A stretch of DNA of 64,000 nt, taken from contig JADCGA010000002.1 in the NCBI GenBank assembly GCA_020249265.1, positions 62,001 through 126,000 on the forward strand. Direction: 5' to 3'. Position numbers and translations under genes: made by a program. Source of the DNA: Roseomonas sp. GTDB taxonomy: Bacteria > Pseudomonadota > Alphaproteobacteria > Acetobacterales > Acetobacteraceae. The notes beneath the pieces are model-generated. The model saw only the letters and a list, made by a program, of their open reading frames with translations, had not been told where the DNA came from and searched no databases. Of the stretch, positions 1-64,000 are shown piece by piece (position 1 is the first letter of the stretch; every line of letters starts with the position of its first letter).

Positions 1-291
1 CAGGACGGCGAAGCGCTGCGCCTCACCGCGACCGAGGTCGAAAGCCTGGACAAGGTCGCCGCCAATGCTGGCGGTGGGATCAAGCTATGGCTGGAAGCAA
101 CGGCAACACTTGACCCGATCCGCGCCTTGCTGACGCGCGAAGGCCGCGGGCGTGGCCGCGTGATCCTGGTGCCGCAGCTTGGACCGGCGCAGGAAGTGGA
201 AATTGCGCTGCCGGGCGGCTTCAATGTCGGGCCACGGCTGATGCAGGCGATGCGCGTGGTGCCGGGTGTGGCGCAGGTGGAGGAGTTCTAG
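1..291 (+). CDS. dnaE: DNA polymerase III subunit alpha, C-terminal end (partial)
   Basis: The frame is open from the first base and ends at TAG 289-291, giving the last 96 residues of a larger protein. The tail reads VILVPQLGPAQEVEIALPGG and ends VVPGVAQVEEF. This resembles the extreme C-terminus of replicative DnaE, where a small beta-rich domain follows the OB fold. Only this tail is in the window, so no catalytic residues can be checked. The gene ends 53 bases before mazG. The call rests on recall of the family tail; another OB-fold protein is possible but less likely. Confidence 0.72.
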   Translation, partial: QDGEALRLTATEVESLDKVAANAGGGIKLWLEATATLDPIRALLTREGRGRGRVILVPQLGPAQEVEIALPGGFNVGPRLMQAMRVVPGVAQVEEF

Positions 292-301
292 CGCCTAACC
301 C

Positions 302-329
302 GGTATAGCGTAATTTTACATAATATACC
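302..329 (+). promoter_or_regulatory. AT-rich inverted repeat upstream of mazG, possible promoter
   Basis: GGTATA (302-307) and TATACC (324-329) form a perfect 6-bp inverted repeat around a very AT-rich spacer. It lies 15 bases before the mazG ATG. The spacer contains TAATAT at 321-326, a weak -10-like match. It may be the mazG promoter/operator. No clear -35 box or T-tract is seen. Confidence 0.3.
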
Positions 330-344
330 TTATGCGGGAAATAC

Positions 345-1154
345 ATGACCCAAACCCCAAAGCAAAATTCACCTGAAACCGCCCTTGCAGCCCTGCTCGC
401 CATCATGGCCAAGCTGCGTGACCCGAATGGCGGCTGCCCTTGGGATTTGGTGCAGGATTTCACCTCCATCGCGCCCTACACCATTGAGGAAGGCTATGAG
501 GTCGCGGATGCCATCGCCGCGAATGACCCGGACAAGCTATTGGATGAATTGGGCGATCTGCTGTTCCAAGTGGTCTATCACGCGGAAATGGCGGCTGAGC
601 GCGGCTGGTTCGGCTTTGCTGATGTAGCAAAATCCATTTCTGACAAGATGATCCGCCGCCATCCTCATGTGTTTGGTGAGGCTGCCGCGCGCGATGCCGC
701 TGCCCAAACCAGCGCCTGGGAAGCGCAAAAAGCCGCCGAACGCGCCGCGCGGGCGGAAAGCGGTGTGCTGGCCGGGATCCCGGATGGCCTCCCTGCCCTA
801 ACCCGCGCCATCAAGCTGACGCGCCGCGCCGCGCGGGTTGGCTTTGATTGGCCGGATGCTGGCGCCGTGCTGGATAAGCTGGAAGAAGAAGCGGATGAAC
901 TCCGCGCCGAGTTGCAAGGCGCTGATAAATCACGACTTCAGGATGAGGTCGGCGATCTGCTTTTCGTGCTGGCCAATCTGGCACGCAAGCTGGATATAGA
1001 CCCGGAAGCGGCCTTGCGCCACGCCAATCAGAAATTCACGCGCCGCTTTGGGTATATTGAAGAACAGGCGGATAATGCAGGAAAAAGCCTGAATGATATG
1101 AGCTTGGAGGAGATGGAGGCTTTGTGGGTGCAGGCAAAGCGCAGCGAGAAGTGA
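345..1154 (+). CDS. mazG: Nucleoside triphosphate pyrophosphohydrolase MazG
   Basis: This 269-residue protein has the usual length of long-form MazG, with two tandem all-alpha MazG repeats. The first repeat shows EEGYEV (residues about 48-53) and DELGDLLFQV (67-76). The second shows an EEEADEL helix and DEVGDLLFVLANL. These acidic ExxE...ExxD residues bind magnesium and the NTP substrate. The family cleaves (d)NTPs to NMP and pyrophosphate, acting as house-cleaning and as a modulator of ppGpp stress. The ATG at 345 is the first in frame and follows a GGGAA stretch. It converges with greB, 34 bases away. Confidence 0.93.
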   Translation: MTQTPKQNSPETALAALLAIMAKLRDPNGGCPWDLVQDFTSIAPYTIEEGYEVADAIAANDPDKLLDELGDLLFQVVYHAEMAAERGWFGFADVAKSISDKMIRRHPHVFGEAAARDAAAQTSAWEAQKAAERAARAESGVLAGIPDGLPALTRAIKLTRRAARVGFDWPDAGAVLDKLEEEADELRAELQGADKSRLQDEVGDLLFVLANLARKLDIDPEAALRHANQKFTRRFGYIEEQADNAGKSLNDMSLEEMEALWVQAKRSEK

Positions 1155-1188
1155 GAAAACACTCACAATCATCTGAAATTACTTTATT

Positions 1189-1722
1189 TTAGATGCTCGG
1201 ATACCTAATCCCTACAACCTCAATCTCCTCCATCCCGGCAGGGGTGCGTAGCCGCCGCATATCACCCACCCGAGCCCCCAATAGCGCACGCGCCACCGGC
1301 GCCACCCAGGAAATCCGCCCTGCCTCGGCCTCCGCCTCATCCACGCCGACAATGGTGATCGTCACTTCGGCATCATCGGAAGCCCGCGCATAGGTCACGG
1401 TGGCGCCGAAAAACACCTGGTCGCGCCGGGTTTGCTGCGCCGGGTCCACCACCTGCACCTTCTCCAGCCGCTTGGTCAGGAAGCGCACGCGCCGATCAAT
1501 CTCACGCAGCCGCCGCTTGCCATATTGGTAATCCGCATTTTCGGACCGGTCGCCGAGTGCCGCGGCCCAGGAAACAATCTCAACCACCTTCGGGCGTTCT
1601 TCTTCCCACAGGCGCTTTACTTCTGCACGCAAGGCCGCGGCGCCGGCGGGGGTCATGTAAAAGGGCGTGCCGGGGGGCAGGCCGGGCGGGCCGGCCTCCT
1701 CATCCTCATCGGCGCCACTCAT
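1189..1722 (-). CDS. greB: Transcription elongation factor GreB-like
   Basis: The protein has 177 residues from the ATG at 1722, which overlaps the stop of the upstream phosphatase gene as ATGA. An upstream in-frame start would only extend it into that gene. Residues about 22-95 form the antiparallel coiled coil, with the Gre signature GDRSENADYQYGKRR at 57-71. The acidic pair that enters the RNA polymerase secondary channel lies at this hairpin. Residues 100-177 form the FKBP-like C-terminal domain. It should stimulate transcript cleavage in backtracked polymerase. The YQYGKRRLREID form is typical of GreB rather than GreA. The N-terminus carries an extra acidic, Pro/Gly-rich leader of about 18 residues. 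Confidence 0.88.
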   Translation of the reverse strand: MSGADEDEEAGPPGLPPGTPFYMTPAGAAALRAEVKRLWEEERPKVVEIVSWAAALGDRSENADYQYGKRRLREIDRRVRFLTKRLEKVQVVDPAQQTRRDQVFFGATVTYARASDDAEVTITIVGVDEAEAEAGRISWVAPVARALLGARVGDMRRLRTPAGMEEIEVVGIRYPSI

Positions 1723-2549
1723 GGGGTGAAAAGCGCCTCCTGGGCGGCTTCCCAACTTGCGCGGTCTGGCGCGCAGATCAGTCCGCCGCTAGTCAGATGC
1801 GGGCCGTAATCGCTGCCATCGAAGCGCGCGGAATGGCCGCCGGCTTCGCGGTGAAGCAGCCAGCCCGGCGCATGATCCCAGGGCATCAGCCTGTTATAGA
1901 CCAGCAAATGCGCATGCCCGCCGGCGGCCAGCCGATACTCATGCGCGGCGCAGCGATAGGAAACCGTGGCCGCCAGCCTCGGCAGCCGGCTGGTCACGCG
2001 GGATTTCAGCGGCTCGGGCATATACCCCCAGGAAATCGCGGCCACCATGTCACCCGGCGCGGCGGGCGCGGCCACGCGCAAATCTGCAAAACGGCGCCCT
2101 TCCCCATCCGCGAGCCAAGCCCCCTGCCCGCGTAAGGCTATTGCCGTGTCATCACCCAGCGGGTCATGGATCCAGGCGCCAATGATCTCGCCCCGCCTGA
2201 TCGCTGCCGCCATGCAGCCGAAAAGCGGCACGCCGGCAGCAAAATTCGCCGTGCCATCCACCGGGTCCACCACAAAGGCAAGCTCCGCCTCCGCCAGCCG
2301 CCCCAGCAGAGAGGCATCCGCCGCCGTCGCTTCCTCCCCCACTACCACGCAGCCCGGGAACAGTTTTTCAAGCCCGGCGGTGATCACGCGCTCGGCGGCC
2401 TCATCCGCATCGGTCACCAGATCAAGCGGGCCGGATTTGGCGCGCACTGCATCGGCGCTCAGGCGGCGAAAGCGCGGCAGGATTTCCGCCCGCGATGCCT
2501 CGCGCAGCAGCAACGCCAGATCGGCGGCTTGCGAGGCTGAGATGCTCAT
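1719..2549 (-). CDS. Inositol monophosphatase family protein
   Basis: This 276-residue protein belongs to the Mg-dependent, lithium-sensitive phosphatase family. GEEAT (71-75), DPVDGT (95-100) and WDHAPG (224-229) are the three metal-binding motifs. The substrate cannot be told: the family includes inositol-1-phosphatase (SuhB), histidinol-phosphatase (HisN) and CysQ. The ATG at 2549 overlaps the hflX stop as ATGA and its own stop overlaps the greB start, so it is translated within the hfq-hflX chain. Absence of other his genes nearby gives no support for HisN. Confidence 0.88.
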   Translation of the reverse strand: MSISASQAADLALLLREASRAEILPRFRRLSADAVRAKSGPLDLVTDADEAAERVITAGLEKLFPGCVVVGEEATAADASLLGRLAEAELAFVVDPVDGTANFAAGVPLFGCMAAAIRRGEIIGAWIHDPLGDDTAIALRGQGAWLADGEGRRFADLRVAAPAAPGDMVAAISWGYMPEPLKSRVTSRLPRLAATVSYRCAAHEYRLAAGGHAHLLVYNRLMPWDHAPGWLLHREAGGHSARFDGSDYGPHLTSGGLICAPDRASWEAAQEALFTP

Positions 2550-3868
2550 TTCTGCCCCCGGCTTTCAAACCGCGCCCGATCCATTTGCGAAAGCCGCACC
2601 TTTAGTCGCACCGCATCATCAGCATCCTGGCGTTCCAGCACCTCGCCATGGGCATGCAGCCAGGCGATGGCGGCGCCATCAGAAGGCGGCAGGGCCACGT
2701 CCATCACCACAAGCTGCGCAGAAAGCCGCGCATCAATCGCCGCGCGCAAGGCGGGCAGCCCCTCACCTGTAAGGGCTGATACCGCCACAGCATCGGGGCT
2801 GCGCCGTTCAACGGAATCAATCCCGCCAAGCAGATCAGCCTTGTTCAGCACTTCCACCACGCGGTCCGGCCAAGCCTCATCCAAGGTCGCATCCGCGCCA
2901 TCGGCCATGGCTTCCAAAACGCCCAACACATCAGATCGCTGTGCGGCGCTATCCGGGTGGGCAATGTCGCGCACATGCAAAATCAGATCGGCGGCGGCGA
3001 CTTCTTCCAAAGTGGCGCGGAAGGCTTCGACCAATTGCGTCGGCAGATCGGAAATGAAGCCCACCGTGTCGGAAAGGATCACATTGCGCCCCGATGGCAG
3101 TTTTATGGCGCGCATGGTGGGATCAAGGGTCGCGAATAGCTGATCCTGCGCATAAACCCCCGCACCCGTCAGCGCATTGAACAGCGTTGACTTGCCGGCA
3201 TTGGTATAGCCCACCAGCGCCACCACCGGGTAAGGCACACGTTCGCGCGCGCGCCGATGCAGGCCGCGCGTGCGCCGCACCTGATCCAATTCGCGCTTGA
3301 GCCGCACAATCCGGTCCCCGATCAGCCGCCGGTCAATTTCAATCTGGCTTTCCCCCGGCCCGCCCAGGAAGCCAAAGCCCCCGCGCTGACGTTCAAGGTG
3401 CGTCCAGGACCTGACGAGCCGCGTGCGCTGATATTCCAGATGCGCGAGTTCAACTTGCAAGCTGCCTTCGCGCGTGCGCGCCCTTTCGCCGAAAATCTCC
3501 AAGATCAGCCCGGTGCGATCAATCACCTTGCAGCCCCAGGCGCGTTCCAGATTGCGCTGCTGCACGGGGCTGAGCGCGGCATCCACAATCACCACACCCA
3601 CCTGCTGGTCATGCAGCGCCCGTTTCTCCATCTCCACCTGGCCTTCACCCATCAGGGTGGAAGGCCGCCTTTCGCGGAGCGGATGGATCGCCGAATGGAC
3701 GATGGTCACACCAATGGAAGCCGCAAGCCCTATCGCCTCCGCCAGCCTTGCTTCGGCCGCGCGTTTGCCGCCCGCATCGCCAATGGCGCTGCGCGTGGGC
3801 TTTTCGAAAGGAAGGATGACGGCGGCGCGGGTCGGGCGCCCGGCGCCCGCTTCAGTTTCCGCCTTCAG
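2546..3868 (-). CDS. hflX: Ribosome-associated GTPase HflX, probable CTG start
   Basis: The GTPase core is clear: GYTNAGKST (G1, about 220-228), DTVGF (G3, about 267) and NKAD (G4, about 342), with the HflX glycine loop GGPGESQIE at about 169-177. HflX splits stalled ribosomes. The first ATG/GTG/TTG in frame is a GTG at 3709, but conserved N-terminal sequence (VILPFEKP, then [16 protein letters not shown]) lies upstream in the same frame. That upstream part holds no ATG, GTG or TTG before the in-frame TGA at 3872-3874. A CTG at 3866-3868, six bases after GAGG of GAGGTGA, gives a normal 440-residue protein and overlaps the hfq end by 17 bases. ATT or ATC starts are alternatives. Confidence 0.9.
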
Positions 3869-4166
3869 AAATCACCTCACGCTGCAAGGTCAGGCGCGTT
3901 TCAGAAGCAGGTGCGGCGGCACCAGGGGCCGCCGGCACGCCATCAAACAGCGAAATCGGCGCGCCAGGCATAACGGTGCTGATCGCATGCTTATATACAA
4001 GCTGCGTATGGCCATCGCGGCGCAGCAGCACCGAGAAATTGTCAAACCAGGTAATGATGCCCTGCAACTTCACGCCATTCACCAGAAACACCGTGACCGG
4101 CGTCTTGGATTTGCGAACGTGGTTCAGGAATACATCCTGCACGTTCTGGGACTTTTCAGCGGCCAT
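3852..4166 (-). CDS. hfq: RNA chaperone Hfq
   Basis: This 104-residue protein has a complete Sm fold. Sm1 includes [20 protein letters not shown] and Sm2 includes YKHAIST. It forms a hexameric ring that anneals small RNAs to mRNAs. The C-terminal tail after about residue 75 is Ala/Pro-rich, as in many alphaproteobacteria. It sits between the HAD phosphatase gene (87 bases upstream) and hflX, the usual hfq-hflX order. Its last 17 bases also seem to encode the start of hflX and contain that gene's ribosome binding site, so the two are probably translationally coupled. Confidence 0.97.
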
Positions 4167-4253
4167 GGGACCGGTCCTTCTTTTTGCTGGTCACCGACCA
4201 GACGCGGACCGACGAAAACCATTTCCGGCCGTCGGCATCCTTACAATGCCATG

Positions 4254-4910
4254 TCAGGCTGGTTTGACAAGTGACGAAACTGCAACCGCAAGTGCATGAC
4301 AATCGTCAAAAACCTGATCCGCTCCGGCTGCGGCAATGCCGCCATCATGCGCTCCATCGCCCATCAGCACCGCGCGCACACCAGCGGCGCGCGCTGCCTG
4401 CATATCTAGCGCGGTGTCGCCCACATACCAAATGTCCTGCGCGGGGCTGAAGCCGAGGGATTGTAGCGCCATCAAAATGGGCGCTGGGTCGGGCTTGTCG
4501 GCGGCGGCATCGCCCGCGCCAATCAACGGGCCGAAATGCCGATCCCAGCCGAGGTGCACAGCCTCGGCACGCAGCAATGGCCCTTGCTTATTGGAAACCA
4601 CGCCCATGGGCAGGCGCCCTGCCCCGGCTTCCAGCGCCGCTGTCGCCCCCGGCATCGGCGTCAACACCTGCAAATGGCAGGCGCGTACCTCAGCGTAGAA
4701 GATATCCCGCGCCCTTTCCCATTCCGCACCAAATAATTCCGGGAAGCTTTCACGCAGCGCGCGGCGCACATTGGCCAGCACCTGAGTGCGATCCCAAAGC
4801 GGCAGGCCAAATTCCCGAAAGGCAGCATTCAGCCCGGCCTCAATCGCGGTCCAGCCATCAACCAGCGTATTGTCCCAATCGAACAGGATGGCGCGCGGGG
4901 CTTCCCTCAT
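4254..4910 (-). CDS. HAD-superfamily phosphatase, phosphoglycolate phosphatase-like
   Basis: The 218-residue protein carries the HAD motifs. Motif I is FDWDNTLVD (10-18), with nucleophile Asp11 and acid/base Asp13. Motif II is in VVSNKQGPLL, and motif III/IV is YVGDTALDMQAARAAG. A helical cap between motifs I and II places it with subclass I phosphatases such as Gph. The substrate is not determined by sequence. Its start overlaps the stop of the aminotransferase gene as ATGA. Linkage to the ntr-hfq chain suggests co-transcription, not a shared function. Confidence 0.88.
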   Translation of the reverse strand: MREAPRAILFDWDNTLVDGWTAIEAGLNAAFREFGLPLWDRTQVLANVRRALRESFPELFGAEWERARDIFYAEVRACHLQVLTPMPGATAALEAGAGRLPMGVVSNKQGPLLRAEAVHLGWDRHFGPLIGAGDAAADKPDPAPILMALQSLGFSPAQDIWYVGDTALDMQAARAAGVRAVLMGDGAHDGGIAAAGADQVFDDCHALAVAVSSLVKPA

Positions 4911-5779
4911 GCCGCGTTGCGCATCGCCCCCTTCACGTGGCGGGCGAAAATCTCAAACAGCTTGCGCACCACGGGGCCGACCTGCCCATCCCCCACCGGC
5001 GCGCCATCAATCTTGGTGATGGGCTTCACGAAGGATGTGGCGGAGGTAATGAAAGCTTCCCGCGCGTGGCGGAGTTCTTCCATGGAAAAGGCGCTTTCTT
5101 CAAAGGCGATGCCGGCCTCACGCAATTCCGCCATCAGCGCGGCGCGGGTGCAGCCGGGCAGGATGGAATCGCTCAAGGGGCGAGTGCGGATGGTGCCGGC
5201 CGCATCCACAATCCAGAAGCTTGTCGCCGCCCCTTCGGTCACCATGCCGGACGCTTCATCAAACAGCACCGCTTCAATCGCACCTTTTTCGCGCGCCGCC
5301 TGACGCGCCAGGCAATTCGGCAACAGATTAACGGTTTTGATATCGCAGCGCGCCCAGCGGAGATCCGGCATGGTGATGGCCGCGGCCCCCCAGCGATCTA
5401 CGTTCGTGGGATAGGGCGCGATGCGCTTCACCGTCACCACCAAGGCGGGCGCAATCGGTTTGGTCGGGAAGGCATGATCCCGCCGCGCAACGCCGCGTGT
5501 GACTTGCATGTAAAGCAAACCCTCTGTCACGCGATTGCGCCGCGCCACTTCGCGCAAAACAAGGCGCAGCGACGCAAGCGGCATCGGCATGGGAAGCTGG
5601 ATTTCGCGCAAGGAACGTTCCAGACGCGCCAGGTGCAAATCCTCATCAATGAAGCGGCCATTGAACAGATGCACCACCTCATAAATGCCATCGCCGAATT
5701 GATAGCCGCGATCTTCGATATTCACCGACGCATCTGGTTGCGGCACATAGCGGCCATTCACATAGGCGATGCGTGACAT
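4907..5779 (-). CDS. dat: D-amino-acid aminotransferase (class IV, PLP)
   Basis: This 290-residue protein is a fold-type IV aminotransferase. Lys148 in CDIKTVNLLPN is the PLP Schiff-base lysine and Glu182 in GMVTEG is the usual partner of the pyridine nitrogen. The RGYQFGDGIYEV motif (24-35) is typical of D-alanine transaminases. It should interconvert D-amino acids and 2-oxo acids, supplying D-Ala or D-Glu for peptidoglycan. It lies 9 bases after ntrX and overlaps the HAD gene by four. A branched-chain or aminodeoxychorismate role is possible but less likely. Confidence 0.88.
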   Translation of the reverse strand: MSRIAYVNGRYVPQPDASVNIEDRGYQFGDGIYEVVHLFNGRFIDEDLHLARLERSLREIQLPMPMPLASLRLVLREVARRNRVTEGLLYMQVTRGVARRDHAFPTKPIAPALVVTVKRIAPYPTNVDRWGAAAITMPDLRWARCDIKTVNLLPNCLARQAAREKGAIEAVLFDEASGMVTEGAATSFWIVDAAGTIRTRPLSDSILPGCTRAALMAELREAGIAFEESAFSMEELRHAREAFITSATSFVKPITKIDGAPVGDGQVGPVVRKLFEIFARHVKGAMRNAA

Positions 5780-5788
5780 GGGGGAACC

Positions 5789-7198
5789 TCAGGTAGCGGG
5801 GGTTGAGGGCGCGCGGTCTTCCGCCTGTACGCCCAGGAATTTCAGCTTGCGATGCAAGGCGCTGCGTTCCATGCCGACGAAATTCGCGGTGCGGCTGATA
5901 TTGCCGCCAAAGCGCAGCAATTGCGCTTCCAGATACTGCCGTTCGAACACTTCACGCGCATCGCGCAATGGCAGGGTCATGATTTCGGAACTGCGATCGA
6001 GCGTCAGCACGGCGGGGGCTGCGGCGCCGATTTGGGGCGGCAGCATTTCAGGGCGAATCGCCTCCCGGCTTTCGCCTGGCGCCATGATCAGCAGCCAATC
6101 CATCAGATTGCGCAATTCGCGCACATTGCCCGGCCAATCATAGGCCTGCATGGCGGCCAGCGTGTCTTCCGATAATTCGCGCGGCGCCATCCCCGTGGTC
6201 TCAATGGCGCGGGCGATGAAGTGGCGCGCGAGAAGCGGCACGTCTTCCCGCCTTTCCTTGAGCGGCGGTACGCGGATCGGCACCACGGCCAGGCGGTAGA
6301 ATAAATCCTCCCGGAAGCGCCCAGCTGCGATTTCAGCGGTAAGATCACGATTGGTCGTCGCAATCACGCGCACATCCACCTTCACGCGCGTGCCGCCACC
6401 CACACGTTCAAACCCCTGTTCCTGCAAAGCGCGCACGATCTTGCCCTGAGTTTCCAGCGGCATATCCGCCACTTCATCCAAAAGCAGCGTGCCGCCATGG
6501 GCGCGTTCCAGCACGCCCGCACGGCGCGTCTGGTTTTGCGGATCGGCGCCGGCTTCAACGCCGAAAAGCTCCTCCTCAAACCGCGTCGGGTTCAGCGTGG
6601 CGCAATTCAGCACAACGAAGGGGCCATCGGCGCGGCGCGATTGCGCATGGATACTGCGCGCCGCCACTTCCTTGCCCGCCCCCGCCGGGCCGGTCAGCAA
6701 AACGCGCGAACCGGTGGGTGCCACTTTCTCAATCGCGCTTCTTAACTGTGCGATGCCGGCGGAACGGCCAAGCAATTCCGTCTCCGGCCCCGCACGCAGC
6801 CGAAGGTCACTGTTTTCGCGCTTCAGCCGCGCGGCTTCCAATGCCCGCGCCAGCACCAAAAGCAGCCGATCCGATTTGAAGGGCTTTTCGATGAAATCAT
6901 AAGCGCCCTGCTGGATCGCCTGCACCGCGGTCTCGATCGTGCCATGGCCCGAGATCATCACCACCGGCATTTGCGGTTCTTCCGCATTTATCGCGGCCAG
7001 AATGCCAAGCCCATCCAAGCGGGAATTCTGCAACCAGATATCCAGGATCACAAGCGAAGGTCGGCGCGCGCGAAAGGCGGCCAGCGCGGAATCGGCATCA
7101 TGGGCCTGACGTGTTTCGAACCCCTCATCGCTCAGGATGCCTTCCAGCAGCGTCCTGATATCGGGTTCATCGTCAACGATCAGAATCTCATGCGCCAT
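5789..7198 (-). CDS. ntrX: Nitrogen response regulator NtrX
   Basis: The 469-residue protein has a receiver domain (phospho-acceptor Asp53 in ILDIW), an AAA+ domain with Walker A GPAGAGKE and a C-terminal Fis-type helix-turn-helix (FGGNISRTANFVGMERSALH). It pairs with the NtrY kinase 18 bases upstream. The AAA+ domain lacks the GAFTGA loop that contacts sigma-54: the segment after ELFG reads GVEAGADPQNQTRRAG. This matches what is known of alphaproteobacterial NtrX, which often works independently of sigma-54. It therefore probably binds DNA and represses or activates without remodelling sigma-54. Confidence 0.95.
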   Translation of the reverse strand: MAHEILIVDDEPDIRTLLEGILSDEGFETRQAHDADSALAAFRARRPSLVILDIWLQNSRLDGLGILAAINAEEPQMPVVMISGHGTIETAVQAIQQGAYDFIEKPFKSDRLLLVLARALEAARLKRENSDLRLRAGPETELLGRSAGIAQLRSAIEKVAPTGSRVLLTGPAGAGKEVAARSIHAQSRRADGPFVVLNCATLNPTRFEEELFGVEAGADPQNQTRRAGVLERAHGGTLLLDEVADMPLETQGKIVRALQEQGFERVGGGTRVKVDVRVIATTNRDLTAEIAAGRFREDLFYRLAVVPIRVPPLKERREDVPLLARHFIARAIETTGMAPRELSEDTLAAMQAYDWPGNVRELRNLMDWLLIMAPGESREAIRPEMLPPQIGAAAPAVLTLDRSSEIMTLPLRDAREVFERQYLEAQLLRFGGNISRTANFVGMERSALHRKLKFLGVQAEDRAPSTPAT

Positions 7199-7216
7199 GC
7201 GCGACCTTGCTGCCCC

Positions 7217-9478
7217 TCAATTTGCTGCTTGCGCCGCTTTTGCGGCTGGTTCGCCAGATTGCCAGGGAGACTCGCCAAGCGGCAATACCAGCACCGCACG
7301 GGTACCGGGACCTTCTGGCCGGTCTTCCAGGGTGATCGAACCACCATGGTCTTCCATGATCTTTTTCACAATGGCAAGGCCAAGCCCGGTGCCCTTGGGT
7401 TTATGCGTGACGTAGGGCTCGGTCAGTCTTTCGCGCGCTTCTACGCGGGGCAGGCCAATGCCATTATCGGTCACCTGGAAGGATAGCGTGGCGCCTTCCA
7501 CCTGGATGCGCGTTTCAATCCGCCCTGCCTCATTCCCTTCCCGCATGGCAATGGCATCTGCGGCATTCTGCAACAGGTTGGTCAGCGCCTGCCCGATCAG
7601 GCGCCGATCACAGGGCAGCTTCAGTCCTTCAGGTCCCGGATGGTTTTCGTAAGTGATGTCGGGATGCGCATTGCGCTGCAGCACAAGCGCTTCCAACATC
7701 AACCTATTCGCGTCCTCAGGTTTGATCACCGGCTGGGGCATACGCGCAAAGGCCGAGAATTCATCCACCATGCGCCCGATATCTTCCACCTGGCGCACAA
7801 TGGTGTCCGTGCATTGGCGGAAAGTATCAGGGTCATCGGTGATCTGGCGCAGATAGCGCCGCTTCAGCCTTTCGGCGGATAGCTGAATGGGTGTCAGCGG
7901 GTTCTTGATTTCATGCGCAATGCGCCGCGCCACATCCGCCCAGGCCGCCTTGCGCTGGGCGGATTGCAACTCGGTAATGTCATCAAAGGTCAGCACAAAA
8001 CCTTCAACCTTGTCTCCCAGGATTTCGGTGCCGATTCGCGCGAGTAAAATGCGCCTGGCATTGGCCGGCCCGATCAGGATTTCAGCCACGCGCGGGCGTT
8101 CCGGATTGGCCGCCGCCGCCGCCAGCAATTCCGCGAATTCCGGTGCGATGCGCGCAAAGGAAAGCCCAATCGCGGCATCCAGATCAACGCCAAGCAGCGT
8201 GCTGGCCGAACGATTGGGCAAGGTCACGCGCCCTTCACTATCAAGCCCGACGACACCGGCCGATACGCCCGACAGCACGGTTTCGGTAAAGCGCCGGCGT
8301 TCATCAATAAGGCTATAGGCATTCATCAATTCGGACCGCTGCGCGCCAAGCTGGCTTGTCATGCGATTAAAGGACCGTGCGAGGCGCGCGATTTCGTCAT
8401 CCGCCTCCCCTTCTTCAACTTTTGTCGCCAGATCGCCACCGCGCACGCGTTCAGCCGCCAGGATCAGGCGTGAAATGGGCCGCGCGATGCGATTGGCCAT
8501 GAGAAGCCCGATCAGCACGGCGGCCAGCAGCACAAGCAAGGTTGCAATCGCGAAAATCAGGAAGAAGGTGATTTGCAGACTTTCCCTATTGCGGTCGAGC
8601 TGATTGTATTCATTGAAGGAAATCTCGGTCCGCCGCATATGCCCCAGCACTGAAGGATCAAGCGGGCGGGTGATCAGCAGCACGAGCCCCGGCGGGATAT
8701 TGAGTTGCACCATGGCGCGCACGCGCCCTTCCTCAGCCTCACTCGGCAGCACCACCACTTCGCCAGAGCGCACGGCCTCCATTGCCCAGGCTGGTGGCAA
8801 ATCCACAAGGTTCGATATGCCAAGGCCCGCATTCGCCACCACCTGGCCAAGCACGGGTTCAAAAATGATGGAACTTGTCAGCCCGCGCAAAGCGGTGTGG
8901 GTCGCAAGCAGCCGGGCGAAGGCAACGCCATTATCGGGCAGCAACACCTGCGCCGCGCGATTGAGGTCATTGGCCATGAACAGGATATCGGCGCGGATGG
9001 TATTGCGATGCTCATCGAGATAGCCGCGGGAGGCGACAAGTGATGCTTCCAAAGTGTCGCGCACGCGGTCGCTGAACCAGGCCTGAATGCCAAGGTTGAA
9101 GAATAGCGCCGCGAAGCCCGCGACCAGCAGCGCCGGCACCGCCGCCACCACACCAAACAGCAATACCAGCCGCACATGCAGCCGAGACCCCGCCGCGCCG
9201 CGCCGGCGTTCCAGCCACATGCGCGTGAGCCTTGCCGCGAGCGAGGCGACCAGCAGCAACAAAAACGCGATATTGGCCAGAATGACGCCGGCCAATTGCC
9301 CCGCCCCGGTCGGACCCATCGGCGTGCCGCCGGAAAGTGCGGCGAAGGTGGCAAGACCAACCAATAGCGCCAAAAAGGCAAGGCAGATGGTGAAAACCCT
9401 GCCGGTGACGATATCCGCCAGGCGGGTGAAAAACCCGCGTGGCCGCGGCCGCGCTTCGGCCACGCCCTCGGCGAGCAT
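7217..9478 (-). CDS. ntrY: Membrane sensor histidine kinase NtrY
   Basis: This 753-residue kinase starts with three hydrophobic helices (about 28-50, 58-85 and 103-133), then an extracytoplasmic region to about 300 and a fourth helix (about 305-333). HAMP, PAS, HisKA and ATPase domains follow. His522 in IAHEIKNPLTP is the phosphorylation site and GTGLGLAIVKK is the G2 box. It phosphorylates NtrX and senses an envelope or redox/nitrogen signal that is not well defined. It sits between ntrC (28 bases upstream) and ntrX, the normal alphaproteobacterial order. Confidence 0.95.
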   Translation of the reverse strand: MLAEGVAEARPRPRGFFTRLADIVTGRVFTICLAFLALLVGLATFAALSGGTPMGPTGAGQLAGVILANIAFLLLLVASLAARLTRMWLERRRGAAGSRLHVRLVLLFGVVAAVPALLVAGFAALFFNLGIQAWFSDRVRDTLEASLVASRGYLDEHRNTIRADILFMANDLNRAAQVLLPDNGVAFARLLATHTALRGLTSSIIFEPVLGQVVANAGLGISNLVDLPPAWAMEAVRSGEVVVLPSEAEEGRVRAMVQLNIPPGLVLLITRPLDPSVLGHMRRTEISFNEYNQLDRNRESLQITFFLIFAIATLLVLLAAVLIGLLMANRIARPISRLILAAERVRGGDLATKVEEGEADDEIARLARSFNRMTSQLGAQRSELMNAYSLIDERRRFTETVLSGVSAGVVGLDSEGRVTLPNRSASTLLGVDLDAAIGLSFARIAPEFAELLAAAAANPERPRVAEILIGPANARRILLARIGTEILGDKVEGFVLTFDDITELQSAQRKAAWADVARRIAHEIKNPLTPIQLSAERLKRRYLRQITDDPDTFRQCTDTIVRQVEDIGRMVDEFSAFARMPQPVIKPEDANRLMLEALVLQRNAHPDITYENHPGPEGLKLPCDRRLIGQALTNLLQNAADAIAMREGNEAGRIETRIQVEGATLSFQVTDNGIGLPRVEARERLTEPYVTHKPKGTGLGLAIVKKIMEDHGGSITLEDRPEGPGTRAVLVLPLGESPWQSGEPAAKAAQAAN

Positions 9479-9506
9479 GGTCAGGTCAAGCGGCGATGCC
9501 GGATCA

Positions 9507-10943
9507 TCACGCGCCGCGCACCACGGGAAGTTCCAATTCCCGCAGCTTCTTCCGCAGCGTATTCCGATTGAGCCCGAGCATAGCCGCCGCCTTGATCTGA
9601 TTGCCTCTTGTCGCGCTCAATGCCATGCGGAGCAAGGGGCGTTCAACCTCGGCGAGTACCCGGTCGTATAATTCCTTGACCGGCATGCCATCCTTATGCG
9701 CCGACATGAAGCTGGCCAAATGGCGTTCCACCGCCTGTTCCAGAGTCATGGGCGGCGCCTGGCCATCGGGGCCGGCGACCGGCGCGGCTTCGGCCAATTC
9801 TGCCGCCACAGCATCAGCGCCAATCACTTCCTGCGGGTAAAGTGCCGCCATGCGGCGCATCAGGTTTTCCAATTCGCGCGCATTGCCGGGCCAGGCATGG
9901 GCCTTCAGCGCTTCCAAAGCCTCATTCGCCAATTGCTTGGAAGGCAGGCCAGACGCGCGGGCGCGGTCCAGAAAATGCCGCGCGAGCAAGGGGATATCTT
10001 CCAGTCTTTCACGCAAAGGCGGCAGGCGGATCGGCACAACATTCAGGCGATAGAAAAGGTCTTCGCGAAACAGCCCTTGGCGGATTTGGTGGCGCAAATC
10101 GCGGTGCGTCGCGGCCACGATTCGCACATTGGCCTTGATGGGCTGGCGCCCACCCACCGTGGTGAATTCGCCTTCCTGCAAAACGCGCAATAGGCGCGTT
10201 TGCGCTTCCGGCGGCATATCGCCGATTTCATCCAGGAACAGCGTGCCGCCGGCGGCCTGCTCAAACCGTCCAATGCCGCGATTGAGCGCGCCGGTGAAGG
10301 CGCCGCGTTCATGGCCGAATAGCTCCGCTTCAATCAATTCGCGCGGAATCGCCGCCATATTGATGGCAACGAAAGGCCCGGCGCGGCGCTTGCCGTAATC
10401 ATGTAAGGCGCGGGCGATCAATTCCTTGCCTGTGCCGCTTTCCCCGGTGACCATCACCGTCAGGTCAGTCGTGGTGAGCCGCGCCACCGTGCGATAGATT
10501 TCCTGCATGGCCGCAGATCGGCCAATCAGGGGCAGTTTTTCGCCATCCGCATCTTCGGGCGGGGGCGCATCCGGGGGCGCCGCCAAAGCGCGTTCCACCG
10601 TGCTCAAAACTTCCTTCAAATCGAAGGGTTTAGGCAGATATTCGAAAGCGCCGCGTTGGGTTGCCTTGATGGCTGTCGCGAAGGTGGATTGCGCGCTCAT
10701 GACAATTACGCGCATCTCAGGGCGCACGCGGCGAATGCGCGGTACCAGATCAAGCCCGTTTTCATCCGGCATGATCACATCGGTGATAACAAGGTCCCCT
10801 TCCCCATCCTCCACCCAGCGCCAGAGTGTGGCGGCCGAGGATGTGGCGCGCACCTGATACCCGGCGCGGCCCAAAGCCTGGCTCAAGACGGTGCGGATGG
10901 CGCGATCATCATCGGCAATCAGGATGGTGCGGGATTCATTCAT
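9507..10943 (-). CDS. ntrC: Nitrogen regulation response regulator NtrC
   Basis: The chosen ATG at 10943 overlaps the ntrB stop by one base (TGATG) and gives 478 residues. Upstream in-frame codons lie inside ntrB. The receiver domain has Asp55 in [10 protein letters not shown]. The AAA+ domain has Walker A GESGTGKE (167-174), GAFTGA (214-219) and [11 protein letters not shown]. The C-terminus is a Fis-type helix-turn-helix ([20 protein letters not shown]). GAFTGA shows that it is a true sigma-54 activator, unlike the neighbouring NtrX. It switches on nitrogen-scavenging genes, very likely including glnBA in this window. Confidence 0.96.
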
Positions 10944-12064
10944 CAGGCGCTCTCCTGCCAACCGGCCGGGGGCGCCGGCATGGAAAGTTTGAATAAGGTC
11001 CGACCCGGACGGGAATCGCATTCAATCAGGCCGCCGAGATCGGTGACCAGCTTCGCCACCAGGGCAAGGCCAAGCCCCTGCCCGCCCCTTTTCGTGGAAA
11101 CAAAGGGTTCAAAAAGCGTTGCCTGTATTTCTTCGGGAATGCCCGGCCCATTATCGCGCACCGTCACCAACAGGGGCAGATGCACCCTTTCATTGGCCGT
11201 CGGCACCGCAATCCGCACGCCATGTTGATAAGCAGTGGAAAGGATGATTTCGCCATGGATCGGGTCCACCGCCTCAGCAGCATTTTTCACCAGATTAAGG
11301 ATAATCTGCACCAGAATATCGCGATTGCCCCAGACCGGCGGCAGGGATGGATCATATTCTTCCGAAACCCTCAGATGCGCGGCGAAGCCCGTTTGCGCGA
11401 TGCGCCGCACATGATCCAACACCTGATGAATATTGACCGGCCCCAATTCGACCGGGCGTTCTGAGAAGATGTCGAAGCGATCCACCAGGCCCCTGATCCG
11501 GTCCACCTCATCCTGGATCAGCAGGCAAAGCTCCTTATCCGCTTCCGGCGCATTCTGTTCCAGCAATTGCGCGGCACCGCGAATGCCCGAAAGCGGGTTC
11601 TTCACCTCATGCGCCAACATCGCCGCCATGGCAGAGGCACCGCGCGCCGCGCCCCGGAAACTCAGCTGCCGGTCGAGCATTTGCGCGGTTGAACCGTCCT
11701 GCAAGGTCAGTACCACTGCGCCTTCAATTTCATGCAAAGGCGCGCCATGGACGGAAACGCCGCGGCGATTGATGCGCGGGCTTTCGAGCAGCAGATCGTA
11801 ATCCGAAACCGGCGAATCAAAACGGCGGATTTGCGCCAGCACGGCAAAAACGCGGTTATCGGGCGGCAGAATGTCACTCAGCTTCAACTGGCAAAGCGCG
11901 CCGGCGGAAAGCCCAAAGAATTGCTCGGCGGCGCCATTGGCAAAGGTGAAGCGGTCTTCCGCATTCAGCACCACCGCCGGCACGGGCAGGGCAGCGAGCA
12001 CCATGGCGCTATCCAGCCGGGGCGTGCTGCGATTGGTGGCGGGCAGGCCGGTGCGCGCATTCAT
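10943..12064 (-). CDS. ntrB: Nitrogen regulation sensor kinase NtrB
   Basis: This 373-residue soluble kinase has an N-terminal PAS domain (about 20-125), then HisKA with His152 in [12 protein letters not shown] and an ATPase domain ([10 protein letters not shown] and [13 protein letters not shown]). It lacks membrane helices, as expected for NtrB, whose kinase/phosphatase balance is set by PII. It overlaps dusB by four bases (ATGA) and ntrC by one. The PII gene glnB lies at 34648-34986 in the same window. Confidence 0.95.
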
Positions 12065-13116
12065 GCGGCGATCCGCCCTTCCCCGGCTTCGCGATAGGCA
12101 TCGCGCATAGCGGTGACACCTTGTTCGATCAGCGGGTCGAAGAAGCCATCAATCAGGGCATGGACCGCTTCCGCCGAGGTCGCGTGATTGACCGCCACGC
12201 GAAACTCAGCCGAACCCGGCAAGCCTTTGGAATACCAGGCGACATGCTTGCGCGCGATGCGGATGCCCGGTTCCGTGCCATGGTGTTCCAGCATCAGTGC
12301 GTAATGCTCCAGAAGGATGCGCTTCTGTTCAGCCAGCCTGGGTTCTTCAGCGCGGATACCGTGCATCAGATGCGCGGCGATCTGGCCGAGCAGCCAGGGC
12401 CGGCCATAGGCGCCGCGCCCGATCATCACGCCATCGGCGCCGGATTGTCGCAAAGCTTCCTCGGTATCCCCGATGGATAGAATATCGCCATTTGCGATCA
12501 CAGGGATTTGCACGGCTTCCTTTACGCGCCGGATGAAGGCCCAATCGGCCTGGCCGGTATAGAATTGCTGGCGGGTGCGGCCATGGATGGTGACCATGCG
12601 AATGCCGCAGGCTTCCGCGATACGGGCAAGGTTGGGGGCATTAAGGCTATTGTGGTCCCAGCCCATGCGCATCTTGAGCGTAACCGGCACCGGCACGGCC
12701 TTCACCATTGCCTCCAGAATGCGCGCCGCAGCGATTTCATCGCGCATCAGCGCGCTGCCAGCGCTTTGCCCCAAAGCCACTTTCTTGACCGGGCAGCCGA
12801 AATTGATATCCACCACCGCGGCGCCACGATCCACGACCAGCTTCGCGGCCTCCGCCATGGTTACCGGGTCACAGCCGGCCAATTGGACAGAAGCGGGTCC
12901 GCCAAAGCCATCCAATTCCGCCATTTTCAGCGTCTGGCGGTTTTCGCGCACCATGGCCTGAGAGGCGATCATCTCAGAGACCACCATGGGCGTGCCAAGC
13001 GAGCGCGCAAGCCGCCGGAAGGGCTGATCCGTCACACCTGACATAGGTGCCAGGATGACCGGCGCCGAAATGGCCAAGCCGCCGAGATCAATCGGCTTCA
13101 GAAGAGGCAATGACAT
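12061..13116 (-). CDS. dusB: tRNA-dihydrouridine synthase DusB
   Basis: The ATG at 13116 gives 351 residues starting MSLPLLKPIDLGGL. The frame is open further upstream, but that part looks like non-coding leader. The FMN-binding TIM barrel shows APMSGVTDQPFRR (23-35), the NFGCP motif with catalytic Cys108 and RMGWDHN. It reduces uridines in the tRNA D-loop using NADPH. It is the first gene of the ntr chain, the classical nifR3-ntrBC arrangement. The next gene, ntrB, starts within its stop codon. Confidence 0.95.
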   Translation of the reverse strand: MSLPLLKPIDLGGLAISAPVILAPMSGVTDQPFRRLARSLGTPMVVSEMIASQAMVRENRQTLKMAELDGFGGPASVQLAGCDPVTMAEAAKLVVDRGAAVVDINFGCPVKKVALGQSAGSALMRDEIAAARILEAMVKAVPVPVTLKMRMGWDHNSLNAPNLARIAEACGIRMVTIHGRTRQQFYTGQADWAFIRRVKEAVQIPVIANGDILSIGDTEEALRQSGADGVMIGRGAYGRPWLLGQIAAHLMHGIRAEEPRLAEQKRILLEHYALMLEHHGTEPGIRIARKHVAWYSKGLPGSAEFRVAVNHATSAEAVHALIDGFFDPLIEQGVTAMRDAYREAGEGRIAA

Positions 13117-13450
13117 AGCTTTTTCACACCACTCTGCATTTATTTTAAGCAAATTACTCAAAAAACCGCCACTCCACAAGGCCTGCTTTTCCTTTAGGCA
13201 TAAATCATGCCGAAGCCTCTCTGCGGCCCGATCCTCGGAAAAGCACCTAGCTATGGCAGTGGGAATCGATTGGGTGATCAGGCGATAATGCGCCCCTGCC
13301 CGAACGCATCCGAGAGCCGTTCCGAGCCTTCGTCGCCAGAAAAAAATGCGCGCTTTGTACCAATCATCACTGATCAGGTTTTTGGGGTGTGGTGAAACAT
13401 CATCGGCAGCGCTCAAGAAACACGTTGCAACGACCAAGGAAGGGAACACT
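13117..13450. promoter_or_regulatory. 334-bp divergent intergenic region, dusB-ntr promoter side
   Basis: This gap separates leftward dusB from the rightward membrane-protein gene. The 150 bases next to dusB are AT-rich. They contain a GGCAT...ATGCC inverted repeat (13197-13211) and, on the minus strand, a TTGTGG box 17 bases from TAATTT, a weak sigma-70-like pair. No long credible gene is visible. An open frame on the minus strand runs through it but shows no recognisable protein sequence before the DusB start. The dusB-ntr operon promoter is expected here. Confidence 0.45.
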
Positions 13451-13975
13451 ATGTTTGCTCGTATCAGCGCAAGCTTCCGCTCTCAGGCCTCCATTGCCCT
13501 GCTGGATCTGCGCAGCAACAGGGACTTCGCGCCCGTCATCGAGACACAACCCATAGGTCAGCCCCTAGATCGCGGTTCCCACACGAACCTGGCCCTGCCA
13601 AGCGCCTTCGCTGCCATGCCGTGGCAGATGGTGCTGGGCGGTACGCTGATCATGCTGGTTGCGATGATGGTAGTGCTGCAGGCGCGGCCTATGCTGTGGC
13701 CGCTTCCGATGGTGGAGACTCGCATACCGCCGCAGAGCCTTGCTTATCAGCACAATGCTGAGGATGCGCTGCGCATGGCGGTCGACCGGCTTGACCGCTT
13801 CAACCGCGAGACAGCGCTCTATCGAGACCCAAATGCAGAGGTCTTCATTCCGGGCTTTGGCTATGGGTCGCCCAACGCTATGCGGCTCCAGATCCAGGGT
13901 CAGGTGGAGGCCAGGCGTGCGGATCATGAGCGGCTTCAGCATTCGGTCCATATAGCGCGTGCTGCCGCGCCATGA
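13451..13975 (+). CDS. Hypothetical single-pass membrane protein
   Basis: The ATG at 13451 follows AAGGAAGGG, a good ribosome binding site, giving 174 residues. One hydrophobic helix (about 57-77, MPWQMVLGGTLIMLVAMMVV) splits a soluble N-terminal part from a charged C-terminal part rich in Arg, Gln and His. No known domain is recognised. Base usage is slightly less GC-rich than its neighbours. It stands alone between divergent dusB and ispDF, so context gives no function. A long opposite-strand frame overlaps it but has no sensible start. Confidence 0.55.
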   Translation: MFARISASFRSQASIALLDLRSNRDFAPVIETQPIGQPLDRGSHTNLALPSAFAAMPWQMVLGGTLIMLVAMMVVLQARPMLWPLPMVETRIPPQSLAYQHNAEDALRMAVDRLDRFNRETALYRDPNAEVFIPGFGYGSPNAMRLQIQGQVEARRADHERLQHSVHIARAAAP

Positions 13976-13985
13976 TCTCCGCAAA

Positions 13986-14012
13986 ATCTTGTGAGGAAGG
14001 GATCTTGTGAGG
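13986..14012 (+). repeat. Short tandem direct repeat, 16-base period
   Basis: ATCTTGTGAGG occurs twice, at 13986-13996 and 14002-14012, just after the membrane-protein gene. A 16-base spacing is not an integral helical turn. It could be a chance duplication or a regulator site for ispDF, 210 bases downstream. Confidence 0.35.
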
Positions 14013-14221
14013 CGGGGCGCGTTACGTTGCGCAACGCCAGCCCGCTCAAGGCATGGTCTTTTGCGGAAGAGGTATCGGAGCGCAATCACCTGATTCAAGA
14101 AACCAGCGCCTGAGGCCGGGCCTGGCGCCAAGGGACATGGCGGCAAGAAACGCAAAAGCCAGGGATTAACATGCTCGGCTCGGTCACTTCACGGGCGCGC
14201 ATCCGGCGCTAAACTGCGCTC

Positions 14222-15367
14222 ATGAAAACTCTGGCACTGCTTCTCTCTGCCGGGCATGGCAGCCGCTTTGGTGCGGCGCGGCCCAAGCAATTCCTGCCCT
14301 TGCTCGGCCGCCCAGTGCTGCGCCACGCGGCCGAGGCGCTTTTGGCCGAGGGTCTGGTGGCCGCCCTGCAACCCGTAGCGCCGGCGGGCGAGGAAGCCTT
14401 TGTCGCCAAGCTTCTTGAGGGTCTGCCCTGCTTGCCGGTGGTGGCGGGCGGTGCGACGCGGGAAGATAGCGTGCGCGCCGGGCTTGAGGCGATTGCCGCC
14501 GAGGCGCCGGATTTGGTGCTGGTGCATGATGCTGCGCGCCCTGTGATCCCGCGCGGCACCATCCCTGCCCTGCTAGCTGCGCTTGAGGCCCATGCCGGTG
14601 CCATCCCGGCCCAGCCGGTGGCTGATACGCTCAAGCGCGTGGCGGGCGGGCTGATTGAGGCCACCGTTCCGCGTGAGGGGCTGTTTCGCGCCCAAACCCC
14701 GCAAGCCTTTCGGTTTGAAGCGCTGCGCGCCGCCCATGCCGCCCGCGCCGGGGCGGTCACGGATGATGCCTCCCTGCTTGAAGCGCTGGGCCAGCCGGTT
14801 GCCATTGTCCACGGCAGTGAGCGTAATGTGAAAATCACCTGGCCCGAGGACCTTGCCCGCGTGGAAGCTGAAATGACCGCCCGCATGTTGCCGCGCACCG
14901 GCACGGGCTTTGATGTGCATCGCCTGGTCGCGGGGCGCCCCTTGATTCTGTGTGGCATCAATGTCCCGCATGAGCTTGGTCTTGATGGACATTCTGATGC
15001 GGATGTTGGGCTGCACGCGCTCTGTGACGCGATTTATGGGGCGTTGGCGGAAGGCGATATCGGGCGCTGGTTCCCGCCCACTCAGGCGGATTGGAAGGAT
15101 GCCGATAGCGCGGCCTTCCTGCGCCACGCCGCCGGCCGGGTTGCGGCGCGCGGGGGTGTTTTGGTGCATGTGGATGTGACGCTGATGTGCGAAAGGCCGA
15201 AAATCGCGCCCCACGCGGATGCCATGCGCGCGCGGATCGCCGATTTGGCCGGGATGGATGTGGCGGCGGTTTCGGTGAAAGCCACCACCACGGAACGGCT
15301 CGGCTTTACCGGTCGTGGCGAGGGCATTGCCGCCCAGGCAGCGGCCACCATTCTGCTGCCGGCGTGA
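14222..15367 (+). CDS. ispDF: Bifunctional IspD/IspF isoprenoid enzyme
   Basis: This 381-residue fusion has an IspD half (1-225) with the nucleotide loop [15 protein letters not shown] and HDAARP. Its IspF half (about 226-381) has [24 protein letters not shown] and [15 protein letters not shown]. IspD makes CDP-methylerythritol from MEP and CTP. IspF cyclises CDP-ME-2-phosphate to MEcPP with a zinc site of Asp, His and His. The fusion is characteristic of alpha- and some epsilonproteobacteria. The ATG at 14222 is the first sensible start. The gene ends six bases from the convergent GGDEF-EAL gene. Confidence 0.96.
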
Positions 15368-15373
15368 AGCGGG

Positions 15374-17185
15374 TCAGCCCACGCCGAGCCCTTCCGCCGG
15401 CGGATTGCTGATCAAGGCCGCATAAGCGGCGGGTTCCTGAGGCTTTCCAATCAAATAGCCCTGGGCGCTATTGCAGCCTTCCAGGATCAACAGCCGCATC
15501 TGTTCCGGGGTTTCCACCCCCTCAGCCGTCACCGCAATGCCGAGGCTTCGCCCCAGCCCGACGACCGAGCGCAGAATGGCAAGGCTTTGCGCGCTTTCGG
15601 GCAGATCCCGGATGAAGGACCGATCCACCTTCAGCCGATCAAAGGGAAAGGAACGCAATTGGGTCAGCGATGAGTAGCCCGTGCCGAAATCATCCATGGC
15701 GATATGGCAGCCAAGCGCACGAATGGCGGCCAATTGCGTCGGCGCATCACCGCTCGCGGGCAGCAGCACGGTTTCTGTCACTTCCAATTCCAGCCGATTC
15801 GCGGGCAGCCCGCTTTCCTTGAGCGCCGCGCGCAAGGTCTCAAATAGCCGCCCATCCTTGAATTGCGCCGGGGCTAGATTGACCGAAACCGACAGGGATT
15901 CTGGCCAGCCCGCCGCGGTGCGGCAGGCCTGCCGGATCACCCAATCGCCAATCCGCCCCATCAGGCCGAGTTTTTCAGCCAAAGGCAGGAAATCACCCGG
16001 CGGCACCAGCCCGTTTTCCGGATGACGCCAGCGGATCAGTGCCTCAAACCCTGTCAGCCGACCGGCAGGAAGCGCTACAATAGGCTGATAATGCAGTTCA
16101 AATTGCTGGCTGCAGACGGCATGGCGAAGCGCCGCTTCGGCATTACGCTGCGCCTTGGCACGCGAATCCATATCGGCGCTGAAGCGGCACCAGCGCGGCG
16201 TCGCCTCAGCCTCTCCCTCCAGGCTTGACCGGGCGAGGCCCGCGCAGCGCAACAGGGCGCCAGCGTCATTGCCATCTTCGGGCGCCAGAACAAAGCCGAG
16301 TCGCGGGGTCACCGAAATCGTCTCACCAAGGACGAGAAAAGGATGCGCCAGCAGGTTGATCAGGCGCTTAGCCATGGCCTCTGCCTGGGAAGCTGCGGTA
16401 ACGCCGACTTGCATAATGGCAAACTCATCGCCGGCCAGGCGCGCCACCAAGTCCGTACCACGGATCGATGCCGCAAGACGCCGGGCCGCGGCGCGCAACA
16501 ATTCCTCCTGCGCGGCATGGCCAAGGCTGGTGGTAACGTGGCGTAATCCATCAAGATCAAGCATATGCACGGCGATGCTGGCGGGGCGGCGCCCTGGCCG
16601 CAGCAGCGCAGTGCCCAGACGGGCGGTGAACATGGCAAAATCAGCGAGCTCCGTAATGGCATCCAGGCCGCCACCGCCGGGCAGGTTATTCCTGCCCTGT
16701 ATGGCAAGCGCCCAGGTGCCGCTGCCGGCCCGGCGAATCGAGAATTGAAGCCCCGGCGCGCCTTCCAGGATGACTTCCTGCTCGTCCTCGACCGGGTTCC
16801 AGGTCGCGGCAGCGCAGGCCTGCACCAAGGCAGCAGCGGCATTGGGTTCCAGGCGAGGGCTGCTATCCAGCAGGTCGGAAAGGCTGGTGAATCGGGTCGC
16901 GGAGTCGCGCCCGAGGCCGAGAAGCCCTATCGCGCCCTGGCCAAGCGCGCCTATCTGTAGGCTCGTGTCAAAGGTCAGGCGATCATCCATGAGGCTTAGC
17001 CACCCAAGGGCATGGCGCCTAGAGCGCCCGTGCAGGCGCCTCTGCCCCATGGGCATGGGCGACAGGTCAAGCAAAGTTTCATTCACCTCACTCCAGAAAG
17101 GCTCCGCCGCTGGGTAGGCCAGCAAGGCCAAGGCGACGCCATCTTCTGTAAGCGAAGAAAGTGAAGGAAGGGTGGAAAGTGTCAT
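15374..17185 (-). CDS. GGDEF-EAL cyclic-di-GMP protein with unknown N-terminal domain
   Basis: From the ATG at 17185 the protein has 603 residues; an in-frame start 30 codons upstream adds Cys-rich non-conserved sequence. The GGDEF domain has an AGDEF active site (251-255). The EAL domain begins at ELHYQPIVAL, has EALIRW (381-386) and the metal motif MDDFGTGYSSL. All standard EAL ligands visible are kept, so phosphodiesterase activity is likely. The diguanylate cyclase half may be active or only GTP-binding. The first 180 residues match no known sensor and have no membrane helix, so it should be cytoplasmic. Confidence 0.9.
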   Translation of the reverse strand: MTLSTLPSLSSLTEDGVALALLAYPAAEPFWSEVNETLLDLSPMPMGQRRLHGRSRRHALGWLSLMDDRLTFDTSLQIGALGQGAIGLLGLGRDSATRFTSLSDLLDSSPRLEPNAAAALVQACAAATWNPVEDEQEVILEGAPGLQFSIRRAGSGTWALAIQGRNNLPGGGGLDAITELADFAMFTARLGTALLRPGRRPASIAVHMLDLDGLRHVTTSLGHAAQEELLRAAARRLAASIRGTDLVARLAGDEFAIMQVGVTAASQAEAMAKRLINLLAHPFLVLGETISVTPRLGFVLAPEDGNDAGALLRCAGLARSSLEGEAEATPRWCRFSADMDSRAKAQRNAEAALRHAVCSQQFELHYQPIVALPAGRLTGFEALIRWRHPENGLVPPGDFLPLAEKLGLMGRIGDWVIRQACRTAAGWPESLSVSVNLAPAQFKDGRLFETLRAALKESGLPANRLELEVTETVLLPASGDAPTQLAAIRALGCHIAMDDFGTGYSSLTQLRSFPFDRLKVDRSFIRDLPESAQSLAILRSVVGLGRSLGIAVTAEGVETPEQMRLLILEGCNSAQGYLIGKPQEPAAYAALISNPPAEGLGVG

Positions 17186-17273
17186 TTTCTGCACAAATGC
17201 GCGTATAAGTTGTGGTTCTTGTTTCGTCCATCCCGTAACGAAAATGCATTGCAAAATGCAATAAGAAACTCTC

Positions 17274-17307
17274 AAAAAAAGAGGGCCACCCCATTGGGGT
17301 GGCCCTT
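17274..17307 (-). terminator. Intrinsic terminator after thiolase gene
   Basis: AGGGCCACCCC and GGGGTGGCCCT pair around an AAT/ATT loop (17282-17307). Reading leftward, the stem is followed by a run of seven T (17274-17280). It is a canonical terminator for the thiolase transcript and sits about 90 bases upstream of the GGDEF-EAL start. Confidence 0.88.
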
Positions 17308-17338
17308 AGGCAAGGTTGAGGAAGGCTAAGCTGCCAGG

Positions 17339-17354
17339 AGCGGGATATCCCGCT
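17339..17354. promoter_or_regulatory. Perfect 16-bp palindrome, function unknown
   Basis: AGCGGGATATCCCGCT is a perfect palindrome lying between the thiolase stop and its terminator. It could be an operator for the GGDEF-EAL gene on the far side of the terminator or a small processing hairpin. Nothing else nearby decides its role. Confidence 0.35.
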
Positions 17355-17416
17355 ACCAGACAAATCTATCCTTGCATCAAGCGTGCCAGGAACTTCACTG
17401 CGGCATATGCCCTGAA

Positions 17417-18589
17417 TCAGTTGGCACGCTCCAAAATTGAGACATAATTCGCGACCGCCGCGCCGCCCATATTGAAAACCCCCGCCAAATCCGCACGCGG
17501 CAGTTGCATGGCACCAGCCTGACCACAAAGCTGCATCGCCGCCAGCACATGCATGGAAACCCCGGTTGCGCCTATCGGGTGCCCCTTGGCTTTCAACCCG
17601 CCCGAGCGGTTAACCGGTAGCTTGCCGCCCGCCGCAGTCCAGCCTTCCAGCGCTGCCCTGCCGCCCTTGCCTTCGGCAGCCAGACCCATGGCTTCATATT
17701 CAATGAGCTCGGCGATGGTGAAGCAATCATGGGTCTCCACAAAGGAAAGATCAGCGACGCCCACGCCGGCCTGTTCATAGGCGCGCTGCCAGGCGGTGCG
17801 CGCGCCCTCAAAGCGGATAATGTCGCGGGCCGCGATGGGCAGGTATTCATTGACCTGCACCGCAGCGCGGAAGCGAACGGCCTTAGCCATGCTTTTTGCG
17901 ATATCGGCATCGGCCAGCACCAGCGCCGCCGCACCGTCAGACACCAATGAGCAATCGGTGCGCTTCAAAGGCCGCGCGACATAGGGGTTTTTCTCGCTTT
18001 CATTGCGGCAGAAATCATAGCCGAAATCCTTGCGCATCTGCGCCCAGGGGTTGTCCACCCCATTCTTGTGGTTTTTGGCAGCGATCGTGGCGAGCGCATC
18101 GGATTGGTCGCCATGGCGCTGGAAATAGGCTTCCGCGATCCGCCCAAACACGCCGGCAAAGCCGCCTTCAATGTCGGATTCCGTCTTCCGATAGGAAGCC
18201 GTGAGCAAAATCTCGCCAATCTTGGGGCCGGGTGTGGCGGTCATTTTCTCAGCGCCCACCACCAGGGCAAAGCGCCCACGCCCGGCGGCGATGAAATCCC
18301 GCGCGCCATGGATGGCGGCGCTGCCGGTGGCGCAGGCGTTTTCATAGCGCGTGATGGGGCGGAAGCGCATTTCTGGCACGCTTTGCAGCAACAGGGATGC
18401 GGGGAAGCCCTGCGGCGTGAAGCCCTCACCAAAAATGCCGACAAAGCCGGCATCAATTTCGGCGGGGGAAATGCCGGCATCCTCAATCGCAGCGCGGGCC
18501 ACGCGGGCGATCAGGCTTTCCAGATCGGGTTCGGCTTCAAGCTTGCCAAAGGGGCTATGCGCCCAGCCGATGATTGCAGCTTCGGTCAT
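17417..18589 (-). CDS. Thiolase family protein (SCP-x / acetyl-CoA acetyltransferase type)
   Basis: This 390-residue protein has the nucleophilic cysteine Cys86 in NACATGSAAI, His337 in GHPIGATGVSMH and a C-terminal FNMGGAAV. The pattern belongs to the non-decarboxylating thiolases of the SCP-x/lipid-transfer group. These often act on branched or aromatic acyl-CoAs rather than acetoacetyl-CoA. The typical second cysteine CxG near the C-terminus is replaced by MGG, as is usual in this subgroup. A Bug receptor gene lies 105 bases upstream on the same strand. No partner acyl-CoA ligase or DUF35 protein is adjacent. Confidence 0.87.
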   Translation of the reverse strand: MTEAAIIGWAHSPFGKLEAEPDLESLIARVARAAIEDAGISPAEIDAGFVGIFGEGFTPQGFPASLLLQSVPEMRFRPITRYENACATGSAAIHGARDFIAAGRGRFALVVGAEKMTATPGPKIGEILLTASYRKTESDIEGGFAGVFGRIAEAYFQRHGDQSDALATIAAKNHKNGVDNPWAQMRKDFGYDFCRNESEKNPYVARPLKRTDCSLVSDGAAALVLADADIAKSMAKAVRFRAAVQVNEYLPIAARDIIRFEGARTAWQRAYEQAGVGVADLSFVETHDCFTIAELIEYEAMGLAAEGKGGRAALEGWTAAGGKLPVNRSGGLKAKGHPIGATGVSMHVLAAMQLCGQAGAMQLPRADLAGVFNMGGAAVANYVSILERAN

Positions 18590-18694
18590 GATGGGGTCTC
18601 CGGTTAGGCATCTTTATGCCAGAGCAGGCCCGCCTTGTAACCACAAACGCGACCTGCCCTGAAAGCTGAACGCAGTTAGGCGCAAGAATCCGCT

Positions 18695-19669
18695 CTATTC
18701 CGGATCAATGCCGGCTGCGCGCAGAATGCGCGTGTATTTCTCCACGCCTTCGCGCACAAAGGCCATCACCTGCGCGCTGGTTTCATAACCGGCGCGCGGC
18801 GTGACACCCGTTGTTTCATTCAGCCGCGCGGCGGTTTGCTGGATGGCCTGGCGGAAGGCGGCGCCGAGCGTCGCGATGGCTTCCGGCGGTGTGCCCCTGG
18901 GGGCGACAATCGGGAAAAATTCCTCAAACACCACGCCGGGCATGCCCGCTTCCGGCGCGCTTGGCACATCAGGAAGGGCTGGGCTGCGCTGGTCTGATAA
19001 GACCGCCAAAGCACGCAAATTGCCGCCACGTATCTGACCAACGGAAGATGCCATGGTCGGCGTGCCGAAATGCGCTTCGCCCGAGATCATCGCCGCAACC
19101 CCCGGGCCACCGCCACGATAATGCACGGTTTCGACCTGCACATTCATCTGGTTCATGAACAAAAGCCCGGCGATATGCGGGCCACTGCCAATGCCGGCTG
19201 AGGCATAGTTGAAGCGCCCCGGATTGGCGCGCAACAAGGCCACGAATTCCTGCGCCGTACGGGCTTCGACGCGTGGATTGACCACCAAAAGATGCGGCGA
19301 AAAGCCAGCCACCGCGACCCCTTCGAAATCGGTCAGGGTGTTATAGGGCATGCGCGAGACCATGGCGGGCACGGTGGCGAGCGAACTATTGATCAGCAGG
19401 GTATAGCCATCGGCGGGGGCGCGTGCCGCGGCTTCAGACCCGATCACGCTGCCGGCGCCGGCGCGGTTTTCGACAATCATGGGCTGGCCGAGGATTTGGC
19501 CCGCAGCCTCGGCCAGGATACGGCCCACAATATCATTGGAACCACCCGGCGCGGCGGCCACGATCAGCCGGATGGGTCGCGTGGGACGCCAGGTGCCCTG
19601 CGCGTTCAGGATATTGGGGGCCAGACCTGCCGATAAGGCGAGGCCAAGGGCTGTTCTACGGTGCAACAT
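18695..19669 (-). CDS. Bug/TctC-family periplasmic receptor
   Basis: The protein has 324 residues with a signal peptide (MLHRRTALGLALSAGLAPNI, cleaved after NAQG). The mature part begins with WPTRPIRLIVAAAPGGSNDI, the usual N-terminal loop that binds a carboxylate ligand. AGAGSVIGSEAAARAPADGY and YHRGG-like segments confirm the family. Members bind small carboxylates for tripartite tricarboxylate transporters or as free receptors. No TctA/TctB gene is nearby, so the ligand and partner are unknown. GGAGGAAG precedes the ATG at 19669. Confidence 0.9.
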   Translation of the reverse strand: MLHRRTALGLALSAGLAPNILNAQGTWRPTRPIRLIVAAAPGGSNDIVGRILAEAAGQILGQPMIVENRAGAGSVIGSEAAARAPADGYTLLINSSLATVPAMVSRMPYNTLTDFEGVAVAGFSPHLLVVNPRVEARTAQEFVALLRANPGRFNYASAGIGSGPHIAGLLFMNQMNVQVETVHYRGGGPGVAAMISGEAHFGTPTMASSVGQIRGGNLRALAVLSDQRSPALPDVPSAPEAGMPGVVFEEFFPIVAPRGTPPEAIATLGAAFRQAIQQTAARLNETTGVTPRAGYETSAQVMAFVREGVEKYTRILRAAGIDPE

Positions 19670-19685
19670 GGATGTTCTTCCTCCT

Positions 19686-20294
19686 TCATTGTTGTTTCTG
19701 CAAAGGCAGTTTCAAGGACGGCAATGGGCCTGCGGCGGCCTTTGGGGCGACGAAGGCCAAAGGTTGGGGCGGTGGGGGTTCGCCCGAGCCTGCATCCGCC
19801 TCTAGCGCGATCTGAGCGGAAACAAGCGCGATTTGGGTGGTAATGGCGTTATCAACAGGGAGCCGCCGCAAGTGTTCGGATGATGAGGCGATTGGCATCC
19901 CCATTTCCAGGGTAGCCCCTTGTACCAAAATGCCCGCATAGCCTTCGAGCAGGATATCAATGGCGGTGAAATTTGATGGCGCCTCCTCCTGTCGGATGGC
20001 GATCCCATCCACAAGGTCCCCAACGCGATAGGCGCAGCGCTGGAAAACCACCCCTTGATCCGGCAGCATCAGCAGATCCTCGCGCGGCGCCATATTGCCA
20101 AGCACACCGGCCAGCACGCGGATGATCGGCCCGCGATAAGGGATTTGGCGAATGCCAAGCACGCGCTGGTAGGGGGCGATACCCGGCGTTGCGGCCAGCA
20201 GCATCATGCCGGGACCGAGTCTTGCCGCGTGCCGATCCCCGCGCGAGGTCATAACCCGCGCATCGGCGGCTATTCCCTTCAAATGAAAGCTCAC
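19686..20294 (-). CDS. Hypothetical protein, weakly PilZ-like
   Basis: A GTG at 20294 after GGGGAG gives 202 residues; a longer frame runs upstream to 20375 but crosses the likely promoter (TTATACT on the minus strand near 20329). Two stretches look like beta-rich PilZ halves: HLKGIAADARVMTSRGDRHA with GPGM, and TAIDILLEGYAGILVQGATL with EMGM. The RxxxR and D/NxSxxG c-di-GMP motifs are not clearly kept. The last 35 residues are Pro/Ala-rich. It lies 16 bases upstream of the Bug receptor. The PilZ assignment is tentative. Confidence 0.5.
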   Translation of the reverse strand: MSFHLKGIAADARVMTSRGDRHAARLGPGMMLLAATPGIAPYQRVLGIRQIPYRGPIIRVLAGVLGNMAPREDLLMLPDQGVVFQRCAYRVGDLVDGIAIRQEEAPSNFTAIDILLEGYAGILVQGATLEMGMPIASSSEHLRRLPVDNAITTQIALVSAQIALEADAGSGEPPPPQPLAFVAPKAAAGPLPSLKLPLQKQQ

Positions 20295-20390
20295 CTGTCT
20301 CCCCGCGCGTTCATCCGACCGTAGGGTCAGTATAACATTACACCGGGTTCGGAGAAGAGTGGCGGGCCGCGGCACGCGTCATGCTGAGCA

Positions 20391-21119
20391 ATGGCTGACC
20401 ATCCCAGCCTTTCACGGACGCCGCACCCCATGCCGCTTGATCTTGCCGCCCCGCCAGCCGCCCCGGAGACCCGCCCAACCCGCGCGGAGGGCATTGCCGC
20501 TGCGCTCGCCGAGGCAATCACGCGCGGCGAAATCCCCCCCGGCACGACGCTGGAGGAAGAACGCCTCGCCCTTGCTTATGGTGCGTCCCGTACCCCGGTG
20601 CGAGAGGCCTTGCGCCTGCTGGTCGCAACCGGCCTGGTGGAGCAGCGCCCGCGGCGTGGCGCGGTGGTGGCGCGGCCCGAACCGCGACGTGTGGCGGAGA
20701 TGTTCGCCGTGATGGCGGAGCTTGAGGCGATCTGCGCCCGGCTTTGCGCAGAAGCTCTGCCCCGCAAGGAAAAAACCAAATTGAAAGCGCGGCATGAGGC
20801 CATGGCGCGGCTGGTTTTGGCGCATGATCTGGCGGGCTATCGCGCCGCCAATGTCGCGTTCCATGAGGCGCTGTATCAGGGCGCGGGCAATGCCTATTTG
20901 GCGGAATTGGCCGAGGTGACGCGCCGGCGCCTGGCCCCGTTTCGCGCGGCGCAGCTTGGGGGGAAGGATCGGCTCGCTGCCTCTCACGCCGAACATGGGG
21001 CGATCATTGAGGCGATTTGCGCCGGCGATGGCGCCGCGGCGGCGGCAGCGGTGCGCGCCCATTTGGCGGCGACCGAAGGCAGCTTGGGCGTGATGGCAGC
21101 GCGGGAAGCGCGGTTTTGA
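20391..21119 (+). CDS. GntR-family regulator, FCD (FadR) subfamily
   Basis: The 242-residue protein has an N-terminal winged helix (about 30-95; LALAYGASRTPVREALRLL is the recognition region) and an all-helical FCD domain (about 100-235). The FCD domain uses acidic/His metal ligands, with FHEALYQGAGN and SHAEHGAIIEAI visible. FCD regulators usually sense a small organic acid and repress the adjacent catabolic operon. It precedes the allophanate hydrolase operon and a TGTATACA palindrome in the gap between them. An internal ATG at 20430 is an alternative start. Confidence 0.9.
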   Translation: MADHPSLSRTPHPMPLDLAAPPAAPETRPTRAEGIAAALAEAITRGEIPPGTTLEEERLALAYGASRTPVREALRLLVATGLVEQRPRRGAVVARPEPRRVAEMFAVMAELEAICARLCAEALPRKEKTKLKARHEAMARLVLAHDLAGYRAANVAFHEALYQGAGNAYLAELAEVTRRRLAPFRAAQLGGKDRLAASHAEHGAIIEAICAGDGAAAAAAVRAHLAATEGSLGVMAAREARF

Positions 21120-21161
21120 AACTCGCCGCAGGCTTGGGCAGATGCATCAAGGGTCGCCCAA

Positions 21162-21188
21162 CTTGTATGCAGAACTGTATACAATTGT
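21162..21188 (+). promoter_or_regulatory. Candidate GntR operator before the allophanate hydrolase operon
   Basis: A perfect palindrome TGTATACA (21176-21183) sits in the context CTGTATACAATTG. A similar half, TTGTATGCA, occurs 13 bases earlier (21163-21171). FCD-type GntR proteins commonly bind TTGTATACAA-like sites. It lies 55 bases before the operon start, a position fit for repression. Confidence 0.6.
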
Positions 21189-21237
21189 CGCCCCTGGCCA
21201 GTTTTCTGGGCGGCACGCGGTTTGCGGATAGGCGTTC

Positions 21238-22590
21238 ATGAATTTGACGTCTCTTTCCTTTCAGCGGGCTGCCTTGCATGCCGCCTATCGTGACGGGGTG
21301 AAGCCCTCAGCGGTGATGGCGGAGGCTTTGCGCCGGTTTGAAGCCGCCCATGATCCGGGGATCTTCCTGGATGTGGCGCCATCTGACATGATCGCGGCAA
21401 AGATTTCTGCCCTGCCCGGCTTTGACCCCGTTGCCTTTCCGCTTTGGGGCCTGCCGGCGGCGGTAAAGGATAACATAGCGCTGGCAGGTCGGCCCATGAC
21501 AGCCGCCTGCCCGGCCTTCAGCCATGTACCTACAGAAGATGCGGAAGTGGTGCGCCGTTTGCGCGCGGCAGGTGCCATCATCCTGGGCAAGACCAATCTG
21601 GATCAATTCGCGACCGGACTGGTTGGCGTGCGCACGCCTTATCCGGTGCCACGCAATGCGGTCTCAGCCGAGCATGTGCCGGGTGGGTCTTCTTCCGGTT
21701 CGGCGGTTGCCGTTGCGCGGGGGATTGTGACGCTGGCGCTGGGGACTGATACGGCGGGGTCTGGCCGCGTGCCGGCGGCGCTGAATGGTATTGTCGGGTT
21801 GAAGCCATCAGTCGGCGCGGTTTCGACGCGTGGCGTTGTGCCGGCTTGTCGCAGCCTGGATTGCGTTTCCGTCTTCGCCACTTGCCTTGAAGATGCCTGG
21901 GCCGGCTTCAGCGCCATGGCCGGCGAGGATCGCGCGGATCCCTTCAGCCGCCCGATCATGTGGCAGGAACCCGGAGCGGTGCCTTCGCGCATCGCAGTGC
22001 CGCGCGCGGCGGATACGCATTTGGATGATGCAGCCGGGCGCATAGCCTGGGCGGCGGCGCTGGCATTGCTGCCTTCATCGCGGGAAGCCGCGATCACCGA
22101 CATGCTGGATTCCGCCAAGCTGCTTTACGAAGGCCCTTGGGTTGCCGAACGCGCGGCGGCTTTTGGCGATTTCGCGCGTGCGCATCCCGGCGCCCTGCAC
22201 CCAGTGACGCAGAAGATCATTGATGGCGCGCGTGACTTCAGCGCCGTGGATGCCTTTCGCGGCATGTATAAGCTGGCCGAATATCGCCGTGTGGCGGAGG
22301 ATTTCTTCGCTGCGCATGATGTGTTGGTGGTGCCATCCGTGCCCTGTTTCCCGACTGTGGCAGCTTTGGCTGCGGATCCTTTCGCGCCCAATGCGCGGCT
22401 TGGCGTCTATACCAACTTCGTCAATCTGCTCGATCTCGCCGCCCTTGCGGTGCCTGGGCCGAAGCGTCCGGATGGCTTGCCCGCAGGCATCACGTTGATC
22501 GGCCCGCGCGGCAGTGATGCAGCGCTGATGGCGCTTGGCTTGGACTTCACGCGCCGACAGGCAGCAGCAGCAAAGGCAGTGGCCGCATGA
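21238..22590 (+). CDS. atzF: Allophanate hydrolase, amidase domain (split form)
   Basis: The 450-residue protein is an amidase-signature enzyme with the catalytic set Lys77 (PAAVKDNIALAG), Ser151 (GGSSSGS) and nucleophile Ser175 (GTDTAGSGRVPA). GKTNLDQFATGLVG and STRGVVPACRSLDCVSVFA are strongly typical of allophanate hydrolase, which turns allophanate into carbon dioxide and ammonia. Full-length enzymes have about 600 residues; here the C-terminal domain is a separate gene that starts inside this stop codon. No urea carboxylase or biuret hydrolase gene is nearby, so the source of allophanate is unclear. Confidence 0.88.
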   Translation: MNLTSLSFQRAALHAAYRDGVKPSAVMAEALRRFEAAHDPGIFLDVAPSDMIAAKISALPGFDPVAFPLWGLPAAVKDNIALAGRPMTAACPAFSHVPTEDAEVVRRLRAAGAIILGKTNLDQFATGLVGVRTPYPVPRNAVSAEHVPGGSSSGSAVAVARGIVTLALGTDTAGSGRVPAALNGIVGLKPSVGAVSTRGVVPACRSLDCVSVFATCLEDAWAGFSAMAGEDRADPFSRPIMWQEPGAVPSRIAVPRAADTHLDDAAGRIAWAAALALLPSSREAAITDMLDSAKLLYEGPWVAERAAAFGDFARAHPGALHPVTQKIIDGARDFSAVDAFRGMYKLAEYRRVAEDFFAAHDVLVVPSVPCFPTVAALAADPFAPNARLGVYTNFVNLLDLAALAVPGPKRPDGLPAGITLIGPRGSDAALMALGLDFTRRQAAAAKAVAA

Positions 22591-22985
22591 TTGAAATTGT
22601 TGTTGTGGGCGCGCATCTTTCTGGGCTGCCGCTCAATCATGAATTGGTGTCAGAAGGCGGCGTGCTGCGACGCGCAGCGCTGACCGAGCCCTGCTACCAA
22701 CTTTACGCATTGGCAGGTGGCCCGCCGCGCCGGCCTGGCTTGCTGCGCGTGGCCGCTGGCACCGGTGCAGCGATTGCGACCGAAGTTTGGGCTTTGCCCG
22801 ATGATGGCTTTGGCCGTTTCGTCTCTCGCATTCCGGCCCCGCTTGGCATCGGCACTTTGCTTTTGGCCGATGGCAGCCGGCCCAAGGGTTTTCTGGTGGA
22901 ACCGGAAGGATTGCAGGGCGCGGAAGACATTACCCGTTTTGGTGGCTGGCGCGCCTTTCTGGCCAGCATCGCAACCCCCGCTTGA
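22587..22985 (+). CDS. Allophanate hydrolase C-terminal domain protein
   Basis: The 132-residue protein matches the C-terminal domain of long allophanate hydrolases. It opens VVVGAHLSGLPLNHEL, has CYQLYALAGGPPRRPGLLRV and ends in the ITRFGGWRAFL motif. In fused enzymes this domain decarboxylates N-carboxycarbamate made by the amidase half. Its ATG overlaps the amidase stop as ATGA, so equal translation is likely. Both parts are complete and well bounded, so the split looks natural rather than a frameshift. Confidence 0.83.
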   Translation: MIEIVVVGAHLSGLPLNHELVSEGGVLRRAALTEPCYQLYALAGGPPRRPGLLRVAAGTGAAIATEVWALPDDGFGRFVSRIPAPLGIGTLLLADGSRPKGFLVEPEGLQGAEDITRFGGWRAFLASIATPA

Positions 22986-23006
22986 GGCTTCAACAAAGGA
23001 GAATTC

Positions 23007-23960
23007 ATGATGCAACGTCGTCATCTTCTGGGTGCTATCGCATTGGCACCCCTCGCCGCCCCTTCCATTGCGCGCGCACAAGCTGCGCGTACGGTGAAAA
23101 TGGGATCGCTTAGGCTGATCCATTCCATGACACCGCATTTCTATCAGCGCTTCGCGCCGGCGGGGCTGACGATTGAGATCATCACTTTTGACAGCCCGAC
23201 CGATGGCAAGAATGCGGTGGTGACGCGCAGCGTGGATTTCGGCGGCTTTGGTATTGCCGCTGGTACACTTGGTGCTGCGGCGGGTGAACCCGTTGTGGTG
23301 GTCGGCGCCTTCTGCAATCGCGGCATGGGCGTGATTGCCAAGGCTGGGTCTGGCATTCGTGACATTGCCGGGATGCGCGGCAAGCGCGTTGGCATTTGGC
23401 CGGGCTCGACACAGGAAGTGTTCATTCTGGAACGGCTCCGCCAGAACGGCATGACAGTGCGCGATATCACCAGCGTGCGCGTGCCCTTCGGCGAAATGCA
23501 CGCCATGCTGTCCCGCGGGGATATTGATGCCTATGTGGGTGCCGAGCCTGGCCCTGGGCTTTCGCTTTCGTCTGGTGTCGGTGAATTGGTGGAATTCCCC
23601 TACGGCACTGCGATGGGCGGCCTGAATATGATCTTCGCCACGTCTGAGGCGATGATCGCGCAAGACCCTGCTCTGGTGCGGACTATGCTCGGCATTCACC
23701 GCCGCGCCAGCGAATACATGATGGCGAATAAGGCCGAAGTGGCGGAAGCGACCGTGCGCATTCTGGGCGCGCAGCGCGCCGCCGTTGACCGCGCCTTGGC
23801 CGAAAACAATGTCGAATACACGTGGAAGCTTGACGATACGGTGATGACGCAGGCGCGCGCCTATGCCCAGCAAATGCTGGAAATGCGCCAGATCCGCGCC
23901 TTGCCGAATTTCGATAAGTTCCTCAATCCGCGCTTTTCCAACGAAGTCGCGACTTCCTGA
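23007..23960 (+). CDS. ABC transporter substrate-binding protein (NMT1/TauA-like)
   Basis: This 317-residue protein starts with a Tat-type leader (QRRHLLGAIALAPLAAPSIA, cleaved after ARAQ). The body shows NrtA/SsuA/TauA features: DSPTDGKNAVVTRSVDFGG, GIRDIAGMRGKRVGIWPGST and AYVGAEPGPG. The family binds sulfonates, nitrate, pyrimidine precursors or small amides. AAGGAG sits five bases before the ATG. It lies 21 bases after the allophanate hydrolase C-domain gene, so its substrate is probably a nitrogen-rich compound that yields allophanate. That link is inferred. Confidence 0.85.
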   Translation: MMQRRHLLGAIALAPLAAPSIARAQAARTVKMGSLRLIHSMTPHFYQRFAPAGLTIEIITFDSPTDGKNAVVTRSVDFGGFGIAAGTLGAAAGEPVVVVGAFCNRGMGVIAKAGSGIRDIAGMRGKRVGIWPGSTQEVFILERLRQNGMTVRDITSVRVPFGEMHAMLSRGDIDAYVGAEPGPGLSLSSGVGELVEFPYGTAMGGLNMIFATSEAMIAQDPALVRTMLGIHRRASEYMMANKAEVAEATVRILGAQRAAVDRALAENNVEYTWKLDDTVMTQARAYAQQMLEMRQIRALPNFDKFLNPRFSNEVATS

Positions 23961-23971
23961 AGGTTTTGGTG

Positions 23972-24820
23972 ATGAGCGCGAGTGTAGCCGCCGAAGGATC
24001 GGCGGGGGAAAAGAAATCGCGGCCAGGGGGGATGCTCTGGCCGCGGTTGAAAACTATTATGCTCGCGCTGGTGGTGCCGCTCGCCCTGCTATTGGGCTGG
24101 CATTTGGCGGTGAAGGCGGGGATGACGCGGCTTATCCCCTCCCCCGCCGATGTTGCTGAATATATGGTTGATTTCGCGGTTGGCGGCATTTGGGATGATG
24201 CGTTTTCCGCCACCCTTCATATCCACCTGTTTGCTTCCATGACACGGGTTTATGGCGGCTTCGCTTTGGCCGCGTTGGTTGCGGTGCCGCTTGGGCTGCT
24301 GATCGGGCGCAATGAAAAGGTGCGCGCGCTGCTGGACCCCTTCCTGCAATTGATGCGCCCCATTCCCGTGACGGCCTGGCTGCCGCTTTCCATGATCCTG
24401 TTCGGGCTTGGGCCGCGTTCGGCCTTTTTCCTGGTGTTTTTGGGCGCGTTTTATCCCATTCTCCTGAATACGGTGTTTGGTGTGCGGAGCGTGGAAAAGC
24501 GGCTGTTTGAAGCGGCTTCCATGCTGGGCTGTTCCGGCACGGCGCAGTTCTTCCGCGTAGTGTTGCCGGCATCGCTGCCTTCCATTTTCACCGGGCTGAG
24601 ACTTGGCCTGGGCCTTGCCTGGTTTGTGATTGTGGTGGGGGAAATGACCGGCGTGCCGCAAGGGCTTGGTGCCGTGATCATGGATGGCCGCACCCTGTCA
24701 CGCACTGAATTGGTGATTTGCGGCATGATCGTGATTGGCATTGCCGGCTTTATTTCTGACCGAATCATCGTTGCCATCATGAACCGTCTGTTGCGTTGGA
24801 GCCCTTCACACCATGGCTGA
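23972..24820 (+). CDS. ABC transporter permease (TauC/SsuC-like)
   Basis: The ATG at 23972 gives 282 residues; a GTG two codons earlier is less likely. There are about six hydrophobic segments, the first at about 30-50 after a soluble charged leader. The BPD-type EAA loop appears as FEAASMLGCSGTAQFFRVVL. It forms the membrane channel with the ATPase encoded next, whose start overlaps this gene's end by eight bases. The binding protein gene is just upstream. Confidence 0.88.
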   Translation: MSASVAAEGSAGEKKSRPGGMLWPRLKTIMLALVVPLALLLGWHLAVKAGMTRLIPSPADVAEYMVDFAVGGIWDDAFSATLHIHLFASMTRVYGGFALAALVAVPLGLLIGRNEKVRALLDPFLQLMRPIPVTAWLPLSMILFGLGPRSAFFLVFLGAFYPILLNTVFGVRSVEKRLFEAASMLGCSGTAQFFRVVLPASLPSIFTGLRLGLGLAWFVIVVGEMTGVPQGLGAVIMDGRTLSRTELVICGMIVIGIAGFISDRIIVAIMNRLLRWSPSHHG

Positions 24821-25586
24821 GCTTCCCATTCTTGATCTGCGCAATGTCGGCAAGGTCTATGAACTAAATGACCAGCGGATTGAGGCTTTGCGCGATGCCA
24901 ATCTTGTTGTCGAGAAAGGCGAATTCGTCTGCCTGATCGGTGCTTCCGGCTGCGGCAAATCCACCTTGCTCCGCATTGTCGCAGGCTTTGAGCCACCGAG
25001 TGCAGGTGAGGCGCTGATGTGGGACAAGCCCATCGCGGGTCCCGCACCGGATCGTGGCATGGTGTTTCAGGATTATGGGCTGTTTCCCTGGCTTTCCGTG
25101 CGGCAGAATATTGGCTTCGGCCCGGCGTCGCGTGGGCTGCCCAAGGCGGAACTGCGCGCATTGGTGGATCGTTTCGTGGATATGGTGGGGCTGACGCGCT
25201 TTGCCGATGCCTATCCACATCAGCTCTCAGGCGGCATGAAGCAGCGTGTGGCCATTGCACGCGTGCTGGCCAATGATGCCGAGATGGTGCTGATGGATGA
25301 ACCCTTCGGCGCGCTTGATGCCATGACGCGCGAACGCTTGCAGGATGAATTGCTGGATATCTGGCAGCGCACCAAGCTCACCGTTCTTTTCGTGACCCAT
25401 TCGATTGAGGAGGCGATTTTCCTCGCGGATCGTGTGGTGGTGATGGAACCAGGCCCAGGGCGGATCGCGAGTGAACATCGCATCGAATTGCCGCGCCCGC
25501 GCGATGTTTCCTCCCCCGAATTCAATGCTGTGCGGCGTGATCTTTCGGCGAGGCTGCATAGCCATCATGGGAAGAAGGCGGCATGA
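24813..25586 (+). CDS. ABC transporter ATP-binding protein (TauB/SsuB-like)
   Basis: The 257-residue ATPase has Walker A GASGCGKST (43-51), the Q-loop VFQDYGLFPW, the signature LSGGMKQR (138-145) and Walker B VLMDEPFGALD (159-169), then the H-loop VTHSIEEAIFL. It powers the importer formed with the two preceding genes. It overlaps the permease gene by eight bases and the next gene by four (ATGA), so the operon is tightly coupled. Confidence 0.93.
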   Translation: MAELPILDLRNVGKVYELNDQRIEALRDANLVVEKGEFVCLIGASGCGKSTLLRIVAGFEPPSAGEALMWDKPIAGPAPDRGMVFQDYGLFPWLSVRQNIGFGPASRGLPKAELRALVDRFVDMVGLTRFADAYPHQLSGGMKQRVAIARVLANDAEMVLMDEPFGALDAMTRERLQDELLDIWQRTKLTVLFVTHSIEEAIFLADRVVVMEPGPGRIASEHRIELPRPRDVSSPEFNAVRRDLSARLHSHHGKKAA

Positions 25587-26467
25587 CCAAACCTGTTGAG
25601 CGGCTGCGCTATACGGCGCCGGCGGATCGGCCCAAGCATTCCCTGCCCGGTGGGCAGAAGCTGATCCTGTGGCCGGTCGTGAATATCGAAAACTGGCTGA
25701 TCGAAAACCCCATGCCGCGCCAGGTGCTGATCGCACCCACTGCCGCCGTGCTGCAGCCTGATTTGCCGAATTGGGCCTGGCATGAATATGGGATGCGCGT
25801 TGGCTTTTGGCGCTTTCTGGAATTGTTCCAGCGCCACGCCATTCGCCCAACGCTTTCCATCAATGGCAGCGTGATTGAGGATTATCCGCGTGTGGCGGCG
25901 GCGGCGCGCGATGCAGGTTGGGAATTCATGGGCCATGGTTGGGTGCAGGTGCCCACGCACAAGATGCCCGATCAGCGTGAGGCGATTACGCGGACCGTGA
26001 AGACTATCGCTGATTTCACGGGCCGTCCCTGCCATGGCTGGCTTGGGCCGGGGCTGACGGAAACGCTCGAAACGCCCGATATGCTGGCCGAAGCCGGCAT
26101 AGAATGGCTCGGCGATTTCGTCGTGGATGATCTGCCGGCGCGTGTGACGGCGGTGCATGGGGAAATGCTCGCCCTGCCCTATTCGGTGGAACTGAACGAC
26201 ATCCCCGTGGTGATGATCCAGCATCATGATGAGGAAGAACTGCCCCGCCGCGCCCGGCTGCACGCCAAGCGCCTGATCGCGGAGGCCGAGGCTTCTGCCG
26301 GCGTGAAGATCATGTGCATCGCGATCCACCCCTATATCTCGGCGGTCCCGCACCGGATTGATGCGCTGGCGGCGGCATTCGCGGAATTCGCCGCCGATCC
26401 GCGCATCGCCTTCATGCAGGGTGATGAGATTGCGGCCTGGTATCGGGCGAGTGGGGATGGTGCGTGA
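25583..26467 (+). CDS. Polysaccharide deacetylase family protein, PuuE/allantoinase-like
   Basis: The 294-residue protein is a NodB-fold hydrolase. It shows LILWPVVNIENW, WHEYGMRVGFWRFLELF, TLSINGSVIEDYP, EFMGHGWVQVPTH and WLGPGLTETLETPDMLAEAG. This layout matches the subgroup containing PuuE-type metal-free allantoinases rather than chitin deacetylases. It has no signal peptide, so it acts in the cytoplasm. Its position as the last gene of the allophanate/ABC operon suggests that it hydrolyses an imported cyclic ureide or related amide. The true substrate is not known. The ATGA overlap with the ATPase gene fixes the start. Confidence 0.82.
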   Translation: MTKPVERLRYTAPADRPKHSLPGGQKLILWPVVNIENWLIENPMPRQVLIAPTAAVLQPDLPNWAWHEYGMRVGFWRFLELFQRHAIRPTLSINGSVIEDYPRVAAAARDAGWEFMGHGWVQVPTHKMPDQREAITRTVKTIADFTGRPCHGWLGPGLTETLETPDMLAEAGIEWLGDFVVDDLPARVTAVHGEMLALPYSVELNDIPVVMIQHHDEEELPRRARLHAKRLIAEAEASAGVKIMCIAIHPYISAVPHRIDALAAAFAEFAADPRIAFMQGDEIAAWYRASGDGA

Positions 26468-26477
26468 AGCGAGTGCT

Positions 26478-27251
26478 TCAACCGATAAGAAACCCCCGCA
26501 CCAGGCCAAACACACCGGTCGCAAACAGGATCGTGAGCGCCACCTGGCGATAAAGCTGTTCATTGCCCAACCCCTGAAAGGCGCGCCCGCCCACCCAGGC
26601 GCCGACCAACATCACCGGCACCAGGATCGCCGCCCGGATCAGCGCCGTGATGCCCGCAACACCTGACGCCATCACAATCGCAATCAACAGGAATTGCGTC
26701 AGGAAATAATAGGTGACGATGTTGGCACGGTTCACCTGCGGCGGGTCATTGCCTGACAGCAGATAAAGCAGCACCGGCGGGCCGCCGACGCTGGTGGATG
26801 CCATCATTGCACCGGAAATGGCGCCAACCAGAATGGTCGCTGGCTGGCTTCTGCGGCCCTTGTAGCGCCAGCCAGTCCACATGATCACCACAAAGAAAAC
26901 AATCACCGCGGAAACCGCCGTGATGATCGCATTCTTATCCACATTTGCCAGCAGCCAGACCCCAAGCGGCATGGCGGCGCAGGCCGCGATGCTCATGGGC
27001 GTCAGCAATTTCCAATCGGCCTGATGGCGCACCTGCGGGAAAAGCTGGAAGGAGACAAGGAGTTCAATCGCCACAACCGTCACCACCATATCGGCGGAAC
27101 CGAACAGCATGGCAAAAATCGGCGCCATCAGCATCGCCGAACCAAAACCGGCGAAGCCGCGCATAAGCCCCGCAAGAAAGGTCACGCCAAGCGCAGCCCA
27201 GATATTGATGCCGTCAAAAATCAGCGCGAACTGTGCTGCGATAGTCTCCAT
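26478..27251 (-). CDS. TSUP (TauE/SafE) family membrane transporter
   Basis: This 257-residue protein is almost wholly hydrophobic, with about eight predicted helices in two similar halves. It opens AALGVTFLAGLMRGFAGFGS, a typical TauE/SafE start. MMASTSVGGPPVLLYLLSGN matches the conserved GGxxGPP-type loop of the second half. The family exports sulfite, sulfonates or organosulfur compounds, and some members transport carboxylates. It ends 10 bases from the convergent deacetylase gene and its start lies 14 bases from the end of a Bug receptor gene on the same strand. Confidence 0.88.
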   Translation of the reverse strand: METIAAQFALIFDGINIWAALGVTFLAGLMRGFAGFGSAMLMAPIFAMLFGSADMVVTVVAIELLVSFQLFPQVRHQADWKLLTPMSIAACAAMPLGVWLLANVDKNAIITAVSAVIVFFVVIMWTGWRYKGRRSQPATILVGAISGAMMASTSVGGPPVLLYLLSGNDPPQVNRANIVTYYFLTQFLLIAIVMASGVAGITALIRAAILVPVMLVGAWVGGRAFQGLGNEQLYRQVALTILFATGVFGLVRGFLIG

Positions 27252-27265
27252 AGGGGCGGCTTAGG

Positions 27266-28234
27266 TCATTGCGGCTGAATGCCGATGCGCCGGGCAAGCG
27301 CTCCATACATCTCTCTTTCGCGACGGACGCGTTCGGCGAAAACACTGCCGCCTTCGAAGGCTGGCAGAATGCCAGCCGGCGCCATGGCATTCGCGACTTC
27401 TGGCATGGCGGTGGCTTGCCGCAGCGCCTCGGTCAGCCGCGCGACGGCGGCCGGCGGCATGGAAGCCGGTGCGGCCACGCCATACCAGGGAATGGCAAGT
27501 GCGCGTTCCAGCCCAATCTCGGCCAGCGTCGGCACATTGGGCAGCGATGGGTTTCGGTTTTCGCCAATGGTCGCAATGCCGATCAGCTTGCCATCATTCA
27601 CCGCCGGGACCGCGACCGAATCAAACAACAGCTGCACGCGCCCAGCCAGCGCATCGGTGAGCGAGGGCGCGGAACCACGATAGGGCACATGTTCCAGCCT
27701 GATGCCGGTGACATCGCCGAAAAGCTCCCCGGTCAATTGCGTGATGGTGCCGGGGCCGGCGGAGCCGAAGCGCAATTGCCCAGGATTGGCCTTGCCATAA
27801 GCAATCAGGCCTGCCGCATCACGAAACGGCAAGGATGGATGGGACGCAATGACACTATAGCCAAGCGTGATGCGCGCCACGGGGATGAAGGCCGTCGCGG
27901 GATCATAGGGCAATTGCGCCATGACATGCGGGCTGATGGTCAACACCGCGGTTGGGAAAATCATCACAGTATGACCATCGCGTGATTGCGCGACGGCCTG
28001 CGCACCAATGCTGCCCCCTGCCCCGGCGCGGTTTTCGATCACCACCGGCTGGCCAAGCAGGCGTGAAAGAGGCTCCAACAGCGGCCGCGCCGAAACATCG
28101 GAAGGCCCGCCTGGCGGATAGGGCACCAGCAAGGTCACTGGCCGCGTTGGCCAATCCGAAGCGTGCGCAAGGTAAGGCAGGCTGAGTGCGGAGCCAGCCA
28201 TGATCCCAAAGCCACGTCTGGTGAGTTTTCCCAT
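27266..28234 (-). CDS. Bug/TctC-family periplasmic receptor
   Basis: The ATG at 28234 gives 322 residues with a Tat-type signal (TRRGFGIMAGSALSLPYLAH, cleaved after AHAS). The longer open frame would run into the tRNA. The mature start WPTRPVTLLVPYPPGGPSDV and the segment ENRAGAGGSIGAQAV are family hallmarks. The TSUP permease gene follows 14 bases downstream on the same strand, so this receptor could supply or sense a ligand exported or imported by it. No TctA/B membrane pair is present. Confidence 0.9.
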   Translation of the reverse strand: MGKLTRRGFGIMAGSALSLPYLAHASDWPTRPVTLLVPYPPGGPSDVSARPLLEPLSRLLGQPVVIENRAGAGGSIGAQAVAQSRDGHTVMIFPTAVLTISPHVMAQLPYDPATAFIPVARITLGYSVIASHPSLPFRDAAGLIAYGKANPGQLRFGSAGPGTITQLTGELFGDVTGIRLEHVPYRGSAPSLTDALAGRVQLLFDSVAVPAVNDGKLIGIATIGENRNPSLPNVPTLAEIGLERALAIPWYGVAAPASMPPAAVARLTEALRQATAMPEVANAMAPAGILPAFEGGSVFAERVRREREMYGALARRIGIQPQ

Positions 28235-28333
28235 AGAAATGACGCTCCCTGATGATTGCGGTTGATGAGCGAGCGAGTTTAGCCAAAGCGAGGGAAAACC
28301 CAAGTGCGGCCAAGGGCTACCGCGACGTGCAGG

Positions 28334-28410
28334 TGGCGCGCCCTGGTGGATTCGAACCACCGACCCACAGCTTAGAAGGCTGTTGCTCTATCCAACTGAG
28401 CTAAGGGCGC
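28334..28410 (-). tRNA. tRNA-Arg (UCU)
   Basis: Read leftward, a full cloverleaf is present. The acceptor stem is GCGCCCT/AGGGCGC, the D-arm is AGCTCAGTTGGATAGAGC, the anticodon loop is CTTCTAA with anticodon TCT and the T-arm is GTTCGAATCC within a GGTGG/CCACC stem. The discriminator G and an encoded CCA follow (28334-28336). It decodes AGA and AGG, which are rare codons in high-GC genomes. Confidence 0.97.
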
Positions 28411-28425
28411 CCTGAAAAACCAGTT

Positions 28426-28752
28426 TCAATGCGACCAATTCTCATGCCGGCCGAATTTGAAGTTATCAGCATAGACCTTGGGCTTGATGGCGCCCGATGC
28501 CTTGGCAGGTGCTTCGGCCTCATAGCGCAGGCCTTGCGCCTCGGCATAGGCAATCGCCTGGTCGCGCGTTTCAAAATGCAGCGTCACCTGCTTTGCCGTA
28601 TCGGCGGAGCCATACCAGCCGACCAATTGATCGGCGCGCTGGGCTTCGCTTGGCACGAAACTCAGCACCCAGCCCGCTTTGCCGGCGCGGCCGGATTGCA
28701 TGGCGGATTTCGCCTGCTGGTAGATACGCGCAAAACCTTTGGTATCGGACAT
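28426..28752 (-). CDS. NADH dehydrogenase accessory subunit, NDUFS4-like
   Basis: From the ATG at 28752 the protein has 108 residues. ARIYQQAKSAMQSGRAGKAG opens the conserved ETC complex I region. WVLSFVPSE, then the Gly-Trp-Tyr-Gly-Ser-Ala motif and the closing NFKFGRHENWSH, are hallmarks of the 18-kDa NDUFS4 subunit shared by alphaproteobacteria and mitochondria. It stabilises the NADH-binding module of complex I. As in other alphaproteobacteria, it lies away from the nuo operon. It follows tRNA-Arg by 15 bases on the same strand side. Confidence 0.92.
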   Translation of the reverse strand: MSDTKGFARIYQQAKSAMQSGRAGKAGWVLSFVPSEAQRADQLVGWYGSADTAKQVTLHFETRDQAIAYAEAQGLRYEAEAPAKASGAIKPKVYADNFKFGRHENWSH

Positions 28753-28801
28753 TGGGGTGCCTCTTCCTCGGCGGCTCTTGTCCACCATTCGGCGTAAAAT
28801 C

Positions 28802-29769
28802 TCAAGGGAGACTTCGGCCTTGCGGCGGTTCGGCAGATCTGGCCTCTGATGTTTGCTGCACACGCTCTCGCAATGACTCTTTGAGGTATTCTGACAATTT
28901 TCGGCTTGGGGTTTTTAGGGCCGATAGCCGATTGGGAACATGGTGGATTTCCAAGAAATCAAGATCTTGCGGGGCTGGGCGATAGATGGGCAGGCTGCCA
29001 CCAAGGGGCACTTGCGTCATTTCCATCGGGTCAAGCCCAGCGGCCAGTTCGGCCGCGCTTGGCGCTTGAAAATCGGGTTGCCCGATCCAGCGCCGCAATT
29101 GGCCATCAGTGATGATATAGGCACCAGACATTGCATCCGTCGTTTTCCGAAACACGACATCTCCATCAAAACTCGGCAGGACAAGTTCTGCGCTGCCCGG
29201 CCTTTCCGGTACCCGATGATGACGAAAGGCAGGTTGGTCAAGATATGCGCGCCAGCCGCGATGAGGCGGCCCGAAAAGCTCATAGTGATTTGGCTGAAGG
29301 ATCTTGTCTTCGCCATGGGCACGATAAAAGGCCATGATTTTGAGGAAAAAGCTTGGGTCAAGGATGGTCGTATCATCTTCGAAAAAACATATAAGTCATA
29401 TTGTCCGAGGTGGCGAGCGAAGATGCGCCGGCATTCATAGCCAAGCTGGCGTGGCGGGCCGTTCCACAGCCGTACCCTTAAGCCCAGAAATGGACCGAGT
29501 TAGGTAAGCAGGTTATTCTCTGGTGCAGTGACAATGACAATATCCCCGATCGCTTTCGGAAAAATTGGTTGTACCTGCTCATGGCCTATGCGCCCAGGCG
29601 ATCCCATAAGGAACCGCACGGGTTCAAGCACCGCAGAGATTTGCTTCAGGCAATACCGGAACTGCTCCAACCGGACTTCCATCGAATCCCTATTGGAGCC
29701 ATTTGCCATGCCTGAATCTTCTGCATTGCGACGGAAAAAATGCGGGATGCAGACAAGAACCTTGATCAC
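28802..29769 (-). pseudogene. Broken glycosyltransferase-like gene (stop plus frameshift)
   Basis: Reading leftward from the ATG at 29769, the protein begins MIKVLVCIPHFF and runs to APENNLLT, where TAA (29500-29502) stops it. The same frame then continues with LGPFLGLRVRLW and RHLGQYDLYVF. A T6 run (A6 on the plus strand, 29382-29387) follows, after which the sense moves to another frame with EDDTTILDPSFF and carries on to 28802. One more T would restore YVFFEDDTTILDP. The rejoined product resembles hypothetical proteins with a GT-A-like EDD motif. Two lesions make it a likely pseudogene. The name is tentative; the lesions are plain. Confidence 0.8.
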
Positions 29770-29856
29770 AGCAGGTCACCTTATATCGAGCGGAGGGCAC
29801 CTTTACAGAATGCCATGTCGCTCTACGCTTCTTCAAGCAAGCCAAGGAACCCCGCC

Positions 29857-31005
29857 ATGCTGCCCAGCCAACGCGATGCCTTCGATATCCCGCGGGATGT
29901 CTGCTACTTGAATGCGGCTTCCTGGAGCCCCCTACCCCGCGCTGTCCAGGCCGCGGGGCATCAGGGCGTGGACCGCAAGGCGCGCCCTTGGGCGGTGGAT
30001 CCTGGTCTCGCGCGGGCGCAGCATGAACGCACGCGCGCGGCGGCGGCGGCACTGATCGGCGCGGCGCCGGAGGATGTGGCGCTGATCCCATCCGTTTCTT
30101 ATGGCGTCGCAGTGGCGGGCAAGATTTTCGCACCGGAAGCTGGCACGCGCGTGCTGCTGATTGAAGATGATCATTCGTCACCGGTGCTGGAATGGATGAC
30201 GCGCGCGACGGCCCAGGATTTTGCGGTGGAGGTGGTGCGTCGCCCCGGCAATGGCGATTGGACATCGGCGGTGCTGGAAGCGATTGCTCGGCCAGGCGCG
30301 GCACCCGTTTCGCTTGCCTCGATCTCCTCAGTGCATTGGGCCGATGGGGGCGTGATTGATATCGCGGCCATCGCGCCGGGCTTGCGCGCGCGGGGTGCCG
30401 CGCTGCTGGTGGATGCGACCCATGGCGCGGGGGTAACGCCGCTGGATATGGCTGAACTTGACCCTGATTTCCTGATTTTTCCGACCTACAAATGGGTGCT
30501 CGGGCCTTATGGGCGTGCCTTCATGTATATCGCCAAGCGCCGGCAGGAAGGCGTGCCGCTGGAACAAACCGGTTTCGGCCGGCGCGCCATCGCTTCTGAA
30601 GTTGCGCCCTATATGAAGGATACTGCCTTCGCCCCCACCGCGCGGCGCTTTGACATGGGGGAAAGGGACCATTTCATTTCATTGGAAATGGCGGCAGTGG
30701 GCATGGAGATGATGGCTGAATGGGGCCCTGGTGCGATCAGCGCGCGGCTTGGCGCTTTGACGGATAGGCTCGCCGAGGGCTTGGCCGCCCAAGGTGCGGT
30801 GCTCACCGAAAAGCGCTTTCGCGTGCCGCATATCCTCAGCATCGCCTTCCCAGGTGGCATGCCGGAAGGGCTGGTGGAGAAGCTCGCGGCAGCCGGCGCG
30901 CATGTGGCGCCAAGGTTAGGGCGGGTTCGCATCAGCCCGCATGTCTATAATGATGAAGCCGATGTGGATCGTTTCCTTGAAGTCTGGGGTAAAGTTAACC
31001 GATAA
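29857..31005 (+). CDS. Class V aminotransferase-fold PLP enzyme
   Basis: The ATG at 29857 gives 382 residues; starts at 29740 or 29815 are possible but add non-conserved sequence overlapping the opposite pseudogene. Lys212 in FPTYKWVLGPYG is the PLP lysine, and Asp186 and His189 in VDATHGAG hold the cofactor. The pattern is that of the CsdA/isopenicillin-N epimerase/kynureninase-like group, with a closing MPEGLVEKLAAAGAHVAPR. It may be a desulfurase, an epimerase or a lyase. Its stop overlaps that of the convergent monooxygenase by 11 bases. Confidence 0.87.
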   Translation: MLPSQRDAFDIPRDVCYLNAASWSPLPRAVQAAGHQGVDRKARPWAVDPGLARAQHERTRAAAAALIGAAPEDVALIPSVSYGVAVAGKIFAPEAGTRVLLIEDDHSSPVLEWMTRATAQDFAVEVVRRPGNGDWTSAVLEAIARPGAAPVSLASISSVHWADGGVIDIAAIAPGLRARGAALLVDATHGAGVTPLDMAELDPDFLIFPTYKWVLGPYGRAFMYIAKRRQEGVPLEQTGFGRRAIASEVAPYMKDTAFAPTARRFDMGERDHFISLEMAAVGMEMMAEWGPGAISARLGALTDRLAEGLAAQGAVLTEKRFRVPHILSIAFPGGMPEGLVEKLAAAGAHVAPRLGRVRISPHVYNDEADVDRFLEVWGKVNR

Positions 31006-32917
31006 CGTAGTCGGCGGGATCAAGGTTTTCCGTCATGCGCCGATAATCGACCAGGCGGAAGGGTGAATTGGTCACCACCCGGCCCGCCTTGTTCTTGTAC
31101 CAGCTGCCAACACCCGGATGCGTCCAGACCATGCGTTCATGAGTCGCATCCAGGAATTCATTATAGGCGGCGCAGCGATCTTCGCGGATTTCGATGCTGC
31201 GCGCGCCGCTTTCCACCACTTCGCGAATGGCCTGCATGATGTAGCGTACCTGGCATTCCGAATGGAACATCGCACTCCCACCATGGGCGAGATTCGTCCC
31301 CGGCCCATAGAGCATGAAGAAATTCGGGAAGCGCGGCACGGTGATGCCCAAGAAGGCGCGCGGATCATCCTCGCCCCAAACTTCCCGCACCGAAACGCCG
31401 TCACGGCCGAAAATCTCGAAGGACCCAAGCGCCTTGGCGCCATCAAAACCCGTCGCCATGACGATGACATCGGTGGCGTGATGCCGGCCATCCTTGGTCT
31501 CAACCCCATCCTTCGTGATGCGAGCAATGGGGGTGGTCACCAGCTCCACATTCGGCGCGGTCAGCATTTTGTACCAGCCATTATCGCGTAGCATGCGCTT
31601 GCCATAGGGCGGATAGGGCGGCACCACCTTCTCCAGCAAATCTGTGCGATTGCCGATCTGCGTTTTGATATAGCCGATGACATCCTCTCGCAGCTTCTGG
31701 TTCGTGGCATTCAGCGATTGCGCCGGTTGATCCCAATTCGGGTCCTTATGCAGTGAGGCATGCATGCCATCGGCTGAGGCCCAAAGAAGCTGGAAGCGAT
31801 ACCATTTTGCATAGAAGGGAATGTGCTTCAGCGCGGCCTTCTTCGCTTCTGTCACCACCGCATGGTAATTGGCGTTATAGACTGCCCAATGCGCCTGGCG
31901 CTGGAAAATCGTGAAATGGCCAAGCTTGGGCGCAATAGTAGGCCCGGCCTGCATGCCCGATGCGCCGGTGCCAATCATGGCAACGCGCTTGCCATCCAAC
32001 GCCACGCTGTGGTCCCACCGCGCGGTATGAAATAGCGGGCCGGAGAAATCCTCCACCCCCGGAATGGGCGGAATCACTGGGCGGCTGATAGTGCCAACGG
32101 CGCCCACTAGCGCTTCGAATTCATGGGTTTCTTCGTAGCCTTCGGCATTGCGGGTTATCACCCGCCAAAGGGCCGCTTCTTCATCATAGCGCGCTTCAAC
32201 CACACTGGTATTTAGGTGCAGATGGCGCCGCAGACCGTATTTATCGGCAATTCCTTCCAGATACTGCCAAAGCTGATCACGCTTGGAAAAATGCTCCGGC
32301 CAATCATGGTTCGGTTCGAAGGACAGGGAATAGAAGTGATTGGGCGTATCCACGCCGCAGCCCGGATAATCATTCTCATACCAGGTGCCGCCGACTGCAT
32401 CATTCTTCTCGAAAATCGTGAAGGGTAGCCCGGCTTCCTGCAGCTTGATCGCCATCAGCAGGCCGGAAACGCCGGCGCCAATAATGCCGGTGCGAAATGC
32501 CGCGCGGCGCGCTGCCGGCACATCGCGGCGCCACTGCACGGTTTTAGGGTCCGGCGCATCCACCACGGTTTCTTCGCGGATCAGCGGCATGTATTCTTCC
32601 GGCACCTCAGCGCCCACGCCGACAGACAGCATACGCCGCAGCAAATGCGCCGGCGGTTCGGCGGGCAGCGCGCGGCCCGTTTGCGCGTAATCCAGCAACA
32701 CATCGCGCAGCCTTGCGCGCAATGCGGCGCGCAGCGCATCAGAGGCCGCTTCGTGGAAATTCCATGGTCCCTTGATGTGCGGGGCCAGGCGATCAAGCCA
32801 TTCGGCCTCACCGCTCAGATGCACCAGCACCATCAGCAAGGGCGCGATATCGCCGCCGGCCAGCGCCTCATCGAGTAGGGCAGGGTTGGACAGGAAGGTT
32901 TTCGGGTCAGGGATCAT
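30995..32917 (-). CDS. Baeyer-Villiger monooxygenase, HAPMO-like
   Basis: The ATG at 32917 gives 640 residues. Two Rossmann motifs are seen: GAGVSG (147-152) for FAD and GTGASG (316-321) for NADPH. The type I BVMO fingerprint FSGPLFHTARWD (291-302) lies between them and fits FxGxxxHxxxW. About 140 residues precede the first Rossmann motif. This extension and the overall length match 4-hydroxyacetophenone monooxygenase (HapE). It would insert oxygen next to a ketone to give an ester. An acetophenone substrate is only a guess, since no matching esterase or dioxygenase is adjacent. Confidence 0.88.
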   Translation of the reverse strand: MIPDPKTFLSNPALLDEALAGGDIAPLLMVLVHLSGEAEWLDRLAPHIKGPWNFHEAASDALRAALRARLRDVLLDYAQTGRALPAEPPAHLLRRMLSVGVGAEVPEEYMPLIREETVVDAPDPKTVQWRRDVPAARRAAFRTGIIGAGVSGLLMAIKLQEAGLPFTIFEKNDAVGGTWYENDYPGCGVDTPNHFYSLSFEPNHDWPEHFSKRDQLWQYLEGIADKYGLRRHLHLNTSVVEARYDEEAALWRVITRNAEGYEETHEFEALVGAVGTISRPVIPPIPGVEDFSGPLFHTARWDHSVALDGKRVAMIGTGASGMQAGPTIAPKLGHFTIFQRQAHWAVYNANYHAVVTEAKKAALKHIPFYAKWYRFQLLWASADGMHASLHKDPNWDQPAQSLNATNQKLREDVIGYIKTQIGNRTDLLEKVVPPYPPYGKRMLRDNGWYKMLTAPNVELVTTPIARITKDGVETKDGRHHATDVIVMATGFDGAKALGSFEIFGRDGVSVREVWGEDDPRAFLGITVPRFPNFFMLYGPGTNLAHGGSAMFHSECQVRYIMQAIREVVESGARSIEIREDRCAAYNEFLDATHERMVWTHPGVGSWYKNKAGRVVTNSPFRLVDYRRMTENLDPADYVIG

Positions 32918-32951
32918 GGCAATTAGGTGACCACGCCCGCCCCCCAAATGC

Positions 32952-32980
32952 AAAAGGGCCTCGCGTGATACACGAGGCCC
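32952..32980 (-). terminator. Intrinsic terminator after glnA
   Basis: Leftward, GGGCCTCG and CGAGGCCC form an 8-bp GC-rich stem (32956-32980) followed by TTTT (32952-32955). It lies 24 bases after the glnA stop and ends the glnBA transcript before the monooxygenase gene. Confidence 0.85.
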
Positions 32981-33004
32981 CTTCCCGTTTCAATCCGAAA
33001 GGGA

Positions 33005-34444
33005 TCAGACGGAGTAATACATCTCGAACTCAATCGGGTGCGGCGTGTGTTCAAACTTATACACTTCCGTCCACTTGAGCTCGATATAGCTTTCGATCTG
33101 ATCCTTGGAGAAGACATCGCCGGCGAGCAGGAAGTCGTGATCGGCTTCCAGCGCCTGCAGCGCTTCACGCAGCGAACCGCACACGGTCGGAATGCCCTTC
33201 AGCTCTTCCGGCGGCAGATCATACAAATCCTTATCCATGGCATCGCCCGGATGGATCTTGTTCTTGATGCCGTCAATGCCGGCCATCAACATCGCTGCGA
33301 AGGCCAAATAGGGATTCGCACCCGGATCCGGGAAGCGCACTTCAACGCGCTTCGCCTTCGGGCTGGTCGCGTAGGGAATGCGGCAGGAAGCCGAACGGTT
33401 GCGCGCGGAATAGGCGAGCAGCACAGGCGCTTCAAAACCCGGGATCAACCGCTTGTAGGAATTGGTCAACGGATTGGTGAAGGCATTCAGCGCCTTGGCG
33501 TGCTTGATGATGCCGCCAATGTAGTAAAGCGCCATTTCCGACAGATCGGCATAGCCATTGCCGGCGAACATCGGCTTGCCAGCCTTCCAGATGGACTGGT
33601 GCACATGCATGCCCGAACCATTATCGCCATAGATCGGCTTTGGCATGAAGGTCGCGGTCTTGCCGTAGCTATGGGCAACATTGTGCACGCAATACTTGTA
33701 GATCTGCATGAAATCGGCCTGTTGCACCAGCGGGCCGAACTTCGTGCCGAGCTCATGCTGTGACTGCGCCACTTCATGATGGTGCTTTTCGATCGGCAGG
33801 CCCATCTCACCCATGGTGGAGAGCATCTCGGCGCGCAGATCCTGTTCGCTATCCACGGGCGGCACCGGGAAATAGCCACCCTTCACAACCGGGCGGTGAC
33901 CCATATTGCCTTCCGGATAGTCCTTCATATTGGCGCCGGGGCCTTCAATGCTGTCCAGCGAGTAATGGCCGAAATTGCCGCCCGTGCCGAACTTCACATT
34001 GTCGAACACGAAGAATTCCGCTTCCGGGCCAAAGAAGGCGGTGTCGCCCAGGCCGGTGGACTTCAGATATTCTTCGGCCTTCTTCGCGGTGGAGCGCGGG
34101 TCGCGATTGTAGCGCTGGCCGGTGGAGGGCTCATAAATGTCGCAGAAAAGGATCATCTGCGGCTTGGCCGAGAAAGGATCCATCACCGCGGTGGTCGCAT
34201 CCGGCATCAGGATCATGTCTGATTCATTGATCGCCTTCCAGCCCGCGATGGAGGAACCATCAAACATGATCCCTTCTTCGAAAACTTCCGGCTCAATGGT
34301 GGAGACATGCTGGGCAGTGTGCTGCCACTTGCCGCGCGGATCCGTGAAACGGAAATCCACATATTCCACGCTATGTTCCTTGATCATCTCCATCACCTTG
34401 GAGACGGCACTGCCACCCGCGGCGGCTGCTGGCTTCTTGGCCAT
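33005..34444 (-). CDS. glnA: Glutamine synthetase type I
   Basis: The 479-residue enzyme shows [10 protein letters not shown] (61-70), the metal/ATP motif [10 protein letters not shown] (139-148), [16 protein letters not shown] (269-284) and NRSASCRIP (349-357). Tyr408 in [10 protein letters not shown] is the adenylylation site of type I-beta enzymes, so activity should be tuned by GlnE. An Ala/Lys-rich leader of about ten residues precedes the usual start. The cytosolic dodecamer makes glutamine from glutamate and ammonia with ATP. It follows glnB by 203 bases, the standard alphaproteobacterial pair. Confidence 0.97.
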
Positions 34445-34647
34445 ACTTTGCGATCCTATTCCCTGCTAGCGAACCCCGAAAGAAACTGCCCCGAACCGCG
34501 ATTTCGGTACCTCGCGCCTCAGTCCGGCACCGGCTGGCTGCCCTTCAGGGCAACTGGCCGGCTTGATCTGGCACGGCATGGGGATCACCCCGCCGTTCCT
34601 CGCCCTTTGGCCCCCTGCCGAAGGGGGTTGGGCGAAACTTTGCAAAC

Positions 34648-35133
<486 letters not shown>

Positions 35134-35265
35134 CTATTTTATGGGCGGTTTGCACTATTTTTGCCCAAGACCTCTGGATGGCTTGCCCACTGCCCCATCC
35201 CACCCCATAAGCGCATGTCAAGGCTGGCGTGGACCAGTCGGGTTTTTATCATTCGGGCAAGGCAG

Positions 35266-36438
35266 ATGAAGCCGCAAAACGAACTCCTCTCCGGCATTGG
35301 CACCACAATCTTCACCGTCATGTCAGCCCTCGCCAGTCAGCATGGCGCGGTCAATCTGGGCCAGGGTTTCCCTGATTATGACGGCCCGGCTGATGTCATC
35401 CACGCCGCCGCCGCGGCCCTGCTGGATGGTCGCAACCAATACCCGCCGATGAGCGGCGTGCCGGAACTCCGCCAGGCGGCGGCGCATCACAATAAGCGCT
35501 TTTATGGCATTGAGGCCGACCCGAATGCCGAAGTGGTGGTGACCTCTGGCGCCACTGAGGCAATCACCGCCTGCCTCATGGCCGTGCTCAATCCCGGCGA
35601 TGAATGCGTGCTGATTGAACCGCTTTATGACACCTATTTGCCGGTAGTGCGGTTGCTGGGCGCCATCCCAAAGCTGGTGCGCTTGAGCCCGCCGGAATGG
35701 GCGCTGCCGCGTGCGGAATTGGCAGCGGCTTTCGGGCCAAAGACCAAGGCGTTGCTGCTGAATACGCCGATGAACCCAACGGGCAAGGTATTCACGCAAG
35801 ACGAATTGAGCTTCATCGCGGGCTTGCTGGAACAGCATGATTGCTACGCGATTTGCGATGAGGTTTATGAACACCTGACCTTCGATGGCGCCAAGCACAT
35901 TCCGCTGATGACGCTGCCTGGCATGCGGGAACGCTGCATGCGGGTTGGCAGCGCGGGCAAGACGTTTTCGCTGACCGGCTGGAAGATTGGCTATATCACG
36001 GCGGATCGCAGCATCGCACCCAATGTTGCCAAGGCGCACCAGAACCTGACCTTCACCACGGCACCCAATCTGCAACGCGGTGTCGCTGTGGGGCTGATGA
36101 AGGATGATGCCTATTTCAACGGGCTTTCCACGCATTTGCAGGCCAAGCGCGACAAGCTTGGTTCGGGCCTCGCGCGGCTCGGCTTTGATGTGCTGCCGAC
36201 CAAGGGTTCCTATTTCATCACCACGGATTTTCGCCCGCTTGGCTTCAATGGCGACGATGTCGCCTTCTGCCAGACGCTGACAGAAGAAGCGAAGGTCACC
36301 GCCATTCCGGTGACGGCGTTCTATGCCACTGAGGATGCGCCATCGCATTACGCGCGTTTTGCGTTCTGCAAGGGCGATGCGGTGATTGAAGAAGCGCTGA
36401 CGCGGATGGAGGCGTGGTTGGTGAAGCGGCGGGGATGA
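35266..36438 (+). CDS. Class I aminotransferase
   Basis: From the ATG at 35266 the protein has 390 residues. NLGQGFPDYDGP (30-41), SGATEAI (94-100), NTPMNPTGKVF (166-176), CDEVYEHL (197-204) and the PLP-lysine motif SAGKTFSLTGWKIGY (Lys232) are present. It is closest in pattern to methionine/kynurenine-type aminotransferases (YbdL/DapC-like). The amino donor cannot be fixed. It stands 279 bases from divergent glnB, so control by nitrogen status is plausible. Upstream in-frame codons give a non-conserved leader. Confidence 0.88.
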   Translation: MKPQNELLSGIGTTIFTVMSALASQHGAVNLGQGFPDYDGPADVIHAAAAALLDGRNQYPPMSGVPELRQAAAHHNKRFYGIEADPNAEVVVTSGATEAITACLMAVLNPGDECVLIEPLYDTYLPVVRLLGAIPKLVRLSPPEWALPRAELAAAFGPKTKALLLNTPMNPTGKVFTQDELSFIAGLLEQHDCYAICDEVYEHLTFDGAKHIPLMTLPGMRERCMRVGSAGKTFSLTGWKIGYITADRSIAPNVAKAHQNLTFTTAPNLQRGVAVGLMKDDAYFNGLSTHLQAKRDKLGSGLARLGFDVLPTKGSYFITTDFRPLGFNGDDVAFCQTLTEEAKVTAIPVTAFYATEDAPSHYARFAFCKGDAVIEEALTRMEAWLVKRRG

Positions 36439-36540
36439 GGCCAAGGACTGGGAGCATCATGTATGCAGCAGTTCAAATGCCTTCGGAGCCGAGTTTTTTA
36501 GACCGATCAAGTGGAGATGTTCTTGCTAAACAGGAATTAG

Positions 36541-37164
36541 ATGCGAGTCGTTCGTTCACAGATACGTCGTTGGTGGCTATTAGCAGTGCTGGCAGTGTCA
36601 GCGCTTGGGTACATTTTTGTTCGTACCGATCAATTTCAGTTTTGGGATGGCTTAGTAGGCAATTTGGTGGCTACCCTCTTGGGCATCATTGCTGGCGTTC
36701 CCGTTGCACTTCACTTGGAACGGAGACGCGCGGCCAATGAAGCTAAAGAAAAAAAGCGTGAAGAGATTCGTATAAAAAAAGAAATGCTAACGCTTTTGCG
36801 AGAAGAGTTGCAGGATAATTCAAATCGCTTACAGCGTAGGGTAGATCTAAAACCTTCTATTCCGATTGAACCTCTGAAGATGTCCAGTTGGGTCGCTCTG
36901 CGGGAAAGTGGCGATCTCAAATATATTTCTGAGCCAAATTTGATAAGTTGTATCGCAAATTTCTATCGTTTTTTGGCAATAATCCAAGATCGAGAGGAAC
37001 ATTTCATGCAGTGTCAATACGGTGCCGGCAACGCCGTTAAATTTGATGATGGCGAGGCAGCACCTCAAAAAATACTCAGTATCATCTTTCATTTTCATTC
37101 ACCTGCGTTAGAGAGTTTTCAAGTCGCTTTCGCTGCCATAGAAAAGGCTCTCAACGAGCCATGA
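36541..37164 (+). CDS. Low-GC hypothetical membrane protein with coiled coil
   Basis: This 207-residue protein has an N-terminal helix (about 11-28), a second helix (about 38-56), a highly charged predicted coiled coil (about 60-100, ERRRAANEAKEKKREEIRIK) and a soluble C-terminal domain. No family is recognised. The gene and its flanks (about 36450-37260) are clearly AT-richer than the rest of the window and use A/T-ending codons, which points to recent transfer. GGA stands five bases before the ATG. It lies next to a truncated metallophosphoesterase gene. Confidence 0.65.
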   Translation: MRVVRSQIRRWWLLAVLAVSALGYIFVRTDQFQFWDGLVGNLVATLLGIIAGVPVALHLERRRAANEAKEKKREEIRIKKEMLTLLREELQDNSNRLQRRVDLKPSIPIEPLKMSSWVALRESGDLKYISEPNLISCIANFYRFLAIIQDREEHFMQCQYGAGNAVKFDDGEAAPQKILSIIFHFHSPALESFQVAFAAIEKALNEP

Positions 37165-37264
37165 ATTGGAAAAAATCTGAGGCTGCACCGAAAGAGTTAA
37201 AGCACTTCGATTGACGTTCTCAGCAACACTAATATTTGGCTTGTCTCGTACTACTCAACAACTC

Positions 37265-37519
37265 CTATATCGCAACAGGGTTGATGCCACTCAGTTTGGC
37301 TGAGAGCATGGCTTCTTTACAATTGCCCGGCAGCGCTCCCGCCAAGCTGCGCGCAATATGATCCCGCACTTTGTCCTCCACCCAATGTGGATGAGCGCCA
37401 TAGCCCAGCATGTCGCCAAGATAGATGATGCGATCAGTCCGCTGGTCGGCCAGATGCGCTAGGCAAGCTTCCATTGCCTGTCGATTGGCATGGCTATCGG
37501 CTAGCATCGCGAAGCGCAT
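37265..37519 (-). pseudogene. Truncated metallophosphoesterase
   Basis: The 84-residue frame begins like a calcineurin-type phosphoesterase: MRFAMLADSHANRQAMEACL holds the DxH motif and RIIYLGDMLGYGAHPHWVED the GD motif. The third motif should be GNHD but reads GNCK. The frame stops just after SGINPVAI, where full-length relatives continue for more than 100 residues. The stop abuts the low-GC insert. Loss of the C-terminal metal ligands means that it cannot be an intact enzyme. Confidence 0.72.
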
Positions 37520-37602
37520 ACTCCCCCGTGATCATGGCACACTGTGCGCCGCGGCGTTGATTTTTAGCATGACAGGAAAGCGAGTGCCTGTCTCGCGTGG
37601 GA

Positions 37603-38367
37603 TCAAGCGGCGAGGAATTCTTTCAACGCAGCCAAAGAACCCTCAGGATTTTCCGCATGCAGCCAATGGCCGGCGCGGGGGATGCTGGCAAAACTGATGC
37701 GCGGAAATAGCGCGCGAAACGCTGGGTGGTCTTCGGTGCGGATATAGGGCGAAAGCGCGCCGGCCATGGCCAGTGCCGGGCCTTCGAACCGCGCGCTGGG
37801 AGGGGGCGCGAAATCCTCAATCTCTGGCAGGGCGGCGGCGATCTCCGCAAGGCCAATGCGCCAGCTTGGCGGCGCCGTTTCAAAGCGCAGATTCTGCAAC
37901 AGAAAACTGCGGATGGGCGCTTCCGGCACGGCGCTCCGCAGCGCCTGATCCGCTTCCTGGCGCGTGAGGCCGGCATGGAGCGGCAGCGCTTGCATCGCGG
38001 CCACCACGGCGCGGAGTGCCGGCGGATAGGGGCGCGGGGCGATATCGGCGATGATCAGGCGCGACACCAATTCTGGCCGCATGAGCGCCAACATCATTGC
38101 GGCCTTGCCGCCCATGGAATGGCCCAGCACCACGGCGCGTTCAATGCCAAGCGTGGCAAGGGTTTCGGCGACATCGGCCGCTTGCGCGGCGTAGTCCATG
38201 CCTGGGGCATGGGGAGATGCACCGTGATTGCGCAAATCCAGCGCCACCACGCGGTAGTCGGTCGAGAGCACCTTCTGCACCGCGCCCCAATTGCGCGCCG
38301 AACCGAAAAGCCCATGCAGCAGCACCAAGGGCGGCCCCTGCCCTGCTTCCATGACATTCAGCAGCAT
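37603..38367 (-). CDS. Alpha/beta hydrolase, YbfF-esterase-like
   Basis: The 254-residue protein has the oxyanion motif LLHGLFGS (16-23), the nucleophile elbow GHSMGG (Ser84) and a C-terminal His in RAGHWLHAENP. Its plan (LLHGLFGSARNW, then LDLRNHGASPH) matches YbfF and mitochondrial ABHD11-type esterases. The physiological substrate is unknown. It has no signal peptide. The EamA exporter gene ends in the base before this ATG, so the two are probably co-transcribed. Confidence 0.9.
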   Translation of the reverse strand: MLLNVMEAGQGPPLVLLHGLFGSARNWGAVQKVLSTDYRVVALDLRNHGASPHAPGMDYAAQAADVAETLATLGIERAVVLGHSMGGKAAMMLALMRPELVSRLIIADIAPRPYPPALRAVVAAMQALPLHAGLTRQEADQALRSAVPEAPIRSFLLQNLRFETAPPSWRIGLAEIAAALPEIEDFAPPPSARFEGPALAMAGALSPYIRTEDHPAFRALFPRISFASIPRAGHWLHAENPEGSLAALKEFLAA

Positions 38368-39225
38368 CTATTCCGCCGCTGCCATGATGACCGAGCCCAC
38401 AATCAAGCCGCCGCCGAGCATCATATCCCAGCCAAAGGCCTCACCCAGCCAAAGGGTGGAAACAAACACCCCAAAGGCCGGCACCAATAGAAACGCGACG
38501 GAAGCGACCGCGCCGGGCAGGCGCCGCCCGACCTCCACCACGCACCAGGTGCCGATGGGGGCGACGATAAGGCCAATGTAAAGCATGAAGGGCCAGGAAG
38601 CCGGGCCAATGCCGCCATTCGGTTCCAGCACCAATGCGAAGGGCGCGATGACCAGGGCGCCCGTAGTGAAGGCCCAGGGCAGTAAATCAAACATTGGGGA
38701 TTTCGCCGGGAAGCGACGCGTGACGATGATGGCGATGCTCCACAGCAGTGCGGCCAGGATCAGCATGGCATGGCCCAGCACCTGATCCCGCGATGACCAA
38801 TCCACCGCCCAGGGGCCGGCCAAAACCAGAATGCCAGCAAGCCCAAGCAGCGCCGCCAGCCAGCGCCGGGCAGAGACTTTCTCACCCATCACCAGCATGG
38901 ACAGCGGAATGAGCCAATAGGTCACGACGGCGGAGATAATGGCCGTGCGGCCTGCTTCCACCATCGCCACGGCTGCATGGGCCAGCACAAAGAATCCGCC
39001 GAGTTGCAAGAGCCCAACAGCAAAAACAGTGGGCAGATCTTGGCGCAGTGGTTTGTGAAAGCGCCGCAGCACGATCAACAATAAGGAAGCGACCAGCGTT
39101 GCCAGCGCCGCGCGCCCAAAGCCGAACCACATGGGCGTGGCATCCGCCAAAGCTGCCTTGGTGATCGGCCAAGCGCCGCCAAAGAGAAGAATGGCGACCA
39201 AAAGAAGATGCAGCGATGATTTCAT
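38368..39225 (-). CDS. DMT-family transporter (EamA domains)
   Basis: From the ATG at 39225 the protein has 285 residues with about ten hydrophobic helices in two EamA repeats. The first repeat opens LLLVAILLFGGAWPITKAAL and contains SAVVTYWLIPLSMLVMGEKV. The second has PSWP-like loops and VASVAFLLVPAFGVFVSTLW with LGE. The family exports amino acids and metabolites. It lies directly upstream of the alpha/beta hydrolase gene with no gap. Three extra in-frame starts upstream look non-coding. Confidence 0.9.
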   Translation of the reverse strand: MKSSLHLLLVAILLFGGAWPITKAALADATPMWFGFGRAALATLVASLLLIVLRRFHKPLRQDLPTVFAVGLLQLGGFFVLAHAAVAMVEAGRTAIISAVVTYWLIPLSMLVMGEKVSARRWLAALLGLAGILVLAGPWAVDWSSRDQVLGHAMLILAALLWSIAIIVTRRFPAKSPMFDLLPWAFTTGALVIAPFALVLEPNGGIGPASWPFMLYIGLIVAPIGTWCVVEVGRRLPGAVASVAFLLVPAFGVFVSTLWLGEAFGWDMMLGGGLIVGSVIMAAAE

Positions 39226-39349
39226 CGCGTTATGGCGTGCCCCCAAGCGCTAGTCCCTGAGCGATTTCGCCAAAGACGCGAATCACTCAAGGCCATTCAA
39301 GCCTATCTGTTACAAAATAGAAAATGGCAATTTTTTGTCAGTGCCGCGC

Positions 39350-39535
39350 CTAACCATTTGTTGTCCAGCGCCTGGGGCCATGGCCTGGCAGAAAACCACG
39401 TCGCAACAGCAACATCAGCGCCCCGGCGAGGAACAGCACCGCGGCCCCAGCCGTCAGCGCCCTGCCCGCCCCGCGCGGTTGACGCCACAACAGCAGGGCG
39501 CAGAACAGCGCGGCAAGCAGCAGCAGATAGAACAA
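39350..39535 (-). CDS. Small two-helix membrane protein
   Basis: A TTG start at 39535 gives 61 residues: helix one MFYLLLLAALFCALLLW, a basic loop RQPRGAGR, then helix two ALTAGAAVLFLAGALMLLLR and a basic tail. It starts nine bases after the quinone oxidoreductase stop, so it could be translated from the same mRNA. No family is recognised. The hydrophobic pattern and tight spacing support it, but the TTG start has no clear Shine-Dalgarno sequence. Confidence 0.5.
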   Translation of the reverse strand: MFYLLLLAALFCALLLWRQPRGAGRALTAGAAVLFLAGALMLLLRRGFLPGHGPRRWTTNG

Positions 39536-39544
39536 GTGCCGCGC

Positions 39545-40549
39545 CTAATCTGCCACCTTCAGCATGATCTTGCCGATATGTGCGCTGCTTTCCATCAGGC
39601 GATGCGCCGCCGCCGCTTCTGCCAGTGGGAAGGTCTGAAAAATGCGCGGCCCCGCCTTGCCCGCTTCCAGCATCGGCCAGACTTTGCTGGCGAGCGCTGC
39701 CGCGATTTCCCCCTTCTCCGCCGTGGTGCGGGGGCGCATGGTGCTGCCGGTGACCGTCAGGCGCTTGACCATGATCGGGCGCAGATCAGCTTCCGTCTTG
39801 AAGCCGCCGAGGAAGGCAATGATCACCAGGCGGCCATCGCGCGCCAGGCTTTTGAGGTTCCGCGCAAAGTAGTCGGCGCCGACCATATCCAGAATGACAT
39901 CCACGCCCTTGCCATCCGTCAGGCGTTTTACTTCTTCCGCGAAATCCTGCGTGCGATAGTCAATCGCGGCATCGGCGCCCAGTTCCAGACAGGCGGCGCA
40001 TTTCGTCGCATTCCCGGCGGTGGTGATCACGCGCGCCCCGAAGGCCTTGGCCAATTGAATGGCAGTGAAGCCAATACCGGAAGTGCCGCCATGGATCAGC
40101 ACTGCCTCGCCAGCTGTAAGCCGCCCATGGCCAAACAGATTGGCCCAGACGGTGAAATAGGTCTCAGGCAGGGCAGCGGCGTGCAGCGCATCATAGCCCT
40201 TCGGCCAGGGCAGGGTTTGCGCTTCGGGGGCGGCGCAATATTCGGCATAGGCGCCGCCATTGGTCAGCGCGCAAACGCGGTCCCCCACACGATAGCGCGT
40301 GACGGCCGCCCCCAGCGCGACAACCTCGCCAGCGCATTCCAGGCCGATAATGGGCGAGGCGCCGGGCGGTGGCGGGTAGCTGCCTTCGCGCTGCGCCACA
40401 TCCGGGCGATTGACGCCTGTCGCCATGACGCGGATCAGCACCTCATCCGCTGCCGGTATCGGCGGGGCGGTTTGCGCCGGCACCAGAACCTCAGGCCCGC
40501 CGCCCTTGCCATGGTCAATGAAAGTCATCGAAGCGGGCAGATTGGTCAT
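39545..40549 (-). CDS. NADPH:quinone oxidoreductase / zinc-free MDR enzyme
   Basis: The 334-residue protein belongs to the medium-chain reductase family. It has an N-terminal GroES-like fold ([20 protein letters not shown]), [12 protein letters not shown] and the Rossmann segment [20 protein letters not shown]. It lacks the catalytic zinc cysteines of alcohol dehydrogenases. The pattern matches the PIG3/quinone oxidoreductase branch. It reduces quinones or enones with NADPH in the cytosol. A Bug receptor gene lies 65 bases upstream, and the small membrane protein follows. Confidence 0.9.
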
Positions 40550-40614
40550 GGCGGTGGCCTTTCAGTGGCAGCAGATATGAAGCGGGCGAAGGCTGAGCCC
40601 TCGCCCGCAGAAGA

Positions 40615-41592
40615 TCAATTCGGCTTGATGCCGGCGGCGCGGATGATGGGTTCCCACTTCGCCATTTCAGCGGCGAGGAAGCGCGCCGCACTTTCTGGCG
40701 TGCTGTTGGTGGTGACGTCCATCGTCAGATCGGAAAGCCTGTTCTTCACCGAATCCTGCGACAGGGCGCGGTTGAAGGCAGCATTGATAGCCTGCACCGT
40801 CGCGGCAGGTGTCCCTGAAGGCACCAGCGCCATGTGCCACGTATAGGCCTCATACCCCGCAACGCCGCCTTCGATGAAGGTCGGCAGGTCGCGCGCATAG
40901 GGCATGCGTTCCTTGGTGCTGATCGCAAGCGCCCGCAACTCGCCGCGCTGCATGTAAGGCAGCGCCGCCGCTGCGACATCCAGCATGATCGGAATACGCC
41001 CGGAAAGCACTTCCGGCATGGCGGCGGATGACCCGCGGAAGGGGATGTGATTGGCCTTAAGCCCGCCCGCCATATGCAGGAACAGCTCACTCGCCAAATG
41101 CACCGCGCCGCCATTGCCGCTGGACGCGTAATCATACTTGCCGGGATTCTTGCGCAGCAGGTCAATCAGCTCCGGCAGGGTGCGCGCGGGCAAATCCTTA
41201 TTCACCAGCATGATCATCGGGATTTGACCGATATAGGTTGTCGGCGTGAAATCCGCGACCGGATCAAAGGGCAAGCGGTCAAACAGCGCACGCAGGCAGG
41301 CATGGGCGATGGTTGTGTAGAGAATGGTCTGGCCATCCTTTGGCGCCTTGCTAACCAGATCCGTACCGATCACCACGCCCGAGCCAGTGCGGTTTTCCAC
41401 CACCAGGCGCGCGGGCAGGAATTTGGACATTTCATCCGCAAGCAAACGCGCTGGAATATCCGTGGGGCCGCCGGCGGCGAAGGGCACAATCAGCCTTCCC
41501 GGGCCAGAGGGCCAGGCTTGCGCCAGGGCGGGCTTGGCAAAAGGGGTCAGCGCGGCGGCGCCAGCAAGACCCAGAATATCACGACGTTGCAT
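40615..41592 (-). CDS. Bug/TctC-family periplasmic receptor
   Basis: The ATG at 41592 gives 325 residues beginning with a Tat-type signal MQRRDILGLAGAAAL and ending the leader at ALAQ. The mature part has WPSGPGRLIVPFAAGGPTDI and ENRTGSGVVIGTDLVSKAP. It follows the CaiB-type CoA transferase and acyl-CoA dehydrogenase genes on the same strand (77 bases after the former). A carboxylate that is activated to a CoA ester is therefore a plausible ligand. No TctAB genes are present. Confidence 0.9.
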   Translation of the reverse strand: MQRRDILGLAGAAALTPFAKPALAQAWPSGPGRLIVPFAAGGPTDIPARLLADEMSKFLPARLVVENRTGSGVVIGTDLVSKAPKDGQTILYTTIAHACLRALFDRLPFDPVADFTPTTYIGQIPMIMLVNKDLPARTLPELIDLLRKNPGKYDYASSGNGGAVHLASELFLHMAGGLKANHIPFRGSSAAMPEVLSGRIPIMLDVAAAALPYMQRGELRALAISTKERMPYARDLPTFIEGGVAGYEAYTWHMALVPSGTPAATVQAINAAFNRALSQDSVKNRLSDLTMDVTTNSTPESAARFLAAEMAKWEPIIRAAGIKPN

Positions 41593-41669
41593 GGAAAATA
41601 CTCCCCGTTGACATGAAACTGTCATTGAAATTGGCGCGCGGGAAGGCAGCTTCCAGCCCCCGGCGCAAA

Positions 41670-42797
41670 TCAGCCGCCAAATTCCGCGCGGATCGCCGCC
41701 GAATGCTCCCCAAGCCGCGGCACAGCCCCCAGGCTGCGCGCCCCATCAGAGAGCTTCGCCGGCGGCGCGCCGATCTTGATCGGGCCCTTTTCCGTTTCCA
41801 CCGTTACGCGCCTGAGCGCTGGATGGTCGCGCAAGCCGCCGCAATCATTGATGAAGCCAAAGGCTGTATTGGCACGGCGGAGCTTGGCGGCGCATTCATC
41901 GCGCGTCAGCGCGGCGAATACCTTCCCGATATGCCCATCCACCAAAGGGCGATTGGCGACGCGTTCATTATTGACGCGGAACCCCTCACGTTCAGGCAGA
42001 TCAGGCTCATCCAGGAAATGGGTGCAGAAGCCGGCCCATTCACGCTCATTCTGGATGGCAATGAGCACATCGGCGCCATCCTTAGTGGTAAAGGCGCCAT
42101 AGGGGCAGATGGAAGGATGCGCCATGCCGATGCGCGGCGGATTCTTGCCAGTGCCTTCATATTGCAGCAGCGGCACCGTCATCCAATCCGCCATGCCGTC
42201 AAACAAGGAAACCGCGATGCCCTTACCCTTGCCGGTGATGCCGCGATCAATCAGCGCTTCCAAAACCGCCGCATAGGCATGCATGCCGCAGGCGATATCA
42301 CAGGCGGAAACACCCACGCGCCCAGGGCCTTCCGCGCGGCCAGTCACATAAGCGAGGCCAGTTTCTGCCTGCACCAGAAGGTCATAGGCCTTCATGGCGG
42401 CGTATTCGCCTTCCTCGCCATAACCCGAAATATCAACGGTAATCAGGCGCGGATGCTTGGCACGCAGTTCAGCCGAGCCAAAGCCAGCCCGCGCTATGGC
42501 GCCAGGTGCAAGGTTCTGGATGAAGATATCGGCCTTGGCGATCAGCGCATCAAGCAACGCCTTGTCGTCCGGCTTTTTGATATCAAGGCACAGGCTTTCC
42601 TTGCCGCGATTGAGCCAGATGAAATAGCTGGATTGCCCATTCGCCACCGCATCATAGGCGCGGGCGAAATCACCTTCCTGCCGTTCGATCTTGATGACGC
42701 GCGCCCCGGCATCGGCAAGCCGGGAAGCGCAATATGGGGCGGCCACGGCCTGTTCCATCGAAACGACGAACAGGCCCTTCAAAGGCTGAGAGGCCAT
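41670..42797 (-). CDS. Family III CoA-transferase (CaiB/Frc type)
   Basis: The 375-residue protein has the family opening ASRLADAGARVIKIE, the cofactor region NRGKESLCLDIKK and Asp139 in KAYDLLVQAETGL, the catalytic Asp that forms a mixed anhydride. It moves CoA between organic acids in the cytosol. Its ATG overlaps the stop of the acyl-CoA dehydrogenase gene by one base (TGATG), so the two enzymes are likely made together. The pair suggests a route that activates a carboxylic acid and desaturates it. The acid is unknown. Confidence 0.92.
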   Translation of the reverse strand: MASQPLKGLFVVSMEQAVAAPYCASRLADAGARVIKIERQEGDFARAYDAVANGQSSYFIWLNRGKESLCLDIKKPDDKALLDALIAKADIFIQNLAPGAIARAGFGSAELRAKHPRLITVDISGYGEEGEYAAMKAYDLLVQAETGLAYVTGRAEGPGRVGVSACDIACGMHAYAAVLEALIDRGITGKGKGIAVSLFDGMADWMTVPLLQYEGTGKNPPRIGMAHPSICPYGAFTTKDGADVLIAIQNEREWAGFCTHFLDEPDLPEREGFRVNNERVANRPLVDGHIGKVFAALTRDECAAKLRRANTAFGFINDCGGLRDHPALRRVTVETEKGPIKIGAPPAKLSDGARSLGAVPRLGEHSAAIRAEFGG

Positions 42798-43963
42798 CAG
42801 TAAGACCGCGGCATCCCGAGCACATGCTCGCCCACATAACTCAGTACCAGATTGGTGCTGATCGGCGCCACTTGATAAAGCCGCGCTTCGCGGAATTTGC
42901 GCTCCACATCATATTCCTCGGCAAAGCCGAAGCCGCCATGGGTCTGAACGCAGGCTTCCGCCGCCGCCCAGGCCGCATCGGCGCCGAGCATCTTGCCCAT
43001 ATTGGCTTCCTCACCGCAGGGCAGGCCGGCTTCGAATTTCTCCAAGCCTTTCTGGATCAGTGCTTCGGCGGCGCGCATCTGGGCATAGGCCTTGGCGATT
43101 GGGAATTGCACGCCCTGATTCTGGCCGATCGGGCGGCCAAACAACACGCGCTGCTTCGAATAATCCACGGCCTTGTTGATGAACCATTTGGCATCGCCAA
43201 TGGTTTCCGCCGAAATTAGCAAGCGTTCGGCATTCATGCCATCCAGGATGTAGCGGAAGCCCTTGCCTTCCTGGCCGACCAGATTTTCCGCGGGCACTTC
43301 CATATTGTCGAAGAAGACCTCGCAGGAATTATGGTTCATCATGGTGCGGATTGGGCGAATGGTCAGGCCGTTCCCGAGCGCCTTTTTCATATCCACAATG
43401 AAAGTCGAAAGCCCATCGGTGCGCTTGGCCACCTGGTCGCGCGGCGTGGTGCGCGCCAGCAGCAGCATCAGATCGGAATGTTCCGCGCGGCTGGTCCAAA
43501 TCTTTTGGCCATTGACGATGTATTTGTCGCCCTGCTTTTGCGCGAAGGTGCGCAGGCTGGTGGTATCCGTGCCGCTGGTGGGCTCTGTCACACCAAAGGC
43601 TTGCAGGCGCAATTCGCCGGTGGCGATTTTCGGCAGATACTTCTGCTTCTGTTCGGGGCTGCCATGCTTCAGGATGGTGCCCATGATGTACATCTGCGCG
43701 TGGCAAGCAGCCGCATTGCAGCCCGTGGCGTGGATTTCTTCCAGAATCGCAGCGGCAGCAGAAAGCGGCAGGCCAGAGCCGCCATATTCTTCCGGGATCA
43801 GCGCGGCGAGCCAGCCGGCATCGGTCAGCGCCTTGACGAATTCGGTCGGGTAGCCGCGGCGAGTATCAAGCTCGCGCCAATACTCGCCTGGGAAGCGGGC
43901 GCAGAGCTTGCGCACTTCCTCACGGATTTCGGCATGGGCTTCCTGGGAATGATGCATATCCAT
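42797..43963 (-). CDS. Acyl-CoA dehydrogenase
   Basis: The ATG at 43963 gives 388 residues. The FAD-binding middle domain shows LQAFGVTEPTSGTDTTSLRT and DKYIVNGQKIWTSRAEH. The C-terminal helical domain shows GRPIGQNQGVQFPIAKAYAQ and THGGFGFAEEYDVER, the region that carries the acyl-CoA dehydrogenase base or its neighbours. It oxidises an acyl-CoA to the enoyl-CoA and passes electrons to ETF. It is co-translated with the CoA-transferase. Upstream in-frame codons run into a repeat element and look non-coding. Confidence 0.93.
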   Translation of the reverse strand: MDMHHSQEAHAEIREEVRKLCARFPGEYWRELDTRRGYPTEFVKALTDAGWLAALIPEEYGGSGLPLSAAAAILEEIHATGCNAAACHAQMYIMGTILKHGSPEQKQKYLPKIATGELRLQAFGVTEPTSGTDTTSLRTFAQKQGDKYIVNGQKIWTSRAEHSDLMLLLARTTPRDQVAKRTDGLSTFIVDMKKALGNGLTIRPIRTMMNHNSCEVFFDNMEVPAENLVGQEGKGFRYILDGMNAERLLISAETIGDAKWFINKAVDYSKQRVLFGRPIGQNQGVQFPIAKAYAQMRAAEALIQKGLEKFEAGLPCGEEANMGKMLGADAAWAAAEACVQTHGGFGFAEEYDVERKFREARLYQVAPISTNLVLSYVGEHVLGMPRSY

Positions 43964-43991
43964 TGTTTTTGCTCCGGTTTCGTCTCGGATT

Positions 43992-44096
43992 AGAGCATTT
44001 TCAAGCCAAGTGAAATCACTTGGCGGCTCGGAAAATGCGACCAAACAAAAGTTTAGTGCCGGTCTGCTGAGCGGACGCGAAGGGGACAGGCACTAA
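43992..44096. repeat. Dispersed-type palindromic intergenic element
   Basis: Two nested hairpins fill this gap. In the first, AGCATTTTC...GAAAATGC encloses CCAAGTGA/TCACTTGG (43994-44038). In the second, TTAGTGCC (44053-44060) pairs with GGCACTAA (44089-44096). The AGAGCATTTTC...GAAAATGCGACC frame resembles palindromic repeats scattered through many alphaproteobacterial genomes. Only one copy is in the window. It may also end the Bug-receptor transcript. Confidence 0.6.
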
Positions 44097-44133
44097 GGGC
44101 CGGCGGGGCACGCTTGCAAGATGATGGAGCGCT

Positions 44134-45120
44134 TCAATCCACGGTCGCGCCGGAACGCCGCACCACCTCCGCCCAGCGGGTGATGTCGCGCGCCATGGTG
44201 TCACGGAATTGCTCGGGCGTATTGGGCGCGGCGGGGGGCGTGATGGCCTGATCCTGCACCAGCCAATTCCGGAACTCGGGCGTCGCGATGATGCGGTTCA
44301 CCTCAGCATTCATGCGCCGCAGGATCGGGTCCGGCAGGCTGGCCGGGGCCAGAATCGCATACCAGGTGCTGGTATCCATGGGCGGCGTGCCGCAAGCCTC
44401 TGCGACTGTCGGCACATCCGGCAGGGCCGCGAGCCGCGCGGGGCTCATCACTGCCAGCGGGCGCACCTGACCTTGACGGATCGGCCCCATGGCGGCGCCG
44501 GATTGGTTGAAGAACAGGTCGGTATCGCCCGCGAGCAAGGACGCCATGGCGCCTGGCTGGCCGCGATAGGGCACATGCAAAAGATCCAGATTGGCCGCAA
44601 TGGCGAATTGCACACCGGCCAGATGGGTGGAGGCGCCATTGCCGGTTGAGCCATAGGAAACCGACTGCGGCCGCGCCCGCGCCGCTGCCAGCACCTGCGC
44701 GCAATTCTGGAATTGCGGGCGCTTTTCGGGACTCACGATCATGACATTGGGCACATCGCCGAGCAGCACTACAGGCGTGAAATCCCGCTGCACGTCAAAG
44801 GGCAGGTTTTTGTAGAGCGCAGCATTGATGGCGTGTGTGCCGGCGGTGCCGAAATAGAAGGTATAGCCATCGGGCCGCGACTTCGCGACGAAATCAGACC
44901 CGATATTGCCCCCTGCCCCGGTGCGGTTATCAACAACCACAGGCTGGCCCAAAGCGCGGGAAAGCGGTTCCGCCAGGCGCCGCGCATAAATATCCGTGCC
45001 AGCGCCATTGGGGAATCCGCCCATCAACGTGATTGGGCGGCTGGGCCAGGCATCGCCCTGCGCCAGAGCGGGGGCGGCAATGACGGAAGCAAGCAAGGCG
45101 GCAATCAGGCTGCGGCGCAT
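44134..45120 (-). CDS. Bug/TctC-family periplasmic receptor
   Basis: The ATG at 45120 gives 328 residues with a Sec-type signal (RRSLIAALLASVIAAPALAQ). The mature start WPSRPITLMGGFPNGAGTDI and DNRTGAGGNIGSDFVAKSRP fit the family. It has four cysteines, two of which (NCAQV and EACGT) could form the disulfide seen in some Bug proteins. It faces away from the racemase-like gene (55 bases apart), so the two share a promoter region. The ligand is unknown and no TctAB genes are near. Confidence 0.9.
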   Translation of the reverse strand: MRRSLIAALLASVIAAPALAQGDAWPSRPITLMGGFPNGAGTDIYARRLAEPLSRALGQPVVVDNRTGAGGNIGSDFVAKSRPDGYTFYFGTAGTHAINAALYKNLPFDVQRDFTPVVLLGDVPNVMIVSPEKRPQFQNCAQVLAAARARPQSVSYGSTGNGASTHLAGVQFAIAANLDLLHVPYRGQPGAMASLLAGDTDLFFNQSGAAMGPIRQGQVRPLAVMSPARLAALPDVPTVAEACGTPPMDTSTWYAILAPASLPDPILRRMNAEVNRIIATPEFRNWLVQDQAITPPAAPNTPEQFRDTMARDITRWAEVVRRSGATVD

Positions 45121-45175
45121 GGTTTGTGGCTCCTTGGGATTGTTGCGCGGCAATCTAGCCGCTTAAGCTTGCCGG

Positions 45176-45916
45176 ATGAACACCCAAAAAACCGGGCTGC
45201 GCATCGCACGCGGCGGCAAATCCATCTATGGCGCGCCGCTTGGCATTCTGATGCTGGAAGCGCGCTTTCCCCGTATTCCCGGCGATATGGGCAATGGCGA
45301 GACTTGGCCCTTCCCCGTGCTGTTTCGCGTGGTGCGCGGCGCGACGCCGGAAAAGGTCGTGCTGCTGGGCGCCAAGGGGCTTTTGCCGGATTTCATCGCC
45401 GCCGCTGAGGAGCTGGTGCATCTGGGCGCCGAGGCGATCACCACCAATTGCGGCTTCCTTTCCCTGTTCCAGCGCGAATTGGCCGAAGCGGTGCAGGTGC
45501 CGGTAGCCACATCGTCGCTGATGCAGGTGCCTTGGGTGCAGGCAACGCTACCGCCTGGCAAGCGTGTTGGCGTGATTACGGTCAGCAAGCAAAGCCTAAC
45601 GCCCGCGCATTTGGATGCCGCCGGTGTGCCGCGAGATATCCCCTGTGTCGGCACGGAAGGCGGGCGGGAGTTTTTCCGCGTGCTGATCCGCGCCGATCAC
45701 CAGGATATGGATGTTGACCTCGCGACGCAGGATATCCTGGATGCGGGGCGGGAATTGGTCGCGCGCCACCCTGAGGTGGGGGCGATTGTGCTGGAATGCA
45801 CGAATATGCCGCCCTATGCGGCGGCCTTGCGGGATGCGCTTGGCCTGCCGGTTTACGACATCTATTCCATGATCACCTGGTTCCATGTCGGCATCAGGCC
45901 GCGGCGTTTCGGTTGA
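45176..45916 (+). CDS. Aspartate/glutamate racemase superfamily protein
   Basis: The 246-residue protein shows the two-cysteine pattern of this superfamily: Cys92 in TTNCGF and Cys208 in LECTNMPPY. Both serve as acid/base in racemases such as hydantoin, Asp and Glu racemase and in arylmalonate decarboxylase. GVITVSKQSLT is the second half-domain entry. It has no signal peptide. It is divergent from the adjacent Bug receptor gene. Its substrate is unknown. The best guess is an amino acid or hydantoin racemase; the ATG lacks a clear Shine-Dalgarno sequence. Confidence 0.83.
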   Translation: MNTQKTGLRIARGGKSIYGAPLGILMLEARFPRIPGDMGNGETWPFPVLFRVVRGATPEKVVLLGAKGLLPDFIAAAEELVHLGAEAITTNCGFLSLFQRELAEAVQVPVATSSLMQVPWVQATLPPGKRVGVITVSKQSLTPAHLDAAGVPRDIPCVGTEGGREFFRVLIRADHQDMDVDLATQDILDAGRELVARHPEVGAIVLECTNMPPYAAALRDALGLPVYDIYSMITWFHVGIRPRRFG

Positions 45917-45945
45917 GCCCGCCTTCGGGGCTTTGGTTCATGTCA

Positions 45946-46794
45946 TCAGCGACCGCCAAAGAGTGAGAGCAGGAATTGCGGCGCCTGATTGGCGATGGAG
46001 AGTGTCTGGCTGCCGAGCTGCTGGCGAATTTGCAGCGCCTGCAGGCGGGCTGATTCCCGCGCCAGATTCGCATCAATCAGATTGCCGAGGCCACCTTCCA
46101 TGGCATCGAGCTTGTCACTGTTGAAATTGATCTGCGCGTCAATGTAACGCGCATCCGACCCTAGCCTGTTCATCGCATCATTGATGGTATTGTTGATGTC
46201 GGTGAAATCCCCAGTAGCCGGGTCCAGCGCAGCGCGTGCATCGGCATCTGTCGCGAAGGGCCCTGCCATGACAAGGAAATTCGCGCTGGGACCAAGCGCG
46301 GGCAACGTATACAAATCCGCCGCGTCTGCTGATTCGCTTCTTAGTGTGACGATATCGTCCGCCGGCGATGTGCCGGTCAGCAGGTTGCGTCCAAAGTAAT
46401 CGGCATCTTGCAGGAAATTGGTTATCTGATCGCGAAGCTGCGCGTATTGCTGATTGTACTGATCGCGCGCTTCCCCGGTGATGGTGCCATCCGAAAGCCG
46501 CGTCAGCACGGTGCGAATGTCAATCATGGTTTTTGAAACCTGCTCAAGCGCTGTGAGCGAAACATCCACAAGGCCGCGCAGACCGCCCAATTGCTCATTC
46601 ACCGCGGTGAGGGAGGCGGTATCGCTGCGCACCGTCTGCGCAACCGCAAAGGCGCCGCCATCATCCTTGGCGTCGGCAACCCGATATCCTGTTGAGATGC
46701 GCTTCTGGACAACCGACAAGGCATCATTGGTGCGGTTGAGGGATTGCAGCGCTGTCATGGCGCCGGTATTCGAGATGACTGAAGTGATGCTCAT
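45946..46794 (-). CDS. Flagellin (paralogue 1)
   Basis: The 282-residue flagellin has the D0/D1 N-terminal helices (SLNRTNDALSVVQKRISTGY and RVADAKDDGGAFAVAQTV) and the C-terminal partner helices ending ANQAPQFLLSLFGGR. The variable D2/D3 part between residues about 140 and 200 is short. It is exported unfolded by the flagellar type III system and polymerises into the filament. It is about three-quarters alike its neighbour at 47007 in the conserved ends by eye. It converges on the racemase-like gene. No other flagellar genes are present. Confidence 0.95.
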   Translation of the reverse strand: MSITSVISNTGAMTALQSLNRTNDALSVVQKRISTGYRVADAKDDGGAFAVAQTVRSDTASLTAVNEQLGGLRGLVDVSLTALEQVSKTMIDIRTVLTRLSDGTITGEARDQYNQQYAQLRDQITNFLQDADYFGRNLLTGTSPADDIVTLRSESADAADLYTLPALGPSANFLVMAGPFATDADARAALDPATGDFTDINNTINDAMNRLGSDARYIDAQINFNSDKLDAMEGGLGNLIDANLARESARLQALQIRQQLGSQTLSIANQAPQFLLSLFGGR

Positions 46795-46932
46795 TGGAAT
46801 TTTTCCTTCATGGCAAGCCCATTTTGGGCGTCAGGCAAATTGGCAGTAAAGAAATAACATTTGGTGAATCCCAGCCATTATTTGGCGTGCGGATGCAGAT
46901 TTTTTTGTTTTGTTGGGTAATTCAAAAATGGA

Positions 46933-46960
46933 AACACCACGGCCGGCATGCCATGGTGTT
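46933..46960 (-). terminator. Probable terminator after flagellin paralogue 2
   Basis: Leftward, AACACCA and TGGTGTT form a stem (46933-46939 with 46954-46960) with a small inner GC palindrome. TTTCCATTTTT follows. It lies about 45 bases after the flagellin stop and separates the two flagellin transcripts. Confidence 0.55.
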
Positions 46961-47006
46961 CCGCAAAAGGCCGGGGGAAGCGGATCAGGCGAAGAATTGC
47001 TTCACA

Positions 47007-47837
47007 TTAACGACCAAACAGGGAGATCAGCGCCTGAGGTGCCTGGTTGGTGATGGAAAGCGTTTGCGTGCCAAGCTGCTGCCTGATCTGCAAGGCCTGA
47101 AGCCGCGCGGCCTCCTTGGCGATGTCCGCATCAATCAAGGCGCCAAGCCCACCTTCAATCGCATCAAGCTTGTCGCGGTTATAGCTGATCTGGGCGTCAA
47201 CATAGCGCGCATCCGCACCAAGACGATTGAGTGCGTCATTGATGGCTTCATTCACGTCGGACCAATCGCCCGCAATCGCGGCCTGCGCTGCTGTGGCATC
47301 GGCGGGTGGTGCGGCCACCACGAAATCGGTTGCGCCATCAAAGGCTGCCAGAGTCAGGGTGGTACCAACTTCATTGCGAATGGATACAATATCTCCGCCG
47401 CCATCGGCTGCCACGGTAGAAAGTAGCGTGCGGCCATTATAGGTCGCATCTTCGACGAAGCGTTGCACCTGTGTCTGAAGCTGCGTGTATTGCTGTTCAT
47501 ACTGCGCGCGCTGCTGGTCATTGATGGTGCCATCCGCCAGGCGTGTCAGCACAGTGCGAAGCTCAACCATGGTCTTTGAGACCTGCCCGAGGCCTTGCAG
47601 TGTCACATCTACAATGCCTTTGAGACCGCCCAATTGTTCATTGGCTGCGGTCAGGCCAGCGATATCGCCACGGACGGATTGCGCGACAGCAAAAGCGCCG
47701 CCATCATCCTTGGCATCGGCGACACGATAACCAGTGGAGACGCGCTTTTGGACGACACCAAGCGCATCATTGGTCCGGTTCAGGGACTGAAGCGCGGTCA
47801 TCGCCGCCAGATTGGTGTTCACCGAATTCAGATTCAT
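47007..47837 (-). CDS. Flagellin (paralogue 2)
   Basis: This 276-residue flagellin has the same conserved ends as its neighbour (SLNRTNDALGVVQKRVSTGY and ITNQAPQALISLFGR) but a different middle (about 130-195), so the two filaments or filament segments would differ in their exposed surface. The 254-base region upstream is AT-rich and has a CCCGA/TCGGG mini-hairpin before the ATG. I see no clean sigma-28 or sigma-54 promoter. It follows the cold-shock gene's terminator on the same strand. Confidence 0.95.
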   Translation of the reverse strand: MNLNSVNTNLAAMTALQSLNRTNDALGVVQKRVSTGYRVADAKDDGGAFAVAQSVRGDIAGLTAANEQLGGLKGIVDVTLQGLGQVSKTMVELRTVLTRLADGTINDQQRAQYEQQYTQLQTQVQRFVEDATYNGRTLLSTVAADGGGDIVSIRNEVGTTLTLAAFDGATDFVVAAPPADATAAQAAIAGDWSDVNEAINDALNRLGADARYVDAQISYNRDKLDAIEGGLGALIDADIAKEAARLQALQIRQQLGTQTLSITNQAPQALISLFGR

Positions 47838-48018
47838 GGGATTTTCCCTTCGCTGCGCCCGATTTTCGGGACGCGATCAATCTCTCAGAAGGAAATGAAA
47901 AGGGGGTTAAATAAACCATTGAAAAGACAGGTTTTTTGTAAAAATTCGGTAAAAATGCCGGTGGCGTCTTCAGTTTTCTCAATCATGAATGGAAACAACT
48001 ACCGAGGGGCTACGCCAC

Positions 48019-48045
48019 AAAAAAACGAGGGGACATGCCCCTCGT
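48019..48045 (-). terminator. Intrinsic terminator after cold-shock gene
   Basis: ACGAGGGG (48025-48032) and CCCCTCGT (48038-48045) pair around ACATG. Leftward, T7 follows (48019-48025). The mirror side also has TTTT, so it may work in both directions. It lies about 47 bases after the cold-shock gene stop. Confidence 0.88.
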
Positions 48046-48091
48046 TTTCTGAACATCATCACGGCCTCATAAGCCCAAAATGGGGGCTGTT

Positions 48092-48853
48092 TCAGCCCTT
48101 CATGTTCACGGCTTGGCGGCCGCGCTGACCATCACGCACTTCAAGGGCGACCTTTTCGCCCTGCTGCACATCCTGCTTGCCGGCGCGTTGCAGCACCGAT
48201 GAATGCAGAAACACATCCTGGCCGCCATCTTCCGGCGTCACGAAGCCGAAGCCGCGCACCTGGTCAAACCACTTGACCGTGCCGGCGATGTCATAGGTCG
48301 GCCCGCCTTCATCGCGGTTGAACTCCCGGCGCGGCGGGGGACGATCCCCGAAATCACGACGCGGGGGACGATCACCAAAACCGCCGCCGCCAAAACCGCC
48401 GCCACCGCCGAAATCGCGGCGCGGGGGACGATCCCCGAAGCCACCGCCACCAAAGCCGCCGCCACCGCCGAAATCACGGCGCGGGGGGCGATCCCCGAAA
48501 TCACGGCGCGGGGGACGATCCCCGAAATCGCGGCGCGGGGGACGATCCCCAAAACCGCCGCCGCCGCCGAATTCACGACGCGGCGGGCGCGCTTCGCCAC
48601 CACCTTCGCCCTTCTTCAGCTGCATGATCCGCGTGATCAGGCGCCGGCCCTGCCGGTCAGAACCCATTTCGCAGACCAGCTTGTCGCCGGTATCTGGCGG
48701 CTCAATGCCTGATTCTGTCAGGGCAGAAGCGTGAAAAAACACATCCTGCCCATCTGGTCCCAGTACGAAGCCGAAGCCTTTACGGGAGTTATACCACTTC
48801 ACCTCGGCCTCGATCGGCCCGGTGCTATCCTGGTGCTCGTTTTCAGGAAACAC
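48092..48853 (-). CDS. Double cold-shock-domain protein with RG-rich linker
   Basis: Two cold-shock domains flank a low-complexity linker. Domain one has EVKWYNSRKGFGFV and DVFFHASAL; domain two has GTVKWFDQVRGFGFV and DVFLHSSVL. Both keep the RNP1 (KGFGFV/RGFGFV) and RNP2 (VFFH/VFLH) RNA-binding motifs. Between them, about 90 residues repeat GDRPPRRDFGG-type units rich in Gly, Arg, Phe and Asp. It should bind single-stranded RNA or DNA as an RNA chaperone. The start is uncertain: GTG 48853 or 48868, or GTG/ATG 48922-48925 after GGAAAG. Standard CspA proteins have one domain of about 70 residues. Confidence 0.88.
   Translation of the reverse strand: MFPENEHQDSTGPIEAEVKWYNSRKGFGFVLGPDGQDVFFHASALTESGIEPPDTGDKLVCEMGSDRQGRRLITRIMQLKKGEGGGEARPPRREFGGGGGFGDRPPRRDFGDRPPRRDFGDRPPRRDFGGGGGFGGGGFGDRPPRRDFGGGGGFGGGGFGDRPPRRDFGDRPPPRREFNRDEGGPTYDIAGTVKWFDQVRGFGFVTPEDGGQDVFLHSSVLQRAGKQDVQQGEKVALEVRDGQRGRQAVNMKG
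48331..48590. repeat. In-frame coding repeat of GDRPPRRDF units
   Basis: A 27-base unit coding GDRPPRRDF occurs about seven times, some copies separated by glycine-rich GGGGGFGGGGF spacers. The DNA copies are nearly identical (for example GGGGGACGATCCCCGAA on the plus strand), so copy number could change by slippage or recombination without breaking the frame. Confidence 0.85.
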
Positions 48854-48970
48854 TGTTTGACTATCCACACATAAATGACCGCAGCGCGCGGGATGCAACG
48901 CCGCTAGATGGCAGAATGACATCACGCTTTCCGAAAAGCGAGAAAAATCTTAAGTCAAGCGCACCAAAGG

Positions 48971-50245
48971 CTAAAAAAATGCCTTGAAGCGCCGCGAGTC
49001 GAAGGCGGCGATGGGGATGGGCGGTGCGCGGCGGGTCAGCAGCGCCGCCACAACCTCACCCGTCCGGGCCGCCGCCACAAGCCCGGTATGGCCATGGCCA
49101 AAGGCATGGATCACATCCGGCGTCGCGCGGGACGGGCCAAGGCAGGGCATGCCATCGGGCATGGAAGGCCGATGCCCCAGCCAGAATTTGATCCGGTTCG
49201 CCGCAATATCCTTGGGCAGGCCTGGGAAACAGCTCAGCAGATGGTTCTTCAGAATTTCTGCGCGCTGCCAATTGGGGGCAGCGTCAATCCCGGCAATCTC
49301 CACCTGCCCGGCGCAACGCAAGCCGCGCGCGGTACGCATGATGGACATCTTCCCATCCGATGGCATCAGCCCATAGCGCGGCGCCACTTCAGGCGCGCTG
49401 ATTTCCGCGTGATAGCCGCGTTCGCTCTCGAGCGGCACATCATCGCCTGCGGCGCGCGCCAGCGGCTTGGAATGCACCCCGGCAGCAATCACGGCGGCAT
49501 CGCAGGTGACCTCCCCCTGCCCTGTCGTCACGGCTCGCAGCCGCCCGGCTTCAATGCGAAAGCCGGTGGCGTAATCGCGGTGCAGCTTCGCCCCCTCGGC
49601 TTGAGCAAGGGCAATCAGGGCAGCGACATAGGCGCCGGGGTCAGTGCAATGCCCACCCTCATCGACGAAAATGCCGAAGCCATAGCGGCGGTCCAGATCA
49701 GATTCCCGCTGGCGCAGCTCATCCGCATCAAGTTCAATCCAGCGCACGCCGACCTGGTGGCGGATGTCCCAGGCTTTGCGCTCAGCTTCAAAATCGGCGC
49801 GGGAGGGGTAGATGTACATCAGCCCCCGCCTTTCGATCAGATGGCCAACCCCGGCCTGGTCCGCGAGCGCCTTATGCAGCCTGGGCGCATCCTGCACCAG
49901 TGGGCGGAGCGCCTGAGCGGTCTTCGCCACATCTTCCCACCGCCAACCGGAAGCGAGGTAGCGGATCAGCCAGGGCGCCACCTTGGGCAAATAGCTCCAT
50001 CGAATGGCGAGCGGGCCGAGCGGGTCCGCGAGGAATTTCGGCAGCTTCTTCCAAATGCCCGGCACCGCCGGCGGGATCACCGACATGGGGCTGAGCCAGC
50101 AGCCATTGCCATAGGATGCCGCCTGTTCCCCGCCCGGGTCAGCAGGGTCCAGAATAGTGACACGGTAGCCTTCCTTGAGCGCGGCGAGCGCTGAGGCCGC
50201 GCCAACCGCGCCGGCACCGATGATGACGACATGCCGTGCCGCCAT
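48971..50245 (-). CDS. FAD-dependent D-amino-acid dehydrogenase-like oxidoreductase
   Basis: From the ATG at 50245 the protein has 424 residues. The dinucleotide motif VVIIGAGAVGAASALAALKE (5-24) is followed by SYGNGCWLSPMS and C-terminal FGHGHTGLVAAARTG, typical of the DadA branch of the DAO family. It oxidises a D- or secondary amino acid and passes electrons to the quinone pool. It starts two bases after the DsbA-like gene stop. The dat and racemase-like genes elsewhere in the window also concern D-amino acids, though this is only a thematic link. Confidence 0.87.
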   Translation of the reverse strand: MAARHVVIIGAGAVGAASALAALKEGYRVTILDPADPGGEQAASYGNGCWLSPMSVIPPAVPGIWKKLPKFLADPLGPLAIRWSYLPKVAPWLIRYLASGWRWEDVAKTAQALRPLVQDAPRLHKALADQAGVGHLIERRGLMYIYPSRADFEAERKAWDIRHQVGVRWIELDADELRQRESDLDRRYGFGIFVDEGGHCTDPGAYVAALIALAQAEGAKLHRDYATGFRIEAGRLRAVTTGQGEVTCDAAVIAAGVHSKPLARAAGDDVPLESERGYHAEISAPEVAPRYGLMPSDGKMSIMRTARGLRCAGQVEIAGIDAAPNWQRAEILKNHLLSCFPGLPKDIAANRIKFWLGHRPSMPDGMPCLGPSRATPDVIHAFGHGHTGLVAAARTGEVVAALLTRRAPPIPIAAFDSRRFKAFF

Positions 50246-50247
50246 GC

Positions 50248-50898
50248 TCAGCGCGCTCGGGTCTTGGCGATTGTCTTGACGGCGCCGGATTGGACAGGCT
50301 GTCCGCCCAAGTATTTGTCCAGGAAGAACATGCGGTCCTGGCCCCACAGGAACAGGTCATCACAAACATAGGTGGGCGCGCCGAAGACGCCGCGGGCGAT
50401 GGCGTCTTGATTGTTGCGGTCAAACTCCGCCTGGATGCTGGCGCTTTCTTCTTCACGGTGCAGGCTTTCGCCCGGCATGCCCTGTTCTTCGGCGATGGCA
50501 ACGCGAATGTGCGGGTCCGCAATATCGCGGTCTTCCAGCCAAAGCGCGGTCAGCAGGGCATGGGAAAGCCGCATGGCATCCATGCCGCGCGCTGCCGCCG
50601 CCACGACCATATGCCCGGCTTGGCGCTGATCCGATGGCGGGTAGTGTTTGGGCTTCAGCTTGATGGGAATGTCGAGATGCAGCGCCCAGCGGTCCAGTTC
50701 CAAAGCGTGGTAATCCTGGCGCGGTTCCGGGCGGGTGCGGAGTGGTATCCCCCCAGTATGCGGCACCACCAAGCGAAAATCATAGGGGCGCAGCACCAGC
50801 GTCGCACCATGGCGCTTGATGATATCGGAAAGCTGTTTGCCCCCCAGATACATCCAGGGGGAGGAGAGCGTGTAGAAGCATTCAACGGTTTTGCTCAT
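50248..50898 (-). CDS. DsbA/GST-kappa fold protein, HCCA-isomerase-like
   Basis: From the ATG at 50898 the protein has 216 residues. The thioredoxin-fold active site reads YTLSSPWMYLGG: a Ser-Ser-Pro takes the place of the CxxC of DsbA, as in GST-kappa and 2-hydroxychromene-2-carboxylate isomerases. GVFGAPTYVCDDLFLWGQDR is the conserved cis-Pro region and closing strand. It probably uses glutathione for an isomerase or transferase reaction in the cytosol. It lies between the DUF3225 gene (4 bases) and the oxidoreductase gene (2 bases), so all three are likely one operon. Confidence 0.87.
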   Translation of the reverse strand: MSKTVECFYTLSSPWMYLGGKQLSDIIKRHGATLVLRPYDFRLVVPHTGGIPLRTRPEPRQDYHALELDRWALHLDIPIKLKPKHYPPSDQRQAGHMVVAAAARGMDAMRLSHALLTALWLEDRDIADPHIRVAIAEEQGMPGESLHREEESASIQAEFDRNNQDAIARGVFGAPTYVCDDLFLWGQDRMFFLDKYLGGQPVQSGAVKTIAKTRAR

Positions 50899-50902
50899 GG
50901 CA

Positions 50903-51307
50903 TTAGCCTTTCGCGACACGGCCAGGATCGGTTTGCCCAAATAGTGAGACATGGGCGGAGACAACGCGCCAGCCCTGGCCTGGGATGCGCGCCATGATCT
51001 TGGTTTCTCGCCCGATCAGGCCGCTATCCAGGCGCTGGAATTCCAGATTGGTGGTGGCGAAATCGCGCCCGAAGGTGGTGATGGTGATCTTCTTCTGCGC
51101 GCGCGGGGCATAGGATTTTACACTGGCGCGGAAGGCGCGGATGGCTTCGATGCCGTAGAGGATTTCCGTGATACCGTAACGCACCACACGCGGATCATCC
51201 CAGAAGGAAATATCCAGCACCGCGCTGTCATTGGCAGCGATGGCGGCTTCATACCTGTCAAACACCGCGCGGACTTCCGCGATGATGTCGGGATTATTGA
51301 TTTCCAT
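50903..51307 (-). CDS. DUF3225 (AtzH/HpxZ-like) NTF2-fold protein
   Basis: The 134-residue protein matches DUF3225: EVRAVFDRYEAAIAANDSAV, DPRVVRYGITEILYGIEAIR and GQGWRVVSAHVSLFG. One named member, AtzH, decarboxylates urea-1,3-dicarboxylate in cyanurate breakdown. HpxZ members are found in oxalurate/purine catabolism. That pathway knowledge is from the literature; this protein's function is not shown. It begins a small operon of three genes. It is about 28 kb from the allophanate hydrolase genes and next to a molybdenum hydroxylase cluster, so a purine or ureide role is possible. Confidence 0.85.
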   Translation of the reverse strand: MEINNPDIIAEVRAVFDRYEAAIAANDSAVLDISFWDDPRVVRYGITEILYGIEAIRAFRASVKSYAPRAQKKITITTFGRDFATTNLEFQRLDSGLIGRETKIMARIPGQGWRVVSAHVSLFGQTDPGRVAKG

Positions 51308-51383
51308 GGCGCTGCCCCTGTGACCTGTAGGGCGATCATGGCGCAGAAGCGCGCGCGGGACTAGCGGGCGCGACCCAGAAACG

Positions 51384-51409
51384 AAAATGGCGACCCGAAG
51401 GCCGCCATT
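51384..51409 (-). terminator. Intrinsic terminator after the Mo-hydroxylase operon
   Basis: AATGGCGGCC and GGTCGCCATT (minus-strand sense) pair through a TTCG tetraloop (51386-51409), followed by TTTTCGTTT. It lies 27 bases after the medium subunit stop. Confidence 0.88.
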
Positions 51410-51435
51410 CCGTGTTTTGCTTAGGGCGAAACGCC

Positions 51436-52227
51436 TCAGCCAGCCGCCGCCAAGGCGCGCTTGGCCATCACACCCACCAGATGCGCGCGGTATTCCGCGC
51501 TGCCATGGATATCGCTATTCATGCCATCGGCGGCTTGGCTGACACCGGAAAGCGCATTGGCCGACCAATTACCAGCAAGCGCCTTTTCCATATCCGCCTG
51601 ACGGAACACGCAAGGCCCGGCACCATTCACCGCCACCCGCACGCCGCCCGCGCCCTTGGAGATGAAAACACCCGCCATGACATAGCGGCTGGCCGGGTTC
51701 TTCATCTTGGCGTAGCCGGCCTTCTCCGGGATCGGGAATTCCACCACCACCAGGATTTCATCCGCTGCCAAAGCCGTGGTGAACATGCCCTGGAAGAAAT
51801 CATCCGCCGCGATCTTGCGCTTATTGGTGTGGATGGTGGCGCCAAGGCCGAGCACCGCCGCCGGGTAATCCGCCGCCGGGTCGTTATTGGAAACCGAGCC
51901 ACCAATCGTGCCGCGATTGCGCACCTGCACATCGCCGATATGCGAGGCCATGTAAGCCAGCGCCGGAATGGCGGCCTTCACTTCCGCGCTATTGGCGACT
52001 TCCACATGCCGGGTCAGCGCGCCGATGATGATGGCATTGCCTTCGCGGCGAATGCCCTTCATTTCCGCGATGCCGGAAAGATCCACCAGCGCGGAAGGCT
52101 TGTTCAGCCGGTGCTTCAGCGCAGGGATCAGCGTATGCCCGCCGGAAACCGCCTTGGCATCCGGATCAGCCAGCAGCTTCGCGGCATCGGCCAGGCTGGT
52201 GGGCTTGTGATAGGCGAAATCATACAT
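51436..52227 (-). CDS. Mo-hydroxylase FAD subunit (CoxM/XdhB-like)
   Basis: The 263-residue protein binds FAD. It shows AVSGGHTLIPALKHRL (31-46), an AGGHS/LLP-type FAD loop, and RNRGTIGGSVSNNDPAADYP, the second FAD segment. It passes electrons from the iron-sulfur subunit to an acceptor. It is the last gene of the small-large-medium operon, 12 bases after the large subunit, and a strong terminator follows. This gene order differs from the common M-S-L order. Confidence 0.95.
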   Translation of the reverse strand: MYDFAYHKPTSLADAAKLLADPDAKAVSGGHTLIPALKHRLNKPSALVDLSGIAEMKGIRREGNAIIIGALTRHVEVANSAEVKAAIPALAYMASHIGDVQVRNRGTIGGSVSNNDPAADYPAAVLGLGATIHTNKRKIAADDFFQGMFTTALAADEILVVVEFPIPEKAGYAKMKNPASRYVMAGVFISKGAGGVRVAVNGAGPCVFRQADMEKALAGNWSANALSGVSQAADGMNSDIHGSAEYRAHLVGVMAKRALAAAG

Positions 52228-52239
52228 TTGTGAGGTCCT

Positions 52240-54630
52240 TTATTCTGCCGCCGCGCGGCGGCCGCTATTGATGATCTGCCAGATTTTCGCCGGGGTCGCC
52301 GGCATTTCGACATGGTTCACGCCATAGTCGGAAAGCGCATCCACCACCGCATTGATCACGGCGGGCGGCGAGCCAATGGCCCCCACTTCCCCGCAGCCCT
52401 TCACCCCAAGCGGGTTATGGGTGCAAAGCGTGGTATGGGTTGCGACCGAAACGGGCGGCAAATCATCCGCCCGCGGCATGGTGTAATCCATCATGGAACC
52501 GGAAAGCAGTTGGCCTTCCGCGTCATAGACGCAGGTTTCCAGCAGCGCCTGGCCAATGCCCTGCGCCACACCGCCCTGCACCTGGCCTTCCACGATCATG
52601 GGATTGATCACGCGGCCCACATCATCCACGGCGGTGAAATTGATCACCGATGTGCGGCCTGTCTCGGGATCAATTTCCACTTCCGCGATATGGCAGCCGC
52701 CCGGATAGGTGAAGTTCTTTGGGTCATAGAAGGCGGTTTCTTCCAGGCCCGGTTCCAATTCCTCGATCGGGTAATTATGCGGCACATAGGCTGCAACGCT
52801 GATATCCACCAGCGCCTTGGTCTTGTCTGTGCCCGCCACCCGGAAAGTGCCACGGTCGAATTCAATATCGTCCACCGAGGCTTCCATCAAATGCGCCGCG
52901 ATGCGCTTGCTCTTGGCGATGATCTTGTCCATCGCCTTCATCATCGCGCTACCGCCAACGGCAAGGCTGCGAGACCCGTAAGTCCCCATGCCAAACGGCA
53001 CCTTGGCGGTATCGCCATGCACGATATCGACCTGCGCCACCGGCACGCCAAGCTTATCGGCAACCAATTGCGCGAAGGTGGTTTCATGCCCCTGGCCATG
53101 GCTATGGGCACCAGTCAGCACCGTCACGCTGCCGGTTGGATGCACGCGGATGGTGCCAACCTCATAAAGCCCCGCGCGGGCGCCAAGGCTACCCACCACG
53201 GCGGAAGGCGCAATGCCGCAGGCTTCCAGATAGGTGGAACAGCCAATGCCGCGCAGCTTGCCGCGCTTGGCGGCTTCCGCACGACGCGCCGGGAAGCCGG
53301 CCCAGTCCGAAGAAGCCAAAGCCTGTTCCAGCGTGGCGTGGTAATTGCCGCTGTCATATTGCAGCGCGACCGGCGTTTGATAGGGGAATTGATCGGGCTG
53401 GATGAAGTTCCGCCGACGCAGTTCCACCCTATCAATGCCGGTTTGCTTGGCGGCGACATCCATGAGCCGTTCCAGCAGGAAGGTCGCTTCCGGCCGGCCC
53501 GCACCGCGATAGGCATCCACCGGCACGGTATTGGTGAACACCGCCTTCACTTCGCAATAAATCACTGGCGTGGTGTACACGCCGGCGAGCAGCGTGGCGT
53601 AAAGATAGGTCGGCACGCAAGGCGCGAAGGTGGACAGATAGGCGCCCATATTGGCTTGCGTCGAAACACGCAGGCCCAGGATCTTGCCATTGGCATCCAA
53701 AGCCAATTCCGTGTGGCTCACATGATCACGCCCATGGGCATCGGACATGAAGCTTTCGGTGCGATCCGCGGTCCAGCGCACCGGACGGCCCAGCTTGCCG
53801 GCGGACCAGGTGACGATGGCTTCTTCCGCATAATGGTAGATCTTGCTGCCAAAGCCGCCACCGACATCAGGCGCGATCACGCGGAGCTTCGATTCCGGCA
53901 GATGGAGCACATGGGCACCCATCAGCAGGCGAATGACATGCGGGTTCTGGCTGGTGGTGGTGAGTGTATAATCGCCCGTCGTGCGATCAAACTCGCCAAC
54001 CGCGGAACGCGGTTCCATGGCATTCGGGATCAGGCGGTTATTCACCAGATCGAATTTGACCACATGCGCGGCGCCAGCAAAGGCGGCATCCACCACGGCC
54101 TTGTCGCCGATATGCCAATCATAGCAAAGATTGCCGGCAACACCGTCATGAATGGCGGCGGCATCAGGCTTCAGTGCTGCTGCCATGGTGGCGGCGGCGG
54201 GCAGCACTTCGTAATCAACGCTGATCGCTTCCGCGGCATCGCGCGCCTGCTGGCGCGTGGCGGCGATGGCAACCGCAACCGGGTCCCCAACATGGCGCAC
54301 CTTGTCATGTGCCAATACCGGGTGCGGCGGTTCGGCCATGGGCGAACCATCCTTGTTGTGGATTTGCCAGCCGCAAGGCAGGCCGCCCACGCCATCCTTC
54401 GCCATATCGGCGCCGGTATAGATTTCCATCACGCCGGGCATGGAAGCCGCGGCGGAGATATCTACAGATTTAATGCGGGCATGGGCATGCGGGCTACGCA
54501 GGATCCAGGCATGCAACTGCCCGGGCTTATCCGCATCATCCGTGTAAGCGCCTCGACCCTGAAGGAAGCGGAAATCTTCCTTGCGGCGGACGCTGGCCCC
54601 GATGCCTTCAAACGGTGTCACCACGTTCAT
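52240..54630 (-). CDS. Mo-hydroxylase large subunit, form II (CoxL-like)
   Basis: The 796-residue molybdopterin-binding subunit has [12 protein letters not shown]-like N-terminal sequence, [10 protein letters not shown] (254-263), AYRGAGR (373-379) and the catalytic Glu748 in GCGEVGAIG. True form I CO dehydrogenases have AYxCSFR at this loop with the copper-binding Cys. AYRGAGR marks the form II group, whose substrates are mostly unknown aldehydes, purines or N-heterocycles. It should therefore not be called a CO dehydrogenase. It works with the adjacent medium and small subunits as an (LMS)2 complex. Confidence 0.94.
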
Positions 54631-54708
54631 CTTTAACGCCTCCCATCAGGCTGATTGTTGTGTTGCGGCCTTTTGTGGGCCGCAGAGGCGGGGTTTCCCC
54701 CTGCCCTT

Positions 54709-55212
54709 TTAGTCTGCGGCGCGCGCCATTTCCTTACGCTTGCCCTGCATCACTTCCGCCGCGGCGGCGATGGCCTTCACGATATTATGGTAACCGGTGC
54801 AGCGGCACAAATTGCCTTCCAGCCCTTCGCGGATTTGCTGTTCCGTGATGCCATTCGGGTGCTTGTTCACCAGGTCAATCGCGCTCATCACCATGCCTGG
54901 CGTGCAGAAGCCGCATTGCAGCGCGTGGTATTCGCGGAAGGCTTCCTGCATCACATGTAGCGTGCCATCGGCGGCTGCGAGGCCTTCAATGGTGCTCACA
55001 TTCGCCCCATTGCACATCACCGCGAGCGTTGTGCAGGATTTCACGCTTTCGCCATTCACATGCACCACGCAGGCGCCGCATTGGCTGGTATCGCAGCCGA
55101 CATGTGTGCCGGTCATGCGCAGCTTTTCGCGCAGCAATTCCACCAAAAGCGTGCGGCCTTCAACTTCAGCGGTATGGGTTTGACCATTCACGGTCAGTGT
55201 CACCTGCGGCAT
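54709..55212 (-). CDS. Mo-hydroxylase [2Fe-2S] subunit (CoxS-like)
   Basis: From the ATG at 55212 the protein has 167 residues. The plant-type cluster ligands are Cys40, Cys45, Cys48 and Cys60 (CDTSQCGAC). The second cluster uses Cys100, Cys103, Cys136 and Cys138 (QCGFCTPGM and CRCTGY). It relays electrons from the Mo site to the FAD subunit. It is first in the operon. Two TGGGTxGAAACAC direct repeats lie 18-62 bases upstream and may be the control site. Confidence 0.96.
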
Positions 55213-55229
55213 AGCGCGTCTCCCAATCA

Positions 55230-55274
55230 GTGTTTCTACCCAGACTTGTTCGCCTGGGGGTGTTTCGACCCAAA
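55230..55274. promoter_or_regulatory. Direct repeats 30 bases apart upstream of the coxS-like gene
   Basis: GTGTTTCTACCCAG (55230-55243) and GTGTTTCGACCCAA (55260-55273) are imperfect direct repeats with a 30-base period, about three helical turns. Their position just upstream of the small-subunit start suits binding of a dimeric or cooperative regulator. Confidence 0.45.
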
Positions 55275-55320
55275 GCCTCACCCTTAAAATGGGGCTTCGT
55301 CAAGCTTTTCAATGTGAAAT

Positions 55321-55349
55321 CTTGCCCGGAGAAGTACCCTCCGGGCAAG
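55321..55349 (-). terminator. Terminator after the Opp operon
   Basis: CTTGCCCGGAG (55321-55331) and CTCCGGGCAAG (55339-55349) make a perfect 11-bp stem around a 7-base loop. Leftward it is followed by ATTTCA, a weak T-tract. It lies five bases after the ATPase stop. Confidence 0.65.
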
Positions 55350-55353
55350 GGGC

Positions 55354-56385
55354 TTAATGCTTGGCAATCAGCGCCGCGCCCTTGGCCCCGGCCAGAGGGT
55401 TTTCCGCCGCCGGGCGGTCATGCAAATGGCAGGCGGACCAATGCCCGGGCTCCGTCTGGCGGAGCGCCGGTTCATCCTGCCGGCAGCGGTCAAAGGCATA
55501 GGGGCAGCGGGTATGGAAGCGGCAGCCCTTGGGTGGGTTGATCGGGCTTGGCACATCGCCCTTCAGGATCACGCGTTCCCGCTGCGCGCCGGGTTCAGGC
55601 ACCGGCACGGCGGAAAGCAGCGCTTCCGTGTAAGGGTGCTTGGGTGCCGCAAATAATTCGCGCTTCGGCGCCACTTCCACGATCTTGCCAAGATACATGA
55701 CCGCCACGCGATGCGTCATGTGCTCCACAATCGCGAGATCATGGCTGATAAACAGCAGCGCGAGGCCCAGATCCTTCTGCAAATCCTGCAAAAGGTTCAC
55801 GATCTGCGCCTTGACCGAGACATCCAGCGCCGAGACCGCCTCATCGCAAATGATCAGGTCAGGTTCGGCGGCCAGTGCGCGGGCAATGCCGATGCGCTGG
55901 CGCTGCCCTCCCGAGAATTCATGCGGCCAGCGATTCACGGCATCACGCGGCAGGCGCACGCGGTCCATCAAATCGCCGACGCGCTTTTCCAGATCAGCGG
56001 CATCCTTGGCCAGGCCGAAATTGCGGATCGGCTCAGCCAGAATATCCCGCACCCGCATGCGCGGATTGAGCGAGGAATAGGGGTCCTGAAACACCACCTG
56101 CATGCGCCGCCGCAGTGGGCGCAGCGTGCTGGCCGGCATGTCATCAATGCGGGTGCCATCCAGCGTCACCTGGCCGCCGGTAATGTCGAACAGGCGCAGA
56201 ATGGCCTTGCCGACGGTGGATTTGCCGCAGCCCGATTCACCGACAAGCGAAAGCGTCTCCCCCTTGGCGATGGAAAAGGAAATGCCATCCACGGCATAGA
56301 CATAACCCGTTACACCGCCCAGGAAGCCGGCGCGAACGGGGAAGTGTTTCTTGAGGTCATTGACCTCGAGCAGAGGCGTGCTCAT
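55354..56385 (-). CDS. Oligopeptide ABC transporter ATPase (OppF/DppF-like)
   Basis: The ATG at 56385 overlaps the upstream ATPase stop as ATGA and gives 343 residues. Walker A is GESGCGKST, the signature is SGGQRQRIG and Walker B is [12 protein letters not shown]. After the core, the oligo_HPY extension shows [17 protein letters not shown], whose cysteines bind an iron-sulfur cluster in Opp/Dpp ATPases. It forms a heterodimer with the next gene's product to drive peptide or other nutrient uptake. Confidence 0.93.
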
Positions 56386-57371
56386 GCCGCGACGGCCTCC
56401 TTGAGCGCATAGTGACAGGCGACGATATGGCCGGGGGCTTTTTCTTCCAGGCCCGGCGCGACGCTTGTGCAAAGATCAGTGGCATAGGGGCAGCGGCTGG
56501 CAAAAACACAGCCTTGCAGCTTTTGCTTGAGGCTTGGCACCAGCCCCGGGATTTCCTGCAAGCGCGTTTCAGTTCCGTCAAGCGAAGACCCAAGCTTCGG
56601 CACCGACCCAAGCAAGCCTTGCGTGTAAGGATGACGCGGGTTGCGGAACAAAGGCCCAACCTTGGCTTCTTCCACCTTGCGCCCCGCATACATGACCACC
56701 ACGCGCTCAGCGACTTCCGCCACCACGCCAAGATCATGCGTGATCAGCACAATGGCGGCGCCAACGCGATGCTTTAGGTCACGCATCAGGTCCAAAATCT
56801 GCGCCTGAATGGTCACATCCAAGGCCGTGGTTGGTTCATCGGCGATCAGCAGCTTCGGGTTGCAGGCAAGCGCGATGGCAATCATCACGCGCTGGCGCAT
56901 GCCGCCTGAAAGCTGATGGGGGTATTCCTTCACGCGGCGTTCGGCTTCCGGAATGCCGACCAGCTTCAGCATATCAACCGCGCGGTCTTCCGCCTGCTGC
57001 GCTGACATCCCTTGGTGAAGGCGGAGCGTTTCCCCGATCTGCCGCCCCACCGTCAGCACTGGGTTCAGCGAGGTCATGGGTTCCTGGAAGATCATGCTGA
57101 TCTCATTGCCGCGAATGCTGCGCATTTCAGCTTCCGAGAGGTCCAGCAGATTCTTGCCATTGAAGCGGATGGCGCCGGCAATCTTGCCAGGCGGTTCCGG
57201 GATCAGGCGCAGGATGGACATGGCGGTGACGGATTTGCCGCAACCGCTTTCGCCCACAACGGCGAGCGTCTCCCCCGCTTCAACATGGAAGGAAACACCA
57301 TCCACCGCGCGATTAATGCCATCGGGCGTGCGGAAATGGGTTTGCAGATTTTCAACTTCGAGAATCGCCAT
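56382..57371 (-). CDS. Oligopeptide ABC transporter ATPase (OppD/DppD-like)
   Basis: This 329-residue ATPase has Walker [10 protein letters not shown], the signature LSGGMRQRV, Walker [13 protein letters not shown] and the H-loop [12 protein letters not shown]. The C-terminal oligo_HPY part has [14 protein letters not shown]. It is the partner of the OppF-like ATPase encoded next. It starts three bases after the OppC-like permease stop. Confidence 0.94.
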
Positions 57372-57374
57372 GGG

Positions 57375-58301
57375 TCAGATCCTCTTTGCCATGCGCGGGT
57401 CGAGGGCATCACGCAAACCATCGCCAAGCAGGTTCACCGCCAGCACGGTGATGGACAGGAAAATGGCCGGGAAGAACACGATATAGGGCTTCACCTGCCA
57501 CAGCGCGCGGCCTTCCGCCATGATATTACCCCAGGAGGGGATGATGGGTGGCGTGCCGGCACCAATAAAGGACAGGATGCTTTCCACGATCATCGCGGAC
57601 GCGCAGATATAGGTTGCCTGCACCGTGATGGGCGCCAGCGTATTCGGCAGAATATGGCGCCAAATGATCACGGGTGTGCTGGTACCCGCCGCCACCGCGG
57701 CATCCACATAAGGCTGCTCGCGCAGGGACAAAACGACGCCGCGCACCAGGCGAGAGACACGCGGGATTTCCGCAATGGTGATGGCGATAATAACGTTTTG
57801 CACCGAACCGCGTGTCAGCGCCATCAGCGCGATTGCCAGCAGAATGGGCGGGATGGACATCATGCCATCCATCACGCGCATGATGATGCTATCGGCCCAA
57901 CGGATGAAGCCGGAAATCATCCCAATCGTAAGACCAATGATGGAAGCGAGTACGGCGACCGAGAAGCCCACCAGCAAGGATACCCGCGCGCCATAAAGCA
58001 CCCGCGAATAGATATCGCGGCCCAGCATATCCGTGCCGAACCAATACATGGCCGATGGTTCACGTGTGCGCCGCGCGGGGGCAAGCGCGGTCGGGTCCGT
58101 GGTGAACAGGAATGGCGCGAAAATCGCGACCAGCACCATGAGCGTGACCAACGAACCGCCAATCGCGATGGCTGGGTGGCGACGCATATAGCCGAAAAAG
58201 CCTTTGCGCGGCTTAACCGGCGGCATGATGTCGGGCAGGGTCGGTGCAACGGCCACATTGGCCGCGGTGATGCCCTTGGGGTCGAGGATGGAAGCGGACA
58301 T
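57375..58301 (-). CDS. Oligopeptide ABC transporter permease (OppC/DppC-like)
   Basis: The 308-residue protein has an N-terminal cytoplasmic tail, one helix (about 45-65) and then five more. It carries YWFGTDMLGRDIYSRVLYGA, the DLxGRDxxSRxxxGAR hallmark of DppC permeases, and the EAA-like loop VDAAVAAGTSTPVIIWRHIL. Its start overlaps the OppB-like stop by one base (TGATG), so the two membrane subunits are coupled. Confidence 0.94.
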   Translation of the reverse strand: MSASILDPKGITAANVAVAPTLPDIMPPVKPRKGFFGYMRRHPAIAIGGSLVTLMVLVAIFAPFLFTTDPTALAPARRTREPSAMYWFGTDMLGRDIYSRVLYGARVSLLVGFSVAVLASIIGLTIGMISGFIRWADSIIMRVMDGMMSIPPILLAIALMALTRGSVQNVIIAITIAEIPRVSRLVRGVVLSLREQPYVDAAVAAGTSTPVIIWRHILPNTLAPITVQATYICASAMIVESILSFIGAGTPPIIPSWGNIMAEGRALWQVKPYIVFFPAIFLSITVLAVNLLGDGLRDALDPRMAKRI

Positions 58302-59242
58302 CAGTATCTGATCCTCGGGTCCAGAATGGTATAGAGCAGGTCAATCATGAGATTCACCAGCACATAGACAAAGGAAAACAGCAGCACGACGCCCTGAATG
58401 ACCGGGTAGTCGCGCCGCAGAATGGCATCCACCGTGAGGCGCCCAAGGCCCGGAATGGCAAAGACGCTTTCCGTCACCACCGCGCCACCAATCAGCAGCG
58501 CAATGCCAATCCCGATCACGGTAACGATCGGCACGGCGGCATTCTTCAGCGCATGCAGGAACAGGATATTGCGCTGCCCGGCACCCTTGGCACGGGCGGT
58601 GCGGATATAATCCTGTTGCAGTACTTCCAGCATGGTCGCACGCGTGATGCGCGCAATCAGCGCGATATAGACCGTGCCCAAAGCGATAGCCGGCAGGATC
58701 AGGTTCTGGAACCAGGGAAAGAAACCTTGCTTGATCGGCGTATAGCCCTGCACCGGCACCCAATCGAGTTCCAGTGCAAAGATAAAGGCCAGCACATAGC
58801 CCACCACAAAGACGGGCACGGAAAAGCCCAGCACCGCAAAGCCCATCACGGTGCGGTCAATCACCGTGCCCTGCTTCCAGGCGGCGATCACCCCCATGGG
58901 GATGGCCACCGAAACCGCCAGGATCAGCGTAATGATCATGAGCGATAGCGTTGGTTCAATACGCTGCTGGATCATGGTGGAAACGGGCAGATTGGTGAAA
59001 ATCGAAACGCCAAGATCACCCTGAAGAATACGCCAGACCCATTCCCCGAACCGGATCAAAAAGGGCCGGTCGAGGCCAAGGCTGGCGCGGATGCGTTCCA
59101 CATCTTCAGGCGTTGCCTGATCGCCCGCAATTACCGCCGCCGGATCACCGGGTGCGACATAAAGCAGACTGAAGACGAATAGCGCGACAAAGGCCATCAC
59201 CGGAATGGTGGCCAAGACGCGGCGGACGATATAGGCAAACAT
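58301..59242 (-). CDS. Oligopeptide ABC transporter permease (OppB/DppB-like)
   Basis: The 313-residue protein has about six helices, beginning IVRRVLATIPVMAFVALFVF. The EAA-like loop is IRTARAKGAGQRNILFLHAL, the normal DppB form. VFAIPGLGRLTVDAILRRDY follows, also typical. It pairs with the OppC-like permease. It starts 21 bases after the first binding-protein gene stop. Confidence 0.94.
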   Translation of the reverse strand: MFAYIVRRVLATIPVMAFVALFVFSLLYVAPGDPAAVIAGDQATPEDVERIRASLGLDRPFLIRFGEWVWRILQGDLGVSIFTNLPVSTMIQQRIEPTLSLMIITLILAVSVAIPMGVIAAWKQGTVIDRTVMGFAVLGFSVPVFVVGYVLAFIFALELDWVPVQGYTPIKQGFFPWFQNLILPAIALGTVYIALIARITRATMLEVLQQDYIRTARAKGAGQRNILFLHALKNAAVPIVTVIGIGIALLIGGAVVTESVFAIPGLGRLTVDAILRRDYPVIQGVVLLFSFVYVLVNLMIDLLYTILDPRIRY

Positions 59243-59263
59243 GATCCCGGCAATCTTTCTTGA

Positions 59264-60865
59264 TTAGGACTTATTCACGCCCCAGAAGAAGGGCAGCGGG
59301 CCACCGACAATGCCCGTAACATTGGCCCGCCACGCCTGATAGGTTTTGTAGAAACCAGTGGGCGCATAGGTCATGTGGGTCATGGCCGCGGCATTCATTT
59401 CCGCAACCGCGGCCTTTTCCGCCGCCAGATCAGGGGCGGCGAACCACTTGTCGCGCGCGGCTTCCACCGCATCATCCTTGGGCCAGCCGAACCAGGCGCC
59501 ATCGCCATGCGCGCGCAGCGCCAGATAGGCCGCCGGATTGATGCAATCCGCACCCGCATGCCAGGTGTGGAAGATATGCCAGCCGCCCTGACCGGGGGGC
59601 GATTTGGAAGCGCGGCGCTGACCAACCGTGCCCCAATCTGTCGCCACGAAATCCACATTCATGCCAATGGAACGCAGCAGCGCATTGGTGACTTCACCCA
59701 TGGCCTTGAGCGGCGCCTGATCCTGACCAACCAGCAGCGTAATGGGCTGGCCGTTATAGCCAGATTCACGCAGCAAGGCGCGGGCGGCTTCAACATTGCG
59801 CGGCCCCTTCAGGATATCGCCACCCGCTTCAGTATAAAGCGGCGTCCCAGGCGTGAAGAAGGAAGGCAGCGTCTGCCACAGCGCGCGATCATCACCGACC
59901 ACGGACCGCATATAGTCTTCCTGGTTCAGAACCATGGCAACCGCGCGGCGCGCGCGCACGTCATTGAACGGTGCGTGCAAATGGTTGAAGCGGAAGGACC
60001 CGATATTACCGAGCGGATCGGCGATATCCACGCGGATATTCCGATTGCGCCGCAAGGACGGAATCAAGTCGGTCAGCGGGGTTTCCCACCAATCAATTTC
60101 ATTGTTCATCAGCGCCGCCGAGGCCGTGGCCGGGTCTGGCATGATGATCCATTCAATGCGGTCCACGCCCATACGCTTGCCGCCCGCCAACCATGACGGA
60201 GGTTCATTGCGCGGGACATATTGTTCAAAACGGGTGAAGACAGCGCGGGCACCAGGGACCCATTCATTGCGCACAAAGCGCATCGGGCCGGAACCCACAA
60301 ATTCCGTGACCTGTTGGAAGGGATCGGTGCGTGCGATGCGCTCCGGCATCATGAAGGCCATCGGCGTGTTGTTCTTGCCAAGCGCCAGAAGCATCTTGGG
60401 GTAAGGCGCCTTCAGGCGCCAGCGGAAGGTGCGGTCATCCACCGCCACCAATTCTTCCTGAATGGCACGAATCATCTGGCCCATGCCATCACGCACCGCC
60501 CAGCGATTGAGGCTGGCGACGCAATCCGCCGCCGTGACCCGCGCGCCATCATGCCACATCAGGCCTTCACGCAGGCGGAAGGTCCAGACCTTGCCGTCTG
60601 AAGACACTTCTTCGCTTTCCACCATCTGGCGCTTGGCTTCCAGCTTGTCGTCAAAGCCGTAAAGCGTGTCCCACACCAAAGCGGCGGCATTGCGCACCAC
60701 ATATTGCGTGCCCCAGATGGGGTCGAAATTGGCTAAGTTGGCCTGCGGCACGAAGCGCAGCGTGCGTGCGGCGGCGCCCTGCGCCAGCGCCGGGGCGGCA
60801 AGCCCGCCCGTACCGGCCAGCGCGGCAACGCCTGCTGTTGCCTTGAGGAAGTCTCTACGATCCAT
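59264..60865 (-). CDS. Extracellular solute-binding protein family 5 (first)
   Basis: The 533-residue protein has a Tat-type leader (MDRRDFLKATAGVAALAGTG, cleaved near ALAQG) and the SBP_bac_5 fold: VWTFRLREGLMWHDGARVTA and NHLHAPFNDVRARRAVAMVL are typical. It binds peptides, opines, glutathione or similar. It is directly upstream of the permease and ATPase genes. A second, related binding protein gene stands upstream at 61085-62674. The two share framework motifs such as LTEPYTPG-like spacing (FFTPGTPLYTEAGG here, MFTPGTPLANDAGL there). Confidence 0.92.
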   Translation of the reverse strand: MDRRDFLKATAGVAALAGTGGLAAPALAQGAAARTLRFVPQANLANFDPIWGTQYVVRNAAALVWDTLYGFDDKLEAKRQMVESEEVSSDGKVWTFRLREGLMWHDGARVTAADCVASLNRWAVRDGMGQMIRAIQEELVAVDDRTFRWRLKAPYPKMLLALGKNNTPMAFMMPERIARTDPFQQVTEFVGSGPMRFVRNEWVPGARAVFTRFEQYVPRNEPPSWLAGGKRMGVDRIEWIIMPDPATASAALMNNEIDWWETPLTDLIPSLRRNRNIRVDIADPLGNIGSFRFNHLHAPFNDVRARRAVAMVLNQEDYMRSVVGDDRALWQTLPSFFTPGTPLYTEAGGDILKGPRNVEAARALLRESGYNGQPITLLVGQDQAPLKAMGEVTNALLRSIGMNVDFVATDWGTVGQRRASKSPPGQGGWHIFHTWHAGADCINPAAYLALRAHGDGAWFGWPKDDAVEAARDKWFAAPDLAAEKAAVAEMNAAAMTHMTYAPTGFYKTYQAWRANVTGIVGGPLPFFWGVNKS

Positions 60866-61084
60866 TGCCCGTCTCCCATGTCATGTTCGGGGCAGCCCAG
60901 TCTGCCCAGGTAAAAGTCACCCTGCCTCGCCAATTGGCAATGCAGAACACGTCGTCTCGCTTAGCCTGCTTTCCGTGCGGCGCAAATAGCCCCGCTCACG
61001 GCCCGGCATCCTCAGCTTCGCCATAACGGTGCATGGCCCATGCCAGCAATGGCTTGTGGGGGGGTAGCGCGCCCCCGCTGCCCT

Positions 61085-62674
61085 TCAGCCCCGCCTGATG
61101 CCCCAATAAAGCGCGAGCCCCGCCACGCGCCCGGTGAGGTTCGCGCGCAAGGCTGTCATGGATTTATAGGAACCCAGCGGAATATAGGGCAGTTCATCCA
61201 TCGCGACCGTTTGCATATCCCGCGCCAAGGCCTGCTGCGCGGCAAGGTCCGGCGCGTCAAACCAGGCATCGCGCAATTCCTCAAGCCGCGGCACATCCGG
61301 CCAGCCGAACCAGGCATTGCTGCCATTGCCACGCAGCGGGAAATGCGCCGCCGGATCGGCGAAATCGAAGGAGGAGAAGGAGGTGAACAGCATGGACCAG
61401 CCGCCACGTTCCACCGGCTCACGCGAGGTGCGGCGCTGCACCGTGGTGCCCCAATCGCTGAGTACAATGTCGGCATTGAAGCCAAGCCGGCGCACAAGAT
61501 CGGCGCCCACCTGCGTGAGTGCGGCCGGCACCAGAATATCGGTCGGGCCAATCAGGCGCATGGTCTGATTGGTATAGCCCGCTTCGCGCATCAGGGCCCG
61601 CGCGCGGTCTATGCTGCGCGGCCCCATCAGCGGCGCCAGCCCCGCATCATTGGCCAGCGGCGTGCCCGGCGTGAACATGCCAACGCCCGTGGTGTAAAGC
61701 GAAGCATCCGTGCCGACGGAGGCTTGCATGAAATCCTGCTGGCTGATCGCCGGCAGCAAAGCTTGGCGCAAAGCCTTGTTGTTGAAGGGCGCATGCGCAT
61801 GGTTGAAGCGCAAAATGCCGGTCAGCGGCAGCGGGTCAATCGCTTCGATCACCACTTGGCGGTTGCGGCGGAGCAATTGCTGCACTTCCGGTGGCGGCTG
61901 TTCATACCAATCAATCTCGCCGGTTTGCAAAGCCGCCGCCGCCGTCGCGGCATCCACAATGATATGCCATTCCACGCGATCAAAATGCGCGATTTTTGGC
62001 CCGGCGGTCAGGCTTGGGGTGCCGCTTTGCACGGGCACGTAATCGGCGAAGCGTTCATAGACAACCAGACTGCCGGAATTGAATTCATTGGCCTTGAAGC
62101 GGAAGGGGCCGCTGCCCACGGCTTCGCGCACCTGCTGGAAGGGATCGGTCTTGGCCAGACGCTCTGGCATGATGAAGGCCGGGCTATTGGAAACCTGCCC
62201 CAGCGCATGGAATAGCAGCGGGAAGGGTTTTTTCAGCCGGAAGCGGATGCGCATATCATCGACAACCAGAATATCATCCGTGACGGTCGCGAGCTTCTGG
62301 CCGAAGGGGTTGCGCCGCATCCAGCGTTGCAGGCTTGGCACCACATCCTGCGCGCGCACGGGCTCCCCATCATGGAATTTGAGCCCCGGGCGCAGCGTGA
62401 TGGTGACACTCCGCCCGCCATCATCGCTGCTATGGCCGGCTGCCATTTGCGGCTGCGGGCGGAATTGCGCATCCATGCCATAAAGCGAGTCAAACACCAT
62501 ATGGCCGAAATTGCGGGTGATATTCGCCGTGGTCCAAATCGGGTCGAGGCTGGTGAGGTTCGCCTGCGGCACCATTTTCAGTACGCGGTGCTGCGCTGGC
62601 TGGGCGATGGCGAAGGAAGGCAGCGCGGTTGCGGCTGCGCCGGCACTCAGTTTGAAAACATCCCGACGTTGCAT
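61085..62674 (-). CDS. Extracellular solute-binding protein family 5 (second)
   Basis: The 529-residue protein has a Tat-type leader (MQRRDVFKLSAGAAATALPS, cleaved near AIAQ). Its body shows VTITLRPGLKFHDGEPVRAQ, FNHAHAPFNNKALRQALLPA and the same overall plan as the first binding protein. It ends 219 bases upstream of the latter, so the importer may have two substrate receptors. The gap between them has no evident terminator. The substrate is not known. Confidence 0.91.
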   Translation of the reverse strand: MQRRDVFKLSAGAAATALPSFAIAQPAQHRVLKMVPQANLTSLDPIWTTANITRNFGHMVFDSLYGMDAQFRPQPQMAAGHSSDDGGRSVTITLRPGLKFHDGEPVRAQDVVPSLQRWMRRNPFGQKLATVTDDILVVDDMRIRFRLKKPFPLLFHALGQVSNSPAFIMPERLAKTDPFQQVREAVGSGPFRFKANEFNSGSLVVYERFADYVPVQSGTPSLTAGPKIAHFDRVEWHIIVDAATAAAALQTGEIDWYEQPPPEVQQLLRRNRQVVIEAIDPLPLTGILRFNHAHAPFNNKALRQALLPAISQQDFMQASVGTDASLYTTGVGMFTPGTPLANDAGLAPLMGPRSIDRARALMREAGYTNQTMRLIGPTDILVPAALTQVGADLVRRLGFNADIVLSDWGTTVQRRTSREPVERGGWSMLFTSFSSFDFADPAAHFPLRGNGSNAWFGWPDVPRLEELRDAWFDAPDLAAQQALARDMQTVAMDELPYIPLGSYKSMTALRANLTGRVAGLALYWGIRRG

Positions 62675-62898
62675 TTAAAGCCCCTTTGCGTGTTCCAGCT
62701 ATCAGACCCGCTTGCCCCGGCCTATGCAAGTGCGATTTGGCCTTAGCCCGGCTTATGACCAAAAACCAAAGTCGGTTCCTGGGCATAATCCATCCAGATT
62801 GCCTTGCTTTGCATCAGTTCGGCCAAAACCTCCTGCCCGGAGGGCAGCAAGTACCATGGCGGTTTGCGCCGCCCCGCTCTCCTGCGTTACAGGCGGGC

Positions 62899-63348
62899 AT
62901 GGCTATGCAAGGCATTCTCTCCCGCATCGAAAGCGCCCTAGGCACAGACCGCTTTCAACTGTTGTTGGAGTTTCTGCGTTTCGGTGTGGTCGGCACCATC
63001 GGCTTTGTGGTGGATACGGCGGTGCTCTATGCGGGCATCGCATTGGGGCTTGGGCTTTATGGCGGGCGCGCGGTGTCATACCTTTTGGCAGCGACCACAA
63101 CCTGGGCGCTCAATCGGCTATGGACCTTTCGCGGGCGCGGTGATGGCCCCGTGCATCAGCAATGGGCGCTGTTTCTGGTGGTGAACCTGATTGGCTTCGC
63201 CATGAATTACGGTACCTATGCCGCGCTGATCGCCTATGTGCCCATGGTGGGGGCGCATCCGGTGCTGGGCGTGGCCGCGGGGGCGATTGCCGGGATGTTC
63301 GGGAATTTCGTGCTGTCGCGCCAATTGGTGTTTCGCGCCAAGGGTTAG
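62899..63348 (+). CDS. GtrA-family membrane protein
   Basis: From the ATG at 62899 the protein has 149 residues; a second ATG two codons later is also possible, and a longer upstream frame lacks conservation. Four helices are evident, starting LEFLRFGVVGTIGFVVDTAV. LNRLWTFRGRG is the typical GtrA loop and GNFVLSRQLVF the typical end. GtrA proteins flip or hold polyprenyl-linked sugars during glycosylation of surface polymers. No glycosyltransferase gene is adjacent on this side. Confidence 0.9.
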   Translation: MAMQGILSRIESALGTDRFQLLLEFLRFGVVGTIGFVVDTAVLYAGIALGLGLYGGRAVSYLLAATTTWALNRLWTFRGRGDGPVHQQWALFLVVNLIGFAMNYGTYAALIAYVPMVGAHPVLGVAAGAIAGMFGNFVLSRQLVFRAKG

Positions 63349-63378
63349 GCGCGATGGGGTGATGTGCCCCACCGCGCC
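63348..63378. terminator. Probable bidirectional terminator
   Basis: GGCGCG-A-TGGGG and CCCCA-C-CGCGCC pair around TGATGTG, with one A-C mismatch (63348-63378). It lies between the convergent GtrA and binding-protein genes. T-tracts are weak on both sides, ATTTT on the plus side after a short gap. Confidence 0.5.
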
Positions 63379-63387
63379 ATGCAGATT

Positions 63388-64000
63388 TTAGCTCCGCACG
63401 AAGCTGCAGCCACCGTCAGCGAGGGGACGGAAAGCCTCATCGGATGGCGTGGTTTGCAGCAGCTTGTAATAGTCAAACACGCCGCGGCTTTCCTCGGGCT
63501 TTTTCACTTCGAACAAATAGGCGGGATGTAGCTTGCGACCATCGGCGCGGATGGTGCCGGGGCCGAAGCAATCATCATCGCAAGGAATGGCCTTCATGCG
63601 CGAAACCGTGGCGGCACCGCTTTGCTTGGCCTGCGCCACGCCCATATCGGCGACGGTCTTCAGGTAATGTAGTACCGCCGCATAGCCGCCAGCGTGATTC
63701 ATGCAAAGCGCGTTCTGACCGATATTGGGACGCACGCGGGCCGAGAAAGCGCGGGTGCGATCATTCAAATCCCAATAGAAGGTTTCCGTGCAGATCAGCC
63801 CTTGCGTGGTGGCAAGTCCGAGCGAATGCACATCGGGCAGGAACATCAGCAAACTGGCAAGCTTGATGCCGCGACGCATGATGCCGAATTCAGCGGCCTG
63901 CTTGATGCAGTTGATGGTGTCACTACCCGCATTGGCAAGGCCAATCACCTTGGCGCGCGATGCCTGCGCCTGCACAAGGAAGGCCGAAAAATCAGTCGTG
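63388..64000 (-). CDS. Branched-chain amino acid/amide-type ABC binding protein (partial)
   Basis: The frame enters from the right edge (TTDFSAFLVQAQASRAKVIG) and stops at TAA 63388-63390, so 204 C-terminal residues are visible. KVIGLANAGSDTINCIKQAA and GLICTETFYWDLNDRTRAFS, then AVLHYLKTVADMG, fit the Peripla_BP_6 family (LivJ/urea/aromatic-acid type). The C-terminal part ends in CSFV with Cys-rich neighbours (CDDDCFGPG), which may form disulfides in the periplasm. The signal peptide and first lobe are outside the window. Confidence 0.88.
   Translation of the reverse strand, partial: TTDFSAFLVQAQASRAKVIGLANAGSDTINCIKQAAEFGIMRRGIKLASLLMFLPDVHSLGLATTQGLICTETFYWDLNDRTRAFSARVRPNIGQNALCMNHAGGYAAVLHYLKTVADMGVAQAKQSGAATVSRMKAIPCDDDCFGPGTIRADGRKLHPAYLFEVKKPEESRGVFDYYKLLQTTPSDEAFRPLADGGCSFVRS

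Follow-up and report, generated by a model that had tools for sequence, protein, structure and literature searches.

A CTG codon inside hfq as the probable start of hflX in much of the Acetobacteraceae

Introduction

CTG start codons are rare in bacteria and are usually seen as isolated oddities. In E. coli, infC begins at AUU and is autoregulated through IF3. The sigR gene of Streptomyces begins at GTC, and its repression by IF3 has been established (PMC5472188). That codon is reported to be conserved within Streptomyces and as standing behind a strong Shine–Dalgarno (SD) sequence (AGGAGGTG) in a two-gene operon, and the gene is said to have been misannotated to an ordinary start codon.

Here, we consider hflX, the gene for a GTPase reported to split 70S ribosomes (PMC4770234), in a genome of Roseomonas sp. 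from which a stretch of 64,000 nucleotides (the window) was analysed. This hflX resembles sigR in its conserved noncanonical start codon behind a strong SD sequence (GAGGTGAT) and in its presumed place in a two-gene operon, although the codon is CTG rather than GTC and hflX is the second gene of its pair, whereas sigR is the first. Repression by IF3 has been demonstrated for sigR and is inferred for hflX, and the conservation reported for sigR is within Streptomyces, compared with 41 of the 97 genera examined for the hflX CTG. With infC, hflX shares a noncanonical start behind an SD sequence (AGGAG in infC), and CTG appears to replace the usual infC codons in some genera; however, infC is regulated by its own product, and HflX is not known to act in the choice of start codons. 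In other Alphaproteobacteria and in E. coli, the same gene lies behind hfq and has a weak start codon, but the TTG found there is an ordinary, annotated start, which the CTG of the Acetobacteraceae is not; moreover, a gap of 75 bases follows hfq in E. coli, with no overlap, unlike the arrangement in the window.

In searches of one open-access library, no report linking hflX to a CTG or other noncanonical start was found among the titles and abstract openings listed. Conserved noncanonical starts in bacteria are already known, and the hflX CTG would be a further one. A CTG start maintained in dozens of genera hardly fits the picture of an isolated oddity, and there is a practical side to it: a gene finder restricted to ATG, GTG and TTG would shorten HflX by 53 residues in this genome.

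The hfq–hflX junction

The features of the junction, in window coordinates, are as follows.

4166-3852, minus strand: hfq, encoding the RNA chaperone Hfq of 104 residues, with its stop codon TGA at 3854-3852 (TIGR02383, 110.3 bits; PF17209, 2.9e-32)
3878-3871, minus strand: SD-like sequence GAGGTGAT, 8 bases, with six bases between its GAGG and the CTG
3874-3872, minus strand: in-frame TGA, the upstream end of the open hflX frame
3868-3866, minus strand: CTG, the start codon assigned to hflX from frame and conservation
3868-2546, minus strand: hflX, encoding the GTPase HflX, of 440 residues when read from the CTG (TIGR03156; PF13167 at residues 40-126; PF16360; PF01926; PF19275)
3709-3707, minus strand: GTG, the first ordinary in-frame start codon of hflX, 53 codons downstream of the CTG and rejected as the start

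Both identifications lie well above the curated cut-offs (110.3 against 61.7 bits for Hfq; 434.3 against 216.75 bits for TIGR03156). The hflX frame is +1 relative to that of hfq; the TGA at 3874-3872 is followed by TTT and then by the CTG, from which the frame stays open to the stop codon at 2548-2546. Counted from the C of the CTG, hfq ends after 17 bases, and it is the codons of the Hfq tail that carry both the SD sequence and the start codon of hflX. The earlier note had described this layout from the sequence of the window alone, and its account proved accurate: no ATG, GTG or TTG occurs in the hflX frame between the TGA and the GTG at 3709 in this genome, the SD-like sequence is well spaced, and the CTG gives a protein of 440 residues from a gene overlapping hfq by 17 bases.

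The hflX stop codon in turn shares bases with the ATG that opens the following gene (ATGA, 2546-2549), so that hflX is overlapped at both of its ends. A GC-rich inverted repeat (3833-3849; seven pairs, loop of three) lies just past the hfq stop codon, within codons 7-12 of hflX. A promoter scan of 2400-4400 found none, and an Rfam scan of the window returned one tRNA and nothing else.

Coding status of the sequence upstream of GTG 3709

If hflX begins at the CTG, then the sequence ahead of the GTG at 3709 should be read as protein. The ratio pN/pS was calculated between two clades of the window genus, in 6 x 14 pairs. It was 0.22 over the 38 codons from an AAVILP motif to just before the GTG, compared with 0.19 downstream of it, whereas the other frames gave 2.1 and 3.1. 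Constraint is weaker in the short linker ahead of the motif, at 0.61 over 8 codons. Judged by this pattern of substitution, the stretch upstream of the GTG is under purifying selection like the remainder of HflX. The impression in the earlier note that the sequence here looks like a normal HflX N-terminus agrees with this ratio and with the GTP-bdg_N domain, which begins at residue 40.

Conservation of the CTG codon

Of 35 genomes of the window genus that were searched, 31 had hflX; the other four (G004, G020, G029 and G031) gave weak matches to other GTPases. In the family Acetobacteraceae, 397 genomes were searched and 379 gave a match at E 1e-100 or better. Junctions were compared in 161 genomes from 98 genera, comprising the 31 of the window genus and, for the others, about one genome per genus, with some genera sampled more. 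In 160 of them hfq lies upstream of hflX; in the last, L118, the sequence stretch ends at the gene. The distance from the end of hfq to the HflX body varies from 15 to 166 bases among the 160. A CTG was counted, as a CTG–SD module, when GAG stood 6-11 bases upstream of it and the CTG itself 8-30 bases before the end of hfq. Ordinary start codons were scored by an identical rule in junctions with and without the module.

All 31 hflX loci of the window genus have the CTG, and in all 20 that were aligned it stands 14 codons ahead of the AAVILP motif. No ordinary start codon follows it in 30 of the 31, the exception (L024) having a GTG just downstream, and 22 of the 31 have no ATG, GTG or TTG in frame anywhere from the upstream stop to the HflX body. 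In eight of the 31 genomes a GTG lies just upstream of the CTG, in the SD region. As a candidate start it was rejected, being unconserved in the genus and, in the genome of the window, cut off by the TGA. The codon immediately 5' of the CTG was likewise discarded because it varies (TTT, TCT, CTC, CCC, ATC, ACC and CCA, among others).

Across the family, a CTG behind an SD-like GAG was found in 90 of 160 junctions. Between the CTG and the HflX body, 75 of these have no ordinary start codon and 15 have one; taking the whole open frame, including the codons upstream of the CTG, 54 of the 90 have none and 36 at least one. Of the 70 junctions that lack the module, an ordinary start codon is present in 62, and eight have neither. 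Five of the eight do carry a CTG, at position -14, -17 or -20 relative to the hfq end, but not the required GAG; two have a CTG only at -4 or later, and one has none. An ordinary start is therefore available in 62/70 junctions without the module versus 15/90 with it, when downstream codons are counted. Taken by genus majority, the CTG is present in 41 of 97 genera (31 without an ordinary codon downstream and 10 with one), an ordinary codon only in 50, and neither in six. Fisher's test of module against ordinary codon gives p 8e-11 with kinship ignored; the per-genus p overstates the case, the sequences being related. The earlier note had proposed the conservation of CTG and SD sequence across the Acetobacteraceae as a check; they are indeed kept in much of the family, but not in the whole of it.

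The position is also constrained. The CTG stands 17 or 20 bases before the end of hfq in 81 of the 90 junctions, although anything from 36 to 183 bases separates it from the HflX body. At least four exact SD bases at a spacing of 5-7 were found in 83 of the 90, a set preselected for an upstream GAG.

Selection on the codon and its Shine–Dalgarno sequence

The same region read in its three frames provides a control. Among 160 genomes, the combination of an SD sequence of at least 4 nt, a spacing of 5-7 and a CTG was found 91 times (42 genera) in the hflX frame, but only 10 (8 genera) and 9 times (6 genera) in the two others. With the spacing fixed at six, 38 genera have CTG as the in-frame codon, and GCG, which ranks second, is found in six.

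The overlap allows the demands of the two genes to be separated, since the T of the CTG is the free third base of an Hfq codon. An aligned site in the Hfq tail, RExxX, was found in 117 of the 160 genomes and is absent from 43; the shifted codon at this site is CTG in 90 of the 117. The Hfq residue has a four-fold codon (P, S, T or A) at 105 of these sites; T occupies the third position in 90 of them, each time followed by G, compared with a T at 285 of 3550 four-fold codons (8.0%) in the rest of hfq. Counted by genus, the third base is T in 41/56. In 13 of the 15 exceptions an ordinary start codon lies further downstream in the frame; the other two (L221 and L248) have none there. The Glu codon that opens the SD sequence is GAG in 88 of the 90 genomes with the CTG at the aligned site and in 19 of the 27 without it, as against 191/342 elsewhere in hfq. 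Taken together, the T bias, the GAG bias and the frame control argue for selection on an RNA signal and not on the Hfq protein alone.

In these alignments, the CTG is conserved more strongly than either chance or the coding function of the overlapping hfq would require; the codon and its SD sequence are maintained, and the frame beyond them is, by the same comparisons, a conserved part of HflX. We consider it very probable, from frame, spacing and conservation, that the CTG at 3868-3866 is the start of hflX. The central proposal of the earlier note, a start at CTG within hfq, thus gains support from conservation, from the bias at the third base in hfq and from purifying selection upstream of the GTG at 3709, and further from lineages in which loss of the CTG is paired with an ordinary start codon.

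Gain and loss among relatives

In a FastTree tree of 148 HflX proteins, 55 of the 144 inner branches are left open. The CTG site occurs in 39 of the 48 rows of the large clade to which the window belongs, as well as in an early pair (L099 and L133) and in further genera. A clade of 28 rows lacks it, and every row of that clade offers one or more TTG or GTG candidates. On the best tree its presence requires 22 changes, many of them on weak forks. A test of independent pairs on well-supported branches, for loss of the CTG against gain of an ordinary start, was not significant (7 pairs, median p 0.25); on average, 3.1 pairs changed in opposite directions, 0.1 in the same direction and 3.8 showed no difference.

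Named genomes, which are not independent of the 160 junctions, were scanned separately. In the best 80 of 399 relatives, 58 have the CTG without a downstream ordinary codon, 10 have both, eight an ordinary codon only and four neither; for two of the last (L353 and L355), the upstream sequence is missing. Neoroseomonas oryzicola, Falsiroseomonas stagni, Siccirubricoccus deserti and Roseococcus thiosulfatophilus have the CTG in a frame free of ordinary codons both before and after it, and Neoroseomonas alkaliterrae has it without an in-frame ordinary start before the HflX body. Two species of Caldovatus have lost the CTG and have a GTG six bases further on.

Two metagenome bins labelled Asaia bogorensis (L309 and L319) carry an HflX 98-99% identical to that of the window; as the other named neighbours are Roseomonas or Neoroseomonas, these labels look wrong. 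A second HflX-like protein, 42-44% identical, was found in at least nine genomes of the window genus (for example, G014:C40:8809, G001:C3:190761 and G007:C1:4851467); none was seen in the genome of the window.

Proposed mechanism and alternatives

We propose that translation of hflX would begin at the CTG, aided by the SD-like sequence, that imperfect pairing of the initiator tRNA with CTG would keep the yield of HflX per hfq–hflX mRNA low, that ribosomes terminating on hfq may supply or assist initiation on hflX and that, given the discrimination of IF3 against CTG-like codons, the output of HflX would probably be sensitive to IF3. To this reading as a whole, which is drawn from sequence comparison, we assign a probability of roughly 0.78. 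Its parts are not equally secure. The low output is probable and the shared mRNA is presumed; CUG initiation complexes are reported to be less stable than those of AUG, GUG and UUG (PMC11497404). The hflX start overlaps the hfq coding sequence at a constrained distance, and a CTG placed so regularly before the hfq stop suggests that terminating ribosomes may help; on this basis, coupling of HflX translation to that of hfq, as put forward in the earlier note, seems somewhat favoured. Folding of 51 junctions gave no sign that the SD sequence is hidden when hfq is not translated: the unpaired fraction was 0.40, versus 0.39 with shuffled flanks, and was lower in 22/51 (p 0.5), and the stretch folds slightly less stably than shuffled sequence (-37.8 versus -39.5, p 0.002). 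For reinitiation, this result counts neither way. For control of hflX by IF3, argued by analogy, we would give even odds; the noncanonical starts of infC described below suggest that discrimination of the IF3 type may extend to hflX.

Three other accounts dispute the start itself. The GTG at 3709 is the earliest ATG, GTG or TTG of the frame, and hflX could begin there with the upstream frame untranslated, but the protein would then lose 53 residues, including the beginning of the GTP-bdg_N domain, and the 38 constrained codons ahead of the GTG would go unread; we regard this as very improbable. Slightly less credit is due to a +1 ribosomal frameshift in the hfq tail, giving an Hfq–HflX fusion. 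The hflX frame is indeed +1 to hfq, and an SD-like sequence precedes the switch point. However, the hfq codon at the crossing point is NCT, whose first base varies (TCT, CCT, ACT or GCT), and from which a slipped tRNA would be predicted not to re-pair on CTG; moreover, hfq has no stop at the point of shift, and a fixed CTG at a spacing of six bases would be left unexplained. Least probable of all is that an assembly or sequencing error removed an ordinary start. The assembly is in 72 contigs, but the same CTG in all 31 loci of the window genus, and in the named isolates N. oryzicola and N. alkaliterrae, speaks strongly against an error, which the earlier note had named as a way in which its claim might fail.

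A more serious competitor, although in our estimate a less likely one, accepts the CTG as the start and denies it meaning: the codon would have arisen by drift and be held in place by the overlap with hfq as a passive compromise. The first base of the CTG is the second base of an hfq codon NCT, so that a change to ATG, GTG or TTG alters an Hfq residue, and there is no silent one-step route to an ordinary start; moreover, where a lineage lacks the CTG, an ordinary codon is often present further downstream in the frame. Against it, the Hfq tail is highly variable in both residues and length, which makes for a weak lock, and escape appears possible, as the changes on the best tree indicate, yet the CTG persists in the 41 genera. 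Weak starts of hflX are also common where this CTG is missing: they occur in other families of Alphaproteobacteria and in E. coli, whose hfq and hflX are separated by a gap. We favour a regulatory role for the CTG start, with the passive lock as a fair rival. Since one family holds relatives with and without the CTG, it offers a clean test of start-codon weakness as regulation, and its value in this respect is increased by infC, which seemingly uses the same class of start.

Apparent weak starts elsewhere: infC and hflX

A rough screen of the genome of the window (543 coding-like open reading frames, 464 kb) found 39 with at least 30 coding-like codons upstream of the first ordinary start, and 11 with a CTG and SD sequence ahead of any ordinary start. 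Among these 11, hflX ranks first, with an SD sequence of 8 bases (5 or fewer in the others) and an upstream coding score of 18.2 (11.0 for the next).

In the same genome, the aligned start of infC is an ATA preceded by AGGAG (L254:1453-1455, C1 ~338001), and the frame ahead of it holds no ordinary codon. Matches to infC were found in 59 genomes of the family, and in the best 30 of these, one per genus, the aligned start codon is ATA in 25, CTG in four and ATC in one. An ordinary codon lies somewhere upstream in frame in 10 of the 30, and an ATG five codons downstream in many, including the genome of the window; because such codons exist, the infC calls rest on alignment and SD position. With that basis, infC in the Acetobacteraceae appears to start at ATA, CTG or ATC. 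A bolder and rather doubtful extension is that hflX and infC form a pair of ribosome factors with shared starts of the kind that IF3 discriminates against (CTG in the one; ATA, CTG or ATC in the other), linked by feedback and with a role for the Hfq tail at the level of RNA. Were this so, both IF3 and HflX would increase whenever IF3 activity fell or 70S ribosomes were in excess, the feedback would tune ribosome splitting to the state of initiation, and the tail motif RExx[PSTA] would be kept partly as the SD sequence and start of hflX in RNA rather than for Hfq.

In other alphaproteobacterial families, 90 genomes had a match to hflX and 48 were examined (within L166-L213). By the rule, 32 have one unambiguous ordinary candidate, 12 are ambiguous and four have none. 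The 32 unambiguous starts are TTG in 21, GTG in six and ATG in five, and the hflX of E. coli K-12 is annotated at TTG (L255:2173); weak starts thus seem to be common for hflX. Two junctions, L206 (family f86) and L193 (family f101), have no clear ordinary hflX start and an in-frame CTG near the end of hfq, and are possible further cases of a CTG start.
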